Assembly: GCF_003351045.1 (NCBI RefSeq)
Contig: NZ_QQZY01000002.1
Span: 124,001 to 188,000 of the forward strand
Direction: 5' to 3'
DNA length: 64,000 nt
Source: Gaiella occulta
Lineage (GTDB): Bacteria > Actinomycetota > Thermoleophilia > Gaiellales > Gaiellaceae
Position numbers and translations under genes: made by a program. The notes beneath the pieces were generated by a model, which was not told where the DNA came from, did no database searches, and saw nothing but the letters and a program-made list of their open reading frames with translations. Below, one piece after another: positions 1-64,000 of the stretch. Each line of letters opens with the position of its first letter. Positions within the stretch are counted from its first letter, which is position 1.

Positions 1-233
1 ACGCCGAGGCGTCGTTGGCGATCGAGCTGCTCGCCGGCGCGCAGGCGGTCGAGTTCCTCGCCCCGCTCGAGCCGGGACGTGGGGTTGCCTGCGCCCGAGC
101 CTTCGTTCGCACGCTGTCGCAGCGGCTACGGGAGGACAGGTCGCTCTCGGCCGACATCGAGCGCATGGCGGCTGCGCTGCGCGACGGCAGCCTCGCCGCC
201 GCCGTCGAGTCGGAGATCGGAGCGCTCGGCTGA
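1..233 (+). CDS. hutH: Histidine ammonia-lyase, C-terminal end (partial)
   Basis: The reading frame enters from the left edge and ends in TGA at 231-233. The last 77 codons read AEASLAIELLAGAQAVEFL, then a PGRG segment and a helical tail with EDRSLSADIE, which is how histidine ammonia-lyases end. The MIO-forming Ala-Ser-Gly and the active site lie upstream of the window. The enzyme converts histidine to urocanate, the substrate of HutU encoded downstream. Identity rests on this tail plus the hutU-hutI context. The stop overlaps the next start by one base, so the genes are probably cotranscribed. Confidence 0.8.
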   Translation, partial: AEASLAIELLAGAQAVEFLAPLEPGRGVACARAFVRTLSQRLREDRSLSADIERMAAALRDGSLAAAVESEIGALG

Positions 234-526
234 TGGCACGGCGGCACATCCGGCGGGAACGGCGCGAGTTGCGGATTCCGAAGCACCCGTACCGCGACAC
301 GGCGATCCTGAACGCCACCATGGCGGTCGTGCTCGTTCTCGTGGCAGCGCTGACGGGCGGCGATCTCGTGCGCGCCCTGACGGTCGCCGTGGCGTTCCTC
401 GTCGTCGCGACGGCCTGGAGCTGGTGGAGGCTGCGTGAGCGAATCAGGGAGCAGGATCGGCGCGCCGCGGATCGGAGCGGCACGCCCGGGACAGGCGGCG
501 ACGGAGAGGAGAGCGGACGGGGATGA
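233..526 (+). CDS. Small two-helix membrane protein inside the hut operon
   Basis: This 97-residue protein has an Arg-rich N-terminus, two adjacent hydrophobic stretches (about residues 31-43 and 47-65) with a short loop holding Gly-Gly-Asp, and a charged, Gly-rich C-terminal tail. It looks like an inner-membrane hairpin with both ends cytoplasmic. The ATG shares a base with the hutH stop and its own stop overlaps the hutU ATG, so it is translationally coupled to both. I do not recognise the family. A role in histidine uptake or metabolism is suggested only by position. Confidence 0.65.
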
Positions 527-2217
527 GGGACGTGGACACGGCTGTGGAGGCGCTCTGCGGCGATCTGTCGGCGATACGCGCGCCTCGCGGATCGGCGCTG
601 AGCGCGCGCTCGTGGCAGACGGAGGCGCCGCTGCGGATGCTGCTCAACAACCTCGATCCCGAGGTGGCCGAGCATCCGCAGGAGCTCGTCGTCTACGGCG
701 GGTCGGGCCGCGCGGCGCGCTCGCACGACGCGCTGCGCGCGATCGTGCGGACGCTGCTGCGGCTGGCGGACGACGAGACGCTGCTCGTGCAGTCGGGCAA
801 GCCCGTGGGGGTGTTCCGGACGCACGAGGGCGCGCCGCGGGTGCTCATCGCGAACTCGCTGCTCGTGCCGGCCTGGGCGTCGTGGAGCGAGTTCCGCCGC
901 CTCGAGGCGGCGGGGCTGACGATGTTCGGCCAGATGACGGCGGGCTCGTGGATCTACATCGGCACGCAGGGGATCTTGCAGGGCACCTACCAGACGTTCT
1001 GCGCCGCCGGCGAGCGGCACTTCGGGTCGCCCGATCTCTCCGGGCGCACGATCTTGACGGCGGGGCTCGGCGGCATGGGCGGCGCGCAGCCGCTCGCGGC
1101 GACGATGGCCGGGGCGGCGATCCTCTGCGTCGACGTCGACCAGCGATCGATCGATCGCCGGCTCGCGACCCGCTACGTCGACGAGCAGGCCGGCACGCTC
1201 GACGATGCGCTGGCCCGCGTCCGCGCCGCCGCGGCGGCGCGGCGACCGCTCTCCGTGGCGTTGCGCGGGAACGCCGCCGACGTCTTCCCCGAGCTCGTCG
1301 CGCGCGGCGAGCGCTTCGATCTCGTCACGGATCAGACGGCCGCCCACGATCCGCTCACGGGCTACGTCCCCGCCGAGGTGCCGTTCGAGGAGGCGGCCGG
1401 CCTCAGGGCGCGGGATCCGCAGCGGTACCTCGAGCTCGCGTCGCAGTCGATCGTGGCTCACGTGCGCGCGATGTGCGACTTCGTCCGCATGGGATGCTAC
1501 GTTTTCGACTATGGCAACAACCTGCGAGGTGAGGCCCGTGCCGGTGGGCTAGAGGAAGCGTTCTCATACCCGGGCTTCGTCCCGGCCTATATCCGGCCCC
1601 TGTTCTGCCGCGGCATCGGCCCGTTCCGTTGGGCGGCGCTGTCAGGCGATCCGGCAGACATCGCCGTCATCGACCGCGCGTTGCGGGCGTTGTTCCCCGA
1701 TGACGTGCTGCTGCAGCGTTGGCTTGCGATGGCTCCCGGCAAGGTCGCCTTCCAGGGTCTGCCGGCACGTATCTGCTGGCTCGGCTACGGCGACCGTGTG
1801 AAGGCCGGCCTCGCGATCAACGAGCTCGTCCGCGTGGGCGAGGTGTCGGCGCCGGTCGTGATCGGCAGGGATCACCTCGACTCCGGTTCGGTTGCCTCCC
1901 CCTACCGCGAGACCGAGGCGATGCAGGACGGCTCCGACGCGATCGCCGACTGGCCGATCCTCAACGCGCTACTCAACACCGCGGCGGGCGCGACCTGGGT
2001 CAGCGTGCACCACGGCGGCGGCGTCGGCATCGGGAACTCGATCCACGCGGGTATGGTCGTGCTCGCCGACGGCACGGCCGACGCGGCGGCGCGGCTCGAG
2101 CGCGTGCTGACAGCCGATCCGGGCACGGGCGTGATGCGGCACGCCGACGCCGGCTACGAGGAGGCGCTCGACGCCGCCCGCGCCGGCGGGCTCGACCTGC
2201 CGAGCGCGCCGCTGTGA
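523..2217 (+). CDS. hutU: Urocanate hydratase (urocanase)
   Basis: The 564-residue product has the usual length. It carries the urocanase signatures [11 protein letters not shown] and LIANSLLVP, the block [15 protein letters not shown], the NAD-binding glycine run [12 protein letters not shown], and the late DCG-type region with HHGGGVGIG. The cytosolic enzyme uses tightly bound NAD+ to hydrate urocanate to 4-imidazolone-5-propionate, step two of histidine degradation. The ATG at 523 overlaps the preceding stop, and hutI starts inside its last codons. Confidence 0.96.
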
Positions 2218-3437
2218 GCCGGTTGCTCGTCCGCGACCTCGCGCAGGTCGCCTCTCCGGCGGGCTCGGGTACGCCGCTGCGCGGAGCCGACCTGCGGCGC
2301 CTGGAGTCGATCGAGCACGCCTACGTCCTCTGCGGCGACGGCGCGATCGAGGGCGTCGGCCGTATGCGCGACCTGCCGGCGCTCGAGGGCGAGGTGGAGG
2401 AGATCGACGGCAGCGGGCTCTCGGCCGTCCCCGGGCTCGTCGACTGCCATACGCATCCGTGCTTCGCCGGCGACCGCGTGCACGAGTTCTCTCTGCGTGC
2501 GGGGGGAGCGAGCTACGAGGAGTTGCATGCGACCGGCGGCGGCATCCTCTCGACCGTCCGTGCGACCCGCGCGGCCACGGCGGAGGAGCTCACGGCGGCG
2601 ACGCTGAGGCATCGCGGCTGGATGCGCGCGCACGGCACGACGACGTTCGAGGGCAAGTCGGGCTACGGGCTCGACCGCGACACCGAGCTCGTGCAGCTCG
2701 AGGCGGTGCGGGCGGCGGGCGGCGTCCCGACCTGGCTCGGCGCCCATACGGTGCCGCCCGAGTTCGACGGCGCAGACGCCTACCTCGACTTCCTTCTCGC
2801 CGACGTGCTCCCGGACGCGGCGCGGCTCGCGGAGGCGGCCGACGTCTTCCTCGAGCACGGCTCCTTCGACGCGGCGCAGGCGCGGCGGTACCTCGTCGCA
2901 TGCCGCTCCGCGGGGCTTGCGCTGCGGCTGCACGGCGACCAGTTCAGCGAGTGCGGCGCGATCCCGCTCGCCGTCGAGCTCGGCGCACGTTCGGTCGACC
3001 ACCTCGAGGCGACTGGGCCCGAGGGGGTGGCGATGCTCGCCGCGAGCGGCGTCGTCGGCGTGCTGCTGCCCGCGAGCGCGCTCTTCCTCGGCCGTCCCAT
3101 GCCGCCGGCGCGCGCGCTCGTCGACGCCGGCGCCGCCGTCGCGCTCGCCACCGACTTCAACCCCGGCAGCGCCTACTGCGAGAGCCTCCCGCTCGCGCTC
3201 TCGCTCGCCTGCACGCAGATGAGGCTCTCCCCTGAGGAGGCGCTCGCCGCAGCCACCGTCAACGCCGCCCATGTGCTCGACCGCGGCGACCGCTGCGGGC
3301 GGATCCGGCCGGGCTGCCGGGCGGACATCGTCCTGCTCGACGCGTCCGACTGGCGCCATCTCGCCTACCACTTCGGCGGTGACGTCGTCCACACCGTGAT
3401 CGAGGGCGGGTCGGTCGTCTTCCGTCGCAGGGCATAA
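2214..3437 (+). CDS. hutI: Imidazolonepropionase
   Basis: This is a 407-residue amidohydrolase. The GTG at 2214 overlaps the hutU TGA and is the only start that gives a normal N-terminus. Metal and substrate residues are visible: [11 protein letters not shown] early, [27 protein letters not shown], and TDFNPGS with the catalytic Asp late. It hydrolyses imidazolonepropionate to formiminoglutamate. No hutG or hutF follows, so the last step must be encoded elsewhere, or upstream of the window. Confidence 0.95.
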
Positions 3438-3438
3438 T
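3433..3438 (+). promoter_or_regulatory. -10 box CATAAT for a leaderless start at 3445
   Basis: CATAAT overlaps the hutI stop codon. Exactly 6 nt separate it from the ATG at 3445, so transcription would begin at or next to the start codon. Confidence 0.5.
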
Positions 3439-3444
3439 CGTCCC

Positions 3445-3852
3445 ATGGCCACCGAGAAGCAGCGGCGCAGGCGCGCCAAGGAGAAGCGGCACGAGTACGA
3501 CATCGTCTATATCGACGCAGACGGCAACGAGGTGCCCGTGGAGCCGGAGGACAAGCCGCGCAAGCCGCCTGCCAGGGCCGCGGGCCGCGGCAGGGCGTCC
3601 GCCAAGCAGAAGCCCCGCAGCCGGACGGCGAGGCCCGTGCAGCCGCCTTCCTGGCCGAGGGTGCTCAAGCGCGGCGCGATCTTCGCGCCGATCTTCCTCG
3701 CCACGGTGCTGCTCCTCGGCGGCGGCAAGATGTCGATCCCGTCCGCGGTCGTGCAGACCGTGCTGCTGATGGCCGTCTTCATCCCGTTCAGCTACTTCAT
3801 GGATCGCGTCGTCTGGCGGCAGTACCAGAAGCGCCTCGGCAAGACGGGATAG
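3445..3852 (+). CDS. Small membrane protein of unknown function
   Basis: The protein has 135 residues. The first 70 are very basic and Pro/Arg-rich, with a short acidic patch (IDADGNEVPVEPED). Two hydrophobic helices follow at about 77-94 and 98-117, the second ending in FSYFMDRVVWRQYQKR. It should be an inner-membrane hairpin with a long cytoplasmic basic tail. I recognise no domain. It stands alone between hutI and the hydrolase gene and appears to have its own leaderless promoter. Confidence 0.7.
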   Translation: MATEKQRRRRAKEKRHEYDIVYIDADGNEVPVEPEDKPRKPPARAAGRGRASAKQKPRSRTARPVQPPSWPRVLKRGAIFAPIFLATVLLLGGGKMSIPSAVVQTVLLMAVFIPFSYFMDRVVWRQYQKRLGKTG

Positions 3853-3887
3853 CGGTCGCGGCGGCGGGGCTAGACTCGTCCGCAGCC

Positions 3888-4538
3888 ATGGCCCTTGCCG
3901 TCGACCAGCTCCCGCTCCCGCCGCTTCAGACGAACACCTACATCGTGCGCGCCTCCGCGGCCGCGCGCGAGGCGGTGGTCGTCGATCCGAGCGGCGATGC
4001 GGCGACGATCCGCCTGCGGCTCGCCGCACTGGGCGCGCGCTGCGCCGCGATCCTCGTCACGCACGGGCATTTCGACCACATCGTGAGCCTGGCCGATCTG
4101 GCCGAGGGCACCGATGCGCCCGTGTATGCCCCCGAAGGCGAGCGCGCGCTGCTCGAGCACCCCGCGACCTTCACGCCGCCCGGCATCGAGATCCGCCCGT
4201 CGACAGCCGACGTCCTGCTCTCGGGCGGGGAGACGATCGAGGCGGCGGGCATCGCATTCGCCGTCACGCCGGTGCCGGGCCACTCGCCGGCGCACCTGGC
4301 CTACGGGGCAGACGGCGAGGTGTTCTCCGGCGACGTCCTCTTCGCCGGCTCTGTCGGCCGCACCGACCTGCCGGGCGGCGACTGGGGCACGCTCGAGGCG
4401 TCGATCCGCAGGCTGATGGACACCTACCCGCCCGACACCGTCGTCCATCCAGGACATGGGCCGCAGACGACGCTCGGCGCCGAGCTCGCGCGCAACCCGT
4501 TCCTCGCCGACCTGCGCGCCGGCAGGCCGGGCGGATGA
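3888..4538 (+). CDS. Metallo-beta-lactamase-fold hydrolase (glyoxalase II-like)
   Basis: This 216-residue MBL-fold enzyme has the metal motif THGHFDHI, a later PGHSPAHL histidine, a GDVLF aspartate and a C-terminal HPGHGP histidine, so the full di-metal site is present. It is closest to short hydroxyacylglutathione-hydrolase-like proteins that precede hisS in many Gram-positive genomes. The substrate is unknown; glyoxalase II is only the nearest label. A TAGACT box lies 11 nt upstream, and the stop overlaps the hisS ATG. Confidence 0.85.
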   Translation: MALAVDQLPLPPLQTNTYIVRASAAAREAVVVDPSGDAATIRLRLAALGARCAAILVTHGHFDHIVSLADLAEGTDAPVYAPEGERALLEHPATFTPPGIEIRPSTADVLLSGGETIEAAGIAFAVTPVPGHSPAHLAYGADGEVFSGDVLFAGSVGRTDLPGGDWGTLEASIRRLMDTYPPDTVVHPGHGPQTTLGAELARNPFLADLRAGRPGG

Positions 4539-5782
4539 GCGGCAGGATCGAGCGGCCGCGCGGCACGCATGACGTCGTGCCAGCCGAGATGCCGCTGTGG
4601 CAGCGGGTCACGGGCGAGATCGAGCGGCTGTGCGGCCTCTACGGCTACCGCAAGGTGCTGACGCCCGCGTTCGAGGACACCGCGCTCTTCGCGCGCACGT
4701 CGGGCCAGGGCTCGGACGTGGTGCAGAAGGAGATGTACAGCTTCAGCGACCGCTCCGGCCGGCCGCTGACGCTCCGCCCCGAGGGGACCGCGCCGATCTG
4801 CCGCGCCTACCTGGAGCACGGCATGCACCGCGACCCGCAGCCCGTGAAGCTCTTCACGATCGCGCCCATGTACCGCTACGGCGCGCCCGGCAAGGGACGC
4901 TACCGCGAGCACTGGCAGGCGTCGGTGGAGGCGATCGGCTCCACCGACCCGTCGATCGACGCGGAGCTCGTGCAGCTCTACGACGCGCTGCTCCACCGCC
5001 TCGGCGTGAGCGACTACCACCTCGAGCTGAACTCGATCGGCTGCCGCGCCTGCCGGCTTCCGTACCTGACGCGCCTGGAGCAGTGGCTCGACGCACACGC
5101 GGATCGGCTCGACGAAGGCACGAGGGAGAAGGCGGCCACGAGCCCGTTGCGGGTGTTCGACAACTACCTCGCAAAGCCCGAAGCCGTGCGGAGAGCACTG
5201 GACGAGGCGCCGAAGATCGGCGAATCGCTGTGCGAGGAGTGCGTCGCGCACTTCGCCGCCGTCCGCGCCGATCTCGACGCCGTCGGCGTCGCCTACACGC
5301 TCGTGCCGACGCTCGTGCGCGGCCTCGACTACTACTCGCGGACGACGTGGGAGTTCATCGGGCCGATGGAGAACGAGAACTCGACCATCTCCGGCGGCGG
5401 CCGCTACGACTACCTCGTCGAGGAGATCGGCGGCCCTGCGACACCGGGCGTCGGTTTCGGCGCCGGCCTCGAGCGGCTGCTGCTCGCGCTGGAGGCGGCG
5501 GGCGCCGGCGCCGAGGCGCCGGCGATCGACGTGTTCTTCGCGTTGCAGGACGGCGCACCTCGACAGGCCGTCGCGGTGTGGCTCGCCGAGCTCCGCCGTG
5601 CCGGGGTCGCCGCCGACACGGACTACGCGGGACGCTCCCTGAAGGGGCAGCTCACGCAGGCGGCGCGCCTCGGCGCGAGCGCGACGGTGATCGTGACGGC
5701 GGAGGGTGCCGTGCTGCGCCGCGCCGGACAGCGGGACGAACCGCTCGACCACGAGGCGATCGTCGGCAGACTGTCGCGATGA
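4535..5782 (+). CDS. hisS: Histidyl-tRNA synthetase
   Basis: A 415-residue class II synthetase. Motif 2 reads LRPEGTAPICRAYLEH, and the histidine-specific signature GLDYYSRTTWEF and the motif 3 region GVGFGAGLERLLLAL are present. A C-terminal anticodon-binding domain follows (about 320-415). It charges tRNA-His. It starts at ATG 4535 overlapping the hydrolase stop and runs into aspS by the same overlap, the hisS-aspS pair seen in Bacillus. Confidence 0.96.
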   Translation: MSGRIERPRGTHDVVPAEMPLWQRVTGEIERLCGLYGYRKVLTPAFEDTALFARTSGQGSDVVQKEMYSFSDRSGRPLTLRPEGTAPICRAYLEHGMHRDPQPVKLFTIAPMYRYGAPGKGRYREHWQASVEAIGSTDPSIDAELVQLYDALLHRLGVSDYHLELNSIGCRACRLPYLTRLEQWLDAHADRLDEGTREKAATSPLRVFDNYLAKPEAVRRALDEAPKIGESLCEECVAHFAAVRADLDAVGVAYTLVPTLVRGLDYYSRTTWEFIGPMENENSTISGGGRYDYLVEEIGGPATPGVGFGAGLERLLLALEAAGAGAEAPAIDVFFALQDGAPRQAVAVWLAELRRAGVAADTDYAGRSLKGQLTQAARLGASATVIVTAEGAVLRRAGQRDEPLDHEAIVGRLSR

Positions 5783-7524
5783 GCTGGCGCGACCTCATGT
5801 GCGGCGAGCTCCGCGGGGAGCACGTCGGCACGCGCAAGACGCTCGCCGGCTGGGCCGCGCGTCGCCGCGACCACGGCGGCCTCGTCTTCGTCGACCTGCG
5901 CGACCGCACCGGCATCACGCAGCTCGTCATCAACCCCGAGCGTGCGCCCGAGGCGGCCGAGCTCGCAAAGGAGATCCGCAACGAGTTCGTGTTGCAGGCC
6001 ACCGGCGAGGTCGTCGCGCGCGCCGCGGACGCCGTCAACCCGAACCTCCCGACGGGCGCGGTGGAGGTACAGGTCGAATCGCTGCGCATCGTGTCGCGCT
6101 CGACGCCGCTGCCGTTCCAGCTCGACGAGGACAACGTCGACGAGACGCTGCGGCTGCGCTACCGCTGGCTCGATCTGCGGCGCGACAAGCTGCAGCGCAA
6201 CATCCGGCTGCGCGCGCAGATGGTGGGGATCATCCGACGGCACATGGAGGCGGCCGGCTTCCTCGACATCCAGACGCCGATCCTGTTCAAGCCGACCCCG
6301 GAGGGAGCGCGCGACTTCGTCGTGCCGAGCCGGCTGCACAAGGGCCGCTTCTTCGCGCTGCCGCAGAGCCCGCAGATCCTCAAGCAGCTGTCGATGATCG
6401 CCGGCTTCGACCGCTACTACCAGATCGCGATCTGCTTCCGCGACGAGGATCTTCGCGCCGACCGCGTGCAGGAGATCACGCAGCTCGACATGGAGATGTC
6501 GTTCCCCGACCGCGATGTCCTGTTCGCGCTCATGGAGGAGACGTTCGCCGCGGTCTGGCGGGAGTGCGTCGGCGTCGACATCCCGCGTCCGTTCCCGCGC
6601 ATGACGTTCGCGGAAGCCGACCGTCGCTTCGGCTCCGACAAGCCGGACACGCGCTTCGCGCTCGAGATCGAGGACGCGACCGCCGCGACCCGCGGCTCGG
6701 CGTTCGGCGTCTTCGCGGGGGCCGAGGCGGTGCGGTTCCTGCGCGTGCCGCGGGCGCTCTCGCGGTCGGAGATCGCCGCGCTCCAGGATCGTGCACAGGA
6801 GCTCGGAGCGAAGGGCCTCGCGTATCTCGTCCGCGACGGCGACAGCGGCGAGGTGCGGTCGCCCATCGCCAAGTTCCTGTCGCAGGCCGAGCTCGATGCC
6901 TTTGCCCTCGCGCCCGGGGAGACGCTGCTGTTCGCGGCCGGCGCGTGGGCGCTGACCTCGCGCGTGCTCGGCGCGCTACGCGTGCACCTCGGCCGCGAGC
7001 TCGGCCTCGTCGACGAGGACGCCTTCACGTTCCTGTGGGTGACGGACTTCCCGATGTTCGAGTGGGACGAGGACGAGCAGCGCTTCAGCGCCGTTCACCA
7101 TCCGTTCACACGCCCGACCGACGAGTTCGTCGACACGTTCCACGAACGGCCGGGCGAGGCGCTCGCATACGCCTACGACCTCATCGTCAACGGCAACGAG
7201 CTCGGCGGCGGCTCGTTCCGGATCCACGAGCCCGACATCCAGTCGAGGGTCTTCGACCTGCTCGCTCTCAGCGAGGAGGAGCAGCGGGCGAAGTTCGGGT
7301 TCCTGCTCGACGCGCTCGCGATGGGGGCGCCGCCGCACGGAGGCATCGCTCTCGGGATCGACCGCATGACGATGGTGCTCGCAGGAGAGCCCAACCTGCG
7401 CGACGTGATCGCCTTCCCGAAGAACCAGGCGGGGCTCGACCCGATGAGCGGCGCCCCGTCGGCGGTGACGCAGGCGCAGCTCGACGAGCTCGGCATCCGT
7501 CTCGTCGCGCCCCCCGGAGGCTGA
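5779..7524 (+). CDS. aspS: Aspartyl-tRNA synthetase
   Basis: The 581-residue bacterial-type enzyme has an N-terminal OB-fold anticodon domain (LVFVDLRDRTGITQLV), a class II core with RDFVVPSR, FALPQSPQILKQ and CFRDEDLRADR, the GAD insertion domain, and the C-terminal GIALGIDRMTMVLAGE. The ATG at 5779 overlaps the hisS stop. Whether it also charges tRNA-Asn cannot be read here; no gatCAB or asnS is in the window. Confidence 0.96.
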   Translation: MSWRDLMCGELRGEHVGTRKTLAGWAARRRDHGGLVFVDLRDRTGITQLVINPERAPEAAELAKEIRNEFVLQATGEVVARAADAVNPNLPTGAVEVQVESLRIVSRSTPLPFQLDEDNVDETLRLRYRWLDLRRDKLQRNIRLRAQMVGIIRRHMEAAGFLDIQTPILFKPTPEGARDFVVPSRLHKGRFFALPQSPQILKQLSMIAGFDRYYQIAICFRDEDLRADRVQEITQLDMEMSFPDRDVLFALMEETFAAVWRECVGVDIPRPFPRMTFAEADRRFGSDKPDTRFALEIEDATAATRGSAFGVFAGAEAVRFLRVPRALSRSEIAALQDRAQELGAKGLAYLVRDGDSGEVRSPIAKFLSQAELDAFALAPGETLLFAAGAWALTSRVLGALRVHLGRELGLVDEDAFTFLWVTDFPMFEWDEDEQRFSAVHHPFTRPTDEFVDTFHERPGEALAYAYDLIVNGNELGGGSFRIHEPDIQSRVFDLLALSEEEQRAKFGFLLDALAMGAPPHGGIALGIDRMTMVLAGEPNLRDVIAFPKNQAGLDPMSGAPSAVTQAQLDELGIRLVAPPGG

Positions 7525-7525
7525 C

Positions 7526-7963
7526 GTGGAAGCCGCCGTCGCGCAGCGGCTGCTCGCGTTGGCCGCCGTCGCCTTCCTCGGGGCGCTCGCGGCGCTCGCG
7601 GTGATCGAGCATCGTGCCTCCGGCGCCGCTGCGACGAGCACGCCGATCGGCGCGGCTGCGCCCGGAGGCGCCTGGTACGGCGCGCTCGCCGCCTCGCGCG
7701 GGACTGCCGGAGACGCCGAGCGAACCTCGTGCGGTCTCGTGCTCACCGCGAGATCCCTCGGCGTCACCCATCCCGTGCTGCCGTGCGGCGCCAAGGTGAT
7801 CATCCGCTTCGGCGGGCAGGCGCTGTTGACCGAGGTCATCGACAACAGGCTCGAGAGCGCCGGCCGGCAGTTCGAGCTCACCGAGGCGCTCGCCGCGCGC
7901 CTCGGGCTGAACGGCACGCAGGAGATCGACTGGCGCTTCGCCGTCGCGCCGACGCGCAGGTAG
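7526..7963 (+). CDS. RlpA-like double-psi beta-barrel protein
   Basis: The protein has 145 residues. An N-terminal hydrophobic helix (about 8-27) serves as a signal anchor. A double-psi beta-barrel domain follows, with GGAWYG, TSCGLVLTAR, VLPCGAKVIIRF and the Asp-containing VIDNR, then the FELTEALAARLGL ending typical of RlpA. RlpA proteins cleave or bind peptidoglycan glycan strands at division sites. Two cysteines (TSCG, LPCG) could form a disulfide outside the membrane. It starts at GTG, one base after the aspS stop, so cotranscription is likely. Catalytic activity is unproven. Confidence 0.75.
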   Translation: MEAAVAQRLLALAAVAFLGALAALAVIEHRASGAAATSTPIGAAAPGGAWYGALAASRGTAGDAERTSCGLVLTARSLGVTHPVLPCGAKVIIRFGGQALLTEVIDNRLESAGRQFELTEALAARLGLNGTQEIDWRFAVAPTRR

Positions 7964-7972
7964 GCTCTCGCT

Positions 7973-8221
7973 GCTCGACCCTGTGCGTGGCCCCGGGTTT
8001 CAACGTGAACCAACGATCACGTCGAGGGAGCGCGAGTCCGTCCGAGGCGTTGCCGGAGGGCGGCAGTGCACCCACCTGGCTTGCCAGGTTCGCACCGGCC
8101 CGGGGAGTCATCGGCAGGGTGGAGCACCTCTTCCTCGGCGCCGCGGGAGCCCGCGCAGCCTTCCTCGATGGGCGTGAGCCGCTAGCGTTCCGGTTGTGGG
8201 CTCCACGTACCTCGCACAGGA
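7973..8221 (+). ncRNA. Structured RNA with 6S-like architecture (candidate)
   Basis: About 245 nt without a convincing ORF folds by eye into one long nested rod. The closing stem is 7980-7990 with 8203-8220 (8 perfect G/C-rich pairs, then TGG/CCA), and CCC 7991-7993 pairs with GGG 8198-8200. A large two-sided internal loop follows (about 28 and 29 nt). Inner stems are 8022-8030/8160-8168, 8042-8047/8133-8138, 8051-8055/8112-8116, 8058-8061/8098-8101, 8066-8069/8092-8095 and the tip hairpin 8074-8079/8084-8089 with loop CTTG. A closing stem, big central bubble and long terminal stem is the 6S RNA plan. No SRP, tmRNA or RNase P core motif is visible. A -10-like TAGGCT sits at 7961-7966. Confidence 0.5.
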
Positions 8222-8239
8222 CGACCCGGCGATCGAGTC

Positions 8240-8683
8240 GTGCCGCGGCGCGGCCGGCGCGAAGCCGCAGACGGCCCGGGATGGGCGCGAGTCACTCTGA
8301 GCGAGCGCACGCGAGCGATCACCGGGGTCGACCATGTCCAGGTCGCCGCGCCGCCCGCCTGCGAGGAGGAGGCGCGTCGCTTCTACGGCGCGCTGCTCGG
8401 CCTGGAGGAGATCGCGAAGCCACCGCTGCTCGCCGAACGCGGAGGGTGCTGGTTCCGGGTCGGAGCCCACGAGCTGCACGTCGGCGTGGCCGATCCGTTC
8501 GTGCCGGCCCGCAAGGCCCACCCGGCGCTGCGCGTCGCCTCGCCGGAGGAGCTGCGGAAGCTTGCGCGCCGACTCGAGGCCGCCGGAGTCGGCATCACCT
8601 GGGCCGACCGCGCAGAGATCCCGGGTGTCGAGCGCTTCCACGTCTCCGACCCGTGGGGGAACCGGCTCGAGCTCGTCGCGTAG
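8240..8683 (+). CDS. VOC (glyoxalase/dioxygenase-fold) family protein
   Basis: Up to 147 residues with one vicinal-oxygen-chelate repeat pair: ITGVDHVQVAAP (first metal His), FYGALLGLEEI, ELHVGVADPF, and the C-terminal VSDPWGNRLELV with the conserved Glu. Such proteins are metal-dependent isomerases, lyases or dioxygenases; the substrate is not evident. The start is uncertain. GTG 8240 gives an atypical basic leader, and homology begins near 8309, so a CTG at 8297 is possible. It follows the structured RNA directly. Confidence 0.75.
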   Translation: MPRRGRREAADGPGWARVTLSERTRAITGVDHVQVAAPPACEEEARRFYGALLGLEEIAKPPLLAERGGCWFRVGAHELHVGVADPFVPARKAHPALRVASPEELRKLARRLEAAGVGITWADRAEIPGVERFHVSDPWGNRLELVA

Positions 8684-8998
8684 GTCCCGCCCGCAGCATG
8701 CCTGCCGGGCGACGCCGGCGCGAGCGCGTCACACATCTGTCGCACAGCTGCTGCAGTCGCGGCACATTTGCGCAGCTACGGTGTTCTCAGGGCACCGGGG
8801 GTGCCCCTGGGGGACGTTGGGGCTCGGTGCGGCTGGTTGCGGCTCGTGTGTGCCCGGCGTGCGCCGCGGCCGGTCGTTCGGCGCCTCCTGCCCGACCGTC
8901 GCGCGCCGCGCCGGCCCGGACCTCTCGGTTGGCACGATCGCGGGGCAGACGGGATGCCGCGCCCGCGCCGGGTGCGAGATCCGGGCTAGCCTGACCCG
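8684..8998 (+). other. 315-nt intergenic region with one hairpin and a promoter
   Basis: No reading frame here has recognisable content. There is a clean hairpin at 8790-8806 (GGGCAC, loop CGGGG, GTGCCC). TACGGT at 8777-8782 could act as a -10, and the mnmA -10 lies at the right end. An unrecognised small RNA is possible. Confidence 0.4.
8987..8992 (+). promoter_or_regulatory. -10 box TAGCCT for leaderless mnmA
   Basis: TAGCCT lies exactly 6 nt before the ATG at 8999, which supports that start and therefore the N-terminal extension of MnmA. Confidence 0.55.
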
Positions 8999-10261
8999 AT
9001 GCCTCCGCTCGAGCTCATCGGCGATTCCGCCCGGGGCGCCGACTATGCCGCCGTCCGCCTCGTCGTCGACGGCGACCGCATCGTCGAGGCCGACGCACCC
9101 GGCCTGGAACGCGATCTCGCCGGCCTGACGCTGCTCGATGCCGCCGCCGTCCCCGGCACCACGCTCGCTGCCGACGCGCTCGCCAACGCGCTCGCTCCCG
9201 CCTTCCATGCCGAGCCCTCTCCGGCGCGCATCGCCGTTGCGATGAGCGGCGGTGTCGACAGCGCCGTGGCGCTCCTTCGCGCCGGCAGCGACGCGATCGG
9301 CGTCACGCTCCGCCTCTGGCTCGATCCGGCCGGCCCGAGCGCCGAGCGCGCCTGCTGCTCCCCCGATGCCGTCATCGCCGCCCGCGAGACGTGCCACCGG
9401 CTCGGGTTGCCGCACGTCACGCTCGACCTCCGCGAGGCGTTCCGGGCAGCCGTCGTGCAGCCGTTCGTGGACGGCTACGCGGCGGGGCTGACACCGAACC
9501 CGTGTATGCGCTGTAACGGCGTGTTCCGCTTCGGCGCGCTCGTCGCGTTCGCCGAGCGCGCCGGCGCGCGCGCCCTCTGGACGGGCCACTACGCACGTAT
9601 CGTCGAGCGCGAGGGCATGCGCCTGATCGGATGCGGGGCGGACGCGAGCAAGGACCAGTCGTACATGCTCGCGACCGTCGATCCCGCACTGCTGCACCGC
9701 GTCGCGTTCCCGCTCGCCGAGCACACGAAGAGCGACACGCGCGCCGAGGCTGCCGCGGCCGGGCTCGCCGTCGCCGGCCGCTCCGAGAGCCAGGAGGCGT
9801 GCTTCCTGGCAGGCGCCGACTACCGCGCATTCCTCGAGCGGCAGGGGCTCGAGGCCGAGCCGGGGGCGATCGTCGACGAGCGCGGCACCGTCCTCGGCCG
9901 CCACGACGGCATCTGGCGCTACACGCCGGGGCAGCGGCGCGGCATCGGGGTCGCCGCGCCCGAGCCCCTCTACGCGCTGCGCACCGACCGCGCGACGAAT
10001 GCCGTCGTCGTCGGGCCGCGCTCGGCCCTCGCGTCGACGGTCGTTCACGCCCGCGGCCGCGTCTACCTGCCCGTCGAGCGCGGGCACGCCAAGCTGCGCT
10101 ACCGGTCGCAGCCCGTTCCGGCGCGCGTCGAGCCGGAGCCGGGGGGATTCACGCTGCGCCTGGAGCGCCCGGTGGACGCGGTCGCGCCGGGGCAGGTCGC
10201 CGCCGTCTACGACCGCGACGCGATCGTCGCAGCGGGCGTCATCGCCGGATCGAGCGGGTAG
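8999..10261 (+). CDS. mnmA: tRNA 2-thiouridylase MnmA with N-terminal extension
   Basis: The 420-residue protein adds the 2-thio group to U34 of tRNAs for Glu, Gln and Lys. The PP-loop SGGVDSAVAL is at about 83-92, the catalytic Cys pair is C169 (NPCMRCN) and C268 (SESQEACF), and SKDQSYML is present. Unlike the usual 360-residue enzyme, about 75 residues precede the PP-loop. They read like a worn NifU/IscU scaffold domain (LVVDGDRIVEA, then AGLTLLDAAAVPGTTL) without its cysteines. No separate nifS/iscS is nearby. Confidence 0.92.
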   Translation: MPPLELIGDSARGADYAAVRLVVDGDRIVEADAPGLERDLAGLTLLDAAAVPGTTLAADALANALAPAFHAEPSPARIAVAMSGGVDSAVALLRAGSDAIGVTLRLWLDPAGPSAERACCSPDAVIAARETCHRLGLPHVTLDLREAFRAAVVQPFVDGYAAGLTPNPCMRCNGVFRFGALVAFAERAGARALWTGHYARIVEREGMRLIGCGADASKDQSYMLATVDPALLHRVAFPLAEHTKSDTRAEAAAAGLAVAGRSESQEACFLAGADYRAFLERQGLEAEPGAIVDERGTVLGRHDGIWRYTPGQRRGIGVAAPEPLYALRTDRATNAVVVGPRSALASTVVHARGRVYLPVERGHAKLRYRSQPVPARVEPEPGGFTLRLERPVDAVAPGQVAAVYDRDAIVAAGVIAGSSG

Positions 10262-10264
10262 GAT
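10259..10264 (+). promoter_or_regulatory. -10 box TAGGAT before the DUF948 gene
   Basis: TAGGAT overlaps the mnmA stop codon and is 7 nt before ATG 10272, consistent with a leaderless or near-leaderless transcript. Confidence 0.45.
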
Positions 10265-10271
10265 CCTCCCG

Positions 10272-10865
10272 ATGTCCGTGCTCGCCTTCAGCGCCGCTGA
10301 CGCCGCCTACTGGGGGCTCGCGATCTTCCTCGTGCTCGTCGGCCTCGCCACCGCCTACATGCTGCTCCGGCTCGGCCAGACCTTCGAGCGCCTGTCGTCG
10401 TTCGTGCGCGGCACGGAGCGCGAGCTGCTGCCCGTGATCGCGAAGACCGGGGCGACCGTCGACCGCATCAACTACCAGCTCGACAAGGCCGACAGCGTCA
10501 CCGACAGCGCCGTCTCGATCGCCGACAGCGCCGACACGGCCGTCCGTGCGGTCTCGGCCGCGATCGCCAGGCCGGTCGAGAAGGTGTCCGGCCTCGCCGC
10601 AGGCGTCTCACACGGCGTCTCCCAGCTGCTCAAGACGAAGAGCCTCGGCGACGCGGCGGCCGCTGCCAGGGAGGCGGCGCGGCGCCGCGAGGCGGACCTG
10701 CGCGCCGACCTGCACGATGCGGGACGGACGCCGGCGGAGAGCGAGCGGCCGCCGGCTCAACCGCGCCCCGTCGCGCAGCCGAAGCCCGACCCGTGGCCGC
10801 GGCCGCACCCCGTGCCGAAACCCTCGCCGGCGCCGGTGCCGCCGGACGAGCCCGCCGCGGCATAG
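10272..10865 (+). CDS. DUF948-like membrane-anchored protein
   Basis: 197 residues. An N-terminal membrane helix (about 12-35, WGLAIFLVLVGLATAYMLL) is followed by a long amphipathic region rich in Ala/Asp/Ser heptads (DSVTDSAVSIADSADTAVRAV), then a basic helix and a Pro/Lys tail (about 155-197). This is the architecture of DUF948 proteins: one membrane anchor plus a cytoplasmic coiled coil. The function is unknown. It lies just before alaS. The start is fixed by the ATG after the TAGGAT box. Confidence 0.7.
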   Translation: MSVLAFSAADAAYWGLAIFLVLVGLATAYMLLRLGQTFERLSSFVRGTERELLPVIAKTGATVDRINYQLDKADSVTDSAVSIADSADTAVRAVSAAIARPVEKVSGLAAGVSHGVSQLLKTKSLGDAAAAAREAARRREADLRADLHDAGRTPAESERPPAQPRPVAQPKPDPWPRPHPVPKPSPAPVPPDEPAAA

Positions 10866-10905
10866 TCCGTGGCCCAACGGGCGCGGTTTCGCGTAGCGGC
10901 GCCGC

Positions 10906-10911
10906 TACGAT
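10906..10911 (+). promoter_or_regulatory. -10 box TACGAT for leaderless alaS
   Basis: TACGAT lies exactly 6 nt before ATG 10918 and 3 nt before GTG 10915. The spacing rule seen elsewhere in the window favours the ATG. Confidence 0.5.
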
Positions 10912-10917
10912 CGCGTG

Positions 10918-13479
10918 ATGCGCACGACCGCCGAGCTCCGCGAGGGCTTTCTCTCCTTCTTCGAGGCGAGAGGCCACCTGCGCTTCCCCTCCTGGTCGCT
11001 GATTCCGCCGCCGGAAGACCCGTCGACGTTGTTCGTGTCCGCCGGCATGCAGCCCCTGAAGCCGTACTTCTCCGGGGCCAAGCAGCCGCCGGCGCCACGC
11101 TTCACGACCGTGCAGAAGTGTCTGCGCGCGGGAGGCAAGGACACCGACCTCGACCAGGTGGGGCAGACGGCGCGGCACGCGTCGATGTTCGAGATGCTCG
11201 GCAACTTCTCGTTCGGCGACTACTTCAAGGACGGCGCGATCGACCTCGCCTGGGAGTTCGTCACCGGGGAGATGGGGCTCGACCCCGACCGGCTGTGGGC
11301 GACCGTGTTCGCGGGCGACCCGGTGCTCGACCTCGGCGAGGACGACGTCGCCGTACGTGGCTGGCTGCGCAAGGGCCTGCCGCGCGACCGCATCGTGCCG
11401 TTCCCGCGCTCCGACAACTTCTGGGGCCCGGCCGGCGAGACCGGCCCGTGCGGCCCTTGCTCGGAGCTGCACCTCGACCGCGGCGAGCGGTACGGCTGCG
11501 GCCGCGACACGTGCGGCCCGAACTGCGAGCACTGCGACCGTTTCATCGAGTTCTGGAACCTCGTCTTCATGGAGTACGACCTGGCAGCCGACGGGTCGCT
11601 GACGCCGCTGCCGAAACAGAACATCGACACGGGCATGGGGCTCGAGCGCGGCGCGATGCTGCTGCAGGAGGTCGACTCGATCTTCGACACCGACGGCTTC
11701 CGGCTCATCATGGACTGGATCGAGCACGAGTCAGGCGTCGGCTACGGCACGTCGCCCGAGGCGACGAAGGCGCACCGCGTGCTCAGCGACCACGGCCGCG
11801 GCATCACCTTCCTGATCGCCGAGGGCATCACTCCGGCGAACGAGGGCCGCGGCTACGTGCTGCGACGCCTCATCCGGCGCTCCGTCGTCCAGGCGCGCCG
11901 GATCGGGCTGCCGGCGGTCTATCCCCTGCCGGCGATCGTCGTCGAGCAGGTCGGGCCCTGGTACCCGGAGGTGGTCGAGCACGCCTCGTCGATCGAGCGG
12001 ATCGTCCGTGCCGAGGAGGAGCGGTTCCGCGAGACCCTCGACCGCGGCATGAAGGAGTTCGAGGCGCTCGGCGGCGCCGGCGACATCTCCGCCGACGACG
12101 CGTTCCGGCTCGCCGCCACCTACGGCTTCCCGGTCGAGCTCACGGTCGAGCTGGCGGCGGAGCGCGGCCGGCAGGTCGACGTCGAGGGCTACCGGATCGC
12201 GATGGCACGGCACCGCGAGATCTCCCGCGGATCGGGCGAGAAGGGCGCGGTGCAGCGTGCCGCCGACTTCGCCCGCTGCGCCGGTTTCACGACCGCGTTC
12301 GTCGGCTACGCGAAGACCGACGTGCTCACGCAGATCGGCGCGCTCGAGGACCTCGGCGACGGCACCTTCCTCGCGAAGCTGCGCGAGTCGCCGTTCTACC
12401 CGGCCGGGGGCGGCCAGGTGACGGATCACGGCACCATCGCCCTCGACGGCGACCCGTCGCTGCAGGCCGAGCTCGTCGAGGCATTCCGCTTCGACGGCGA
12501 CCAGGCGCTCCTCTTCCGCGGCGCGGGCTTCGCCGCCGGCGACCGTGTGCGGGCGCTCGTGCCGTGGAGCATCCGCTTCCCGACGATGGCCAACCACACC
12601 GCCACCCACCTCCTGCAGGAGGCGCTGCGCGAGGTGCTCGGCGAGCACGTCAAGCAGGCCGGCTCGTCCGTGCGTCCCGATCGGCTGCGCTTCGACTTCA
12701 CGCACGCGGTCGCGCTCACGCCCGAGGAGCGCGAGCAGGTCGAGCTGCGCGTCAACCGCGCGATCTTCGAGAACCGGCCGCTGCACGTGTTCGAGACGCC
12801 GATCGAGGAGGCACGCAAGCTCGGCGCGATGATGCTGTTCGGCGAGAAGTACGGCGACATCGTGCGCGTGGTCGAGATCGAGGGCGTCTCGCGTGAGCTG
12901 TGCGGCGGCACCCACGTCCGTACGACCGCGGAGATCGGCGCGTTCACGATCACCTCCGAGGGCTCGGTCGGCGCGGGCGCGCGGCGTATCGAAGCGGTCA
13001 CCTCGGGCGAGGCGTTCGCGCTGCTGCGTGCGCGGTCGCGCGAGCTCGACGAGGTGCGCGCCGAGCTCGAGCGGCTGCGCAAGGAGCTGAAGCGCAAGCA
13101 GGCCGCCCCGAGGGCCGCCGGCCCCGTCGAGATCGAGGCGGCCGTGCGCACCGCGAGGGGCGTCAACCTCATCGTGCAGGCGGTGGACGGGCTCGACGGC
13201 GACGCGCTGCTCGACCTCTCCGACCGCTTCAAGCAGCGGCACGCGCCCGCGGCGGTCGTGCTCGGAGGCGTCGACGACGGCAAGGTGACGCTGATCGCGA
13301 ACTTCGACCCGACGGTGGCGGAGAAGGTGAGCGCGTCCGACGTCGTCAGGGCGGCGGCGGCGCACGTCGGCGGGGGCGGGGGCGGCCGGCCGACGATGGC
13401 GCGCGCAGGTGGGAAGGACCCCGCGAAGCTGCCCGACGCGCTCGCCGAAGCCGAGCGCCTGATCCTCGCCGCGCTCTAG
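10918..13479 (+). CDS. alaS: Alanyl-tRNA synthetase
   Basis: 853 residues. An N-terminal class II core (LREGFLSFFEARGH, FVSAGMQPLKPYF, NIDTGMGLERGAML) is followed by a tRNA-recognition region, an editing domain with HTATHLLQEALR and the zinc-site CGGTH, and a C-terminal DHHA1 domain with a glycine-rich end. It charges tRNA-Ala and edits Ser/Gly mischarging. The frame also opens at GTG 10915, but ATG 10918 fits the promoter spacing. alaS-ruvX-mltG is a Firmicute-type gene order. Confidence 0.96.
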   Translation: MRTTAELREGFLSFFEARGHLRFPSWSLIPPPEDPSTLFVSAGMQPLKPYFSGAKQPPAPRFTTVQKCLRAGGKDTDLDQVGQTARHASMFEMLGNFSFGDYFKDGAIDLAWEFVTGEMGLDPDRLWATVFAGDPVLDLGEDDVAVRGWLRKGLPRDRIVPFPRSDNFWGPAGETGPCGPCSELHLDRGERYGCGRDTCGPNCEHCDRFIEFWNLVFMEYDLAADGSLTPLPKQNIDTGMGLERGAMLLQEVDSIFDTDGFRLIMDWIEHESGVGYGTSPEATKAHRVLSDHGRGITFLIAEGITPANEGRGYVLRRLIRRSVVQARRIGLPAVYPLPAIVVEQVGPWYPEVVEHASSIERIVRAEEERFRETLDRGMKEFEALGGAGDISADDAFRLAATYGFPVELTVELAAERGRQVDVEGYRIAMARHREISRGSGEKGAVQRAADFARCAGFTTAFVGYAKTDVLTQIGALEDLGDGTFLAKLRESPFYPAGGGQVTDHGTIALDGDPSLQAELVEAFRFDGDQALLFRGAGFAAGDRVRALVPWSIRFPTMANHTATHLLQEALREVLGEHVKQAGSSVRPDRLRFDFTHAVALTPEEREQVELRVNRAIFENRPLHVFETPIEEARKLGAMMLFGEKYGDIVRVVEIEGVSRELCGGTHVRTTAEIGAFTITSEGSVGAGARRIEAVTSGEAFALLRARSRELDEVRAELERLRKELKRKQAAPRAAGPVEIEAAVRTARGVNLIVQAVDGLDGDALLDLSDRFKQRHAPAAVVLGGVDDGKVTLIANFDPTVAEKVSASDVVRAAAAHVGGGGGGRPTMARAGGKDPAKLPDALAEAERLILAAL

Positions 13480-13481
13480 CC

Positions 13482-13871
13482 GTGCGCGTGCTCGCGCTCG
13501 ACTACGGCTCGCGCCGCACGGGCGTCGCGGTCTCGGATGCGACGGGGACGCTGGCGCGGCCGCTCGGGGTCGTCGCGAGCGCCGCCGCCGACACGGGGCT
13601 CGACCGCATCGCGGTGCTCGTCGCCGCGCACGAGGTCGAGCGGGTCGTGGTCGGGCTGCCGCTGACGTTGCGCGGCGAGCACGGCAAGCAGGCACGGGAG
13701 ACCGAGCGCTTCGTGACGGCGCTGCGCGGGCGGGTGCAGGTGCCGGTGGAGACGTTCGACGAGCGATTCACGACGGCGCTCGCGGCCCGCACGCCGTCGG
13801 GTACGCCGGAGGACGCCAGGGCCGCCGCCCACCTGCTGCAGAGCTGGCTCGAGCGGGAGGCACGCCGGTGA
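13482..13871 (+). CDS. ruvX: RuvX/YqgF Holliday-junction resolvase-like nuclease
   Basis: 129 residues starting at GTG 13482, two bases after the alaS stop. The RNase H-fold signatures are clear: LALDYGSRRTGVAVSD (first catalytic Asp), VVVGLPLTLRGEHGKQA and VETFDERFTT (acidic pair). YqgF proteins process the 5' end of pre-16S rRNA and resemble junction resolvases. Its stop overlaps the mltG start. Confidence 0.9.
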   Translation: MRVLALDYGSRRTGVAVSDATGTLARPLGVVASAAADTGLDRIAVLVAAHEVERVVVGLPLTLRGEHGKQARETERFVTALRGRVQVPVETFDERFTTALAARTPSGTPEDARAAAHLLQSWLEREARR

Positions 13872-14716
13872 GGCGCGCGCCCGCGCTGCTCGCGCTCGCC
13901 GCGGCGGGACTCGTCGCCGCTCTCGCCCTGGCCGGCTGCGGCGGCAGCGGCGCCGCGCCCGGCACGACCACGACGGCAGCGACGCTCGAGCGCCTGCGCA
14001 TCATCTTCCCGGAGGGGCTGAACGTCCGCGAGATGGGCGCGCGCGTCGCCGAGGTGCGCCGCATCGCGATCGCGAAGCGGGGCGTGACGCCGAAGCTGAC
14101 GCGGGCCTCGTACCTGGCAGCGGCGAAACGGGCGCGGCCGCCGAAGGCGTTCGTCGCCGACTGGAAGCGCGGGCACATCGAAGGCTTCCTCTTCCCGGCT
14201 CTGTACGAGTTCTCACAGGTGACGACCGGAAGGGAGCTCGTCGACGACCAGCTCGCCGCCTTCCGTCGCGCGTTCGCGAAGGTCGATCTCCGCTACGCGC
14301 GCTCGAAGAGGCTGACGCCGTACGACGTGCTCACGATCGCCTCGATGATCGAGAAGGAGACGGTCGCGCCGGCCGAGCGCAAGCTCGTCGCCGCCGTCAT
14401 CTACAACCGGCTGCGCAAGCGGATGCCGCTCGGCATCGACGCCACGATCCGCTACGGCCTCGATATCCCGGGAACGGCGTCGCTCACGAAGACGGCGCTC
14501 CGCAGCGACACGCCGTACAACAGCCGCCGCTTCCCCGGGCTGCCGCCGACGCCGATCGCCAACCCGGGTCTCGCCTCGTTGCAGGCCGCTGCTCATCCGG
14601 CACGGGTCGACTACCTCTACTACGTTCGCATCCCCGGCACGAAGCGGCACTTCTTCACGGCGGACGAGGGAGCGTTCCTGCGCAAGGTGTGCGCATTCGG
14701 CTACGCCTGCTCGTGA
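13868..14716 (+). CDS. mltG: Endolytic murein transglycosylase MltG-like lipoprotein
   Basis: 282 residues, GTG start overlapping ruvX. Instead of the usual transmembrane helix, the N-terminus has a lipobox-like ALAGC near residue 24, so it may be a lipoprotein. The YceG domain shows FPEGLNVREMG, IEGFLFPALYEF, the catalytic Glu in ASMIEKET, VIYNRL, NPGLASLQAA and the late YYV/HFFT block. MltG cuts nascent glycan strands and sets their length. The small LysM-like subdomain seems short. Confidence 0.88.
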   Translation: MRRAPALLALAAAGLVAALALAGCGGSGAAPGTTTTAATLERLRIIFPEGLNVREMGARVAEVRRIAIAKRGVTPKLTRASYLAAAKRARPPKAFVADWKRGHIEGFLFPALYEFSQVTTGRELVDDQLAAFRRAFAKVDLRYARSKRLTPYDVLTIASMIEKETVAPAERKLVAAVIYNRLRKRMPLGIDATIRYGLDIPGTASLTKTALRSDTPYNSRRFPGLPPTPIANPGLASLQAAAHPARVDYLYYVRIPGTKRHFFTADEGAFLRKVCAFGYACS

Positions 14717-14765
14717 GCGCGGCGGAGCGGGACGCGCAACGGTCGAGCGCCCGCGCAGCAGCCGC

Positions 14766-14771
14766 GATACT
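14766..14771 (+). promoter_or_regulatory. -10 box GATACT for aroE, overlapping a full anti-16S match
   Basis: GATACT is exactly 6 nt before GTG 14778. The next bases, 14773-14783, read AGGAGGTGATC, an 11-nt perfect complement to the 16S rRNA 3' end that contains the GTG itself. If the mRNA is leaderless this complement is partly untranscribed, so it may be coincidental. Confidence 0.4.
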
Positions 14772-14777
14772 GAGGAG

Positions 14778-15527
14778 GTGATCGAGATCCGCGGCACGAC
14801 CACCCTCGTCGGCCTGCTCGGCTGGCCGACGTCGCACTCGCTGTCGCCGCCGATGCACAACGCCGGCTTCGCCGCGCTCGGGCTCGACTGGGCCTACGTC
14901 CCGCTTCCCGTGCCGCCCGACCGTCTCGCCGACGCGGTGCGGGGCGTCGCCGCCGCCGGCTTCGCGGGGGCGAACGTCACGATCCCGCACAAGCAGGCCG
15001 TGATCACGCTGTGCGACGAGCTCGACGAGGTCGCCCGGCGCGCCGGCTCCGTCAACACGCTCGTGTTCGACGGCGGACGCGTACTGGGCTCGTCCACGGA
15101 CGGGGACGCGGTCGTGTCCCGGATCGAGGCCGGCGGCCGGCGCGCCCTCGTGCTCGGTGCCGGGGGCGCGGCGCTCGCGGTCGCGGAGGCGCTCGAGCGC
15201 GCGGGGGCCGCCGTCACCGTGGCGAGCCGGCGCGATTCCGGCTGGCCGCCGTCCGCGGGCGGCTTCGACATCCTCGTCAACGCGACCCCGCTGAAGGAGG
15301 AGCTCGTCGTGGCGCCGCACGCGCGCCTGCAGGTCGTCGACCTCGCCTACCTGCAAGACGGCCGCGACACGGCGCTCGTCGCCGCAGCGCGCGCCGCGGG
15401 CTGCGAAGCGGTGGTGGACGGTCTCGACGTGCTCCTCGCGCAGGGGGCCGCCTCGTTCGCGCGCTGGACGGGGCGTGCCGCCCCGACCGCCGCCATGCGC
15501 GCCGCCCTGCGCGCCGCGCGCCCCTGA
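14778..15527 (+). CDS. aroE: Shikimate dehydrogenase
   Basis: 249 residues. GTTTLVGLLGWPTSHSLSPPMHN forms the substrate loop, NVTIPHKQ carries the catalytic Lys, VNTLVFDGGRVLGSSTDGD and the NADP-binding LVLGAGGAALAVAEAL follow, and the end has GLDVLLAQGAASFARWTG. It reduces 3-dehydroshikimate to shikimate. GTG 14778 is the only start that precedes the conserved N-terminus. It opens a run of four shikimate genes. Confidence 0.95.
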   Translation: MIEIRGTTTLVGLLGWPTSHSLSPPMHNAGFAALGLDWAYVPLPVPPDRLADAVRGVAAAGFAGANVTIPHKQAVITLCDELDEVARRAGSVNTLVFDGGRVLGSSTDGDAVVSRIEAGGRRALVLGAGGAALAVAEALERAGAAVTVASRRDSGWPPSAGGFDILVNATPLKEELVVAPHARLQVVDLAYLQDGRDTALVAAARAAGCEAVVDGLDVLLAQGAASFARWTGRAAPTAAMRAALRAARP

Positions 15528-15557
15528 CACACCGTCGCCTGGACGGCGGCGCGCGTC

Positions 15558-15563
15558 TAGGAT
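15558..15563 (+). promoter_or_regulatory. -10 box TAGGAT for leaderless aroC
   Basis: TAGGAT, then exactly 6 nt (CGAGCC), then ATG 15570. Confidence 0.55.
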
Positions 15564-15569
15564 CGAGCC

Positions 15570-16664
15570 ATGACGCTCGGCATCGTCACCGCCGGCGAAT
15601 CCCACGGTCCCGCCCTGGTCGCCGTCCTCACGGGGCTGCCCGCCGGGCTGCGGCTCGACCGGGGCTCCGTCGACGCCGACCTGCGCCGCCGGCAGCAGGG
15701 CTACGGCCGCAGCCCGCGCCAGCAGCTCGAGACGGACGTGGTCGAGGTTCTCTCCGGCCTGCGCCACGCGCGCACGCTGGGAACGCCGTTGACGCTCGTC
15801 GTCCGCAACGCCGATCACCGCAACTGGACGTGGGGCATGAGCCCGTGGGAGCCGGAAGGGGAGCCCGCCGGCAAGGGGACGAAGCCGGTGACGCTGCCGC
15901 GGCCCGGCCACGCCGACCTCGCCGGCGTGCTCAAGTACGGCCACGCCGACGTCCGCGACGCGCTCGAGCGCGCGAGCGCCCGCCACACGGCGACGCACGT
16001 TGCCGCCGGCGCCGTCGCGAAGGCGCTGCTGGCCGAGATCGGCGTCACCGTCGCGGGGCGGCCGCTCGAGGTGGGCGGCGCGCGCGGCGAGAACGGCATG
16101 CGCGAGGCCACCGACGCCGCGCGCAAGGATCGCGACACGCTCGGCGGCATCGTCGAGGTGGTCGCCAGCGGCTGTCCGCCGGGCCTCGGTTCGTACGCCG
16201 AGAAGGGCGACCGGCTCGACGCCCGGCTCGCGTTCGCGCTGATGGGCATCCAGGCCGTCAAGGGCGTCGAGGTGGGGGACGGGTTCGCGCTCGCCCGCGT
16301 ACGCGGCTCCGAGGCGCACGACGAGATCGACCCGGGGCTCGTGCGGCGCACGAACCGCGCCGGCGGCCTCGAGGCGGGGATGACGAACGGCGAGCCGGTC
16401 GTCGTGCGGGCGGCGATGAAGCCCCTGCCGACGCTGATGAAGCCGCTCGACTCGGTCGACCTCGCCAGCGGCGAGCCGTCGCAGGCGCTCGTCGAGCGCA
16501 GCGACGTGCAGGCCGTCGAGGCGCTCGCCGTCGTCGCCGAGGCGGCGGTCGCATGGGAGCTCGCGCGCGCGGCCCGGGAGAAGTTCGGCGGCGACGCGAT
16601 CGAGGACTTCGTCGCCGCCCACCGCGCGTACCTCGACCGCATCCAGTGGCCGCGAACGCGCTAG
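15570..16664 (+). CDS. aroC: Chorismate synthase
   Basis: 364 residues, the normal length. Signatures are TAGESHGPAL at the N-terminus, QQGYGRSPRQ, the FMN/substrate region RPGHADLAGVLKYGH with DVRDALERASAR, and the late GGLEAGMTNGEPVVVRAAMKP. It makes chorismate from EPSP using reduced FMN. EPSP synthase (aroA) is not in the window. The last 19 nt overlap the start of the next gene. Confidence 0.96.
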   Translation: MTLGIVTAGESHGPALVAVLTGLPAGLRLDRGSVDADLRRRQQGYGRSPRQQLETDVVEVLSGLRHARTLGTPLTLVVRNADHRNWTWGMSPWEPEGEPAGKGTKPVTLPRPGHADLAGVLKYGHADVRDALERASARHTATHVAAGAVAKALLAEIGVTVAGRPLEVGGARGENGMREATDAARKDRDTLGGIVEVVASGCPPGLGSYAEKGDRLDARLAFALMGIQAVKGVEVGDGFALARVRGSEAHDEIDPGLVRRTNRAGGLEAGMTNGEPVVVRAAMKPLPTLMKPLDSVDLASGEPSQALVERSDVQAVEALAVVAEAAVAWELARAAREKFGGDAIEDFVAAHRAYLDRIQWPRTR

Positions 16665-18079
16665 GGCGACACCTGGCGCTCGCCGGCTTCATGGGGGCCG
16701 GCAAGACGACGCTGGGGGAGCGTGTCGCGCAGCGGCTGCGCCGGCCGTTCATCGACCTCGACCGCGAGATCGAACGGCGCACCGGCTCGACCGTCGCCGA
16801 CCTGTTCGCGCGGGGCGAGAGCGCTTTCCGCGCCGTGGAGGAGGAGGTGGCCGCCGACGTGCTCGCGGCCGCCGAGCCCGCGGTCGTCGCCCTCGGCGGC
16901 GGTGCGGTGCTGTCGGAGGCCACGCGCCGGCGCCTGCGCGAGCGGGCGTTCACGGTGCTGCTCGAGATCGAGCCGGACGTGGCGTGGCAGCGGGTGCGGG
17001 ACGCGGGCCGGCCGCTCGCGCAGCGGGAGGAGGCGTTCCGCGCGCTCCTCGACGAGCGGCAGCCCGTCTACGACGCCGCCGCCCAGGGGCGCGCACGTGA
17101 CCTGGACGGGATCGTGCTCGCCGCTGCCGGTGTGCACGTGCAGATCGGCGCGCTCGACCTGCTCGCCGAGCTCGTTCCCGGCGCGGCCCCGGTCGAGATC
17201 GTCGCCGACGCCAACGTCGCAGGCATCCACGGGGTCACCGCACAGCTCGCCCTCGGCGACCGCGACGTGGCCACCCACGAGGTGCCGCCCGGAGAGGCCG
17301 CGAAGGCGATCGCCGTGCTCGAGCGCCTGTGGCGGGCGCTGCGGATCGGGCGCGACGGCACGATCCTCGCGCTCGGCGGCGGCTGCACCACCGACCTCGC
17401 CGGCTTCGCCGCCGCCACCTACATGCGCGGCGTCGCATGGGTCGCCGTGCCCACGACGCTCGTCGGCCAGGTGGACGCCGCGATCGGCGGCAAGACCGCC
17501 GTCGACCTCCCGGGCGGCAAGAACCTCGTCGGCGCCTTCCACTGGCCCACCCGGGTCGTCATCGACGCCGGCGTGCTCGAGACGCTCCCCGCAGCGGAGC
17601 GGGCGAACGGCATGGCCGAGGTCGTGAAGACAGGACTGCTCGCCGGCGAGCCGTTCTGGGAGCTGCCCGAGCACGAGCTCGTGCGCCGCTGCGCCGCCTA
17701 CAAGGCGGCCGTGTGCCTCGCCGACCCGCACGACCGGGGGCCGCGCACCGTGCTCAACCTCGGCCACACCTTCGCGCACGCGCTCGAGGCCGCCGCGGGG
17801 TACGAGCTGCCGCACGGCCGCGCCGTGGCGCTCGGCCTGGTCGCGGCGCTGCGGCTGTCCGGCAACGACGAGGCGCTCGCCGTCGTCTCCCGGGAGCTCG
17901 CGCCGGAGCCCGTCCGCGTCGATCGCGATGCCGCCTGGGCCGCGCTCGCGCGCGACAAGAAGGCGCGCGGGCGCTCGCCGCGGCTCGTCCTGCTCGAGCG
18001 CAGCGGTGAGCCGCGCTTCGGCGTCGAGGTGCCCGTGGCCGAGGTGCGCGCCGCGCTCGACGACCTGATCGTCGACTAG
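16646..18079 (+). CDS. aroKB: Shikimate kinase / 3-dehydroquinate synthase fusion
   Basis: One 477-residue chain. Residues 1-165 are shikimate kinase: Walker A GFMGAGKTT at 14-22, FIDLDREIERRTG, FRAVEEEV and LGGGAVLS. Residues about 170-477 are dehydroquinate synthase: GGGCTTDLAGFAA, VPTTLVGQVDAAIGGKTAVD, KNLVGAFHWP, NGMAEVVKTGLL and the zinc site NLGHTFAHALE. The AroB half is about 310 residues, shorter than the usual 350, missing most of the N-terminal Rossmann start. No stop or restart separates the domains. The GTG at 16646 overlaps aroC by 19 nt. Confidence 0.93.
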   Translation: MAANALGRHLALAGFMGAGKTTLGERVAQRLRRPFIDLDREIERRTGSTVADLFARGESAFRAVEEEVAADVLAAAEPAVVALGGGAVLSEATRRRLRERAFTVLLEIEPDVAWQRVRDAGRPLAQREEAFRALLDERQPVYDAAAQGRARDLDGIVLAAAGVHVQIGALDLLAELVPGAAPVEIVADANVAGIHGVTAQLALGDRDVATHEVPPGEAAKAIAVLERLWRALRIGRDGTILALGGGCTTDLAGFAAATYMRGVAWVAVPTTLVGQVDAAIGGKTAVDLPGGKNLVGAFHWPTRVVIDAGVLETLPAAERANGMAEVVKTGLLAGEPFWELPEHELVRRCAAYKAAVCLADPHDRGPRTVLNLGHTFAHALEAAAGYELPHGRAVALGLVAALRLSGNDEALAVVSRELAPEPVRVDRDAAWAALARDKKARGRSPRLVLLERSGEPRFGVEVPVAEVRAALDDLIVD

Positions 18080-18131
18080 TGCGGCGTCTCGCAACGTTCC
18101 ACCGGAAAGTCTCGTTGCGAGACGCCGCACT
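18078..18131 (+). repeat. Long perfect inverted repeat (19-bp arms)
   Basis: Arms 18078-18096 and 18113-18131 are perfect complements. The 16-nt loop itself can pair TTCC with GGAA. The left arm includes the last bases of the aroKB stop codon. There is no T-tract. Confidence 0.85.
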
Positions 18132-18143
18132 CGATGCTCGCTG

Positions 18144-18178
18144 CACGCGGTCCAGCAGCTCCGCTGCTGGACCGCGTG
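18144..18178 (+). repeat. Second perfect inverted repeat (15-bp arms)
   Basis: Arms 18144-18158 and 18164-18178 around the 5-nt loop CTCCG, 12 nt after the first repeat. No T-tract follows. Confidence 0.85.
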
Positions 18179-18187
18179 ATCCTGAAG

Positions 18188-18206
18188 GGGCGCGCTTCGC
18201 GCGCCC
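18188..18206 (+). repeat. Third inverted repeat (8-bp GC arms)
   Basis: GGGCGCGC, loop TTC, GCGCGCCC. It completes a stack of three hairpins before aroQ. Confidence 0.8.
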
Positions 18207-18251
18207 GTTCCAGGTCGAAGGCTATGAGAGGGCGCACTAGACCGACTCGAC

Positions 18252-18257
18252 TAGAGT
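18252..18257 (+). promoter_or_regulatory. -10-like TAGAGT before aroQ
   Basis: TAGAGT is 9 nt before ATG 18267, a near-leaderless arrangement. It suggests aroQ has its own promoter downstream of the hairpin stack. Confidence 0.35.
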
Positions 18258-18266
18258 CCCCGCACG

Positions 18267-18698
18267 ATGCGCATCGACGTGCTCAACGGGGTCAACCTCG
18301 ATCTGCTCGGCAAGCGCGACCCCGGCACCTACGGGGACAGCTCGCTGCAGGACCTCGAGACGCAGGTCTACGCGTGGGCGCGCGAGCTCGACCTGCAGGT
18401 GCGCTGCCGCCAGACCAACCACGAGGGCGAGTACGTGGAGTTCATCCACCACGCGCTCGGCGCCGCCGACGGGCTCATCCTCAACCCGGGCGCCTGGACG
18501 CACTACTCCTGGGCGATCCGCGACGCCCTGGAGCCGTTTGCGAACCCGTTCGTCGAGGTGCACCTCTCGAACGTCGACGAGCGGGAGGAGTGGCGGCGCT
18601 TCTCGGTGCTCGAGGGGCTCGGCGGCATGCGGGTCGTCGGCAAGGGCTTCGACGGATACCGGGAGGCGCTCGCGCTTCTCGGCGGGCAGCGCGCATGA
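18267..18698 (+). CDS. aroQ: Type II 3-dehydroquinate dehydratase
   Basis: 143 residues. The type II motifs are LNGVNLDLLGKRDPGTYG (active-site Tyr and Arg region), RQTNHEGEYVEFIH, LNPGAWTHYSWAIRDAL and the FVEVHLSNV block. It dehydrates 3-dehydroquinate to 3-dehydroshikimate as a dodecamer. It is slightly short at the C-terminus. The stop overlaps the peptidase start, the aroQ-pepP-efp order known from Bacillus. Confidence 0.95.
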   Translation: MRIDVLNGVNLDLLGKRDPGTYGDSSLQDLETQVYAWARELDLQVRCRQTNHEGEYVEFIHHALGAADGLILNPGAWTHYSWAIRDALEPFANPFVEVHLSNVDEREEWRRFSVLEGLGGMRVVGKGFDGYREALALLGGQRA

Positions 18699-19735
18699 GC
18701 AGGCTCGCGCGACTCGGCGAGCGCCTCTCCCAGCCCCTCCTCGTCACGTGCGCGCCGAACGTGCGCTACCTGACGGGCTTCGAGAGCTCGAACTGCGCGC
18801 TGCTCGTCGAGCCGGGCGGCGCCACCACCCTGTACACGGACTTCCGCTACGCCGAGGCGGCCCGAGCCGTCGCGGGAGTCACCTTCGTCGAGACGCGCCG
18901 CGCCGTGCTCTCGGCGCTCGCCGAGCTGCTCCGCGGCCGCACCGTGGGGTTCGAGGCGGCGCACGTCAGCTACGCGGCCCACGAGGCGCTCGCGCGCGCC
19001 GGGGTCGAGCTCGTTCCCACGGAAGGGGTGGTCGAGGGCCTGCGCGCCGTCAAGGACGCCGCGGAGATCGATGCCATCCGGCGCGCCGCCGCGATCTCGG
19101 ACGAGGTGTATGCGGCGCTCGCGGCCGAGCGGTTCACGGGCCGCAGCGAGGCCGACCTCGCCTGGTGGATCGAGCGGACGTTCCGCGAGCGCGGCGCGCA
19201 GGCGCTCGCGTTCGGCTCCATCGTCGCGGCCGGGCGCAACGGCGCCATGCCGCACCACCATCCGGGCGGCGACGTGATCCCGGCCGGCACGCTCGTGACG
19301 GTCGACATCGGATGCGTCGTCGACGGCTACTGCTCCGACTGCACACGCACGTTCGCCACCGGCACGCCGCCACCGGAGCTCGCCGACGCGTACGCGCTCG
19401 TCCTGCGCGCGCAGCTCGACGGGCTCGCCGCGGTGCGCGCCGGCGCTGCCGGACGGGACGTCGACGCCGCTTCGCGCGTCGCGATCGCCGCCGCGGAGCT
19501 CGGCGAGCGCTACGGTCACGGGCTCGGTCACGGCGTCGGCCTCGAGGTGCACGAGGCGCCGACGCTGCGGCCCGAGTCGGAGGACACGCTCGAGGCCGGC
19601 AACGTCGTCACCGTCGAGCCCGGCCTCTACCTGCCGGGCGTCGGCGGCTGCCGCATCGAGGACATCGTCGCCGTCGGCGCAGACGGCTGCGAGGTCCTCA
19701 CGCACTTCACGAAGGATCTCGTCACGGTCGCCTGA
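18695..19735 (+). CDS. pepP: Xaa-Pro aminopeptidase/dipeptidase (M24)
   Basis: 346 residues. The N-terminal creatinase-like domain (VRYLTGFESSNCALLV, TDFRYAEAA) precedes a pita-bread domain with metal ligands VDIGCVVDGYCSDCTRTF (two Asp), GHGLGHGVGLEVHE (His), VTVEPGLYLPG (Glu) and CRIEDIVAV (Glu). It cleaves peptides with Pro at the second position. The family cannot be split into PepP or PepQ from sequence alone. It overlaps aroQ and precedes efp. Confidence 0.9.
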   Translation: MSRLARLGERLSQPLLVTCAPNVRYLTGFESSNCALLVEPGGATTLYTDFRYAEAARAVAGVTFVETRRAVLSALAELLRGRTVGFEAAHVSYAAHEALARAGVELVPTEGVVEGLRAVKDAAEIDAIRRAAAISDEVYAALAAERFTGRSEADLAWWIERTFRERGAQALAFGSIVAAGRNGAMPHHHPGGDVIPAGTLVTVDIGCVVDGYCSDCTRTFATGTPPPELADAYALVLRAQLDGLAAVRAGAAGRDVDAASRVAIAAAELGERYGHGLGHGVGLEVHEAPTLRPESEDTLEAGNVVTVEPGLYLPGVGGCRIEDIVAVGADGCEVLTHFTKDLVTVA

Positions 19736-19751
19736 CCGCCCGCATCGAAGG

Positions 19752-19757
19752 TATCCT
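19752..19757 (+). promoter_or_regulatory. -10-like TATCCT before efp
   Basis: TATCCT lies 10 nt before ATG 19768, giving a leader of a few nucleotides at most. Confidence 0.4.
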
Positions 19758-19767
19758 GCGCCGCCGA

Positions 19768-20334
19768 ATGGCCGAGATCGTCAACACCAACCAGTTCAAG
19801 AACGGCATGCACATCGAGCATCGCGGCGGTGTGTGGCGGATCGTCGAGTTCCAGCACGTCAAGCCGGGCAAGGGCGGTGCGTTCGTGCGCACGAAGCTGA
19901 AGAGCCTCGAGACCGGCGCCGTCGTCGACGACACGTTCCGGGCAGGCGAGAAGTTCCCGCGCGTCCACACCGAGGTGAAGAACGTGCAGTTCCTCTACGA
20001 CGACGGCACCGAGGCGCACTTCATGGACGAGCAGTCGTACGAGCAGTTCGCCGTGCCGTCCGCCGAGGTCGAGCTCGAGCTGTCGTACATGCTGCCGTCG
20101 TCCACGGTGCAGATGCTCGCCGTCAACGGCAAGCCGTCGGGTATCCAGCTTCCCGCCTCGGTCGAGCTCGTCGTCTCCGAGACCGAGCCCGGCGTCAAGG
20201 GCGACACCGTCTCGAACGTGACCAAGCCGGCGACGCTCGAGACCGGCGCCGTCGTGCAGGTGCCGCTGTTCGTGAACGCGGGTGACCGCATCAAGGTCGA
20301 CCCGCGCGAGGCGCGCTACATCTCGAGGGCCTGA
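19768..20334 (+). CDS. efp: Translation elongation factor P
   Basis: 188 residues in three beta-barrel domains. The loop tip is KPGKGGAFVRTKLK, and the second Lys is the modified residue in many bacteria. The C-terminal OB domain ends with GDRIKVDPREARYISR. EF-P rescues ribosomes stalled at polyproline. No epmA or epmB is nearby, and actinobacterial EF-P of this loop type is often unmodified. Confidence 0.96.
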   Translation: MAEIVNTNQFKNGMHIEHRGGVWRIVEFQHVKPGKGGAFVRTKLKSLETGAVVDDTFRAGEKFPRVHTEVKNVQFLYDDGTEAHFMDEQSYEQFAVPSAEVELELSYMLPSSTVQMLAVNGKPSGIQLPASVELVVSETEPGVKGDTVSNVTKPATLETGAVVQVPLFVNAGDRIKVDPREARYISRA

Positions 20335-20350
20335 ACGGGCGACCCGGCCG

Positions 20351-20366
20351 CGGGCGCGAGCGCCCG
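20351..20366 (+). terminator. GC hairpin after efp
   Basis: CGGGCG, loop CGAG, CGCCCG, 17 nt after the efp stop. Without a T-tract it can only be a weak or factor-assisted terminator. Confidence 0.3.
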
Positions 20367-20464
20367 GCGCCGCCTGCCCGCGCGCGACCGCCGTGGCTTC
20401 CTGCAACCTCGGCCCGGCAATCGGAGTCGAACCGCCAGTCTCCACGCTAAGGTCCCACCCCGAC

Positions 20465-22270
20465 ATGCCGCAGCTCGTCGACACCACCATCCGCCTGCTC
20501 TCGCAGGAGCCTCTCGCCGGCAAGGTGCCGACGGGCGAGGTGCTGCGCATCGCGGAGATCCTCGACCGCGCCGGCTTCGCCTGCCTCGAGGTCTCCGGGG
20601 GCGGCGTGTTCGACGCCGCGGTGCGGCGCGGCGTCGAGAGCCCGTGGGAGCGCATCCGCGCGCTCGCCGCGCGTACGACCACCCCGCTCGGCATCGCGCT
20701 GCGCGGACGCTTCCTCGTCGGGTCGAAACCCGTCTCGACGGACATCGTGCGGCGTTTCGTCTCGTGCGCGGCCGAGAACGGCATCGACGTGTTCCGGCTC
20801 CACGACCCGCTCAACGACGTCTCGAACCTCCGCGAGGCCGGCCGCGCCATCGTCGACGCCGGCAGGCAGTTCCACGCCGGGCTCGTCTACAGCCCCGGCC
20901 GCGCCGGCGAGATCGACGCGTTGGTCGAGCAGGCGAGGAAGATCGCCGACCTCGGGGCCTCGCGCGTGCTCGTCAACGACCCGACCGGGGCGCTCCTCCC
21001 GCATCTGACCCAGGAGCTCGTCGAGCGGCTGCGCGACGCGACGGGCCTGCCGGTCGGCCTGTACGTGCAGGGCGCGTCCGGAACGGGCCTCGCGAACGCC
21101 CTCGTCGCCACGCGCGTCGGCGCCGACCTCGTCGCCACCGCCGTCTATCCGCTCGCGCTCGCGCTCCACCGCGTGCCGGGCGAGTCGCTCGTCGACGCGC
21201 TGCACGGGCTCGGTCGCGACACGGGCGTCGACACGGCGCCTCTGTGGGCGGCGGCCGACGTGATCGACGAGCACATCGGCGACGAGCCCGTCGCGCCCGT
21301 CGCGCCGCGGATCGCCGTCCGCGCGGCGGAGTACGACCTCCCCGCCGGGCTCGTGGCGGCGCTCGACGTGCATCTGCGCGCGCATGCCGCAGGCGACCGA
21401 CTGCTCGACACCCTGTTCGAGGTCGGCCGCATCCGTGCCGAAGCCGGCTGGCCGCCGCTCGCGGCGCCGATCGGGCAGATCCTCGCATCGCAGGCGCTGC
21501 TGAACGTGCTCTCCGCGAGCCGCTACGGCACCGTGCTGGACGAGTTCCGGCTGCTCGTCGAGGGCGGCTACGGCGAGACGCCGGTGCCGATCGAGGCGGG
21601 CGTGGCGCGCGCGGTCGAGCTCGTCACCGGCAGCTCCCCTGCCCTGGACGACGACCCTCCGAGCGCGGATGACGTGCGCGAGGCCGCGGAGGGGCTCGCG
21701 GCAAGCGAGGAGGACCTCGTGCTGCTCGCGATGTTCGGCGAGGAGGCGCAGACGCTGCTGCAGACGATCCGGCAGCGCCACTCGCGCGAGGCGTCGCTGC
21801 TCCAGGGCGACGTCGACGCGACGCGGGCGGAGCGCATCCGAGAGCTCGTCAGGATCGTGCAGGAATCGGGCGTCGGCGAGATCGAGATCGAGGACGGCGG
21901 CATGCGCGTCTCCGTCAGGCGCGCCGAGGAGGTGCAGGTGGTCAGCGCCGCGCCTCTCGCCGCGATCGCCGAGCAGGCCGAGCCGTCGCTGCCGCCCGCT
22001 GCCCCGGCCGGCACGGTGCGGGTCGAGTCGCCGATGGTCGGCGTCTTCTATCGCTCGGCCGATCCGGGATCGCCGGCGTTCGTCGAGGTCGGCGACGTCG
22101 TCGCGGCCGGCCAGACGCTCTGCCTGCTCGAGGCGATGAAGTTGTTCAACGAGCTCAAGGCGGAGCAGGACGGCCGTGTGCGCGCGATCCACGTCGAGAA
22201 CGGCCAGCCGGTGGAGTTCGGGCAGCTCCTGTTCGAGCTCGATCCGCTCGACGCGCAGCCGATCGTCTAG
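20465..22270 (+). CDS. Degenerate carboxyltransferase barrel fused to AccB biotin carrier
   Basis: 601 residues. Residues 1 to about 440 align with the oxaloacetate decarboxylase/pyruvate carboxylase carboxyltransferase family (LVDTTIR, CLEVSGGGVFDAAVR, LRGRFLVGSK, GIDVFRLHDPLNDVSNL). All four metal ligands of transcarboxylase 5S are replaced: L11 for Asp, N171 for the carboxylated Lys, Y200 and Q202 for the His pair. The C-terminal ~150 residues are a complete acetyl-CoA carboxylase BCCP: AccB-type lead-in RIRELVRIVQESGVGEIEIEDG, a linker, then the biotinyl domain with K559 in EAMKLFNE. accC follows after 5 nt. Start ATG 20465 is 11 nt after TAAGGT. No accA/accD is in the window. Confidence 0.85.
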   Translation: MPQLVDTTIRLLSQEPLAGKVPTGEVLRIAEILDRAGFACLEVSGGGVFDAAVRRGVESPWERIRALAARTTTPLGIALRGRFLVGSKPVSTDIVRRFVSCAAENGIDVFRLHDPLNDVSNLREAGRAIVDAGRQFHAGLVYSPGRAGEIDALVEQARKIADLGASRVLVNDPTGALLPHLTQELVERLRDATGLPVGLYVQGASGTGLANALVATRVGADLVATAVYPLALALHRVPGESLVDALHGLGRDTGVDTAPLWAAADVIDEHIGDEPVAPVAPRIAVRAAEYDLPAGLVAALDVHLRAHAAGDRLLDTLFEVGRIRAEAGWPPLAAPIGQILASQALLNVLSASRYGTVLDEFRLLVEGGYGETPVPIEAGVARAVELVTGSSPALDDDPPSADDVREAAEGLAASEEDLVLLAMFGEEAQTLLQTIRQRHSREASLLQGDVDATRAERIRELVRIVQESGVGEIEIEDGGMRVSVRRAEEVQVVSAAPLAAIAEQAEPSLPPAAPAGTVRVESPMVGVFYRSADPGSPAFVEVGDVVAAGQTLCLLEAMKLFNELKAEQDGRVRAIHVENGQPVEFGQLLFELDPLDAQPIV

Positions 22271-22275
22271 CCGCC

Positions 22276-23634
22276 GTGTTCTCCCGCGTCCTCGTCGCGA
22301 ACCGGGGTGAGATCGCCGTGCGGGTGATCCGGGCGCTGCACGAGATGGGGATCGAGGCGGTCGCCGTCTACTCGACGGCGGAGCGCGACGCGCTGCACGT
22401 GCGCATGGCCGATCGAGCGGTCTGCATCGGGCCGCCGTCGGCGACCGACAGCTACCTGAGCATCCCCAACGTGATCGGCGCCGCCGAGACGACGAGCTGC
22501 GAGGCGGTGCACCCGGGCTTCGGCTTCCTGTCGGAGAACCCCGCGTTCGTGCGCGCCTGCGAGGAGAACGACCTCGTGTTCATCGGCCCGCCGGCGGACG
22601 TGATGGAGAAGGCCGGCGACAAGGCCCGCGCAAAGGCGGAGATGCGGGCCGCGGGGGTCCCGCTCGTGCCCGGCAGCGACGGCGTCGCCGACCTGGCCGG
22701 GATGCGCGCCGCCGCGGCGGAGATCGGGTTTCCGGTGCTCTTGAAGGCCTCTGCGGGCGGCGGTGGCAAGGGCATGCGGGTCGTCTCGTCCCACGACGAG
22801 CTCGAGGCCGCGTACGACGCCGCACGCCACGAGGCCGAGGCCGCTTTCGGGGACGGCTCGCTCTACCTCGAGCGCGCCGTCGTGCCGGCCCGGCACGTCG
22901 AGATCCAGGTGCTGTGCGACGGGCACGGGGGCGTGCTCACGATGGGCGAGCGGGAGTGCTCGATCCAGCGGCGCCACCAGAAGCTGGTCGAGGAGTCGCC
23001 GTCGCCGGCTCTGACAGCGGAGACGCGCGAGGAGATGGAGGCGTCGGTCGAGCGTGCCTGCCGGCGGCTCGGCTACGTCAACGCCGGCACGTTCGAGTTC
23101 CTGCTCGGCCCGAGCGGCGAGCCCTCGTTCATCGAGGTGAACTGCCGCTTGCAGGTCGAGCACCCCGTCACCGAGCTGACGACGGGGATCGACATCGTCC
23201 GCGAGCAGGTGCGCATCGCCGCCGGGGCGCGCCTTCCGCTCACCGGTCGCGCGCCGCGATCGGGCCATGCGATCGAGATCCGCATCAACGCGGAGGACCC
23301 GGCTCGCGACTTCGCGCCCGCCCCCGGCCTCGTCACCCGCTTCCGACCGCCGCTCGGGCCCGGTGTGCGCGTCGACACCGCCGTCGTCGACGGGGCGCGG
23401 ATCCCGCCCTACTACGACTCGATGATCGCGAAGGTGATCGTCCGCGACGACGACCGTCCCGCCGCGATCGCGCGGGCGATCAGGGCGCTCGAGGAGCTCG
23501 AGGTGGAGGGCATCCCGACCACGCGCGAGCTCGCGCTCGACATCCTGCGCTCGCGCGAGTTCCAGGGAGGCGCGTACTCGACCAGCTACCTTGCGGAGAT
23601 GCACGACCGTCTCCCGTCCCTTCGTCCCGCGTGA
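22276..23634 (+). CDS. accC: Biotin carboxylase subunit of acetyl-CoA carboxylase
   Basis: 452 residues. The ATP-grasp biotin carboxylase begins FSRVLVANRGEIAVRVIRA and has ASAGGGGKGMRVV (ATP lid), ERECSIQRRHQKLVEE, the catalytic EVNCRLQVEHPVTE and the C-terminal YYDSMIAKVIV. It carboxylates biotin on BCCP, presumably the fusion protein encoded 5 nt upstream. GTG start. The stop overlaps the Asp23 gene. Confidence 0.95.
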   Translation: MFSRVLVANRGEIAVRVIRALHEMGIEAVAVYSTAERDALHVRMADRAVCIGPPSATDSYLSIPNVIGAAETTSCEAVHPGFGFLSENPAFVRACEENDLVFIGPPADVMEKAGDKARAKAEMRAAGVPLVPGSDGVADLAGMRAAAAEIGFPVLLKASAGGGGKGMRVVSSHDELEAAYDAARHEAEAAFGDGSLYLERAVVPARHVEIQVLCDGHGGVLTMGERECSIQRRHQKLVEESPSPALTAETREEMEASVERACRRLGYVNAGTFEFLLGPSGEPSFIEVNCRLQVEHPVTELTTGIDIVREQVRIAAGARLPLTGRAPRSGHAIEIRINAEDPARDFAPAPGLVTRFRPPLGPGVRVDTAVVDGARIPPYYDSMIAKVIVRDDDRPAAIARAIRALEELEVEGIPTTRELALDILRSREFQGGAYSTSYLAEMHDRLPSLRPA

Positions 23635-23936
23635 GGCGCGATCGCCTCGTCGTGGCGGGGACGCTCGGGAAGATCGAGGTCACGAGCGCGGCGCTCGCGT
23701 CGGTCGTCGTGCATGCCGCCGAGTCGGTCGCAGGCGTCCACGTGCGGCGGCCCCGGCGCCGGGTCGATGTCTCCGTCGACGACGGCAGCGCGCATGTCGA
23801 GGTGGCGCTGACGGGGCCGCTCGACGGCGTCTTGCCCGAAGTGGGCGAGCGTGTGCAGCACGCCGTCGCCGCGGCGCTCTCGGCCTCGACCGGTCTCGCC
23901 GTGTCCGTCGACGTCTCCTTCGAGGAGCTGGCATGA
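23631..23936 (+). CDS. Asp23/Gls24 family envelope-stress-like protein
   Basis: 101 residues from GTG 23631 (overlapping the accC stop). The fold pattern is Asp23: GTLGKIEVTSAALASVVVHAAESVAGV at the start, a central V-rich strand pair, and a C-terminal VSVDVSFEEL. In Bacillus the same slot between accC and nusB holds yqhY, also Asp23. Loss of yqhY there perturbs acetyl-CoA carboxylase, so a link to carboxylase control is plausible here but inferred. Confidence 0.75.
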   Translation: MRRDRLVVAGTLGKIEVTSAALASVVVHAAESVAGVHVRRPRRRVDVSVDDGSAHVEVALTGPLDGVLPEVGERVQHAVAAALSASTGLAVSVDVSFEELA

Positions 23937-24325
23937 CGACCGCGAAGGTCGGTCGCCGCAGGTCGCGCCGCACGGCGCTTTTCCTGCTCTACCAGTGGGA
24001 TCTGACCGGACAGGCGCTCGCCTCGCTCTACGACGGAACGCCCGACGACTTCGCGCTCGAGCTGGCCGAGGCAGTGGCCGCCCGTGCCGGCGCGCTCGAC
24101 GAGCGCATCTCCGCCGCCTCGGAGGGCTGGCCCGCCGATCGTCTCGGTACGCTCGAGCGGAACGTGCTGCGGATCGGCGTCTACGAGCTCGAGGAGGAGA
24201 CGGTGCCACACGAGGTGGCGATCAACGAGGCGGTGGTGCTCGCGAAGCGGTACGCGAGCGACGACGCCGCACGGCTCGTCAACGGCATCCTCGGGCGCAT
24301 CCAGCGCGAGGCGGAAGCGGCATGA
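23933..24325 (+). CDS. nusB: Transcription antitermination factor NusB
   Basis: 130 residues, all-helical. RRRSRRTALFLLYQWDLTG at the N-terminus, GTLERNVLRIGVYELEE, and VAINEAVVLAKRYASDDAARLVNGILGRI at the end are the NusB signatures. It binds boxA RNA with NusE during rRNA transcription. The ATG overlaps the preceding stop. Confidence 0.93.
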   Translation: MTTAKVGRRRSRRTALFLLYQWDLTGQALASLYDGTPDDFALELAEAVAARAGALDERISAASEGWPADRLGTLERNVLRIGVYELEEETVPHEVAINEAVVLAKRYASDDAARLVNGILGRIQREAEAA

Positions 24326-24525
24326 GCACAGGCAGCGGCGAGGGGCTCGAGCGTGCGCAGGAGCTGCTCGAGCGCCTGCGCGTGAAGCTGGAGGGCCTGG
24401 AGCGGCTCGCCGACGCGGGTGACGCCGACGCGGCGGTAGACGACCTGACGGAGATCGCCGAGATCGCGAAGGAGATCGAGGCCGAGATCCAGCGTGCCCG
24501 CGCGAGCGCCGATGCAGGCGCCTGA
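24322..24525 (+). CDS. Small two-helix protein in the xseB position
   Basis: 67 residues: ERAQELLERLRVKLEGLERLADAGD and a second helix TEIAEIAKEIEAEIQRAR, joined by a Gly/Asp turn. The length, helical hairpin and place between nusB and the prenyl synthase match exonuclease VII small subunit XseB. The usual XseB phrases are not clear, and no xseA is present. Both ends overlap neighbouring genes, so it is very likely translated. The function is uncertain. Confidence 0.6.
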   Translation: MSTGSGEGLERAQELLERLRVKLEGLERLADAGDADAAVDDLTEIAEIAKEIEAEIQRARASADAGA

Positions 24526-25279
24526 CCGCCTGGCCGCGCTCGTCGACGGATACGTGTCCGACCTGGCATTGACCGGGGAGCTCGGGCAGCAGCAGGAGTC
24601 GATGCGCTACGCGCTCGCCGGCGGCAAGCGGATCCGCGGCGTCATCTGCCTTGCTGTCGCCGAGGCGGCGGGCGGCGAGGCGGAGGCGGCGCTGCCGGCG
24701 GCGGCGGCCCTCGAGCTCGTGCACGCATTCTCGCTCGTGCACGACGACCTGCCGGCGCTCGACGACGACGACGAGCGCCGCGGGCGCGCGAGCACCCACG
24801 TCGTCTTCGGGGAGGGCGTCGCGCTGCTTGCCGGCGACGCGCTGCTGGCCGAGGCGTTCCGTCTCGCGCTCTCGTATCCCACGACCGCCCCGGCACGCGA
24901 GCTCGCGGAGGCCACGCTCGGGATGATCGGAGGTCAGTACCTCGACATCACGCACGCGAACGTCGACCTCTCCGAGCTGCACCGGCTCAAGACGGGACGG
25001 CTGTTCGCCGCGTCCGTCGGTCTCGGGCTGTGGGCGGTCGGCGTGCCGCACGAGGCGCAGGCGCCCTGGCGGGCCTTCGGCGACGAGCTCGGACTGCTGT
25101 TCCAGATCGTCGACGACGTGCTCGACGGAGACGGCTACGCGGCCCGCCTGGGCGGCGACGCCGCCCGCCTGCTCGCCGCCGAGGCTGCGTCGTCTGCCCG
25201 CTCCGCTCTCGCGGCGATCCCCGCCGACACCTCGGTCCTCGTCGCGGTCGTCGACGGCCTCGCCGTGCGGACGTCGTAG
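24512..25279 (+). CDS. ispA: Polyprenyl diphosphate synthase (IspA-like), shortened
   Basis: 255 residues. Features are GGKRIRGV, the first Asp-rich motif HDDLPALDDDDERRGR, GGQYLDI, LKTGRLFAASVGLGLW and the second motif FQIVDDVLDGDG. It should condense IPP with allylic diphosphates to farnesyl or geranylgeranyl diphosphate. After the second motif the usual GK-G-D-GK loop is missing and the tail is short, so product or activity may differ. ATG 24512 lies inside the end of the preceding gene. dxs, which follows ispA in Bacillus, is absent. Confidence 0.82.
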   Translation: MQAPDRLAALVDGYVSDLALTGELGQQQESMRYALAGGKRIRGVICLAVAEAAGGEAEAALPAAAALELVHAFSLVHDDLPALDDDDERRGRASTHVVFGEGVALLAGDALLAEAFRLALSYPTTAPARELAEATLGMIGGQYLDITHANVDLSELHRLKTGRLFAASVGLGLWAVGVPHEAQAPWRAFGDELGLLFQIVDDVLDGDGYAARLGGDAARLLAAEAASSARSALAAIPADTSVLVAVVDGLAVRTS

Positions 25280-25330
25280 CGGGTGGACGGCGGCGGTCGG
25301 CCATGCCCGCGCCGGAGGCGAGATCCCGGT

Positions 25331-25336
25331 TAGCCT
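25331..25336 (+). promoter_or_regulatory. -10-like TAGCCT before tlyA
   Basis: TAGCCT is 9 nt before ATG 25346 in the 66-nt gap after the prenyl synthase. It probably starts the tlyA-nadK transcript. Confidence 0.4.
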
Positions 25337-25345
25337 GCGGGCACG

Positions 25346-26107
25346 ATGAAGAAGCGGCTCGACGTGCTGCTCGTGGAGCGCGGTCTGGCGCAGACGCGGA
25401 GCCAGGCACAGGCGCTCGTGCTCGCCGGGCTCGTGCGCGGGTACGACAAGGCGGGCGCGCAGGTGGACGAGGCCGTCGAGCTCGAGGTGCAGCGGCCGCC
25501 GCGGTTCGTCTCCCGTGGCGGCGAGAAGCTCGCCCGCGCGCTCGCGCTCCTCGGCGTCGATCCGGGAGGACGCGACTGCGCCGACGTGGGCGCCTCGACG
25601 GGCGGGTTCACGGACTGCCTGCTCCAGCACGGCGCGGCGCGGGTGGTCGCTCTCGACGTCGGCTACGGCCAGCTCCACCCGAGGCTGCGCGAGGATCCGC
25701 GGGTGACCGTCCTCGAGCGCACGAACGCGCGCGCGGTCGCGGAGCTGCCGTTTCCGCCGCAACTCGTCGTCTGCGACGTCTCGTTCATCTCCGTCCGCAC
25801 GGCACTGCCGCCGATCCTGCGCCTGGCCGCGCCGGGCTGGCAGGCGCTCGTGCTCGTCAAGCCGCAGTTCGAGGCCGGTCGCGCGGACGTCCCGAAGGGG
25901 GTCGTGCGCGACCCGGAGGTGCGCCGCCGCGTGCTCGCCGAGGTCTGCGCGCAGGCGGGCGCATGGGGTGCGCGGGTCGCGGGCGTCGTAGACTCCGGTC
26001 TCCCGGGGCCGAAGGGCAACCGGGAGTTCATCGTCCACCTCGTCGCAGACCCGGAGCCGACCCTCCCCGATGACCTCGACCGCTGGATCGACGATGCCGT
26101 CGGCTAG
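25346..26107 (+). CDS. tlyA: TlyA-type rRNA 2'-O-methyltransferase
   Basis: 253 residues. An N-terminal S4 RNA-binding domain (KRLDVLLVERGLAQTRSQAQALVLAGLV) precedes an FtsJ-like methyltransferase with FVSRGGEKLARAL, DVGASTGGFTDCLLQ (SAM site), VCDVSFISVR and LVLVKPQFEAGR. It methylates 2'-OH groups in 16S and, in some species, 23S rRNA; loss gives capreomycin resistance in mycobacteria. It heads the block tlyA-nadK-recN-steA-steB-pyrG. Confidence 0.93.
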   Translation: MKKRLDVLLVERGLAQTRSQAQALVLAGLVRGYDKAGAQVDEAVELEVQRPPRFVSRGGEKLARALALLGVDPGGRDCADVGASTGGFTDCLLQHGAARVVALDVGYGQLHPRLREDPRVTVLERTNARAVAELPFPPQLVVCDVSFISVRTALPPILRLAAPGWQALVLVKPQFEAGRADVPKGVVRDPEVRRRVLAEVCAQAGAWGARVAGVVDSGLPGPKGNREFIVHLVADPEPTLPDDLDRWIDDAVG

Positions 26108-26903
26108 GGCCGTCGCCCGGGCCGCCGTCGTGCTGCACGGGCGCCCCGAGCAGATCGGCGCGGGCCTGGCGCGCCTGGAGTCGGCGGCACGGGACGCCTC
26201 GGTCGAGCTGGTCGTGCTCTCGGCCGACGATCCGGCGCCTGGCGTGGACGTGGCGATCGTGCTCGGCGGCGACGGCACGATGCTGCGGGCGCTGCAGAAG
26301 TTCCTCGGCACGGGCGTGCCGGTGATCGGTGTCAACTTCGGGCGCGTCGGCTTCCTCAGCTCGATCCCGAGTGAGGAGCTCGAGGCGGGCGTGGCGCGCG
26401 TGTTCGCCGGGGCGACGGAGGTCGTAGAGCTCGCGACGCTCGACGTCGAGATCGGGGGCCGGCGTTTCACCGCCGTCAACGACGCCGTCATCACGAGCGC
26501 GGAGCTCGGGCGCATGGTGGAGATCGAATGGGCGATCGGCGGGGAGGATCTCGGGCGCGTCCCGTGCGACGGGCTCATCTGCACGACGCCGTCGGGCTCG
26601 ACCGCCTACAACCTCTCGAACGGCGGTCCCGTGCTGATGTGGGGCCTGGACGCGATGGCGGTCACGTTCGTGGCGCCGCACAACCTGCACGCGCGCCCGC
26701 TCGTGATCCCGCGTGGTCGTGACGTGCTCGCGTGGAACCGGACGGCCGACGTCTCCTGCGCCGTCCTCGTCGACGGCCATCGCGTCGCCGACGCGGCACC
26801 GGGCGACGGCGTGGCTGTCCGGCTCGGCGAGCAGCGCTCGCTGTTCGGCACGCTGCCGGAGGCGACCTTCGTCTCGCGCTACCGGCACAGCTTCGCCCAC
26901 TGA
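26094..26903 (+). CDS. nadK: NAD kinase
   Basis: 269 residues from ATG 26094, overlapping tlyA by 14 nt. An alternative in-frame ATG at 26070 would overlap more. Signatures are VLGGDGTMLRAL, VNFGRVGFLSSI, VNDAVITSAELGRMVEI, CDGLICTTPSGSTAYNLSNGGP and the late HARPLVIP. It phosphorylates NAD+ to NADP+. Confidence 0.94.
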   Translation: MPSARAVARAAVVLHGRPEQIGAGLARLESAARDASVELVVLSADDPAPGVDVAIVLGGDGTMLRALQKFLGTGVPVIGVNFGRVGFLSSIPSEELEAGVARVFAGATEVVELATLDVEIGGRRFTAVNDAVITSAELGRMVEIEWAIGGEDLGRVPCDGLICTTPSGSTAYNLSNGGPVLMWGLDAMAVTFVAPHNLHARPLVIPRGRDVLAWNRTADVSCAVLVDGHRVADAAPGDGVAVRLGEQRSLFGTLPEATFVSRYRHSFAH

Positions 26904-26955
26904 GCTGCAAGGCACCCGTCTCTCCGGGACAGTCGTCATACCGGCGTCGCCCGTC

Positions 26956-26961
26956 TACGAT
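26956..26961 (+). promoter_or_regulatory. -10 box TACGAT for recN
   Basis: TACGAT is 7 nt before GTG 26969, supporting that start. I see no LexA box beside it. Confidence 0.45.
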
Positions 26962-26968
26962 CTCTCTC

Positions 26969-28609
26969 GTGCTGCGACGGCTCAGGATCGAGAACCTCGT
27001 CCTCATCCGTGAGGCCGACCTCGAGCTCGCTGCGGGGCTGAACGTGCTCACGGGCGAGACGGGCGCGGGCAAGACGATCTTCGCGCAGGCGATCGGCCTG
27101 CTGCTCGGCACCCGCGGCGACACGTCGGCCGTGGGTCCTCACGGCACGGAGGCCTACGTGGAGGCGGAGCTCGACGTTCCGGATGGGTTCTTCGACGACG
27201 ACGACATCTCGGTCATCGCCGAGCTTCGCCCGGAAGACGAGCGGGGCCTGGTGCTCGCGCGGCGGGTGTTCGCCGACGGGCGCACGCGCGCCTACGCGTG
27301 GGGACGGGCGCTGGGCCGCGAGGAGCTGGCGCGGGCGGCGGAGCGGCTGATCGCGATGTCGGGCCAGTTCGAGCAGCGCCGGCTCGCCCGGCCCGCCTTC
27401 CAGCTGGACGCGCTCGACGCGTTCTGCGGCCCGGGGCAACTGGAGCGGCGCCGCGCGCTGCGGGCCGCCTGGCGGTCGCTCGCGGCGGCACGCCGGGCGC
27501 ACGAGGCGCTGGCGCTCGACGCCGGCGCTGCGCAGACGCGGCTCGCGGAGCTGCGGGCGCTCGTGGCGGCGACCGAGAGCTTCCAACCGGGCGAGGAGGA
27601 GTCGCTGCGGGCCGAGCGCGAGCGCATGCGGCATCTGGCGGAGATCGCGGAGGGCGCTGCCGCGGCCGTGCAGGCGATCGCCCCCGACGAGGGGGAGGGC
27701 GCGTCGGCGCTCACGGCGGCGGCCGAGCGCGCGCTCGCGCCGCTCGAGCGGCTCGCACCCGAGCTCGGCGCGGCGGCCGAGGAGCTGCGCGACCTCGCAC
27801 TGCGGCTGCGCGAGGTCGGGAGCGACCTCCACCGCTACCTCGCTTCGCTCGAGGCCGACCCCGCACGCGTGGAGGCGGTCGAGGAGCGGCTCGACCTCAT
27901 CGCGGAGGCGCGCCGGCGCTTCGGGGCGCACACGTTCGACGACCTGCTGGCGCAGCGGGACGGGGCGCGCGACGAGCTCGAGGACGTGTCCGCCGCAGGC
28001 GATCCGCTCGCTGCCGCCGCCGCCGAGGTCGAGTCCGTCCGGGCGGTCGTGGACGACCTCGTCCGCGACCTGCGGGAAGCGCGGCGGGACCGTGCGGCGG
28101 CGTTCGCCGAGCGGGTGGCCGCGGAGCTGCGGGGCGTCGGCATGGGCGACGGCGAGTTCCGTGTCGAGCTGCGCGAGCGCGAGCCCGGGCCGACGGGAGC
28201 CGACGAGGCGGTGTTCCTGATCCGCCCGAATCCGGGCCTGCCGTTCGGCCCGGTCGCCGAGACGGCGTCGGGAGGGGAGCTGTCCCGCGTCGCCCTCGCC
28301 CTCGCCGCCGTCGCGGGAGGCGAGACGCTCGTGTTCGACGAGATCGACGCGGGCATCGGCGGCGTCAGCGCGCACAGGGTCGCCGAGACGCTGGCCCGTC
28401 TGGCCGGCCGCGCACAGGTGATCACGATCACGCACCTCCCCCAGATCGCGCAGGTCGCCGAGCGGCACTTCGTCGTCGAGAAGGTGCCCGGTGAGCCGAC
28501 GCTCACGCGCATCGAGCGGCTCGCCGACGACGAGCGGCGCGCCGAGCTCGAGCGCATGCTCGGCGGGGAGGCGTTCCTCGCCGCCGTCGCGGGCGACGCG
28601 CAGGCGTGA
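26969..28609 (+). CDS. recN: DNA repair ATPase RecN
   Basis: 546 residues of SMC type. N-terminal LRRLRIENLVLIREADLEL and Walker A GETGAGKTIFAQAI are followed by a long Ala/Glu/Arg coiled coil with a central hinge. The C-terminal part has TASGGELSRVALALA (ABC signature), LVFDEIDAGIGG (Walker B) and VITITHLPQIA. It acts in double-strand break repair. The order nadK-recN-steA follows mycobacteria. Confidence 0.95.
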   Translation: MLRRLRIENLVLIREADLELAAGLNVLTGETGAGKTIFAQAIGLLLGTRGDTSAVGPHGTEAYVEAELDVPDGFFDDDDISVIAELRPEDERGLVLARRVFADGRTRAYAWGRALGREELARAAERLIAMSGQFEQRRLARPAFQLDALDAFCGPGQLERRRALRAAWRSLAAARRAHEALALDAGAAQTRLAELRALVAATESFQPGEEESLRAERERMRHLAEIAEGAAAAVQAIAPDEGEGASALTAAAERALAPLERLAPELGAAAEELRDLALRLREVGSDLHRYLASLEADPARVEAVEERLDLIAEARRRFGAHTFDDLLAQRDGARDELEDVSAAGDPLAAAAAEVESVRAVVDDLVRDLREARRDRAAAFAERVAAELRGVGMGDGEFRVELREREPGPTGADEAVFLIRPNPGLPFGPVAETASGGELSRVALALAAVAGGETLVFDEIDAGIGGVSAHRVAETLARLAGRAQVITITHLPQIAQVAERHFVVEKVPGEPTLTRIERLADDERRAELERMLGGEAFLAAVAGDAQA

Positions 28610-28678
28610 GCGCCGCCTCCGTCGCGGCCTCGCGAGCCCTCGCGTCCTCCCGGGCCGGCGCGTCCGCACAGACCTGCG

Positions 28679-28709
28679 CGTCCTCGCAAACCGCCCGTCC
28701 TCGCAAACC
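28679..28709 (+). repeat. 14-nt direct repeat pair
   Basis: CGTCCTCGCAAACC occurs at 28679-28692 and again at 28696-28709, 3 nt apart, in the gap after recN. Confidence 0.75.
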
Positions 28710-28721
28710 CCCGAAAGGGGG
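28708..28721 (+). terminator. CCCCC-GAAA-GGGGG hairpin after recN
   Basis: Five G:C pairs closed by a GNRA tetraloop (GAAA), about 100 nt after the recN stop. No T-tract follows, so it is a hairpin of uncertain use. Confidence 0.35.
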
Positions 28722-28756
28722 CGCCGGCCCCCCTACCAACACGGTACGCGCAGACC

Positions 28757-28800
28757 CGTGCCGTGTCCGTGCCGAGATCGTGCCGGCTTCGTGCCGCTGG
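28757..28800 (+). repeat. Four tandem 11-nt units upstream of steA
   Basis: Units start at 28757, 28768, 28779 and 28790. Each begins CGTGCCG followed by four variable bases. The 11-nt period is about one helical turn, so all cores face the same side of DNA. They end 28 nt before the steA start. Confidence 0.75.
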
Positions 28801-28828
28801 CCGGCGCGGGCTGCCTTCCACGTGACTG

Positions 28829-29956
28829 ATGGCCGCTGAGCTCGCAGGCACGGCCCGGCTCGGCCGGCGCACGAAGGATCTCGTCAAGCGGCTGCGTCCC
28901 GGCGACGTCGCGATCGTCGACCATGCCGACCTCGACAGGGTCTCGGTGGAGGAGCTCGTCGAGTCCGGGGTGCTCGCCGTCGTGAACGTTGCGCCGTCGA
29001 TGTCGGGCCGCTTCCCCAACCCGGGTCCGCTCGCGCTCGTGCGCGCGGGCGTCGTGCTGATCGACGTGCCGGGCGCACCGCTGTTCGAGGAGGTGAGGGA
29101 AGGAGATGCGCTCGCCCTGCGCGGCGGCGCCGTCTGGTGTCGTGGCAGGTGCGTCGCCGAGGGCACGCGCCTCGACGAGATCAGGCTGTCGGCGGAGCTC
29201 GCCGCGCAGCAGAGCAGGGTCACCGAGGCGCTCGAGGCGTTCGCCGACAACACGCTGCGCCACCTTCGCGACGAGGGACGGCAGCTTGCCCAGAGCATCG
29301 ACTTTCCGCCGCTGGAGACACGCTTCCGCGATCGCCATGCCGTGGTCGTCGCCCGCGGCCCTGGCTACAAGCGCGACCTTCGCATCGTGCGCCCGTACAT
29401 CAGGGACTTCAAGCCGGTGCTCGTCGCGGTCGACGGCGGAGCCGACGCGCTGCTCGAGATCGGGCTCGCGCCCCACGTCATCGTCGGCGACTTCGATTCC
29501 GTCTCGGACGGGGCGCTGCGGTGCGGCGCCGAGTTGCTCGTGCACGCCTACGCCGACGGCCGCGCGCCCGGGGCGGAACGGCTCGCCCGCATGGCTCTCC
29601 GCTACGCCACCGTCTCGGCGCCGGGCATCAGCGAGGACATCGCGCTCCAGCTCGCGCACGACCGCGGCGCCGAGCTGATCGTCGCGGTCGGCACGCACTT
29701 CAACCTCGTCGAGTTCATGGAGCGCAACCGGGCGGGGATGGCGTCGACGTTCGTGACCCGCCTGAAGGTGGGGGAGGTGCTGGTCGACGCCAAGGGCGTG
29801 TCGCGCCTCGTCTCCCGCCGTGTGGGCGTGTGGCCGCTCGCGGCGTTCGCGGCCGCCGGCGTGACCGCGATCGTCGTCGCGGTGCTCGTCTCGCCCGCTC
29901 TGCGCAACGTCATCGAGCTGCTCACGCGCAGCCTCGCAGACGCGCTCGGGCTGTAG
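28829..29956 (+). CDS. steA: SteA-like cytokinetic-ring protein
   Basis: 375 residues. A thiamine-pyrophosphokinase-like fold covers the middle (VDGGADALLEIGLAPHVIVGDFDSVSD at about 205-231), preceded by a domain with VNVAPSMSGRFPNPGPLAL. The C-terminus has one strong membrane helix (about 330-354). This is the architecture of SteA, which with SteB supports septation in Corynebacterium. The next gene is the SteB homologue, as in mycobacteria (Rv1697-Rv1698). The TPK active site is probably not catalytic in this family. Confidence 0.82.
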   Translation: MAAELAGTARLGRRTKDLVKRLRPGDVAIVDHADLDRVSVEELVESGVLAVVNVAPSMSGRFPNPGPLALVRAGVVLIDVPGAPLFEEVREGDALALRGGAVWCRGRCVAEGTRLDEIRLSAELAAQQSRVTEALEAFADNTLRHLRDEGRQLAQSIDFPPLETRFRDRHAVVVARGPGYKRDLRIVRPYIRDFKPVLVAVDGGADALLEIGLAPHVIVGDFDSVSDGALRCGAELLVHAYADGRAPGAERLARMALRYATVSAPGISEDIALQLAHDRGAELIVAVGTHFNLVEFMERNRAGMASTFVTRLKVGEVLVDAKGVSRLVSRRVGVWPLAAFAAAGVTAIVVAVLVSPALRNVIELLTRSLADALGL

Positions 29957-30021
29957 CCCCGCCCCGACGCGCGCGGGCGAGGGCGGACATCGAAGCGCTG
30001 CGTCTCTGCGAGACTGGGGCC

Positions 30022-30902
30022 GTGTTCGACCTCCGCTACCACGTGGCGTCGCTGACGGCGGTCTTCGTCGCGCTCGTGATCGGGATCCTCGTCGGCATCG
30101 GCCTCTCCGGCCGCGGCTTCGTGAACGACGCCGAGCGCCGTAACCTGATGAGCCAGATCGCGTCGCTGAAGGCTGAGCGCGACGCGGCGAACGGGCTCCT
30201 CGACGCTGCCGAGCGCGGCCGGCGGGCGCTGCAGGACTTCGCAACGGGCACGTACCCGGTGCTCGTTGCGGGGCGCCTCCAGGGCAAGCGCGTCGCGGTG
30301 CTGTTCGTCGGCCCGGTCGACCCGACCGTGTCCTTCGCCGTGGCGCGGGCGGTTCGCGACGCGGGCGGACGGATCGTGCGCACGCGCGCGATCGGCGTGC
30401 CGCTCGAAGAGCAGCGCGTCCAGGACGCGCTGGCCGCCCAGCCTGCGCTCGACGGCTACGCGGGCCCGGACAGCATCGACGAGCTCGCGCGCGGGCTTGC
30501 CCGCGAGTTCGCAGGCGGTGGCAAGACCCCCCTCTGGGACGCGCTCGACGGGGTGATCGTCGAGGAGCAGTCCGGCCCTTCGCGCACGCCCGCCGACGCC
30601 GTCGTCGTCGCGCGGCCCGCAGCGCCGCAGCGCGGGCCGACCAAGCAGTTCCTCTCGTCCCTCTACAGCGGTCTCGCGCGCTCGGGCGCGCCGGCCGTCG
30701 GGGTCGAGGAGTCCGGCGTCGTGCCGAGCGCGATCCCGGCCTTCGCCCGTGGCGGCCTCTCCACCGTCGACTCCGTCGAGACGGCCGCCGGAAGGCTGGC
30801 GCTCGTGCTCGTGCTCGACGGCGCGCAGCCCGGCAGCTACGGCGTCGAGGAGGATGCGGGTGACGGCGTGCTGCCGCCGATCGAGACCACCCCGCCGCGC
30901 GG

Positions 30903-30906
<4 letters not shown>
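30022..30906 (+). CDS. steB: SteB/MctB-like membrane protein (DUF3186)
   Basis: 294 residues from GTG 30022, 6 nt after a GAGACT box. The N-terminus MFDLRYHVASLTAVFVALVIG is the family hallmark: one membrane helix followed by a coiled coil (LMSQIASLKAERDAANGLL) and a globular part. In Mycobacterium it is called the copper transport protein MctB, in Corynebacterium SteB, the partner of SteA. Division is the better guess here because steA is adjacent. Confidence 0.82.
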
Positions 30907-33769
<2,863 letters not shown>

Positions 33770-33775
33770 CGGCGC

Positions 33776-34897
33776 GTGCCCGTGCCCGACGCCGTCGAGC
33801 TCTTCCTCGAGCTTGCCTCGATCCCGAGCCCTCCCGGCGAGGAGCGTGCCGTCGCCGATCGCGTGATCGGCGTCCTCGACGAGATCGGCGTGCCGTGGGA
33901 CGAGGACGCGTGCGGCCCTGCGATCGGCTCGACGATGGGCAACGTGCTCTGCCGCCTGCCGGGTCGGGTCGACGGCGGCGTGCCGCTGTTCCTGTGCGCC
34001 CATCTGGACACGGTGCCGCCGTCGGCGCCGATCGTGCCGACCGTCGAGGACGGCGTCGTGCGGAACGCTGCGGGCACGATCCTCGGCGCAGACGACAAGG
34101 CCGCCGTCGTGGTCATGCTCGAGGCGGCACGGCGGATCGTCGCCGCAGGGCTCCCGCACGCCGGCGTCGAGCTGCTGTTCACGCCGAAGGAGGAGGTCGG
34201 GCTGCTCGGCGCCGACGCTTTCGACACCGCGCGCCTGGAGGCCCGCGTCGGCTACGTGTACGACCAGGCGGCGCCCATCGGCCAGATCATCCTCGGGGCT
34301 CCGTATGCGCGCTCCTTCGAGGTTCGCTTCCACGGCCGTGCCGCGCACGCGGGCATGGCGGCAGAGGAGGGGCGTTCGGCGATCGCAGCCGCCGCGCGCG
34401 CGATCGCGGATCTGCGGCTCGGCCGCATCGACGAGGAGACGACGGCGAACGTCGGCATCGTGAGCGGCGGGACGGCCCGCAACATCGTGCCCGAGTGGTG
34501 CGTCGTGCACGCCGAGGCGCGCTCCCACGACGAGCGCAAGCTCGCCGAGCTCGTGCAGGAGATGCTCGACACGTTCTCCTTCGCGGCGAGCGTGTCTGAC
34601 TGCACCGTCGAGGTCGAGGTGGTCGAGCAGTACCGCGGCTACCGCTTCCGTGCCGACGACCTGCCGGTGAGGCTTGCGCAGCGGGCCCTGCGGCGGGCCG
34701 GCTTCGAGCCGTCGACCGCTCTCTCCGGTGGGGCCGCCGACGCGAACGTGTTCAACCAGCGTGGCCTGCAGTGCGTCAACCTCGCCAACGGCATGATCGA
34801 CATCCACACGCCGGACGAGCGCATCGCCGTCGCCGACCTCGAGGGCATGGTGCAGGTGACGCTGGCGCTCGTGGCTGCGGCGCTGGAGGAGCGCTGA
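33776..34897 (+). CDS. M20 metallopeptidase, PepT-like
   Basis: 373 residues. Zinc-site segments are LFLCAHLDTVPPSAP (His, Asp), LGADDKAAVVVML, TPKEEVGLLGADAF (catalytic Glu-Glu) and YDQAAPIGQI. The dimerisation domain has GRAAHAGMAAEEGRSAI, and the last ligand lies in NGMIDIHTPDE. It is probably a tripeptidase-like aminopeptidase. GTG 33776 follows pyrG by 6 nt. It pairs with a DUF3866 gene, a combination seen in other Gram-positives. Confidence 0.85.
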   Translation: MPVPDAVELFLELASIPSPPGEERAVADRVIGVLDEIGVPWDEDACGPAIGSTMGNVLCRLPGRVDGGVPLFLCAHLDTVPPSAPIVPTVEDGVVRNAAGTILGADDKAAVVVMLEAARRIVAAGLPHAGVELLFTPKEEVGLLGADAFDTARLEARVGYVYDQAAPIGQIILGAPYARSFEVRFHGRAAHAGMAAEEGRSAIAAAARAIADLRLGRIDEETTANVGIVSGGTARNIVPEWCVVHAEARSHDERKLAELVQEMLDTFSFAASVSDCTVEVEVVEQYRGYRFRADDLPVRLAQRALRRAGFEPSTALSGGAADANVFNQRGLQCVNLANGMIDIHTPDERIAVADLEGMVQVTLALVAAALEER

Positions 34898-34898
34898 G

Positions 34899-35885
34899 AT
34901 GGCGCTGAGCCTGCGCTTCGGTACCGTCACCGCGGTCTCCCAACGGCTCGTCGAGCTGATCCGGTGCGAGGTCGACGGCGTTCCGTGCATCGCCTACCCA
35001 CGCCAGACGGGCCCGGTCGAGGTGGGGGACATCGTGCTCGTGAACACGCAGGCGCGCGATCTGGAGCTCGGGTCCGGTGGGTTCGACCTCCTCTACGCCA
35101 ATCTCACCCGCGGCCTCGGCCTGCCGGCGGCCGACGGCGCTCACGTGATGGCGCTGCCCTACGGCGTCGCCCAGTCGGCTGCCCGCTGCGTGGAGGAGAG
35201 CGGCGCGCTTGCCGGGTCGCTCGGCGGCATGCCGGTCGTGTGTTGCGGCCTGCACAGCCAGGTCGCGCCGGCGGCGGCCGCGATCGGCCGCGGACGGCGC
35301 GTCGCGTTCGTGCAGATCGCCGGCGGCGCGCTGCCGGTCGCGCTCTCCGACACGGTTCGCGCGCTGAAGAGCAGGCGGTTGCTCGACACCGCGGTCGCGG
35401 TGGCGCCGTGCCACGACGGCGACGTGCAGGCGGTGACGCTCCCGGGTGCGCTGGCGTGGGCGAGGCAGGACGGGTTCGACGCCGTCGTCTGCGGGGTCGG
35501 CCCGGGCATCGTCGGCACCGGCTCCGAGTACGGTCACGGCGGTCTGGCGCTCGCCGCGGCGGTGAACGCGACGGTGGCGCTCGGCGGCCGTGCGATCGTG
35601 ACGGTGCGCTTCTCCGACGGCGACCCGCGTGACCGGCATCGCGGCGTATCGCACCACACCCGCTCGGCGTTGCGCTTCTGCGTCGGCGACTACGAGATCG
35701 CGTGGCCGGCCATGCTCGGAGAGCCGTCCCTCGGCAGGCCCGTGACGGAGGTCGACGTCGACGGCTGGGCCGAAGCCTGTGCCGGACTGCCGCTCGCGCA
35801 CATGGGCCGCGGCCCCGCGGAGGATCCCGGGTTCTTCGCCGCTGCGTTCGCCGCCGGGCGGCTCGCGTCCCGATATCTCGACTGA
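34899..35885 (+). CDS. DUF3866 family protein
   Basis: 328 residues. An N-terminal barrel-like region (FGTVTAVSQRLVELIRCEVDG, GDIVLVNTQA) precedes an alpha/beta part with VCCGLHSQVAPAAAA, AFVQIAGGALPVALSDTVR, CGVGPGIVGTGSEYGHGG and SHHTRSALRFC. Conserved Cys/His/Asp residues suggest an enzyme, but no reaction is established. It starts one base after the M20 peptidase stop, so the two are very likely coexpressed. Confidence 0.8.
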   Translation: MALSLRFGTVTAVSQRLVELIRCEVDGVPCIAYPRQTGPVEVGDIVLVNTQARDLELGSGGFDLLYANLTRGLGLPAADGAHVMALPYGVAQSAARCVEESGALAGSLGGMPVVCCGLHSQVAPAAAAIGRGRRVAFVQIAGGALPVALSDTVRALKSRRLLDTAVAVAPCHDGDVQAVTLPGALAWARQDGFDAVVCGVGPGIVGTGSEYGHGGLALAAAVNATVALGGRAIVTVRFSDGDPRDRHRGVSHHTRSALRFCVGDYEIAWPAMLGEPSLGRPVTEVDVDGWAEACAGLPLAHMGRGPAEDPGFFAAAFAAGRLASRYLD

Positions 35886-35932
35886 CGGAAGGGCGCCGAT
35901 CGTAGCGACGTGCCGCCGTGGCCGTGTTCCGC

Positions 35933-35938
35933 TATCGT
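35933..35938 (+). promoter_or_regulatory. -10-like TATCGT before ald
   Basis: TATCGT is 9 nt before ATG 35948, favouring that start over an upstream in-frame GTG at 35918. Confidence 0.4.
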
Positions 35939-35947
35939 CCCGCCGCC

Positions 35948-37069
35948 ATGCGGATCGGCGTCGCCAGAGAGATCAAGCCGCGGGAGTACCGTGTCGCGTT
36001 GACGCCGGCGGGGGCGCTCGAGCTCGTGCGGCACGGGCACGAGGTGGTGGTCGAGGAGGGTGCGGGCGTCGGCTCCGGTTTCGCCGACGAGCAGTACGCG
36101 GCGGTGGGCGCGCGGACGGCTTCGGTGGACGAGGTGTGGGCGACGGCCGAGCTGCTGTTGAAGGTGAAGGAGCCGGTCGCGGCGGAGTATGGGCGGCTGC
36201 GCGAGGGCCTGACGCTGTTCACGTATCTGCACATCGCGGCCGACGCGCCGTTGACGAGGGCGCTCGTCGACTCGGGTGTCACGGCGATCGCGTACGAGAC
36301 GGTCGAGACGGCGGATCGGAGGCTGCCGCTGCTGGCGCCGATGAGCGAGGTGGCGGGCCGGCTTGCGCCGCAGATGGGCGCCTGGGCGCTCGAGAAGGCG
36401 CACGGCGGGCGCGGGATCCTGCTCGGCGGCGTTCCGGGGGTGCCGCCGGCGAAGGTGGTCGTGCTGGGCGGGGGCGTCGTGGGGTTCAACGCGGCGCTGA
36501 TCGCGGTCGGCATGCAGGCCGACGTCTGGGTGCTCGACAGGTCGGTCGACCGTATGCGCGATCTCGAGTCGATGTTGAACGGGCGCATCAGCCTCGCCAT
36601 GTCGAGCCGGCTGCAGATCGAGGAGGCGATAGCCGACGCCGACATGGTGATCGGTGCCGTGCTCGTGCCCGGTGCGCTCGCGCCGAAGCTTGTCACGCGC
36701 GAGATGCTGTCCCTCATGAAGCGCGGAGCCGCGCTCGTCGACGTCGCCATCGACCAGGGTGGCTGTTTCGAGACGTCGCACGCGACGACGCATGACGACC
36801 CGGTGTTCGAGGTCGACGGGATCGTCCACTACTGCGTCGCCAACATGCCCGGGGCCGTGCCGGTCACGTCGACGAAGGCGCTCACGAACGTGACGCTGCC
36901 CTACGTCGAGGCGATCGCGGCCAAGGGGGCCGGGCGGGCGATCGCCGACGATCCGGCGCTCGCCCGGGGCGTCAACGTGACCGCGGGCAAGATCACGTAC
37001 CGCGCGGTGGCCGACGCGCACGGGCTCCCGTACACACCGCTCGCCGACGCCGTTCCCGCGCGCGTCTGA
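35948..37069 (+). CDS. ald: Alanine dehydrogenase
   Basis: 373 residues from ATG 35948, the normal length. Signatures are MRIGVAREIKPREYRVALTP, LLKVKEP, FTYLHIAAD (active-site His), the NAD-binding VVLGGGVVGFNAALIA and DVAIDQGGCFETS. It interconverts alanine with pyruvate and ammonia. It stands as a single gene before a convergent small gene. Confidence 0.95.
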   Translation: MRIGVAREIKPREYRVALTPAGALELVRHGHEVVVEEGAGVGSGFADEQYAAVGARTASVDEVWATAELLLKVKEPVAAEYGRLREGLTLFTYLHIAADAPLTRALVDSGVTAIAYETVETADRRLPLLAPMSEVAGRLAPQMGAWALEKAHGGRGILLGGVPGVPPAKVVVLGGGVVGFNAALIAVGMQADVWVLDRSVDRMRDLESMLNGRISLAMSSRLQIEEAIADADMVIGAVLVPGALAPKLVTREMLSLMKRGAALVDVAIDQGGCFETSHATTHDDPVFEVDGIVHYCVANMPGAVPVTSTKALTNVTLPYVEAIAAKGAGRAIADDPALARGVNVTAGKITYRAVADAHGLPYTPLADAVPARV

Positions 37070-37116
37070 CCCCGCGTCGGCTCTCCCTCCCCCGGTCGTC
37101 CAGGAGCCGCTCGCGG

Positions 37117-37155
37117 GCGCCGGGCCGGCGAGGAGGGCCCGCTCGAGCCCGGCGC
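37117..37155 (+). terminator. GC-rich inverted repeat between convergent genes
   Basis: GCGCCGGGC (37117-37125) pairs with GCCCGGCGC (37147-37155) across a 21-nt loop, between the end of ald and the end of the minus-strand small gene. It could serve both strands; there is no T-tract. Confidence 0.3.
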
Positions 37156-37189
37156 CGGCGAGTGAGGATCTGCAGGCGCCGTGCGGGCG

Positions 37190-37324
37190 TCAGCCCTTGT
37201 CGGATCTGCGCTTGGCCGACTGGGCGGGCGAGATGCGGATCACGGTCCAGGTGAGGGCCGCCGAGAGGGCGAGGATCGCGAGCACGTAGATGACGAGCTC
37301 CACCAGTCCGAGGATCGTGTTCAT
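37190..37324 (-). CDS. 44-residue single-helix membrane protein
   Basis: Reading the minus strand from ATG at 37324: MNTILGLVELVIYVLAILAL and on to a basic tail ending in RRSDKG. There is one membrane helix (about 5-30) and a short cytoplasmic tail. It is divergent from deoB and shares its -10 region. I recognise no family. Support comes from the helix, the clean start and the promoter on this strand. Confidence 0.5.
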   Translation of the reverse strand: MNTILGLVELVIYVLAILALSAALTWTVIRISPAQSAKRRSDKG

Positions 37325-37332
37325 CCACGAAG

Positions 37333-37339
37333 TAGGATA
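37333..37339. promoter_or_regulatory. Overlapping divergent -10 boxes (deoB and the 44-aa gene)
   Basis: TAGGATA serves both strands. TAGGAT on plus is exactly 6 nt before GTG 37345 (deoB). TATCCT on minus is 9 nt before ATG 37324. Both promoters cannot be occupied at once. Confidence 0.5.
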
Positions 37340-37344
37340 CCGGC

Positions 37345-38511
37345 GTGCCGCGCGCGTGCGTGATCGTGCTCGATGCCGTCGGCGCGGGAGCGTTGCCGGA
37401 TGCGGCCGAGTGGGGGGACGAGGGCTCGGACACACTGGGGAACGTCGCCCGCGCGGTCGGGGGTCTCGACCTGCCCAACCTCGAGGCGCTCGGGCTCGGG
37501 AACGTCGAGCCGCTCGCAGGCTGCCCGCCGCAGCCGGGCGCGCCGGCGGTGGCGGGGAGGCTGGTCGAGCGGTCGAAGGGCAAGGACACGACGGCGGGCC
37601 ACTGGGAGCTGATGGGCATCGTCACGCCGGTCGCGTTCCCGACCTACCCGTACGGCTTCCCGGACGACGTGATCGACCCGTTCATGAACCGCACCGGGCG
37701 GGGGGTGCTCTGCAACAAGCCGGCGTCGGGCACCGAGGTGATCCTCGAGTACGGTGAGGAGCACCAGAAGACCGGCAAGTGGATCGTGTACACGTCGGCC
37801 GACTCGGTGTTCCAGATCGCGGCCCACGAGGAGACGATCCCGCTGGAGGAGCTCTACGGCGCCTGCCGTGCGGCGCGGGAGATCCTCACCGGCAAGCACG
37901 CCGTCGGACGCGTCATCGCGCGCCCGTTCCTCGGCGCCCCGGGCCACTACGAGCGCACGCCGAACAGACACGACTTCTCGCTCGAGCCGCGGCGCCCGAA
38001 CTACCTGAGCGCGATCCGCGCCGCCGGCAACACCGTGTACGGGGTCGGGAAGATCTCGGACATCTTCGCCGGTTGCGACATCGACGAGTCGTTTCCGACG
38101 AAGTCGAACGTGGACGGGATCAACCGCACGCTCGAGCTGCTCGAGAACGTCGCCGAAGGCTTCGTGTTCACGAACCTCGTCGAGACCGACCAGCTGTGGG
38201 GGCACCGCAACGACCCGGTCAACTTCCACCGCTGCCTGCAGGACTTCGACCGCCGGCTGCCGGACATCCTCGAGGCCCTGCGCGACGGCGACCTGCTCAT
38301 CCTCACCTCCGACCACGGCTGCGACCCCACGACGCCGTCGACGGACCACTCGCGCGAGCACGCGCTGCTGCTCGCGTACGCCGTGGGGAAGAACGCGGCA
38401 GGTCGGATCCACGAGGGAGAGTTCGGCGACGTCGGCGCCACGGTGTGCGCCTGGCTCGGCGGCAAGCACCCGGGCAAGGGCGCCCCCGGCTCGCCGATCA
38501 TCGATCCGTGA
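37345..38511 (+). CDS. deoB: Phosphopentomutase
   Basis: 388 residues of the alkaline-phosphatase fold. CVIVLDAVGAGALPDA holds the first metal Asp, KGKDTTAGHWELMG the phosphothreonine loop, and LILTSDHGCDPTTPSTDHSREH the remaining Asp/His ligands. It converts (deoxy)ribose-1-phosphate to the 5-phosphate. With the phosphorylase downstream it forms a nucleoside-salvage operon. Confidence 0.95.
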   Translation: MPRACVIVLDAVGAGALPDAAEWGDEGSDTLGNVARAVGGLDLPNLEALGLGNVEPLAGCPPQPGAPAVAGRLVERSKGKDTTAGHWELMGIVTPVAFPTYPYGFPDDVIDPFMNRTGRGVLCNKPASGTEVILEYGEEHQKTGKWIVYTSADSVFQIAAHEETIPLEELYGACRAAREILTGKHAVGRVIARPFLGAPGHYERTPNRHDFSLEPRRPNYLSAIRAAGNTVYGVGKISDIFAGCDIDESFPTKSNVDGINRTLELLENVAEGFVFTNLVETDQLWGHRNDPVNFHRCLQDFDRRLPDILEALRDGDLLILTSDHGCDPTTPSTDHSREHALLLAYAVGKNAAGRIHEGEFGDVGATVCAWLGGKHPGKGAPGSPIIDP

Positions 38512-38644
38512 GCAGGCACGAGGGTCACGCCGTCGACGCGTCGATCACGCTCGGGAGCGTTGCAGCGGGAGTGCCGCTGCCGGAGCTCGAGCTGCCCGTC
38601 GCCGTCCGCCGCACGCCGGTCGTCTTCGTCGCGCCGAGGGCCGC

Positions 38645-38648
<4 letters not shown>
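38508..38648 (+). CDS. 46-residue ORF coupled between deoB and deoA
   Basis: GTG 38508 overlaps the deoB stop and its TGA overlaps the deoA GTG. It encodes SRHEGHAVDASITLGSVAAG followed by a Pro-rich stretch and VVFVAPRAA. No helix or known motif stands out. Coupling on both sides argues for translation; it may only pass ribosomes to deoA. Confidence 0.5.
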
Positions 38649-39946
<1,298 letters not shown>

Positions 39947-39970
39947 GGCACCGGCAGCGAGTCCTGCCAC

Positions 39971-39976
39971 TACAGT
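39971..39976 (+). promoter_or_regulatory. -10 box TACAGT for leaderless mutM
   Basis: TACAGT, exactly 6 nt, then ATG 39983. Confidence 0.55.
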
Positions 39977-39982
39977 CGAGAC

Positions 39983-40828
39983 ATGCCCGAGCTGCCCGAG
40001 GTCGAGACCGTCCGCCGTGGGATCGCGCCCGTGCTCGAGGGGGCGAGGATCGAGCGCGCCGACATCCTCGACGCTCGGCTCGTGCGGCCGTTCGATCCGG
40101 GGATCGTCGCGGGGGAGCTCGCCGGCGAGCGCGTGCGCGCCGTCGACCGTCGCGGCAAGTACCTGCTCGTCCGCTTCGAGAGCGGTCGGGTTCTCCTCAT
40201 GCACCTCCGCATGACGGGATCGCTGAGGCACGCGGCGCGCGGAGCCCTGGCCGCGGACCGGGCGACGCGTGCGGTCCTCAGGATGGACAACGGATCGGAC
40301 GTCGCCTTCCGCGACGTACGGCGCTTCGGGACATGGGAGCTGCTCGAGCCGCAGGAGGTGAGGCCCACGCTCGCGGAGCGGCTCGGGCCCGAGCCGCTCG
40401 GCGCCTTCTCGGCGGCGCGCCTCGGTCGCAGGCTGGAGGGGCGCCGCGCGCCGCTGAAGTCGGCGCTGCTCGACCAGCGAACCGTCGCCGGCCTCGGGAA
40501 CATCTATGTCGACGAGGCGCTCTGGCACAGTCGCCTGCACCCGCTGCGCAGCGCCGGCGGTCTCGACGGGGACGAGCTCCGCCGCCTGCACCGCGCGCTG
40601 CGCAGGGTGCTGCGCCTCGGCATCGCGCGCCAGGGCTCGACGCTGCGCGACTACACGGCGCCTGACGGGTCCTACGGGTCGATGCAGGACGAGTTCCGCG
40701 CCTACGGGCGCGCGGGGCAGCCGTGCGACCGCTGCCGCGCCGTGCTCGAGCGAATCGTCGTCGGCGGGCGTGGGACGACGTTCTGCCCGCGTTGCCAGGC
40801 GCTCACGCGCGCGTCCGGCCCGAGCTGA
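39983..40828 (+). CDS. mutM: Formamidopyrimidine-DNA glycosylase
   Basis: 281 residues. It begins MPELPEVETVRRGIAP, so the catalytic Pro2 and Glu3 are intact. DRRGKYLLVRF holds the conserved Lys loop, LGNIYVDEALW the helix-two-turn-helix, and the C-terminus the zinc finger CDRCRAVLERIVVGGRGTTFCPRCQ with four Cys. It removes 8-oxoguanine and formamidopyrimidines. Confidence 0.96.
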   Translation: MPELPEVETVRRGIAPVLEGARIERADILDARLVRPFDPGIVAGELAGERVRAVDRRGKYLLVRFESGRVLLMHLRMTGSLRHAARGALAADRATRAVLRMDNGSDVAFRDVRRFGTWELLEPQEVRPTLAERLGPEPLGAFSAARLGRRLEGRRAPLKSALLDQRTVAGLGNIYVDEALWHSRLHPLRSAGGLDGDELRRLHRALRRVLRLGIARQGSTLRDYTAPDGSYGSMQDEFRAYGRAGQPCDRCRAVLERIVVGGRGTTFCPRCQALTRASGPS

Positions 40829-40957
40829 GGGCGCCGCCGACGGGGAGCCGTGCCCGGCCGTCGAAGACGGCGCGGTACCCACCCGGGAACCGCCCGGCGC
40901 GCAGACGCTCGCGGGCGCTGAGCTCCGGGCCCGCGCACGCGCTGCCCGCGGGCGCGC

Positions 40958-41221
40958 CTACGCGGCGAGCCGCTCGGCCAGGAGGCCGGAGCGGTCGAGT
41001 GCCACGAGCTCGCGATAGCCGCCGACCGGCTCGCCGTCGATCGTCACGAGCGGCACCGTCCACTGCCTGCCGAGGTCGTACACCTTCTGGCGGAACGCCG
41101 GGTCGTCGTCGAGGGAGACCTCCTCGTAGGCGAGACCGCGCGCGTCGAGCAGCACCTTCGCCCGCACGCAGAAGCCGCACCAGCCGGTCGTGTAGAGGCG
41201 AATGCGGGCCACGAGAGGCAT
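40958..41221 (-). CDS. Glutaredoxin-like protein
   Basis: 87 residues on the minus strand from ATG 41221. RIRLYTTGWCGFCVRAKVLL holds the CxxC pair (CGFC), then WTVPLVTIDGEPVGGYRELVAL with the cis-Pro. It resembles mycoredoxin/NrdH-type reductases. It faces mutM across a 129-nt gap with no clear terminator. Confidence 0.88.
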   Translation of the reverse strand: MPLVARIRLYTTGWCGFCVRAKVLLDARGLAYEEVSLDDDPAFRQKVYDLGRQWTVPLVTIDGEPVGGYRELVALDRSGLLAERLAA

Positions 41222-41317
41222 AAACGGCCGCGGCGCCCCGCATATTCCGGACGCTCGCGACGGTCGCGGGCGCCGTGGCTGCCGCCCGACCGTGGCCGCG
41301 CCGGCCGTCTCCGCTCG

Positions 41318-41323
41318 TACACT
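41318..41323 (+). promoter_or_regulatory. -10 box TACACT for leaderless recO
   Basis: TACACT, exactly 6 nt, then GTG 41330. Confidence 0.55.
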
Positions 41324-41329
41324 GGGGCC

Positions 41330-42073
41330 GTGGCTCGCTCGACCACCACGGAGGCTGTCGTGCTGCGCTCGTTCCGGCTCGGCGAGGCAGACCGCGTGCT
41401 GCACGTCTACACCCTCGAGCGCGGACGGGTGGGGGCCGTGGCGAAGGGCGTCCGCAAGACGAAGTCGCGCTTCGGCGGCCGCCTCGAGCCGTTCTCGCAC
41501 GTCGAGCTCGTGCTCCACCAGGGGCGCGGCGATCTCGACACGGTCACGGGGGCGTCGCTCCTCCGCTCGCACGACCGGGTTCGCTCCGAGCCCTACCGTC
41601 TCCAGGTCGGGACGATCGGCCTCGAGGCGATGCTGCGCCTGTTCACCGAGCAGGAGGCGAACGAGCGCGCCTTCACCGCGCTGACGCGCTTCCTCGATGC
41701 GCTGGAGGCGGTGCCGGCGAGTGCCGGCGCACGCGCCGCGCTGGAGCCGGTCGTGCTCTCGTTCCAGCTCAAGCTGCTGTGGGTGTCCGGCTACATGCCG
41801 CATCTGGGCAGCTGCGTCGAGTGTGGCGAGGAAGACGCGCCGCTCGTCGCGTTCCTGCCCTCGGCGGGTGGGGTGCTGTGCGCCGCGTGCGACGGCGGCG
41901 GCATCCCGCTCTCGCCGGATGGGCTGCACGGGATCCGGACGCTTCTGCATACGCCGATCGCGGATGCGCCGGCGGCCGAGCTCGGCGAGCGGGCGCGGCG
42001 CGACACCCTCGCCGTCGTTACGGGCTCGTACGAGCATCACGGGGGCTTCCGGCTCAAGACCGTGTCGGCGTGA
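41330..42073 (+). CDS. recO: DNA repair protein RecO
   Basis: 247 residues. An OB-fold N-terminus (TEAVVLRSFRLGEADRVLHVYT) leads to a helical core and a zinc-binding part: CVECGEEDAPLVAF then LCAACDGG, four cysteines. RecO loads RecA with RecR in gap repair. recO then glyS is a Firmicute order, although here glyS is on the opposite strand. Confidence 0.93.
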   Translation: MARSTTTEAVVLRSFRLGEADRVLHVYTLERGRVGAVAKGVRKTKSRFGGRLEPFSHVELVLHQGRGDLDTVTGASLLRSHDRVRSEPYRLQVGTIGLEAMLRLFTEQEANERAFTALTRFLDALEAVPASAGARAALEPVVLSFQLKLLWVSGYMPHLGSCVECGEEDAPLVAFLPSAGGVLCAACDGGGIPLSPDGLHGIRTLLHTPIADAPAAELGERARRDTLAVVTGSYEHHGGFRLKTVSA

Positions 42074-42141
42074 GCGCTTCCGGGCTGGACGCCGGCAGTC
42101 GTTCTCGCGCCGTGCGAGGCGCCAGAGGGCAGGATGGGCGA

Positions 42142-42216
42142 ATGCGCCGCCTGTACGCGAAGCTCGGCTTCGTCGAGGCGGGTGGGCGCGCGATGGAACG
42201 AGGACTGCAGCCGTAG
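42142..42216 (+). pseudogene. C-terminal remnant of a GNAT acetyltransferase
   Basis: The 24 codons from ATG 42142 read MRRLYAKLGFVEAGGRAMER and end in GLQP. LYAKLGF-E-G is how many GNAT acetyltransferases finish. Nothing upstream in frame resembles the acetyl-CoA-binding part, so this is a leftover 3' end after deletion. Confidence 0.4.
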
Positions 42217-42226
42217 GCCGGCGCGG

Positions 42227-43585
42227 TCAGCTCGCCTTCGGGGAGCTCCACGGAGCCGCGAGCAGGTCGAGCACCCGCTCGCGCACGCGCCCGAGCGGCA
42301 GCCGCTCCTGCGCAAGCGAGTCGCGGTCGCGCAGGGTGACGGTGTCGTCCTCCAGCGTCTGCTCGTCGATCGTGAGCGCCCACGGCGTCCCGATCTCGTC
42401 CTGGCGGCGGTAGCGGCGCCCGATCTGGCCGTTGTCGTCGTATTCGACGGAGAGCACGCGGCGAAGCTCCTCGTAGAGGGCGCGCGCCCTTCCGGCCATC
42501 TCCGCGTCCTTGCCGAGCAGGGGGAGCACGGCCGCCTTCACCGGCGCGACCAGGGGGTGCAGGCGCAGCACCGTGCGCTCGCGCTCACCCACGAGCTCCT
42601 CGTCGTAGGCGTCGCAGAGGAACGCGAGCATCGACCGGTTGAGGCCGGCCGCCGGCTCGATCACGTACGGGGTGTAGCGCTCGCCGGTGGCGGAGTCGAC
42701 CCACTCGAGCTTCGTGCCGGATGCCCGCGTGTGCGCGGTGAGGTCGAAGTCGCCACGGTTTGCGATGCCCTCGAGCTCCGACCAGCCGATCGGGTAGAGG
42801 TACTCGATGTCGCTCGTCGCGCTCGAGTAGTGCGACAGCTCGTCGGCGTCGTGCGGGCGCACGCGCAGATGGCTCTCGCGGATGCCGAGCCGCAGGTACC
42901 AGGCCCGCCGCTCCTCGATCCAGTAGCGGTACCACTCGTCGGCCTCCGCGGGCGGCACGAAGAACTCCATCTCCATCTGCTCGAACTCGAGCGTGCGGAA
43001 GATGAAGTTGCCCGGGGTGATCTCGTTGCGGAACGACTTGCCGACCTGCGCGATGCCGAACGGCGGCCTGCGGCGGGCGAGCTGGGCGACGTTCTTGAAG
43101 TTGACGAAGATGCCCTGCGCGGTCTCCGGCCGCAGGTAGACCTTCGTGCCCGTCTCCTCGACGGGGCCGACGCGTGTCTCGAACATGAGGTTGAACTGGC
43201 GCGCCTCGGTGAGATCGCAGTCGTCCGTCTCGCCGGGGTGCTTGCTCGGCCGCTTCCCGCACTGCGCGTCGTCGAGCTGGTCGGCGCGGAAGCGCTTCTT
43301 GCAGAAGCGGCAGTCGACGAGCGGGTCGGTGAAGCCCCCGACGTGACCGGACGCCTCCCACACCTGCGGGTGCAGGATGATGGCGGAGTCGAGCGCGACG
43401 ATGTCGTCGCGTTCGCGCACCATCGCCTCGAGCCAGCGGGCCTTCACGTTCTCCTTCAACAGCACGCCGTAGTGCCCGTAGTCGTACGACGAGCCGAGCC
43501 CGCCGTAGATCTCCGACGACGGGAAGACGAAGCCCCGCCGCTTGCAGAGCGAGACGATCTTGTCCATCGTGAGCGCGTCGGGCAT
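42227..43585 (-). CDS. glyS: Glycyl-tRNA synthetase (single-chain, alpha2 type)
   Basis: 452 residues on the minus strand. PDALTMDKIVSLCKRRGFVF, SSYDYGHYGVLLKENVKARW, FMFETRVGP-type motif 1, the class II motif 2 FRNEITPGNFIFRTLEFEQME and motif 3 EPAAGLNRSMLAFL are visible, with a C-terminal anticodon domain. The insertion has four Cys (CRFCKKRF, CGKRP, CDL) that may bind zinc. This is the eukaryote/actinobacterial-like form, not the two-subunit GlyQS. Confidence 0.94.
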   Translation of the reverse strand: MPDALTMDKIVSLCKRRGFVFPSSEIYGGLGSSYDYGHYGVLLKENVKARWLEAMVRERDDIVALDSAIILHPQVWEASGHVGGFTDPLVDCRFCKKRFRADQLDDAQCGKRPSKHPGETDDCDLTEARQFNLMFETRVGPVEETGTKVYLRPETAQGIFVNFKNVAQLARRRPPFGIAQVGKSFRNEITPGNFIFRTLEFEQMEMEFFVPPAEADEWYRYWIEERRAWYLRLGIRESHLRVRPHDADELSHYSSATSDIEYLYPIGWSELEGIANRGDFDLTAHTRASGTKLEWVDSATGERYTPYVIEPAAGLNRSMLAFLCDAYDEELVGERERTVLRLHPLVAPVKAAVLPLLGKDAEMAGRARALYEELRRVLSVEYDDNGQIGRRYRRQDEIGTPWALTIDEQTLEDDTVTLRDRDSLAQERLPLGRVRERVLDLLAAPWSSPKAS

Positions 43586-43592
43586 GGCCGAG

Positions 43593-43598
43593 ACAGTA
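43593..43598 (-). promoter_or_regulatory. -10 box TACTGT for glyS (minus strand)
   Basis: TACTGT on the minus strand is 7 nt before ATG 43585. Confidence 0.45.
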
Positions 43599-43625
43599 GC
43601 GGCGCCGTCCGCGGCGGGTTCGCGC

Positions 43626-43631
43626 TAGCGT
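43626..43631 (+). promoter_or_regulatory. -10 box TAGCGT for the leader ORF and ybaK
   Basis: TAGCGT is exactly 6 nt before ATG 43638, the start of a short ORF in front of ybaK. The same hexamer recurs at 43671-43676, where it holds the ORF stop and most of the ybaK GTG. Confidence 0.45.
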
Positions 43632-43637
43632 GCGCGC

Positions 43638-43673
43638 ATGGCGGTCATGGACGCGCGCGGCGCCTGCTGCTAG
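43638..43673 (+). CDS. 11-residue leader peptide ending Cys-Cys (candidate)
   Basis: ATG 43638 encodes MAVMDARGACC and stops at TAG 43671-43673. One base later the ybaK GTG begins. It has the leaderless -10 spacing. Two terminal Cys codons next to a gene for a Cys-tRNA(Pro) deacylase suggest a cysteine-sensing leader like the leaderless Cys peptides described in mycobacteria. Translation is not shown. Confidence 0.4.
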   Translation: MAVMDARGACC

Positions 43674-43674
43674 C

Positions 43675-44142
43675 GTGGCGGGACGCGGAACGCCCGCACT
43701 CGTCGCGGCCGAGCGGGCCGGCATCGCGTTTCGCGTGCACGAGTACGCGCACGACGCGAAGGCGCCGTCGTACGGGCTCGAGGCGGCCGAGCGGCTCGGC
43801 GTCGAGCCGGCGCGCGTGTTCAAGACGCTCGTCGTCGACGTCGACGGGACGCTCACGATCGCGATCGTGCCGGTCGCGGCACAGCTCGACCTGAAGGCGC
43901 TCGGCAAGCGGGCGGCGCTGGCCGAGACGCGGGCCGCGGAGAGGGCGACGGGCTACGTCACGGGCGGCATCAGCCCGCTCGGCCAGCGCAGGCGGCTGCC
44001 CACCCTGCTCGACGCCTCGGCGCTCGCGTTCGCGACGATCTACGTCAGTGCCGGGCGCAGAGGGCTCGAGCTCGAAATGGCTCCGGCCGATCTGCTGGCG
44101 CTGACCGGGGGGCAGGCACGCGCGATTGCCGTCCCGCGCTGA
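43675..44142 (+). CDS. ybaK: YbaK/EbsC-family Cys-tRNA(Pro)/Cys-tRNA(Cys) deacylase
   Basis: 155 residues from GTG 43675. TPALVAAERAGIAFRVHEYAHD opens the family fold, then LGVEPARVFKTLVVDVDG with the key Lys, VPVAAQLDLKALGKR, TGYVTGGISPLGQRR and FATIYVSAGRRGLELEMAP. Such trans-editing proteins hydrolyse Cys wrongly attached to tRNA-Pro. The frame stays open to 43630, but the longer N-terminus has no family match. Confidence 0.88.
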   Translation: MAGRGTPALVAAERAGIAFRVHEYAHDAKAPSYGLEAAERLGVEPARVFKTLVVDVDGTLTIAIVPVAAQLDLKALGKRAALAETRAAERATGYVTGGISPLGQRRRLPTLLDASALAFATIYVSAGRRGLELEMAPADLLALTGGQARAIAVPR

Positions 44143-44173
44143 GCGTCGCGGGCGGCGCGGGCGGCAGGAGGGC

Positions 44174-45133
44174 TCAGCCGGCGAGCAGCGAGGCGAGCAG
44201 CGCCGGATCGGCGTTGCCGCCGGAGGCGACGGCCGCCGTCGGCCCGTCCGCGGCGACCGCGCCGGTGAGCAGCGCCGCGAGCGCCAGCGCGCCGGTCGGC
44301 TCGAGCATCAGCTTCGCCTCCAGCATCGCCCAGCGCATCGCCTCGAGCACGTCGTCGTCGGACACCGTCACGATCCCGTCCACGAGCGCCGACATCGTCG
44401 CGAAGGTGAGATCGCCGAGGGCCTGCGCGCGGACGCCGTCGCAGACCGTGCGGGCCACCTGCGCGGCGGGCCAGCGTACGACGCGGCCTTCGCGCAGCGA
44501 CTGCCGCGCGTCGGCGGCGAGCTCGGGCTCGACCCCGACGACCCGTACGCCCGGTCGCAGCGCCTTCACCGCGACGGCGACGCCGGAGATCAGCCCGCCG
44601 CCGCCGACGCAGACGACGACCGTCCGCAGCTCGGGCAGGTCGGCGGCGAGCTCGAGCCCCACCGTTCCCTGCCCGGCGATGATGCGCGCATCGTCGAACG
44701 GCGGAACATACTCGAGCCCGCGCTCGTCGCGGAGCGACGCCGCGACACGCTGCCGCTCGTCGCTCGAGTTGCCGCAGCGGACGATCTCGGCGCCCCATGC
44801 CGCCGTGCGCTCGACCTTGACGCGGGCGGCGTTCTCCGGCATCACGATCGTCGCCGGCACGCCGAGGAGCGCAGCCGCCGCGGCCACCCCCTGGGCGTGG
44901 TTGCCGCTCGAGTCCGCCACGACGCCGCGCGCGAGCCGCTCCCGCGGCGTGGCCGAGAGCGCGTTGAGCGCTCCACGGAACTTGAACGAGCCGGTGCGCT
45001 GGAGGCTCTCCGGCTTGACGAAGACGTCGCCCTCGAGCGGCAGCCGCAGCAGCGGCGTGCGCACGGCGATCCCGGCGACCCGCTCCGCGGCGGCCTCGAC
45101 GTCGGCGAGGGCTACGGGGAGCGCCGCGGTCAC
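44174..45133 (-). CDS. Threonine dehydratase/serine racemase-like PLP enzyme
   Basis: 319 residues on the minus strand from GTG 45133. PLP lysine in LQRTGSFKFRGALNAL, SSGNHAQGVAAAAALLG, the glycine loop VVVCVGGGGLISGVAVAVK, and VASGGNAD near the end. There is no C-terminal ACT regulatory domain, so it is the catabolic TdcB-like or racemase form. It is the only leftward gene between ybaK and ppsR. Confidence 0.88.
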   Translation of the reverse strand: MTAALPVALADVEAAAERVAGIAVRTPLLRLPLEGDVFVKPESLQRTGSFKFRGALNALSATPRERLARGVVADSSGNHAQGVAAAAALLGVPATIVMPENAARVKVERTAAWGAEIVRCGNSSDERQRVAASLRDERGLEYVPPFDDARIIAGQGTVGLELAADLPELRTVVVCVGGGGLISGVAVAVKALRPGVRVVGVEPELAADARQSLREGRVVRWPAAQVARTVCDGVRAQALGDLTFATMSALVDGIVTVSDDDVLEAMRWAMLEAKLMLEPTGALALAALLTGAVAADGPTAAVASGGNADPALLASLLAG

Positions 45134-45139
45134 GAGGCG

Positions 45140-45145
45140 ATTCTA
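45140..45145 (-). promoter_or_regulatory. -10 box TAGAAT for the leaderless dehydratase gene (minus strand)
   Basis: TAGAAT on the minus strand is exactly 6 nt before GTG 45133. Its divergent neighbour ppsR has TACCCT at 45170-45175. Confidence 0.55.
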
Positions 45146-45169
45146 GGGGCAGCCGGCCGGACTCCCGGA

Positions 45170-45175
45170 TACCCT
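45170..45175 (+). promoter_or_regulatory. -10-like TACCCT before ppsR
   Basis: TACCCT is 8 nt before ATG 45184. Confidence 0.4.
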
Positions 45176-45183
45176 GCGGCCCC

Positions 45184-46020
45184 ATGAGCGCGGAGCGGAT
45201 CCCCGTCGAGCTCCACATCGTCTCGGACTCCACGGGCGAGACGGCGGCGCGGCTCGTGCTCGCGCTCGAGGCGCAGTTCCCGGAGCAGGTGTTCGAGGAG
45301 ATCCGCCATCCGCGCGTCGAGAGCGTCGACGACCTGCAACTCGCCGTCGCCACCGCCCGCGGGCGTCCCGCCGTGATGGTCTACACGCTCGTCGAGCCGG
45401 GCCTGCGCGAGGCGATGCGCCAGCTGTGCCGGCGCGCCCGCGTCCACTACTGCGACCTGCTCGGCCATCCGATCGACTCCATCGCCCGCGTCTCGGGCGT
45501 GACGGCCCGCATGACCCCGGGCGCGCGGCCGCCGCTCGACCAAACGTACTTCAAGCGCATCGAGGCGATCGAGTTCGCGGTCAAGTACGACGACGGCGTC
45601 GGCAGCGGACTCGACGAGGCCGACGTCGTGCTCGTCGGCGTCTCCCGCACCTCGAAGACGCCGCTGTCGATCTACCTCGGCTACCTCGGCCACAAGGCCG
45701 CCAACGTCCCGATCGTGAAGGGCATCGAGCCCCCGAGCGAGCTGTTCGAGATCGACCCGCTCAAGGTCGTGGGGCTGACGATCGACGCCGAGCGGCTGTC
45801 GGAGATCCGCGCCAACCGCGTCGCCACGATGGGAGGTCCGAAGAAGCGCTACGCGGAGCTGCTCGACGTGTACGAGGAGCTCGACCTGGCCTCGGCCGTG
45901 CACCGGCGGCTCGGCTGTCCGGTGCTCGACGTCTCGGATCTCTCCGTCGAGGAGACGGCGATGCGCGTGATCCGCATCGTCGCCGACCGCCAGCGCGAGC
46001 GGCACGAGGCCCGCGAATGA
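45184..46020 (+). CDS. ppsR: PPDK/PEP synthase regulatory protein (DUF299)
   Basis: 278 residues. LHIVSDSTGETAARLVLAL at the start, a central DQTYFKRIEAIEFAVKYDDG, the P-loop VGVSRTSKTPLSIYLG and a C-terminal RVATMGGPKKRYA. These proteins use ADP to phosphorylate, and phosphate to dephosphorylate, a threonine next to the catalytic His of pyruvate phosphate dikinase. The target gene ppdK lies 282 nt downstream, which fits PPDK rather than PEP synthase as partner. Confidence 0.92.
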   Translation: MSAERIPVELHIVSDSTGETAARLVLALEAQFPEQVFEEIRHPRVESVDDLQLAVATARGRPAVMVYTLVEPGLREAMRQLCRRARVHYCDLLGHPIDSIARVSGVTARMTPGARPPLDQTYFKRIEAIEFAVKYDDGVGSGLDEADVVLVGVSRTSKTPLSIYLGYLGHKAANVPIVKGIEPPSELFEIDPLKVVGLTIDAERLSEIRANRVATMGGPKKRYAELLDVYEELDLASAVHRRLGCPVLDVSDLSVEETAMRVIRIVADRQRERHEARE

Positions 46021-46214
46021 GCGGGAAGAGCCTCTGGCGGGCGCAGGGCCGCTCGCTCTCGGACAAGGGGTGGGCGCCGCTGCGCTACTGGGCGATGTGG
46101 ATCCCGGCGCTCGCGGTCGCCGTCGTCGTCTTCTACGTGGTCCTGACGCCGCTGTGGATCGGCTTGCGGGCCGTCGCGTGGGCGGTGGAGCTGAGGTCGC
46201 GTCGCAGGAGTTGA
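46017..46214 (+). CDS. 65-residue membrane protein between ppsR and ppdK
   Basis: ATG 46017 overlaps the ppsR stop. A basic N-terminus is followed by one long or two short helices (WAMWIPALAVAVVVFYVVLT, then PLWIGLRAVAWAVEL) and a basic end. No family is recognised. Coupled translation with ppsR suggests a real gene. Confidence 0.6.
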   Translation: MSGKSLWRAQGRSLSDKGWAPLRYWAMWIPALAVAVVVFYVVLTPLWIGLRAVAWAVELRSRRRS

Positions 46215-46290
46215 GGAGAGGCGGCGGGCACGCAGATGCAGGTCGCGCGCGGGCGGCGCAGAACCTGCTCGGTCACCCTGTCAGTTGTGC

Positions 46291-46296
46291 GAGGAT
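46291..46296 (+). promoter_or_regulatory. -10-like GAGGAT for ppdK
   Basis: GAGGAT, exactly 6 nt, then GTG 46303. It supports GTG 46303 over the upstream in-frame TTG at 46285. Confidence 0.4.
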
Positions 46297-46302
46297 CGCC
46301 CT

Positions 46303-48900
46303 GTGCGGTACGTCTACGACTACGACGAGGAGGCCCCCGGGGGGCGTGAGCTGCTCGGCGGCAAGGGCGTCGGCCTCGCGGAGATGACCGCGCTCGGCGT
46401 GCCCGTCCCGGCCGGGTTCACGATCACCACCGACGCGTGCCGGGCCTACATGGCGAACGGCAAGCAGGTGCCGGAGGGCCTCGACGAGGAGGTGGGGGAG
46501 CACATCGCGCGCCTCGAGCGGGTCGCGGGCAAGCGGTTCGGCGACCCCGCCGACCCGCTGCTCGTGTCGGTGCGCTCCGGTGCCGCGGTGTCGATGCCGG
46601 GAATGATGGACACGATCCTCAACCTCGGGCTCAACGACGTCTCCGTCGAGGGCCAGGCGGCCTCGACCGGCAACCCGCGCTTCGCCTACGACTCGTACCG
46701 GCGGCTGATCCAGATGTACGGCGAGGTCGTCGACGGCGTCGACGCGCACCGCTTCGAGAGCGCGCTGTCGTCGCTCAAGGCCGCGCGCGGCGTGGCAAAC
46801 GACCTCGACCTCGGCGCCGAGGATCTGCGCGAGCTGATCCGCACGTTCCAGCGCATCTACGAGGAGGAGGTCGGGTACGGCTTCCCGCAGGATCCGCGCG
46901 AGCAGCTGCGGCGCGCCTACCGCGCGGTGTTCGACTCGTGGGACGCGCCGCGCGCGCAGGTGTACCGGCGCACGTACGAGATCGCGGACGACATCGGCAC
47001 GGCGGTGAACGTCGTACAGATGGTGTTCGGCAACAAGGGCGAAAGCTCGGGCACCGGTGTCTGCTTCACGCGCGACCCCTCGACCGGCGAGGCGGGGCTG
47101 TACGGCGAGTTCCTCGTCAACGCGCAAGGCGAGGACGTCGTCGCCGGCATCCGCACGCCGGAGCCGATCGAGCGCATGCGCGAGCGCCTGCCGGAGGCGT
47201 ACGCGGAGCTCGTGCGCACGCTCGAGCGGCTCGAGCAGCACTACCGCGACATGCAGGACATCGAGTTCACCGTCGAGGAGGGCACGCTGTTCCTCCTGCA
47301 GACGCGCACCGGCAAGCGCACGGCGGCGGCGGCGCTGCGGATCGCGGTCGAGATGGCGGAAGAGGGCCTGATCACGCGCGAGGAAGCGGTCGCCCGCATC
47401 GACCCCGGCCAGCTCGACCAGCTGCTGCACCCGATGATCGACCCGACGGCCGAGATCGAGGTGGCGGCGCAGGGCCTGAACGCCTCGCCGGGGGCCGCGT
47501 CCGGGCAGATCGTGCTCGACGCGGACACCGCCGAGGAGCGCGGCAAGGCCGGTGACGACGTCATCCTCGTGCGCTGGGAGACGACGCCCGACGACATCCA
47601 CGGGCTCATCCAGGCGCGCGGCGTGCTCACCGCCCACGGCGGCATGACCTCACACGCGGCGGTCGTCGCGCGGGGCATGGGCCGCCCGTGCGTGGCCGGC
47701 TGCGAGGGCCTTTCCATCGACGCCGCGGCGGGCACCGTCACGATCGGCGAGCACGAGCTGCGCGCCGGCGACGTGATCACCATCGACGGCGGTACCGGCC
47801 GCGTCATCGTGGGGCCCGTGCGCCTGGTGCCGCCGGCGATCGACGAGAACTTCGGCACCATCCTCGGCTGGGCCGACGCGCTGCGCCGCCTGCGCGTGCG
47901 CGCGAACGCGGATACGCCCGAGGACGCGGCGAAGGCGCGCGAGTTCGGCGCCGAGGGCATCGGTCTGTGCCGCACCGAGCACATGTTCATGGCGCCCGAT
48001 CGGCTGCCCGTCGTGCAGGAGATGATCATGGCGGCGACGGAGGAGGCACGGCGTGCGGCGCTCGACCGGCTGCTGCCCGTGCAGCAGGCCGACTTCGAGG
48101 GCATCTTCGAGGCGATGGCGGGCTTCCCGGTCACGATCCGTCTGCTCGACCCGCCGCTGCACGAGTTCCTGCCCGACCCCGAGGAGGCGAGCTCGGACGC
48201 GATGCGCGCGCGGATCGCGCAGCTGCACGAGTCGAACCCGATGCTCGGCACACGGGGCTGCCGGCTGGGCCTCCAGCATCCGGAGATCTACGAGATGCAG
48301 GTGCGCGCGATCGTCCGCGCCGCGCGCGCCGTCGCAGAGCGCACCGGTGCCGCGCCGCTCGTCGAGATCATGCATCCGCTCGTCGGCTTCGGCGAGGAGC
48401 TGCGCCGGCTGCGCGACCTGACCGACCGCGTCGCGGCCGAGGAGCCGTCGGTGGAGTATCGCTGCGGCACGATGATCGAGTTGCCCCGCGCCTGCATCCG
48501 CGCCGACGAGATCGCCGAGGTGGCGGACTTCTGCTCGTTCGGCACCAACGACCTCACGCAGACGACGATGGGGTTCTCGCGCGACGACGCCGAAGGCAAG
48601 TTCCTCACCTTCTACCTCGAGCACGGCATCCTCGAGCGCAACCCGTTCGAGGTGCTCGACCAGGAGGGCGTCGGCGAGTTGATGAAGATCGCCGTCGCGC
48701 GCGGCCGCGGCACGAAGGCCGACCTGAAGATGGGGATCTGCGGCGAGCACGGCGGCGAGCCGCGTTCGGTCGCCTTCTGCCACCGGATCGGCCTCGACTA
48801 CGTCAGCTGCTCGCCCTACCGGGTGCCGCTCGCACGTCTCGCCGCCGCCCAGGCGGCGCTCAGCGAGGCGGGCGTGACCGCCGTCGCCATCGGCGGCTGA
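46303..48900 (+). CDS. ppdK: Pyruvate, phosphate dikinase
   Basis: 865 residues. An N-terminal ATP-grasp part (LLGGKGVGLAEMTALGVPVPAGF, SVRSGAAVSMPGMMDTILNLG) leads to the swivelling domain with HGGMTSHAAVVARGMG, where H451 carries phosphate and T449 is the site used by the regulator. The C-terminal PEP/pyruvate barrel has GIGLCRTEHMF, LGTRGCRLG, GTMIELPRA, SFGTNDLTQTTMGFSRDD and CGEHGG. It interconverts pyruvate + ATP + Pi with PEP + AMP + PPi. The adjacent ppsR makes regulated gluconeogenic or reversible use likely. Confidence 0.96.
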   Translation: MRYVYDYDEEAPGGRELLGGKGVGLAEMTALGVPVPAGFTITTDACRAYMANGKQVPEGLDEEVGEHIARLERVAGKRFGDPADPLLVSVRSGAAVSMPGMMDTILNLGLNDVSVEGQAASTGNPRFAYDSYRRLIQMYGEVVDGVDAHRFESALSSLKAARGVANDLDLGAEDLRELIRTFQRIYEEEVGYGFPQDPREQLRRAYRAVFDSWDAPRAQVYRRTYEIADDIGTAVNVVQMVFGNKGESSGTGVCFTRDPSTGEAGLYGEFLVNAQGEDVVAGIRTPEPIERMRERLPEAYAELVRTLERLEQHYRDMQDIEFTVEEGTLFLLQTRTGKRTAAAALRIAVEMAEEGLITREEAVARIDPGQLDQLLHPMIDPTAEIEVAAQGLNASPGAASGQIVLDADTAEERGKAGDDVILVRWETTPDDIHGLIQARGVLTAHGGMTSHAAVVARGMGRPCVAGCEGLSIDAAAGTVTIGEHELRAGDVITIDGGTGRVIVGPVRLVPPAIDENFGTILGWADALRRLRVRANADTPEDAAKAREFGAEGIGLCRTEHMFMAPDRLPVVQEMIMAATEEARRAALDRLLPVQQADFEGIFEAMAGFPVTIRLLDPPLHEFLPDPEEASSDAMRARIAQLHESNPMLGTRGCRLGLQHPEIYEMQVRAIVRAARAVAERTGAAPLVEIMHPLVGFGEELRRLRDLTDRVAAEEPSVEYRCGTMIELPRACIRADEIAEVADFCSFGTNDLTQTTMGFSRDDAEGKFLTFYLEHGILERNPFEVLDQEGVGELMKIAVARGRGTKADLKMGICGEHGGEPRSVAFCHRIGLDYVSCSPYRVPLARLAAAQAALSEAGVTAVAIGG

Positions 48901-48927
48901 CGTCCGACCGGCCCCTGGGCGCCGGCT

Positions 48928-49773
48928 CTACAGCGTGTAGCCGGTGACGCGGAGGTAGGCGACCGCCAGGCTCGCGATCCCCACCGCGATCACGAGCACG
49001 GGGCCGAGCGCGGGCACGCGCCTGCGCCTGCCCTCCTCGAAGGCGAGCGTCGCGAGGATGCCGCCGAGCAGGCCGCCGAGGTGACCGCCCTTGGAGATGC
49101 CGGGGACGGCGAAGGTGATCGCGAGGTTGAGCACGATCAGCATCATCGCCTGGCCGGCCAGCGATCCCGTGGCCCGGTACTCGAGGATCAGCAGGGCGCC
49201 CATAACGCCGAAGATCGCCCCCGACGCGCCCACCGTGAGCGCGAGCGGGGAGCTGAACACGAGGGCCCCGGCCGATCCTGCGATCCCGGACACGAAGTAC
49301 AGCAGCAGGTAGCGCGGCGTGCCGAGCGCCCGCTCGACGATGGAGCCGAGCCAGTAGAGCGCCAGCATGTTGAAGGCCAGATGGAGGATGCCGGCGTGCA
49401 GGAACATGGCGGTGACGAGGCGCCACCAGTCGCCCTGGTCGACCAGCACCCCGACGAGGACCCAGTCCGAGAACAGCTTGCCGCCCGGGTTGTCGATCCC
49501 GAAGCCCTGCGCCACCGTGATCAGGTACACGAGCACGTTGATGCCGACGAGGGCGGTCGTGGCGGGGGCGGCGACGGCGCCGGCCCTGCGGCGCACGGTG
49601 CGGACGGTGCGCACGGGGCCGGGCGCGGCGGCGCCGACGCTCGCGTGGTCCGGGCAGCGGATCCCCACCGGAGCGAACGTCATGCAGTCCTCGCAGATGG
49701 GGCGGCCGCACTCCGAGCAGGAGACGCGCGTCTCGCGGTCCGGGTGGCGGTAGCAGTGCGGCGTGTCCGACAT
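48928..49773 (-). CDS. Rhomboid-family intramembrane serine protease with zinc finger
   Basis: 281 residues on the minus strand. The N-terminal 40 residues form a B-box-like finger (CYRHPDRETRVSCSECGRPI, CEDC, then CPDH). Six to seven membrane helices follow with LHAGILHLAFNMLALYWLG, the catalytic Ser in VGASGAIFGVMG and the His in GGHLGGLLGG. A full Ser-His dyad predicts an active protease. The TACGCT box of its promoter overlaps that of comB. Confidence 0.92.
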   Translation of the reverse strand: MSDTPHCYRHPDRETRVSCSECGRPICEDCMTFAPVGIRCPDHASVGAAAPGPVRTVRTVRRRAGAVAAPATTALVGINVLVYLITVAQGFGIDNPGGKLFSDWVLVGVLVDQGDWWRLVTAMFLHAGILHLAFNMLALYWLGSIVERALGTPRYLLLYFVSGIAGSAGALVFSSPLALTVGASGAIFGVMGALLILEYRATGSLAGQAMMLIVLNLAITFAVPGISKGGHLGGLLGGILATLAFEEGRRRRVPALGPVLVIAVGIASLAVAYLRVTGYTL

Positions 49774-49780
49774 GGACGGC

Positions 49781-49787
49781 TAGCGTA
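49781..49787. promoter_or_regulatory. Overlapping divergent -10 boxes (comB and rhomboid)
   Basis: TAGCGTA: TAGCGT on plus is exactly 6 nt before GTG 49793 (comB), and TACGCT on minus is 8 nt before ATG 49773 (rhomboid). This is the same geometry as at deoB. Confidence 0.5.
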
Positions 49788-49792
49788 CCGGC

Positions 49793-50491
49793 GTGCGCGT
49801 CCACGTCGCCTTCACGCCCGACGAATCCGCGGCGGCGGCTACCGGCGTCGTGATCGACGTCATCCGCGCGACGTCGACCATCTGCCAGGCGCTCGCGACC
49901 GGCTACGAGCGCGTGTGGTGCGCGGCCGAGGTCGACGACGCGCGCGCGCTCGCCGCCGGCGGGGGCGTCACGCTCGGCGGAGAGCGGCTCGGCGTCCGCA
50001 TCGAAGGCTTCGATCTCGGCAACTCGCCCCGCGAGTACCTCACGGTGCGCACGCCCACGCTGGCCATGTCCACGACGAACGGCACGCGCGCGATCGTGAC
50101 GGCGGCCGAGCGCTGCGAGCGCGTGCTGATCGCCTCGCTGCTGAACCTCGCCGCCGTGACGGAGGCCGCAGCCGCCCACGGCGACGACGTGGCGATCTTC
50201 TGCGCCGGCGTGAAAGGGGCGTTCGCGCTCGACGACAGCTACGTCGCCGGGCGCATCGCCGCGCGGCTCGACGGTGAGCGCAGCGACGCGGCCGAGGCGG
50301 CCGTCCGCCTCGCGTGCTCCTACGGAAGCGCCGAGGAGGCGTTCCGGTCATCCCGCAGCGGACGCAACCTGATCAACCACGGGCCCGACCTGGAGGCGGA
50401 CATCCCGTACTGCGCGCGCGAGAGCGTGCTCGACGTCGTGCCGCGCCTCGCGGGCAGGCACGGCGTCGCCGCCGAGATCCGGCTCGGCTGA
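49793..50491 (+). CDS. comB: 2-phosphosulfolactate phosphatase-like protein (ComB)
   Basis: 232 residues. ATGVVIDVIRATSTICQAL with the metal Asp, GGERLGVRIEGFDLGNSPREY, STTNGTRAIV, and IFCAGVKGAFALDDSYVAG are the ComB family blocks. In archaea the enzyme makes sulfolactate for coenzyme M; in most bacteria with lone comB genes the substrate is unknown. No other coenzyme M genes are present. Confidence 0.88.
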   Translation: MRVHVAFTPDESAAAATGVVIDVIRATSTICQALATGYERVWCAAEVDDARALAAGGGVTLGGERLGVRIEGFDLGNSPREYLTVRTPTLAMSTTNGTRAIVTAAERCERVLIASLLNLAAVTEAAAAHGDDVAIFCAGVKGAFALDDSYVAGRIAARLDGERSDAAEAAVRLACSYGSAEEAFRSSRSGRNLINHGPDLEADIPYCARESVLDVVPRLAGRHGVAAEIRLG

Positions 50492-50585
50492 CACCCGATC
50501 TCTCGCCGCAGCCGTCGAGGTCGTCGACGAGGGAGCCGATGCCGCGTATCTCCATGGTCTCTCTCCCGCGTCCGTTCCGGCCGTC

Positions 50586-50615
50586 TTGACATGCGAACAC
50601 GTGTTCGTGTAGAAC
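50586..50615 (+). promoter_or_regulatory. SOS promoter of imuB
   Basis: A -35 TTGACA at 50586-50591 and a -10 TAGAAC at 50610-50615, 18 nt apart, are the best full promoter in the window. Each is touched by a LexA box. Start GTG is 50626. Confidence 0.75.
50595..50606. promoter_or_regulatory. LexA (SOS) box 1
   Basis: GAACACGTGTTC is a perfect 12-nt palindrome of the Gram-positive SOS type (GAAC-4-GTTC), placed between the -35 and -10. Confidence 0.85.
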
Positions 50616-50623
50616 ATGTGTTC
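50612..50623. promoter_or_regulatory. LexA (SOS) box 2
   Basis: GAACATGTGTTC overlaps the -10 and ends two bases before GTG 50626. It is 17 nt from box 1 centre to centre, so two repressor dimers could bind on partly different faces. Confidence 0.85.
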
Positions 50624-50625
50624 CT

Positions 50626-51822
50626 GTGATCGCCTGTCTCGTCATCCCGGGATTCGAGCTGCGCGCCGCATTGCGCTCCCGGCCGAGGCTGGCGCTCGAG
50701 CCCGCGGCGCTTGCGCCGCCGCCCGGGAGGGAGCCCTTGATCGGTCCCGTCACCGCCGCCGCCGAGGCCGCGGGCGTGCAGGCGGGCATGCGCATGGGGG
50801 AGGCGCTCGCCACCTGTCCCGCGCTCGTGCTGGTCGAACAGGATCCTGCCGCCGTCGAGCAGGAGTGGGAGGGAGTGCTGCGGCGCCTGGAAGATGCGGG
50901 CATCGCGGTCGATCCGGTCGAGCCGGGGGTCGTCTACTTCGAGACCGCGGGCGTCGAGCGGCTGTACGGAGGGGTGGAGGCGGCGCTCGTCAAGGCGCTC
51001 GCCTCCGTGGGCGCTGCCTGGGACGCGCGCGCAGGCGCGGGGCAGCGCCGCTTCGTCGCCCTGGCGGCGGCGAGCGTTGCCCGTCCCGGGCAGGCGGTGA
51101 TCGTCGAGGGGAAGGAGGAGCAGGGCTTTCTCGAGCCGCTCCCGCTCTCGCTGCTGCCGCTTCCGTCGAACCGGTACGCCGAGCTCGAAGGGCTCGGGGT
51201 GCGCCGGCTCGGCGAGCTGGCGTCGCTTCCGGGCGGCGCCGTCGAGGAGCGGTTGGGGCCGGAGGGGAAGCGGGCGTGGAGCCTCGCAGGCGGGGAGCGC
51301 CACAATGCTCAACCAACCCGTGTGCGCGGGCGATCTCCCGCGGCAGAGCTGGCAGAGACCCTCTCCTTCCCCGAGGCGGTCGCGAACGAGCTGACGTTGC
51401 GGCGGGCGTTCGGTGTGCTGCTCGACCGCTTGCTCGCCCGGCCCGAGCGGGCGGGAAGGCCGCTGCGCAAGATCGCGGTCTCCGCCCGGCTCGTTGGCGG
51501 CGGCTCGTGGCGGCGCGCGACGACGCTACGCGAGGCGACGGCGGAGCCCGGACGGCTGCGGTCGGCGCTCGGGTCGAAGCTGCTCGAGATCCCGGCGCCG
51601 GTGACGGAGCTGCGGCTCGAGGCGGTCGAGCTCGCCGATCACGTCGGCAACCAGCTGGCGCTCGTTCCTCCCGAGGGCACCGAGGCGCAAGGACGCCTGC
51701 GCGAGGGATTGAGGCAGGTGCGAGCGAGTGCCGGCACCGGCGCCGTCTGCGCGGTGGTGGAGGTGGCGCCATGGTCGCGCATTCCGGAGACGCGGGCGCT
51801 CGTCGTGCCTCGCGACGTGTGA
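50626..51822 (+). CDS. imuB: ImuB-like inactive Y-family DNA polymerase
   Basis: 398 residues. The Y-family fold is recognisable (GVQAGMRMGEALATCPAL, LEDAGIAVDPVEPGVVYFET, LGVRRLGELASLPGGAVEERLG). The catalytic acids are gone: the first motif reads CLVIPGFELRAAL, and the second has EPGVVYFET where the Asp-Glu pair should be. This is the ImuB hallmark. ImuB bridges the clamp, ImuA and DnaE2 in SOS mutagenesis; NQLALV late in the chain may be a weak clamp motif. It lies under two LexA boxes with dnaE2 downstream. No imuA/imuA' is seen. Confidence 0.88.
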   Translation: MIACLVIPGFELRAALRSRPRLALEPAALAPPPGREPLIGPVTAAAEAAGVQAGMRMGEALATCPALVLVEQDPAAVEQEWEGVLRRLEDAGIAVDPVEPGVVYFETAGVERLYGGVEAALVKALASVGAAWDARAGAGQRRFVALAAASVARPGQAVIVEGKEEQGFLEPLPLSLLPLPSNRYAELEGLGVRRLGELASLPGGAVEERLGPEGKRAWSLAGGERHNAQPTRVRGRSPAAELAETLSFPEAVANELTLRRAFGVLLDRLLARPERAGRPLRKIAVSARLVGGGSWRRATTLREATAEPGRLRSALGSKLLEIPAPVTELRLEAVELADHVGNQLALVPPEGTEAQGRLREGLRQVRASAGTGAVCAVVEVAPWSRIPETRALVVPRDV

Positions 51823-51925
51823 CGTGGGCCGGCGTGCGCAGAGAGTGGTCGTGCGGTGTGTCGACGAGGCGTCGTGAGGGTGCGCGCCGCAGGAGCGACG
51901 CGCCTGCCTCGCCCGGCGTGCGCTG

Positions 51926-52228
51926 GTGGTGTCCGTGAGCGCGGCCGGAGGATCATGGGCGAGCCGGCCGCACGCCCTCGTCCGCTCCACCGCCGGCCGG
52001 CTCAACGCCCCGCGCCCGGCGCTCGTCGAGGCCGGCGTCGACGGCTGTCCCTGCGTCGTCAACCGTCAGCGCGTCGCGCTCGTGCGCGAGGAGTGGCGTG
52101 TCGTCGACCGCTGGTGGACGGACGAGCCGGTCGACCGCCGCTATTTCGAGGTCGTGCTGGAGTGCGGCCAGAACGTGTGCGTCTACCGCGACCGCGAGCG
52201 TGGCTGCTGGTTCACGCAGCGCGCCTGA
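51926..52228 (+). CDS. DUF6504-like small protein of the mutasome cassette
   Basis: Up to 100 residues. LVRSTAGRLNAPRPALVEAGVDG, VNRQRVALVREEWRVVDRWW, TDEPVDRRYFEVVLECGQNVCVYRD and a final WFTQRA. This family sits between imuB and dnaE2 in many Actinobacteria; its role is unknown. The start is one of GTG 51926, 51929 or 51935. It is 103 nt after imuB with no visible promoter. Confidence 0.75.
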   Translation: MVSVSAAGGSWASRPHALVRSTAGRLNAPRPALVEAGVDGCPCVVNRQRVALVREEWRVVDRWWTDEPVDRRYFEVVLECGQNVCVYRDRERGCWFTQRA

Positions 52229-52242
52229 CCGGCGTTGCGACC

Positions 52243-52500
52243 TCAGGCATCGCCCTGCACGAGCACGAGCTGCATGCGAGCCAGGGTGGGCGACGGTGGA
52301 GAGTCCTCGTCGCAACCCGGGCAGGCGAGCACGGTCTCGAGCCCGCAGGCGCTGCCGAGCGCCGCGAGCTCGCAAGGCGTGTAGACCTGCCAGGAGAACG
52401 TGTCAGCCGTCCCGTCGGCCGGCTACCCGGGGCCGAAGGTTGCATGCCGGATGCCGGAGGAGGCGTTGACCGCGCTCACGGTGATCCGCGCGTCCCGGGT
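52243..52500 (-). pseudogene. Remnant of a class I SAM methyltransferase
   Basis: Minus-strand frame of 86 codons. The first part reads RITVSAVNASSGIRHATFGPG, then TAG at 52423-52425, then DTFSWQVYTPCELAALG and a final RMQLVLVQGDA. Both parts match the last third of small SAM methyltransferases, where an Asn-Ala strand, W-Q-V-[YF]-P-EL and PRMQLV recur. The SAM-binding N-terminus is missing and the stop is internal. The remnant abuts and overlaps the end of the TfoX-like gene, so a deletion joined them. Confidence 0.6.
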
Positions 52501-52844
52501 TGCACGGAGTGATCCTGGCCGAGCGCCTCGTAGGCGAGCGCCTCCCATTCGTCGGCCTGCTGCGGGGGGACGACCACCCACTGCCGGAACACTTCGCCGC
52601 GGCCGGACGGGTCGAACAGGTGCGACCCCGGTACGGAGAGCGCGCGCGCGTGGACCGCGGGATCGGTGAGCTTGAACACCATGCCGGTACGCGAGAGACC
52701 GAAGACGACCCGGCCGGAGCGCTTCACGCACGGCATCCCGAACACCTTGGCCGCGCGCGCCTCCTCGTGCCACGCGCAGATCGCGTCGACGATGTCCTCG
52801 TAGCGGTCCTCGTAGCGCGCCTGCTCCGGGTCACGATCGTCCAC
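52476..52844 (-). CDS. TfoX N-terminal-domain-like protein
   Basis: 122 residues on the minus strand from GTG 52844. ARAAKVFGMPCVKRSGRVVF, GMVFKLTDPAVHARAL, GSHLFDP and FRQWVVVPPQQADEWEALAYEAL follow the TfoX_N/YjbR-like pattern (MFG, GK-F, K, P, WV-VP). The last 13 residues after ALG may derive from the deletion junction with the methyltransferase remnant. The function is unknown. Confidence 0.7.
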   Translation of the reverse strand: MDDRDPEQARYEDRYEDIVDAICAWHEEARAAKVFGMPCVKRSGRVVFGLSRTGMVFKLTDPAVHARALSVPGSHLFDPSGRGEVFRQWVVVPPQQADEWEALAYEALGQDHSVQPGTRGSP

Positions 52845-52850
52845 CAACCA

Positions 52851-52856
52851 AAGATA
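52851..52856 (-). promoter_or_regulatory. -10 box TATCTT for the leaderless TfoX-like gene (minus strand)
   Basis: TATCTT on the minus strand, exactly 6 nt, then GTG 52844. It picks this GTG over the TTG one codon upstream. Confidence 0.5.
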
Positions 52857-52897
52857 CGACGCGGGAGCGGCATCGACGCGCCGTCTTCGAACCGCAA

Positions 52898-52912
52898 GTG
52901 GCTCAGAGCCAC
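52898..52912. repeat. Palindromic repeat copy 1
   Basis: GTGGCTC-A-GAGCCAC. With three flanking bases the 18-nt string CAAGTGGCTCAGAGCCAC is identical to the copy at 55623-55640 inside dnaE2. Confidence 0.8.
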
Positions 52913-52931
52913 AAGCTCCGAAGCGCGGCGA

Positions 52932-53123
52932 TCAGCCGGCGAGCGACCACTCGGCCGGCTCGGGCCACCGCTCGGCATGCGCTGCCGGCACGAGCACCCA
53001 CTCCCTCGTCGTGCGGCCCATGCCGGGCTTGCCCGTGTCCCGCTTCACGCACGGCGCGCCGCACATCCGGCTCACCTCCACGTCTGGATGAGCCGCGGTG
53101 CCGATCAGCCCGGCCCGGTCCAT
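52932..53123 (-). pseudogene. Internally deleted second TfoX-like gene
   Basis: 63 codons on the minus strand from ATG 53123. They contain SRMCGAPCVKRDTGKPGM, then REWVLVPAAHAERWPE. These match both ends of the neighbouring TfoX-like protein (VFGMPCVKR and RQWVVVPPQQADEWEA), but the roughly 35 residues between them are absent. The frame is open, so a miniprotein could be made, but the domain cannot fold normally. Confidence 0.5.
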
Positions 53124-53134
53124 GCGCGGGAAAC

Positions 53135-56100
53135 ATGACGTACGTCGAGCTGCACTGCCACTCGTCGTACTCGTTCCTCGACGGCGCGTCGCTGCCGGAG
53201 GAGCTTGCCGCCCGCGCTGCCGAGCTCGGCTACGAGGCGCTCGCGCTCAGCGACCACGACGGCGTCTACGGCTCGCTCGAGTTCGCCCATGCCGCGAAGG
53301 CGCTTGGCGTACGGCCGATCACGGGAGCCGAGGTGACGCTGGCAGGCGGCGCCCACGTGACGCTGCTCGTCGAGACGGCCCGCGGGTATGCGAATCTGTG
53401 CCGCATCCTCACGGCCGCCCACGCAGGCACCCGTATGCCCGGACGCGAGGACAGAGAGCCGTTGCCGCCGGCCGTCGAGCAGGTCTTCGTGGAGGAGCAC
53501 GCCGACGGCCTCGTCTGCCTCTCCGGCTGTGCGCGCAGCGGTCTTGCCGTGCGCGATCCGGGCGCCGCCGCCCGGCTCGCGCGCGCATTCGGCCGTGACC
53601 GCTTCCTCGTCGAGCTGCAGCGCCCGTTCGAGCGCGGTGACGTACGGCGCAACGCGGCCCTGCGCGACCTCGCAGAGCGCCTCGGCGTCGACACCGTCGC
53701 CACCGGCAACGTGCACGCTCACGCGCCTCGCCGCACGCTGTTGCAGGACACGCTCGTGGCGATCCGCTGCCGCGCCTCGCTCGACGGATCCGAGCAGGAG
53801 CGGCGCGGGAACCGCGAGAGCGTCCTGCACGCACCCGCGGAGATGGCGGACCGCTTCGCCACCGTCGACCCGTCCGCCGTCGAGCGTGCCGGCGCGCTCG
53901 CCGAGCGGCTCACGTTCGATCTCACGCAGGAGCTCGGCTACCGCTACCCCGACTTCTGCGACGGCGCCGAGCCGGCGATCCGGAGGCTCGCGGCGATCTG
54001 CCACGACGCGTTCGCCGACCGCTACCCGGCAAGGGACAGACTGGTGCTCGCTCGTGCGCGTGCGCGTCTCGAGACCGAGCTCGCGCTCGTCGACGAGCTC
54101 GGCCTCGCCGGCTTCTTCCTGCTCCACTGGGAGGTGCTCGAGCTCGCCCGGGAGTGCGCGCTGCAGGTGCGCGGTCGCAACTCGCCGCGTCGCTTCCTGC
54201 CGCCCGGGCGCGGCCGTGGCAGCTCCGTCGGCTCCATCGTCTGCTACCTGACCGGGCTCTCGCACGTCGACCCGGTGACGAACGACCTCTCGCTCGGCCG
54301 CTTCCTCAACCGCGAGCTCGCCTCCGTCCCCGACATCGACCTCGACTTCCCGCGCGACATCCGCGAGAAGCTGATCGTCGCGGTCAGCGAGCGCTACGGG
54401 CACGAGCACGCGGCGCTGGTGGCGAGCTTCGCCACCTACCGCTCGCGCGGCGCCATTCGCGACGTCGGCAAGGCGCTCGGCCTGCCGCACGCCGAGCTCG
54501 AGCGGCTCGCCCGGGTCACCGACGGCTGGGACGCCGGCCGGGTAGCGGACGAGGTGGCAGCGCTCCCCGACGCCGAGCGCAAGCTGCTCTCGAAGCGCTG
54601 GCGCGCCTTCCGGTTCCTCACCGCGGAGATCGCCCGGCTGCCGCGGCACATCTCACAGCATCCCGGCGGCATGGTGATCTCGTCCCGGCCCCTCATCGAC
54701 CTCGTCCCCGTGCAGCCGGCGGCGATGGCCGGTCGCCGGCTGTGCCAGTGGGACAAGGACTCGTGCGCCGACGCCGGCTTCCTCAAGATCGACCTGCTCG
54801 GACTCGGGATGCTCTCCGCGGTGGAGGAATGCGTGGAGCGGATCGCGGAAGCGTACGGCGAGCCGATCGACCTCTCCCGCATCCCGCTCGACGATCCCGG
54901 TGTGTTCGCGGAGATCCAGCGCGCCGACACGGTCGGCACGTTCCAGATCGAGAGCCGCGCGCAGATGCAGAGCCTGCTGCGCACGAAGCCGGAGACGATC
55001 GACGACCTCACCGTGCAGGTCGCGCTCGTGCGGCCGGGACCGATCCAGGGGAAGGCCGTACACCCGTACATCGAGCATCGCAGGCGGCTGCGCGAGGACC
55101 CGTCGTTCGTCTACCCGGTCGATCACGAGTCGCTGCGGGAACCGCTCGCCTCGACGCTCGGCGTCGTCGTCTTCCAGGATCAGGTGCTCGACGTGGCGGT
55201 CGCGCTCGCCGGCTTCTCCGTGGGGGAGGCGGAGGGTCTGCGGCGCGCGATGAGTCGCAAGCGCAGCCGCGCCGCGCTCGAGGCGCACCGGGTGCGCTTC
55301 GTCGAGGGCGCGATGCGAAACGGCGTCGCCGAGGAGACGGCCAACCTCGTCTACGACAAGCTCGTCGGCTTCTCCGGCTTCGGCTTCCCGAAGTCGCACG
55401 CTGCCGCGTTCGGCCTGCTCGCCTACCAGTCCCAGTGGCTGCGCCACCACTATCCGGCCGAGTTCCTGTGTGCTCTCCTCAACGCGCAGCCGATGGGCTT
55501 CTATCCGCCTGCGAGCCTCGTGCGCGACGCGCAGCGGCGCGGGGTGGAGGTGCTCTCCCCCGACGTCAACCTGAGCGGCGCCCGCTGCTCGCTCGAGCCC
55601 CTCGACGAGCGGGCCGGCGGCACAAGTGGCTCAGAGCCACGAAGTCTTCTCGTCCGCCATGCCGTTCGCGTCGGCCTCGTCTACGTGCAGTCGGTGGGGG
55701 AGGACGACGCTGCCGCGCTCGTCGCCGAGCGCGAGGCCAACGGCCCCTACGTCGACGTCGGCGACCTCGCCCGGCGGACGCGACTCTCGAGGGACGGCCT
55801 CGTCGCGCTCGTCGAGGGCGGTGCCTGCGACGCATTCGGGCCGGGGCGGCGCGACCTGCTGTGGGAGCTCGGCCTCGCGACGCGCCCCCGCCCGGTGCCG
55901 GGGACGCAGGGGGAGGCGAGGCAGCTCACGCTCTCGCTCGACCCGACCGCCGCGACCCCGCCGCTGCGCGATCCCACCCGCTGGGAGCGGATGCTCGCCG
56001 ACTACCGGCGCACCGGGCTCTCGGTCGGGACGCACCCGCTGGCGCTCCTGCGCCCGCATCTTCCGCCCGGGACGCTCTCGAGCGTCGAGCTGCACGTCTC

Positions 56101-56422
56101 CCCTCACGGCGCCGGCGTCGCGTTCGCAGGGCTCGTGATCGCCCGGCAGCGCCCGGCGACCGCGAAGGGGATCGTGTTCATGCTGCTCGAGGACGAGCAC
56201 GGCCAGGTGAACCTGATCGTGCCGTCGCAGGTGTACGAGCGGCACCGAGCGATCGTGCGCGGCGAGCCGCTGCTGCTCGCGCGCGGCCGCTACGAGCGGG
56301 TGGAGGAGATTCGAAACGTCGTCGTCTCCTCGATCGAGACCCTGGCGCCGCTCGCCCGTCGGGTCGCCGCGCTCGACGTCGGCGCGGCTCTCCCGCGGGC
56401 CCACCACTTCGGACAGCGCTGA
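53135..56422 (+). CDS. dnaE2: Error-prone DNA polymerase III alpha (DnaE2/ImuC)
   Basis: 1095 residues from ATG 53135. An N-terminal PHP domain (VELHCHSSYSFLDGAS, LSDHDGVYGS) precedes the palm with PGRGRGSSVGSIVCYLTG and the catalytic VPDIDLDFPRDIREKL, the fingers with HISQHPGGMVIS, FLKIDLLGLGML and GTFQIESRAQMQSL, a helix-hairpin-helix region, and a C-terminal OB fold (GIVFMLLEDEHGQVNLIV). The ImuB partner is upstream. At residues about 830-836 the palindromic repeat adds TSGSEPRS in frame. I see no LexA box next to its own start, so it may depend on the imuB promoter. Confidence 0.93.
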   Translation: MTYVELHCHSSYSFLDGASLPEELAARAAELGYEALALSDHDGVYGSLEFAHAAKALGVRPITGAEVTLAGGAHVTLLVETARGYANLCRILTAAHAGTRMPGREDREPLPPAVEQVFVEEHADGLVCLSGCARSGLAVRDPGAAARLARAFGRDRFLVELQRPFERGDVRRNAALRDLAERLGVDTVATGNVHAHAPRRTLLQDTLVAIRCRASLDGSEQERRGNRESVLHAPAEMADRFATVDPSAVERAGALAERLTFDLTQELGYRYPDFCDGAEPAIRRLAAICHDAFADRYPARDRLVLARARARLETELALVDELGLAGFFLLHWEVLELARECALQVRGRNSPRRFLPPGRGRGSSVGSIVCYLTGLSHVDPVTNDLSLGRFLNRELASVPDIDLDFPRDIREKLIVAVSERYGHEHAALVASFATYRSRGAIRDVGKALGLPHAELERLARVTDGWDAGRVADEVAALPDAERKLLSKRWRAFRFLTAEIARLPRHISQHPGGMVISSRPLIDLVPVQPAAMAGRRLCQWDKDSCADAGFLKIDLLGLGMLSAVEECVERIAEAYGEPIDLSRIPLDDPGVFAEIQRADTVGTFQIESRAQMQSLLRTKPETIDDLTVQVALVRPGPIQGKAVHPYIEHRRRLREDPSFVYPVDHESLREPLASTLGVVVFQDQVLDVAVALAGFSVGEAEGLRRAMSRKRSRAALEAHRVRFVEGAMRNGVAEETANLVYDKLVGFSGFGFPKSHAAAFGLLAYQSQWLRHHYPAEFLCALLNAQPMGFYPPASLVRDAQRRGVEVLSPDVNLSGARCSLEPLDERAGGTSGSEPRSLLVRHAVRVGLVYVQSVGEDDAAALVAEREANGPYVDVGDLARRTRLSRDGLVALVEGGACDAFGPGRRDLLWELGLATRPRPVPGTQGEARQLTLSLDPTAATPPLRDPTRWERMLADYRRTGLSVGTHPLALLRPHLPPGTLSSVELHVSPHGAGVAFAGLVIARQRPATAKGIVFMLLEDEHGQVNLIVPSQVYERHRAIVRGEPLLLARGRYERVEEIRNVVVSSIETLAPLARRVAALDVGAALPRAHHFGQR
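55626..55640. repeat. Palindromic repeat copy 2, inside dnaE2
   Basis: GTGGCTC-A-GAGCCAC within coding sequence. Both copies share 18 nt (CAAGTGGCTCAGAGCCAC). Confidence 0.8.
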
Positions 56423-56450
56423 CGCCCGCCGCGCTCGCCCGCGTTCTCCG

Positions 56451-58136
56451 TCAGCTGACGGCGTCGCCTGCGACGCGGCGAACCTCGTCCAGCGTCGTCA
56501 CGCCGGCGATCGAGAGGCGAATGCCGTCGTCCCGCAGCGTGATCATGCCCTGGGAGACGGCCGTCGCCTCGATCTCGCGTGTGGGGGCGCCGACGAGCAT
56601 GGCGATCTCGTCCGTCATCGTCAGCACCTCGAACAGCGGCACGCGGCCGCGGTAGCCCGTGCCGTCGCATTCGGAGCAGCCGACGGCGCGGTAGAGCGTG
56701 AGCTCGCCGTAGGACTCGGGCACGCGCATCGAGCGAAGCTCTTCCGGCTCGGGTGTGTACGGCTCGCAGCACGCCTGGCACACGCGCCGGGCGAGGCGCT
56801 GGCCGACGATGCAGTTGATCGACGTCGCGATGATGCTGCGCTCGATCTGCATGTCCGTGAGCCTCTGCATCGCCGCCGCCGCCGTCTGGGCGTGCAGGGT
56901 CGTCAGCACGAGGTGGCCGGTCATCGCGGCGCGGAACGCGATCTGCGCCGTCTCCTCGTCCCGGATCTCGCCGACGAGCAGCACGTCGGGGTCGGAGCGC
57001 AGGATCGTGCGCAGCCCGCTCGCGAATGTGAGTCCGGCTCTCGGGTTGATCTCGATCTGGTCGAGTCCCGCGGCCCGGTACTCGACCGGGTCCTCGATCG
57101 TCGTCAGCTGGCGGTCCGGCGTGTTGAGCACCTGCAGGCAGGCGTACAGCGTCGTCGTCTTGCCGGAGCCGGTCGGGCCGACGACGACGACGGCGCCGAA
57201 CGGCTGCGAGATCGCGCGCGCGAGCGCGGCGCGGTTCCGCTCCCACATCCCGAGCGCCTCGAGCGAGTTGGGCGCATCGCCCTGCGCGAGGACGCGGAGC
57301 GTCACCTTCTCACCGTGGGTCGTCGGCAGGATGGCGATGCGGACGTCGATCGACTCGTTGCCGCGCTTGATCGAGACGCGGCCGTCCTGCGGCGCTCGGC
57401 GCTCGGCGATGTCGAGGCCGCCCATGATCTTGAGGCGGCTCGCGATCGCGGGTGCCTGCGTGCCGGCGATCGAGGTCAGCTCGCGCATGACGCCGTCGAC
57501 GCGCACGCGCACGTAGAGGCGGCGCTGCTGCGGCGTGAAGTGGATGTCCGAGGCGCCGAGATCGAGTGCCTTGGAGATCGCGCGGTTGATGAAGACGACG
57601 GCCGGCGTGTCGTGGTCGAGGTCGAGCACCGTGGCGTCGTCCTCGCTCTCGGCTGCGTCGGTGACGACCTCCTGGATGTCGACCGTCGCCTCGTCGTGGA
57701 TCCGCGTGATCGCGGCCTCGATCGCCTCCGGCGCCGCCACGCAGACGCGCACGGGAACGCCGAGTGCGAGGCGCAGCTCGTCCGAGAACATGACGTTCGT
57801 CGGGTCGGCGACAGCCACGAGCACCGAGCCGTCCTCGTTGAACCTGATCGGCAGCGCGCGGTAGCGCCGCGCGAGATTCTCGGGCAGCAGCGTCGCCGCC
57901 TCGACCTCGATCGACGGAAGGTCGAGCTCGACGAACTGCAGCTCGTGCTGCTCCGCGAGCACTCTCGAGATGGCCGTCGGCGTGGCGGCGCCGGACTCGA
58001 CGAGGATCTCTCCGAGCCGCTTCTCGGGGTTCTTCCGCTTCTCGTCGAGTGCCGTCTCGAGCTGCTCGGGCGTGATCGCCCCGTCGCGAACGAGCAGCGC
58101 GCCGAGAGCGGGCCAGGGATTGCGGGCTGCTTCCAC
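56451..58136 (-). CDS. Type II secretion/type IV pilus assembly ATPase (GspE/PilB)
   Basis: 561 residues on the minus strand from GTG 58136. An N-terminal MshEN-type domain (GALLVRDGAITPEQLETAL, LGEILVESGAATPTAISRVL) precedes the ATPase: Walker A VVGPTGSGKTTTLYA, Asp box TTIEDPVEYRAAGLDQIEINPR, Walker B SDPDVLLVGEIRDEETAQIA, His box LVLTTLHAQTAAAAMQRL. A zinc site of four Cys (CQACCEPY and CSECDGTGYRGR) ends it. It powers pilin or pseudopilin assembly. No pilin, pilC or gspF gene is adjacent, so it is an orphan here. Confidence 0.92.
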   Translation of the reverse strand: MEAARNPWPALGALLVRDGAITPEQLETALDEKRKNPEKRLGEILVESGAATPTAISRVLAEQHELQFVELDLPSIEVEAATLLPENLARRYRALPIRFNEDGSVLVAVADPTNVMFSDELRLALGVPVRVCVAAPEAIEAAITRIHDEATVDIQEVVTDAAESEDDATVLDLDHDTPAVVFINRAISKALDLGASDIHFTPQQRRLYVRVRVDGVMRELTSIAGTQAPAIASRLKIMGGLDIAERRAPQDGRVSIKRGNESIDVRIAILPTTHGEKVTLRVLAQGDAPNSLEALGMWERNRAALARAISQPFGAVVVVGPTGSGKTTTLYACLQVLNTPDRQLTTIEDPVEYRAAGLDQIEINPRAGLTFASGLRTILRSDPDVLLVGEIRDEETAQIAFRAAMTGHLVLTTLHAQTAAAAMQRLTDMQIERSIIATSINCIVGQRLARRVCQACCEPYTPEPEELRSMRVPESYGELTLYRAVGCSECDGTGYRGRVPLFEVLTMTDEIAMLVGAPTREIEATAVSQGMITLRDDGIRLSIAGVTTLDEVRRVAGDAVS

Positions 58137-58156
58137 GATCGCTCTATCGGCAGGGA

Positions 58157-58178
58157 ACGTCCCTGGGATGAGGGACGT
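58157..58178. promoter_or_regulatory. Inverted repeat in the gspE-dtd divergent spacer
   Basis: ACGTCCCT, 6-nt spacer, AGGGACGT, a perfect 8-bp inverted repeat 21 nt upstream of the gspE/pilB start. It could be an operator or an mRNA hairpin. Confidence 0.35.
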
Positions 58179-58204
58179 GTGCGACGGTTGATTCCTGGAA
58201 CGGG

Positions 58205-58210
58205 GACAAT
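58205..58210 (+). promoter_or_regulatory. -10-like GACAAT for leaderless dtd
   Basis: GACAAT, exactly 6 nt, then GTG 58217. Confidence 0.45.
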
Positions 58211-58216
58211 CGCGCC

Positions 58217-58651
58217 GTGCGCGCGGTGGTGCAGCGGGTGAGGCGTGGCGCGGTGCGCGTCGGGGGCTCGACCGTGGGCGCGTGCGGCGCTGGTCTCGTC
58301 GTGCTCGTCGGCGTCGCCGAGGAGGATTCCGCGGCCGACGCCGACCGACTGGCCCGCAAGGTGGCGCGCCTGCGTGTGTTTCCCGGCGAGGACGGGCGGT
58401 TCGAGCGCTCGCTCGTGGACGTCGGCGGCGAGGCGCTCGTCGTGAGCCAGTTCACGTTGCTCGCGGACGCCTCCCGGGGGAACCGCCCGAGCTTCGCCGC
58501 CGCCGCGCGGCCGGCGGCGGCGGCGCCGCTCGTCGCGCGCTTCGCCGCGGCGCTGCGGGAGGAGGGCGTGCGCGTCGCGACCGGGTCGTTCGGCGCGCAC
58601 ATGGAGGTGGAGCTCGTCAACGACGGCCCCGTGACGATCGTGCTCGGCTGA
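58217..58651 (+). CDS. dtd: D-aminoacyl-tRNA deacylase
   Basis: 144 residues. [20 protein letters not shown] at the start, the catalytic [17 protein letters not shown], and the C-terminal [19 protein letters not shown] with the Gly-cis-Pro partner loop (NDGP). DTD removes D-amino acids and glycine from tRNAs. It lies between the gspE gene and the rimP operon. Confidence 0.95.
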
Positions 58652-58686
58652 CGGGGGCGCGCGGGCTCGGGGCGCGCGAACGCTGC

Positions 58687-58692
58687 TATCCT
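58687..58692 (+). promoter_or_regulatory. -10 box TATCCT of the rimP-nusA-infB operon
   Basis: TATCCT about 70 nt before rimP. Unlike most genes here, this operon has a real 5' leader, which contains the hairpin at 58721-58745. Confidence 0.5.
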
Positions 58693-58720
58693 TCGCTCAC
58701 CACATTTCACCTGCTTTGGG

Positions 58721-58745
58721 AAATGGGCGCGCGGCGCCCATTTTT
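58721..58745 (+). terminator. Intrinsic-terminator-like hairpin in the rimP-nusA leader
   Basis: AAATGGGCGC, loop GCG, GCGCCCATTT: ten perfect pairs running into TTTTT. It is the only T-tract terminator I found. It lies between the promoter and rimP, where it would act as an attenuator. Confidence 0.7.
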
Positions 58746-58761
58746 GTTGAGAGGACGCGCT

Positions 58762-59214
58762 TTGGCCGACATGCTCGTCACCGAGAGGACGCTTGCCAGG
58801 GAGATCGCACCCGCGGTCGAGCGGAGCCTGCCCGGCGTCGAGGTGCTGGCCGTCGAGATGCTCTCGCCGAGCCGCTTCTGCGTCTACGTCGACCACCCCG
58901 AAGGTGTCGACCATGCGCTGTGCGCCCGCGTCACGCAGCTCCTCGACGACTACCGCGCCTCGTACACGATCGACGTGTCCTCGCCCGGCGTCGAGCGCCC
59001 GCTGCGCAAGCCTGCGCACTTCCGGGCAGCGGTCGGACAGGAGGTCCAGATCCGTACGGCGACACCGCTCGCCGGCAAGAAGCGCTTTCGCGGCGCGGTC
59101 GTCGCCGCAGACGAACGACACCTCCGTCTCGCCGCAGGCGACGAGGCGGTCGACATCCCGTACGAGGCGATCGTCCGGGGCAATCTGATCGACGAGGGAC
59201 AGGTGCAGCCATGA
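58762..59214 (+). CDS. rimP: Ribosome maturation factor RimP
   Basis: 150 residues. VERSLPGVEVLAVEMLSPSR, VDHPEGVDHALCARVTQLLDDY, the family block IDVSSPGVERPLRKPAHF and a C-terminal Sm-like domain ending YEAIVRGNLID. It assists 30S assembly. TTG 58762 is preferred because GAGAGGA (58749-58755) lies 6 nt upstream. ATG 58771 would leave 15 nt. It overlaps nusA. Confidence 0.9.
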   Translation: MADMLVTERTLAREIAPAVERSLPGVEVLAVEMLSPSRFCVYVDHPEGVDHALCARVTQLLDDYRASYTIDVSSPGVERPLRKPAHFRAAVGQEVQIRTATPLAGKKRFRGAVVAADERHLRLAAGDEAVDIPYEAIVRGNLIDEGQVQP

Positions 59215-60629
59215 GCCAGGAGATCATCGAGGGCATCCGCACGATCGAGCGCGAGAAGGGCATCGATCCGGGGACGCTCGTTGCGGCGCTCGAGGACGCG
59301 CTGCTCGCGGCGTACAAGAAGACGCCGGGCGCCGCCCGCCACGCCGAGGTGATCCTCGACGACGAGGGTGAGTTCCGCGTGTTCGGGATCCAGATCCCGG
59401 CCGACCTGGAAGCGCGCCTGCTGGACGAGGCGCGCGAGGCTGCGATCGACGAGCTCGAGCGCATCGAGGAGGAGACGGGCGAGCGCCAGCACACCCTCGT
59501 CAGCGACGACGATCTCGAGCTCGACTGGTCGCAGGTGCCGGAGGACCAGATGGTGCGCACCGACGTCACGCCGCACGACTTCGGCCGTATCGCCGCGATG
59601 ACGGCCAAGCAGGTGATCCAGCAGCGCATCCGCGAGGCGGAGCGCGCGATGATGTACGACGAGTACGTCGACCGGCAGGGCGAGGTCGTGACCGGGATCG
59701 TGCAGCAGGCCGGTGACCGCAACAACGTCCTCGTCGACCTCGGCAAGGTCGAGGCGCTGCTGCCCCGCTCCGAGCAGGTCGACGGCGAGCGCTACGAGCA
59801 GGGGTCGCGCATCAAGGCCGTGATCACCGAGGTGCGGTCGGGGACGAAGGGCCCGCAGGTGATCCTCTCCCGCCGCGACCCGGAGCTGATCAAGACGCTG
59901 TTCGAGCTGGAGGTGCCGGAGATCGCGGACGGCCTCGTCGAGATTCGCGGCGTCGCCCGCGAGCCCGGCTACCGCTCGAAGATCGCGGTCGAGTCGCACG
60001 TGCAGGGCGTCGACCCGGTCGGCGCGTGCGTCGGCCCGCGTGGCTCGCGTGTGCGCATGGTCGTCTCCGAGCTGCGCGGCGAGAAGATCGACATCATCCC
60101 GTGGAACACCGAGCCTGCGCGCTTCGTCGCGAAGGCGCTCTCGCCTGCCCGCGTGCGCGAGGTCTACATCGACGACGAAACCCGCGAGGCGACGGTCGTC
60201 GTGCCCGACGACCAGCTGGCGCTCGCAATCGGGAAGGAGGGCCTCAACGCCCGCCTGGCGGCGCGGCTGACCGGATGGAAGGTCGACATCCAGTCGGACA
60301 CGGAGTTCGCGCAGGCCGAAGCCGATGCCGCATTCGCCGGCGAGGACGACACCCAGGAGTTCTCCGGGCGCTGCGCCGCGACGCTGTCGAACGGCAAGCG
60401 CTGCCCGAACGCGGCGCTGCCCGGATCGCACTACTGCGGCGTGCCCGCCCACCAGGCGCTCGCCGGCCGGCCGCTGCCGGCCGCGGTCGCGCGCGACGCC
60501 GCGGAGCCCGAGAGCGCCGACGCCGGTGCGGACGCGGGTGCCGCCGCCCCGGAGGCGGCGTCCGCGGGAACGGCTGTCGAGGAGGGCGCCGCGGAGGCCG
60601 TCCGGGAGGGCGAGCACGCTGACGCGTGA
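59211..60629 (+). CDS. nusA: Transcription factor NusA with C-terminal zinc-knuckle-like tail
   Basis: 472 residues. An N-terminal RNAP-binding domain (MSQEIIEGIRTIEREKGID) precedes S1 (GEVVTGIVQQAGDRNNVLVDLG), KH1 (GVAREPGYRSKIAVESH, DPVGACVGPRGSRVRMVVSEL) and KH2 (LAIGKEGLNARLAARLTGW). After KH2 comes an addition at 386-420 with C388, C398, C409 and H414 (GRCAATLSNGKRCPNAALPG then HYC), like the short zinc knuckles of DUF5763-type proteins, then an Ala/Glu-rich acidic tail. NusA controls pausing, termination and antitermination. Confidence 0.94.
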   Translation: MSQEIIEGIRTIEREKGIDPGTLVAALEDALLAAYKKTPGAARHAEVILDDEGEFRVFGIQIPADLEARLLDEAREAAIDELERIEEETGERQHTLVSDDDLELDWSQVPEDQMVRTDVTPHDFGRIAAMTAKQVIQQRIREAERAMMYDEYVDRQGEVVTGIVQQAGDRNNVLVDLGKVEALLPRSEQVDGERYEQGSRIKAVITEVRSGTKGPQVILSRRDPELIKTLFELEVPEIADGLVEIRGVAREPGYRSKIAVESHVQGVDPVGACVGPRGSRVRMVVSELRGEKIDIIPWNTEPARFVAKALSPARVREVYIDDETREATVVVPDDQLALAIGKEGLNARLAARLTGWKVDIQSDTEFAQAEADAAFAGEDDTQEFSGRCAATLSNGKRCPNAALPGSHYCGVPAHQALAGRPLPAAVARDAAEPESADAGADAGAAAPEAASAGTAVEEGAAEAVREGEHADA

Positions 60630-60871
60630 GCGCCTCGCCGGTACGGACGTGCGCGGGCTGCGGGCGCAAGGCGCCACAGCACGAGTTGCTGCGGTTCGCG
60701 GCGGTGGACGGCAGCCTCGCTCAGGGGCGGACGCTGCCCGGCCGCGGCGTCTACACGTGCCTTGGCCTCGCATGCTTCGAGCGCGCGCTGGCGTCGCGCG
60801 CGTTCGCTCGTGTCCTGCGGACGACCGTGTCCGCCGGGCCGGAGCTCGCGCGCCACTACACTGATAGCTGA
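60626..60871 (+). CDS. ylxR: YlxR (DUF448) RNA-binding protein
   Basis: 81 residues. VRTCAGCGRKAPQHELLRFAA opens the family, with LPGRGVYTC and CFERALASRAFARVLR. It lies between nusA and infB as in Bacillus. YlxR binds RNA and has been linked to RNase P. GTG start overlaps the nusA stop. Confidence 0.92.
   Translation: MSASPVRTCAGCGRKAPQHELLRFAAVDGSLAQGRTLPGRGVYTCLGLACFERALASRAFARVLRTTVSAGPELARHYTDS
60857..60862 (+). promoter_or_regulatory. -10-like TACACT before infB
   Basis: TACACT inside the end of ylxR, 8 nt before ATG 60871. It could give a second, short infB transcript. Confidence 0.35.
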
Positions 60872-62862
60872 TGGCCGACGGACCCAACAAGCCCAACCGC
60901 CCCATCCGCCCGCGCGGAGGGCCTTCCGGACGCAAGCGCCGCGTCGTCATCGACGGCGGCAGCGCCCGCGGCCGCGACGGCCGCCAGGCGCGCGACCGCG
61001 GGCCCGGGACAGGCGCGCCTTCGAGCAGGCAGCCGGTGGCGCAGCCGACCGGGCCGGTGACGGTCCCCTCCGGCGTCAGCGTCAAGGACCTGTCGGCTGC
61101 GCTCGGGATTCCCGTGGCCCAGATCATCAAGATCATGATGGGCATGGGGGAGATGGTCACCATCACCCAGTCGCTGTCGGACGAATCCGTCGAGCTGATC
61201 GCCGCCGAGGTCGAGCGCGAGGTCGTGATCAAGCACGCCGCCGACGACGACGCCGAGCCGGAGGCCTTCGAGGACAGGGAGGAGGATCTGGCTCCGCGAC
61301 CGCCGGTCGTCACGATCATGGGCCACGTCGACCACGGCAAGACGACGCTGCTCGACGCGATCCGCAAGACCTCGGTCGTCGACACGGAGGCCGGCGGCAT
61401 CACGCAGCACATCGGCGCCTACCAGGCGGTCGCGGACGGTCGCAAGATCACGTTCCTCGACACTCCCGGCCACGAGGCCTTCACCGCCATGCGCGCCCGC
61501 GGCGCCAAGGTGACGGACATCGCGGTGCTCGTCGTCGCCGCCGACGACGGCGTCATGCCGCAGACGCGCGAGTCGATCTCGCACGCGCGCGCCGCCGGCG
61601 TGCCGATCGTCGTCGCCGTCAACAAGATCGACGTGCCGAACGCCAACGTCGACCGCGTTCGCTCGGAGCTTGCCGCCGAAGGGCTGCAGCCCGAGGAGTG
61701 GGGCGGCAACACGCAGTTCGCCGAGGTGTCCGCGAAGCAGCAGACGGGCCTCGACGAGCTGCTCGAGATGGTGCTGCTCGTGGCCGACGCGGAGCTCGAC
61801 CTGCGCGCGAACCCGAACGTCGAGGCCTCCGGGCCGATCGTGGAGTCGCGCCTCGACGTCGGTCGCGGCCCGGTCGCGACGATGCTCGTCCAGCGCGGCA
61901 CGCTGCACATCGGAGACGCGATCGTCGCCGGCGACGCGTCCGGCAAGGTGCGCGCCCTCTACGACTACCGCGGCGAGAAGGTGAACGAGGCGAAGCCCGG
62001 CGAGCCGGTCGAGATCCTCGGCTTCGACCGGCCGCCGCCTGCCGGCGAGCTGTGCCGGGTCGTCGAGCACGAGCGCCAGGCGAAGGACCTCGCCCAGAAA
62101 CGCGCCGAGCGCCTCCGCCGCGAGCAGCTCGCGCAGCGCCCCAGGCGCGGCGTCTCGCTGGAGGCGTTCTTCTCCCAGCTGCAGGAGGGCGTCGTCCAGG
62201 ATCTCAACATCGTGCTCAAGGCGGACGTGCAGGGCTCCGTCGAGGCGCTGCTCGGCGAGCTCGGCAAGATCCACCATTCCGAGGTGCGCGTCAACGTCAT
62301 CCACACGGGCGTCGGCGGCATCACCGAGAACGACGTCAACCTCGCGTCGGCCTCGCATGCGCTCGTGATCGGATTCAACGTGCGGCCGAGCGCCGACGCG
62401 CGCGCGCTCGCCGAGCGCGAGGGCGTCGACATCCGCACCTACCGCGTCATCTACCAGCTCACGGACGACATCCAGCAGGCGCTCGTCGGCATGCTGTCGC
62501 CGGTCGAGAGCGAGGAGACGCTCGGCGAGGCACAGGTGCGGGCGCTGTTCAAGGTCTCGCGGCTCGGCACGATCGCGGGCTGCATGGTCACGAGCGGTGT
62601 CGTACGTCGAAACGCGAAGGTGCGCGTCGTGCGCGACGGCACCGAGATCTACGACACGTCGATCGCGCAGCTGAAGCGCTTCAAGGACGACGCGCGCGAG
62701 GTGAGCGAGGGCTTCGAGTGCGGCATCCTGCTCGAGGGCTTCAACGACCTCAAGGAAGGCGACGTCCTCGAGGCGTACGAGACGAAGCAGGTCGAGCGCA
62801 CCGATCTCGACGAGGCGCCGCCGCCGGCAGCCGCGGCGTCCGCCCCGGCCGACGACGCGTAG
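60871..62862 (+). CDS. infB: Translation initiation factor IF-2
   Basis: 663 residues, short for the family because the N-terminal region is only about 145 residues: a basic stretch, then an IF2-N fold with VSVKDLSAALGIPVAQIIKIMM. The G domain follows from about 151: IMGHVDHGKTTLLDAI, AGGITQHIGAY, LDTPGHEAFTAMR, NKIDVPNA. Domains II to IV are complete. It places fMet-tRNA on the 30S subunit. ATG shares a base with the ylxR stop. Confidence 0.96.
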   Translation: MADGPNKPNRPIRPRGGPSGRKRRVVIDGGSARGRDGRQARDRGPGTGAPSSRQPVAQPTGPVTVPSGVSVKDLSAALGIPVAQIIKIMMGMGEMVTITQSLSDESVELIAAEVEREVVIKHAADDDAEPEAFEDREEDLAPRPPVVTIMGHVDHGKTTLLDAIRKTSVVDTEAGGITQHIGAYQAVADGRKITFLDTPGHEAFTAMRARGAKVTDIAVLVVAADDGVMPQTRESISHARAAGVPIVVAVNKIDVPNANVDRVRSELAAEGLQPEEWGGNTQFAEVSAKQQTGLDELLEMVLLVADAELDLRANPNVEASGPIVESRLDVGRGPVATMLVQRGTLHIGDAIVAGDASGKVRALYDYRGEKVNEAKPGEPVEILGFDRPPPAGELCRVVEHERQAKDLAQKRAERLRREQLAQRPRRGVSLEAFFSQLQEGVVQDLNIVLKADVQGSVEALLGELGKIHHSEVRVNVIHTGVGGITENDVNLASASHALVIGFNVRPSADARALAEREGVDIRTYRVIYQLTDDIQQALVGMLSPVESEETLGEAQVRALFKVSRLGTIAGCMVTSGVVRRNAKVRVVRDGTEIYDTSIAQLKRFKDDAREVSEGFECGILLEGFNDLKEGDVLEAYETKQVERTDLDEAPPPAAAASAPADDA

Positions 62863-62945
62863 GTGCGTTCCGCCGTACTGCGCCGCAGGGCGATCGCTCC
62901 CGGCCCGAACGGCATCCGCACGCGCCGGCGCGTTCCCGCTTCAAT

Positions 62946-63251
62946 ATGCCGGTGCCCAGCGGCTACGTCGGCATCTGCTCGTTCGAGCTCTTCTTCCCCG
63001 AGAGCCACTCGCTCAAGGAGAAGCGGATGCACCTGCGCTCGGTGAAGCAGCAGCTGCAGAACCGCGTCGCGTGCTCGATCGCGGAGGTCGACCACCACGG
63101 CGTCTGGCAGCGCACGCGTCTCACGCTCGCCTGCGTCTCCCGTGAGGCGCGGGAGGCCGAGCGGCTGCTCGACGAGGCGGAGCGCTGGCTCGCCGGACAG
63201 GGATTCGAGCTGCTCTCGCACGAGCGCGAGCTGGTGTGCCTCGATGATTGA
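62946..63251 (+). CDS. ylxP: DUF503 (YlxP-like) protein
   Basis: 101 residues. GICSFELFFPESHSLKEKRMHLRSVKQQL is the family opening (HSLKEKR), then CSIAEVDHHGVWQRTRLTLACVS. The ferredoxin-like fold protein lies between infB and rbfA as in Bacillus. The function is unknown; a role in ribosome biogenesis is inferred. An 83-nt gap separates it from infB. Confidence 0.9.
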   Translation: MPVPSGYVGICSFELFFPESHSLKEKRMHLRSVKQQLQNRVACSIAEVDHHGVWQRTRLTLACVSREAREAERLLDEAERWLAGQGFELLSHERELVCLDD

Positions 63252-63260
63252 GACGCCGGC

Positions 63261-63629
63261 GTGAGCGGCCGCATGCGGCGGGTCGACGAGGCCATCAAGG
63301 CGGTCGTCTCGGAGGCGATTCCGACGCTGAAGGATCCGCGGATCGGGTTCGTCACCGTGACGGGGGTCGAAGCGACGCACGACCTCTCGCAGGCGACGGT
63401 GTGGCTGAGCGTCTTCGGCGCGGAGAAGCAGCGTACGGCGACGATGCGTGCGCTCGAGAGCGCCGCCGGCGTCCTGCAGGCGCGCGTCAACCGCGAGCTT
63501 CACCTGCGCCGCACTCCCGTCCTCGTGTTCGCGTACGATCCGTCGGTCGAGCGGGGCGTGCGCATGACGAAGCTGATCGACGAGCTGGATCCCGGCCCCG
63601 AGACCACGGACGATGACCCAGGCAGCTGA
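63261..63629 (+). CDS. rbfA: Ribosome-binding factor A
   Basis: 122 residues from GTG 63261. RMRRVDEAIKAVVSEAIPTL, KDPRIGFVTVTGVEATHDLSQATVW, and RTPVLVFAYDPSVERGVRMTKLID cover the KH-like fold. RbfA helps mature the 30S subunit and acts with RimP at the start of this operon. Confidence 0.95.
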   Translation: MSGRMRRVDEAIKAVVSEAIPTLKDPRIGFVTVTGVEATHDLSQATVWLSVFGAEKQRTATMRALESAAGVLQARVNRELHLRRTPVLVFAYDPSVERGVRMTKLIDELDPGPETTDDDPGS

Positions 63630-64000
63630 CATGCAGGCGGTCGCCGAGGCGATCCGCACCCACGAGCGGTTCCTCGTCACCTCGCACGAGAACCCCGACG
63701 GCGATGCGCTCGGGTCGCTGCTCGCCATGCATCTGGCGCTCCAGCAGCTCGGCAAGGACAGCGTGATGGTGCTCGCCGGCCCCGCGCCGCTGCCGGGTGA
63801 GTACCGTTTCCTCGAGCTTCCGGCCCGTGGCCTCGTGCGCGACGTGCCCGGCGACCATGCCGGGCGCGTGCTGGTGGCCGTCGACTGCGCGCAGGCGGCA
63901 AGGCTGACCGATCCGGCCCTGCTCGAGGCGACGCTCGTCGTCGACATCGACCATCACCACGACAACACGCGCTTCGGGGACGTCAACCTCGTCGTCGCCG
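63613..64000 (+). CDS. nrnA: DHH-family phosphoesterase, NrnA-like (partial)
   Basis: The frame runs off the right edge after 129 codons. FLVTSHENPDGDALGSLLAM and VAVDCAQAARL hold the first Asp/His ligands, and VDIDHHHDNTRFGDVN the DHH motif. NrnA-type enzymes degrade nanoRNA and pAp or c-di-AMP breakdown products. The start may be ATG 63613 (inside rbfA) or ATG 63631, one base after the rbfA stop; both are in frame. Confidence 0.9.
   Translation, partial: MTQAADMQAVAEAIRTHERFLVTSHENPDGDALGSLLAMHLALQQLGKDSVMVLAGPAPLPGEYRFLELPARGLVRDVPGDHAGRVLVAVDCAQAARLTDPALLEATLVVDIDHHHDNTRFGDVNLVVA

Follow-up and report, generated by a model that had tools for sequence, protein, structure and literature searches.

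The window, by which is meant the whole 64-kb stretch of the Gaiella occulta genome that was analyzed, contains a single open reading frame in which a carboxyltransferase (CT) barrel is joined to an AccB-type biotin carrier. The gene order, based on sequence and on conservation in other loci, is efp-[fusion]-accC-asp23-nusB, followed by xseB, ispA, tlyA, nadK, and recN. As the first-pass annotation of this DNA had proposed, the fusion occupies the accB slot ahead of accC-asp23-nusB, and the slot is conserved across the class. A search of the 64-kb window against Rfam returned no match. The features of the locus are as follows:

19767..20334, + strand: efp, upstream neighbor; identified from sequence, with the order conserved in other loci of the class
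20465..22270, + strand: whole gene, pseudo-carboxyltransferase-AccB fusion, 601 aa; uninterrupted open reading frame, matched in length and start by the homologues of relatives
20465..21265, + strand: TIM-barrel (HMGL-like) domain, residues 1-267, without metal ligands; PF00682 match and predicted structure
20495..20497, + strand: codon of L11, equivalent to the metal ligand Asp23 of 5S
20702..20710, + strand: codons of R80-G81-R82, of which R80 is the pyruvate-binding Arg that has been kept and R82 stands in place of a Gln invariant among active relatives
20708-20710: codon of residue 82, Gln in active proteins and Arg in nearly every dead lineage
20975..20977, + strand: codon of N171, equivalent to the carboxylated Lys184 of 5S
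21062..21070, + strand: codons of Y200-V201-Q202, equivalent to His215-x-His217 of 5S
21329..21781, + strand: PYC_OADA (post-barrel) domain, residues 289-439, with A298 at the catalytic Ser/Thr position; PF02436 match
21473-21475: codon of residue 337, Ser in active proteins and Gly/Ala in nearly every dead lineage
21818..21919, + strand: residues 452-485 (RAERIRELVRIVQESGVGEIEIEDGGMRVSVR), N-terminal helix and hairpin of the AccB type; matched by TIGR00531 starting at model position 5
22022..22240, + strand: biotinyl domain, residues 520-592; PF00364 and TIGR00531
22139..22141, + strand: codon of K559, the biotin-attachment lysine in EAMKL; sequence conservation
22276..23634, + strand: accC, ACC-type biotin carboxylase, 452 aa; NCBIfam PRK08591 (619, cut-off 597)

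Three Pfam domains are recognized in the fusion protein, HMGL-like (residues 2-267; 50.2 bits, cut-off 29), PYC_OADA (residues 289-439; 44.7 bits, cut-off 27), and Biotin_lipoyl (residues 520-592). The protein passes the NCBIfam model for AccB (TIGR00531, residues 457-592; 127 bits, cut-off 115.2 bits) and reaches 384.8 bits with the PycB model PRK09282, slightly below the cut-off of 402. An AlphaFold2 model, for which 69 sequences of the window family were the input, has a pLDDT of 84.9 overall and ~95 in the barrel, and the top Foldseek match is the beta chain of a two-subunit pyruvate carboxylase (PC; 5KS8 chain D, E = 6.5e-43), with OadA (2NX9) and 5S (1RQH) both at a TM of 0.84 by target length (rmsd, 3.3 and 3.0, respectively). 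Pfam, phmmer, and Foldseek concur on the placement of the N-terminal part in the OadA/PC carboxyltransferase family, and on the model the fold of the barrel appears intact, such that only the chemistry would be missing. The linker and the AccB N-terminal region are poorly modeled (pLDDT <60), with a helix (452-468) and two strands (472-477 and 480-485) placed at low confidence in the latter. The biotin domain, described at first pass as intact and of AccB type, holds to that description, with TIGR00531 over its cut-off and residues E556, A557, M558, K559, and L560 invariant in all 69 sequences of the window family.

Residues of the active site were mapped using phmmer against PDB sequences, namely 5KS8 chain C (two-subunit PC beta), 2NX9 (OadA), and 1RQB (5S). 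Four of the four metal ligands of 5S are absent, with Asp23, Lys184, His215, and His217 replaced by L11, N171, Y200, and Q202, and the alignments with OadA and PC beta are consistent with this (RDAHQ becomes RLLSQ, KDM becomes NDP, and HxH becomes YxQ). The claim that every ligand had been lost was made from the sequence before any structure was aligned and is borne out by all three alignments, none of which shows a shift in the ligands. All 46 Gaiellales sequences have Q at position 202 and L, I, or V at position 11, with variation at position 171 (H, N, L, S, or D); a displacement of the ligands to nearby residues was rejected, as no substitute set is conserved. Following the numbering of 2QF7, the biotin-pocket Tyr (Y628) is replaced by S87, and R621 and Q552 are retained as R80 and Q14, the latter being the Gln of RDxxQ; in R. 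etli PC we take Y628 to line the biotin pocket and R621 and Q552 to bind pyruvate. The catalytic Thr/Ser (T882 of R. etli PC) corresponds to A298, a position occupied across the Gaiellales sequences by Ala (~82%) or by Ser/Thr (~15%). With the four ligands and the catalytic Ser/Thr gone, the usual carboxyltransferase mechanism should be impossible, as originally suggested, and by its lost metal site, lost catalytic residue, and score below the curated cut-off the window protein would fall outside the functional PC/OadA carboxyltransferases despite sharing their fold.

The genome of G. occulta (3.03 Mb, 34 contigs, ~98% complete) encodes four PF00682 barrels, including that of the fusion. From our reading of the sequences, the other three are presumably an isopropylmalate synthase, a homocitrate-synthase-like protein, and an HMG-CoA-lyase-like protein, and no further barrel of the PC or OadA type was found in this genome (98% complete, 34 contigs). 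AccA and AccD are encoded adjacent to each other, and genes of the PccA/PccB and MccA/MccB types are present. PccA and MccA are the other biotin carriers, the remaining biotin/lipoyl domains resemble lipoyl domains, and, within the same 34 contigs at 98% completeness, there is no second carrier of the acetyl-CoA carboxylase (ACC) type besides the fusion. The neighboring accC is also of the ACC type, encoding a protein that ends where ACC-type AccC ends and lacks the C-terminal helix of PC alpha. The PC alpha subunits have ~471 residues, with a C-terminal helix that is absent from ACC-type AccC (PMC5059739). By its match to TIGR00531, its biotin lysine, its ACC-type partner genes, and the lack of a rival AccB, the window protein is predicted to be the AccB of this organism.

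The fusion protein is present in 52 of 61 genomes from relatives, including all 29 of those at least 90% complete, and named loci with the fusion belong to the Gaiellaceae of the Thermoleophilia (e.g., Gaiella sp. FR_16). A set of 68 related full-length proteins from other assemblies, some of them in a single contig or a few contigs, is equal in length, start, and fusion point. In a class-wide sample, seven families possess a fused gene of ~600 residues in the same slot, and a TIGR00531 search indicates that the fusion is their usual ACC-type carrier. The complete site (D11, K171, H200, H202, and Ser298) occurs in families f6, f9, and most of f7. The Gaiellales (f1, f2, and f3) possess none of the four ligands, with the site lost in 46 of 46 sequences. 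The bacteria that have lost the whole site form a widespread group from soil and sediment. Family f5 keeps D11 and has lost K171, both His, and most of the pocket, including the pyruvate Arg, Gln14, and the EGG motif, yet keeps the fusion, and two genomes of f7 (L163 and L165) have S, K, D, and D at the ligand positions.

Open frames of ~600-700 residues ending in AccB are common in a phylum sample of 296 genomes. The fusion is encoded in 39 of the 40 regions read and lies directly before accC in 38 of those 39, as read, with the region of locus L304 covering only the start of accC. Site loss is not seen in 19 further families, in which the ligands were fully read except in the truncated L321 (f47), and D, K, H, and H are present in all 54 active-family sequences for which the four positions were read. 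One active relative (L157; 4382-6208, - strand) scores 834 bits with the PycB model, against the cut-off of 402. Two additional families have broken sites, with f16 (L302-L311, L323-L326) keeping D and K and losing both His, R80, and the PGG motif, and f34 (L312-L314) keeping D and both His with K changed to M, R10 changed to G, and the PGG motif broken. The search for homologues and their gene context, proposed along with the original observation, places a site-less form that is fixed in the Gaiellales within a CT-AccB fusion widespread in the phylum; the Gaiellales form is best described as a derived state of a fusion predicted to retain catalysis in at least 19 other families and not as an isolated oddity.

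On the accC tree there are three changes between dead and active states, involving the Gaiellales with f5, the two f7 genomes nested in the active f7, and f16 with f34, and a grouping of the Gaiellales, f5, f16, and f34 is rejected (p-AU = 2e-6). The barrel tree, built with the ligand columns removed, has two such changes and on its own is compatible with a single dead clade (p-AU = 0.16); a single origin of all dead barrels is strongly rejected by the neighboring accC. The dead f7 pair groups with the other dead proteins on the barrel (p = 0.035 for holding f7 together), whereas accC nests the pair within f7 and rejects joining it to the others (p = 0.014). Because of its long branches, the barrel tree is the weaker witness, and with long branches in play it is considered firm that predicted catalysis was lost at least twice and likely that there was a third independent loss. 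The losses appear to have used different sets of residues, and in none of them was the barrel deleted. The dead groups share several changes at positions invariant in the active proteins, including Q82 to Arg (97% of Gaiellales, 82% of f5, 92% of f16, and 100% of f34), S337 to Gly/Ala, and the loss of G294 and N299, which may be the result of convergence or of a shared first step. Under the simplest history, the ancestor was probably a catalytically intact CT-AccB fusion next to accC, with a carrier that probably served both pyruvate carboxylase and acetyl-CoA carboxylase. AccA was present in 29 of 30 genomes tested, active-barrel and dead-barrel alike, and an intact-barrel carrier in a genome with no other AccB would therefore have to serve ACC and, presumably, pyruvate carboxylation.

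Despite the loss of the site, the barrel has been maintained. Amongst the Gaiellaceae, dN/dS (Nei-Gojobori; rough at high dS) ranges from 0.02 to 0.19 for the barrel and from 0.07 to 0.38 for the AccB part, with the barrel lower in 22 of 22 pairs. Values this far below 1 argue against a useless relic, since a relic would drift toward 1, and the barrel has the signature of a pseudoenzyme domain, a catalytic fold under strong purifying selection without its catalytic residues. Of 149 positions invariant in the active proteins, those kept in all dead groups are mostly structural (N117, L304, E319, G328, P335, Q343, A344, R353, G367, G370, and the biotinyl domain). Within the Gaiellales, the loops of the active face (C-terminal strand ends, assigned from the secondary structure of the model and not from coordinates) show the highest conservation within the barrel (0.868, compared to 0.735 elsewhere; a value reached in none of 5000 permutations). 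A tendency toward conservation is common to the active-face loops of TIM barrels in general. The conserved set of R10, Q14, E42, G45-G47, R80, R82, F83, H113, D114, P115, N117, D172, and Q202 is partly new, and an active face that is both conserved and re-furnished suggests that a ligand, most plausibly an anion, is still bound in the Gaiellales pocket. Variation at position 171 leaves this pocket incompletely fixed. For other dead lineages, the role of the barrel may be just structural; the contrast is weaker in f5 (38 of 5000 permutations), so a role for a ligand cannot be general.

The occurrence of an alternative route to oxaloacetate differs between the two states. PEPC matches of substance were found in the G. 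occulta genome and in ~28 of 92 dead-barrel genomes, compared to none of 36 active-barrel genomes (Fisher p = 3e-5, ignoring kinship), a pattern that fits intact barrels making oxaloacetate and dead ones being relieved of that task. In many of the dead-barrel genomes there is no match to PEPC or to another PC, which rules out PEPC as a universal replacement and leaves it as a partial explanation.

From the fusion and the loss of the catalytic site, both read directly in the sequences, we infer that the protein is probably the AccB of a heteromeric ACC with a permanent pseudo-carboxyltransferase, in which the barrel would serve as a dimerizing assembly platform with a pocket that, in the Gaiellales, most likely binds an anion. 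The biotin on K559 would be carboxylated by AccC and the CO2 then passed to AccA/AccD. The ancestral fusion would have functioned as a pyruvate carboxylase by way of its own barrel in addition to acetyl-CoA carboxylase, with the Gaiellales giving up pyruvate carboxylation and retaining the barrel as a dimerizing platform for AccC and the carrier. The re-furnished pocket (R10, Q14, E42, R80, R82, H113, D114, D172, and Q202), most likely binding a small organic anion, could tune the complex. A more specific proposal is offered tentatively, in which a formerly bifunctional carrier lost its pyruvate carboxylase activity repeatedly and the emptied site of the Gaiellales came to sense a 2-oxo or dicarboxylic acid and thereby to set how fast malonyl-CoA is made.

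It is also conceivable, but rather unlikely, that the barrel just holds the carrier and AccC as a stable dimer around a relic pocket that binds nothing. All dead lineages conserve the positions that hold the fold but differ in which pocket residues they have lost, the fusion persists in f5 without the motifs noted above, and in two-subunit PC the BC dimer is carried by CT dimers of the beta subunits (PMC5059739). However, no part of the Gaiellales barrel is better conserved than the active face, and new (near-)invariant residues such as R82, F83, P115, and Q202 would be needless in a relic pocket. The first-pass suggestion of a scaffold is therefore kept in part, as a wholly inert scaffold is hard to reconcile with an active face that is invariant and re-furnished in the Gaiellales; the other first-pass suggestions, an allosteric sensor of pyruvate or oxaloacetate or a docking platform for AccC or AccAD, may still apply. 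A new, metal-independent reaction in the re-furnished pocket, perhaps with a 2-oxo acid or a CoA ester as the substrate, would account for the (near-)invariant polar residues at the strand ends, but is improbable: the acid/base set of any known family cannot be recognized, neither Q202 nor R82 would make a good general base, position 171 varies, and the parallel losses elsewhere did not converge on the residues of the Gaiellales. Barrels of this family are not known to us to catalyze any reaction without a metal. A carboxyltransferase still working, with shifted ligands or without metal, could draw on the kept pyruvate-binding R80 and Q14 and on H171 and H113 near the pocket in most relatives, but it is highly improbable given the joint loss of four ligands and the catalytic Ser/Thr, the N171 of the window protein, the missing substitute set, and the PEPC distribution, and in R. 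etli PC a T882A substitution by itself is enough to eliminate the decarboxylation of oxaloacetate induced by oxamate (PMC5895798). A frameshift, chimera, or misassembly of two genes can be dismissed, as no support for such an artefact was found, the identical fusion recurs in dozens of assemblies, including the 68 related proteins, and dN/dS is far below 1.

The predicted pseudo-carboxyltransferase-AccB has parallels in several known systems. The beta subunit of two-subunit PC (PycB, CT plus BCCP; Methylobacillus flagellatus, 5KS8) and OadA share with the window protein a CT barrel, a PYC_OADA domain, and a biotinyl domain on one chain and are its best match in sequence and fold, but the window protein lacks their metal ligands and catalytic Ser/Thr. 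Additionally, where two-subunit PC has a four-stranded PT/BT-like sheet, the segment between CT and BCCP in the window protein is the poorly modeled AccB N-terminus, and its partner is an ACC-type AccC without the C-terminal helix of PC alpha (PMC5059739). The AccB of bacterial heteromeric ACC (TIGR00531) shares the AccB N-terminus, the EAMKL biotinyl domain, an adjacent accC, and accA and accD in the genome; an ordinary AccB has ~150 residues, whereas that of the window bears an extra pseudo-carboxyltransferase of 440 residues. A further likeness is to the intact CT-AccB fusions of other Actinomycetota families (L149-L159, L287-L301, and L315-L320), which have the same fusion in the same slot, are ~30-39% identical to the window protein, and, unlike it, keep D, K, H, and H and the Ser/Thr. 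No paper on these intact fusions, nor any description of the fusion or of its catalytic loss, was found in the open-access literature, in agreement with the first-pass statement that no description of the arrangement was known to its author. Dead or non-catalytic parts are retained in biotin carboxylase complexes elsewhere, including the BADC proteins of plant heteromeric ACC and the central domains of eukaryotic ACC. The inactive component of those complexes is a carrier or structural domain, whereas the window protein contains an entire dead carboxyltransferase that belongs to another kind of carboxylase.

The bacterial plan of ACC, an essential enzyme, is regarded as settled, with AccA, AccB, AccC, and AccD as four small, separate proteins. 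A whole branch of the Actinomycetota appears instead to use an AccB of ~600 residues with the active domain of a second carboxylase built in. For the families with an intact domain, this suggests that one carrier and one biotin carboxylase are shared for the supply of oxaloacetate and malonyl-CoA. Further, intact and emptied barrels in one gene slot provide a natural series for asking why cells keep a dead enzyme domain, be it for assembly or for sensing.

Several observations concern carriers and barrels outside the fusion of the window. In many Actinomycetota families an intact CT-AccB fusion immediately precedes an accC of the ACC type, and in the Thermoleophilia it is usually the sole ACC-type carrier, which suggests that pyruvate carboxylase and acetyl-CoA carboxylase share it. 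A CT-type barrel that is separate from the fusion and distant from it, and whose ligands (D, K, H, and H) look intact, is present at L174 and L175 (Gaiellaceae genomes G162 and G210) and at L182, and in G162 and G210 it is encoded next to a stand-alone AccB-like gene. Lastly, in families f31 and f45 (L288, L287, and genomes G353, G441, G333, G304, and G274), an intact CT-AccB fusion occurs along with a separate stand-alone AccB elsewhere in the genome, and in these organisms the pyruvate and acetyl-CoA carboxylase jobs may be split between the carriers.
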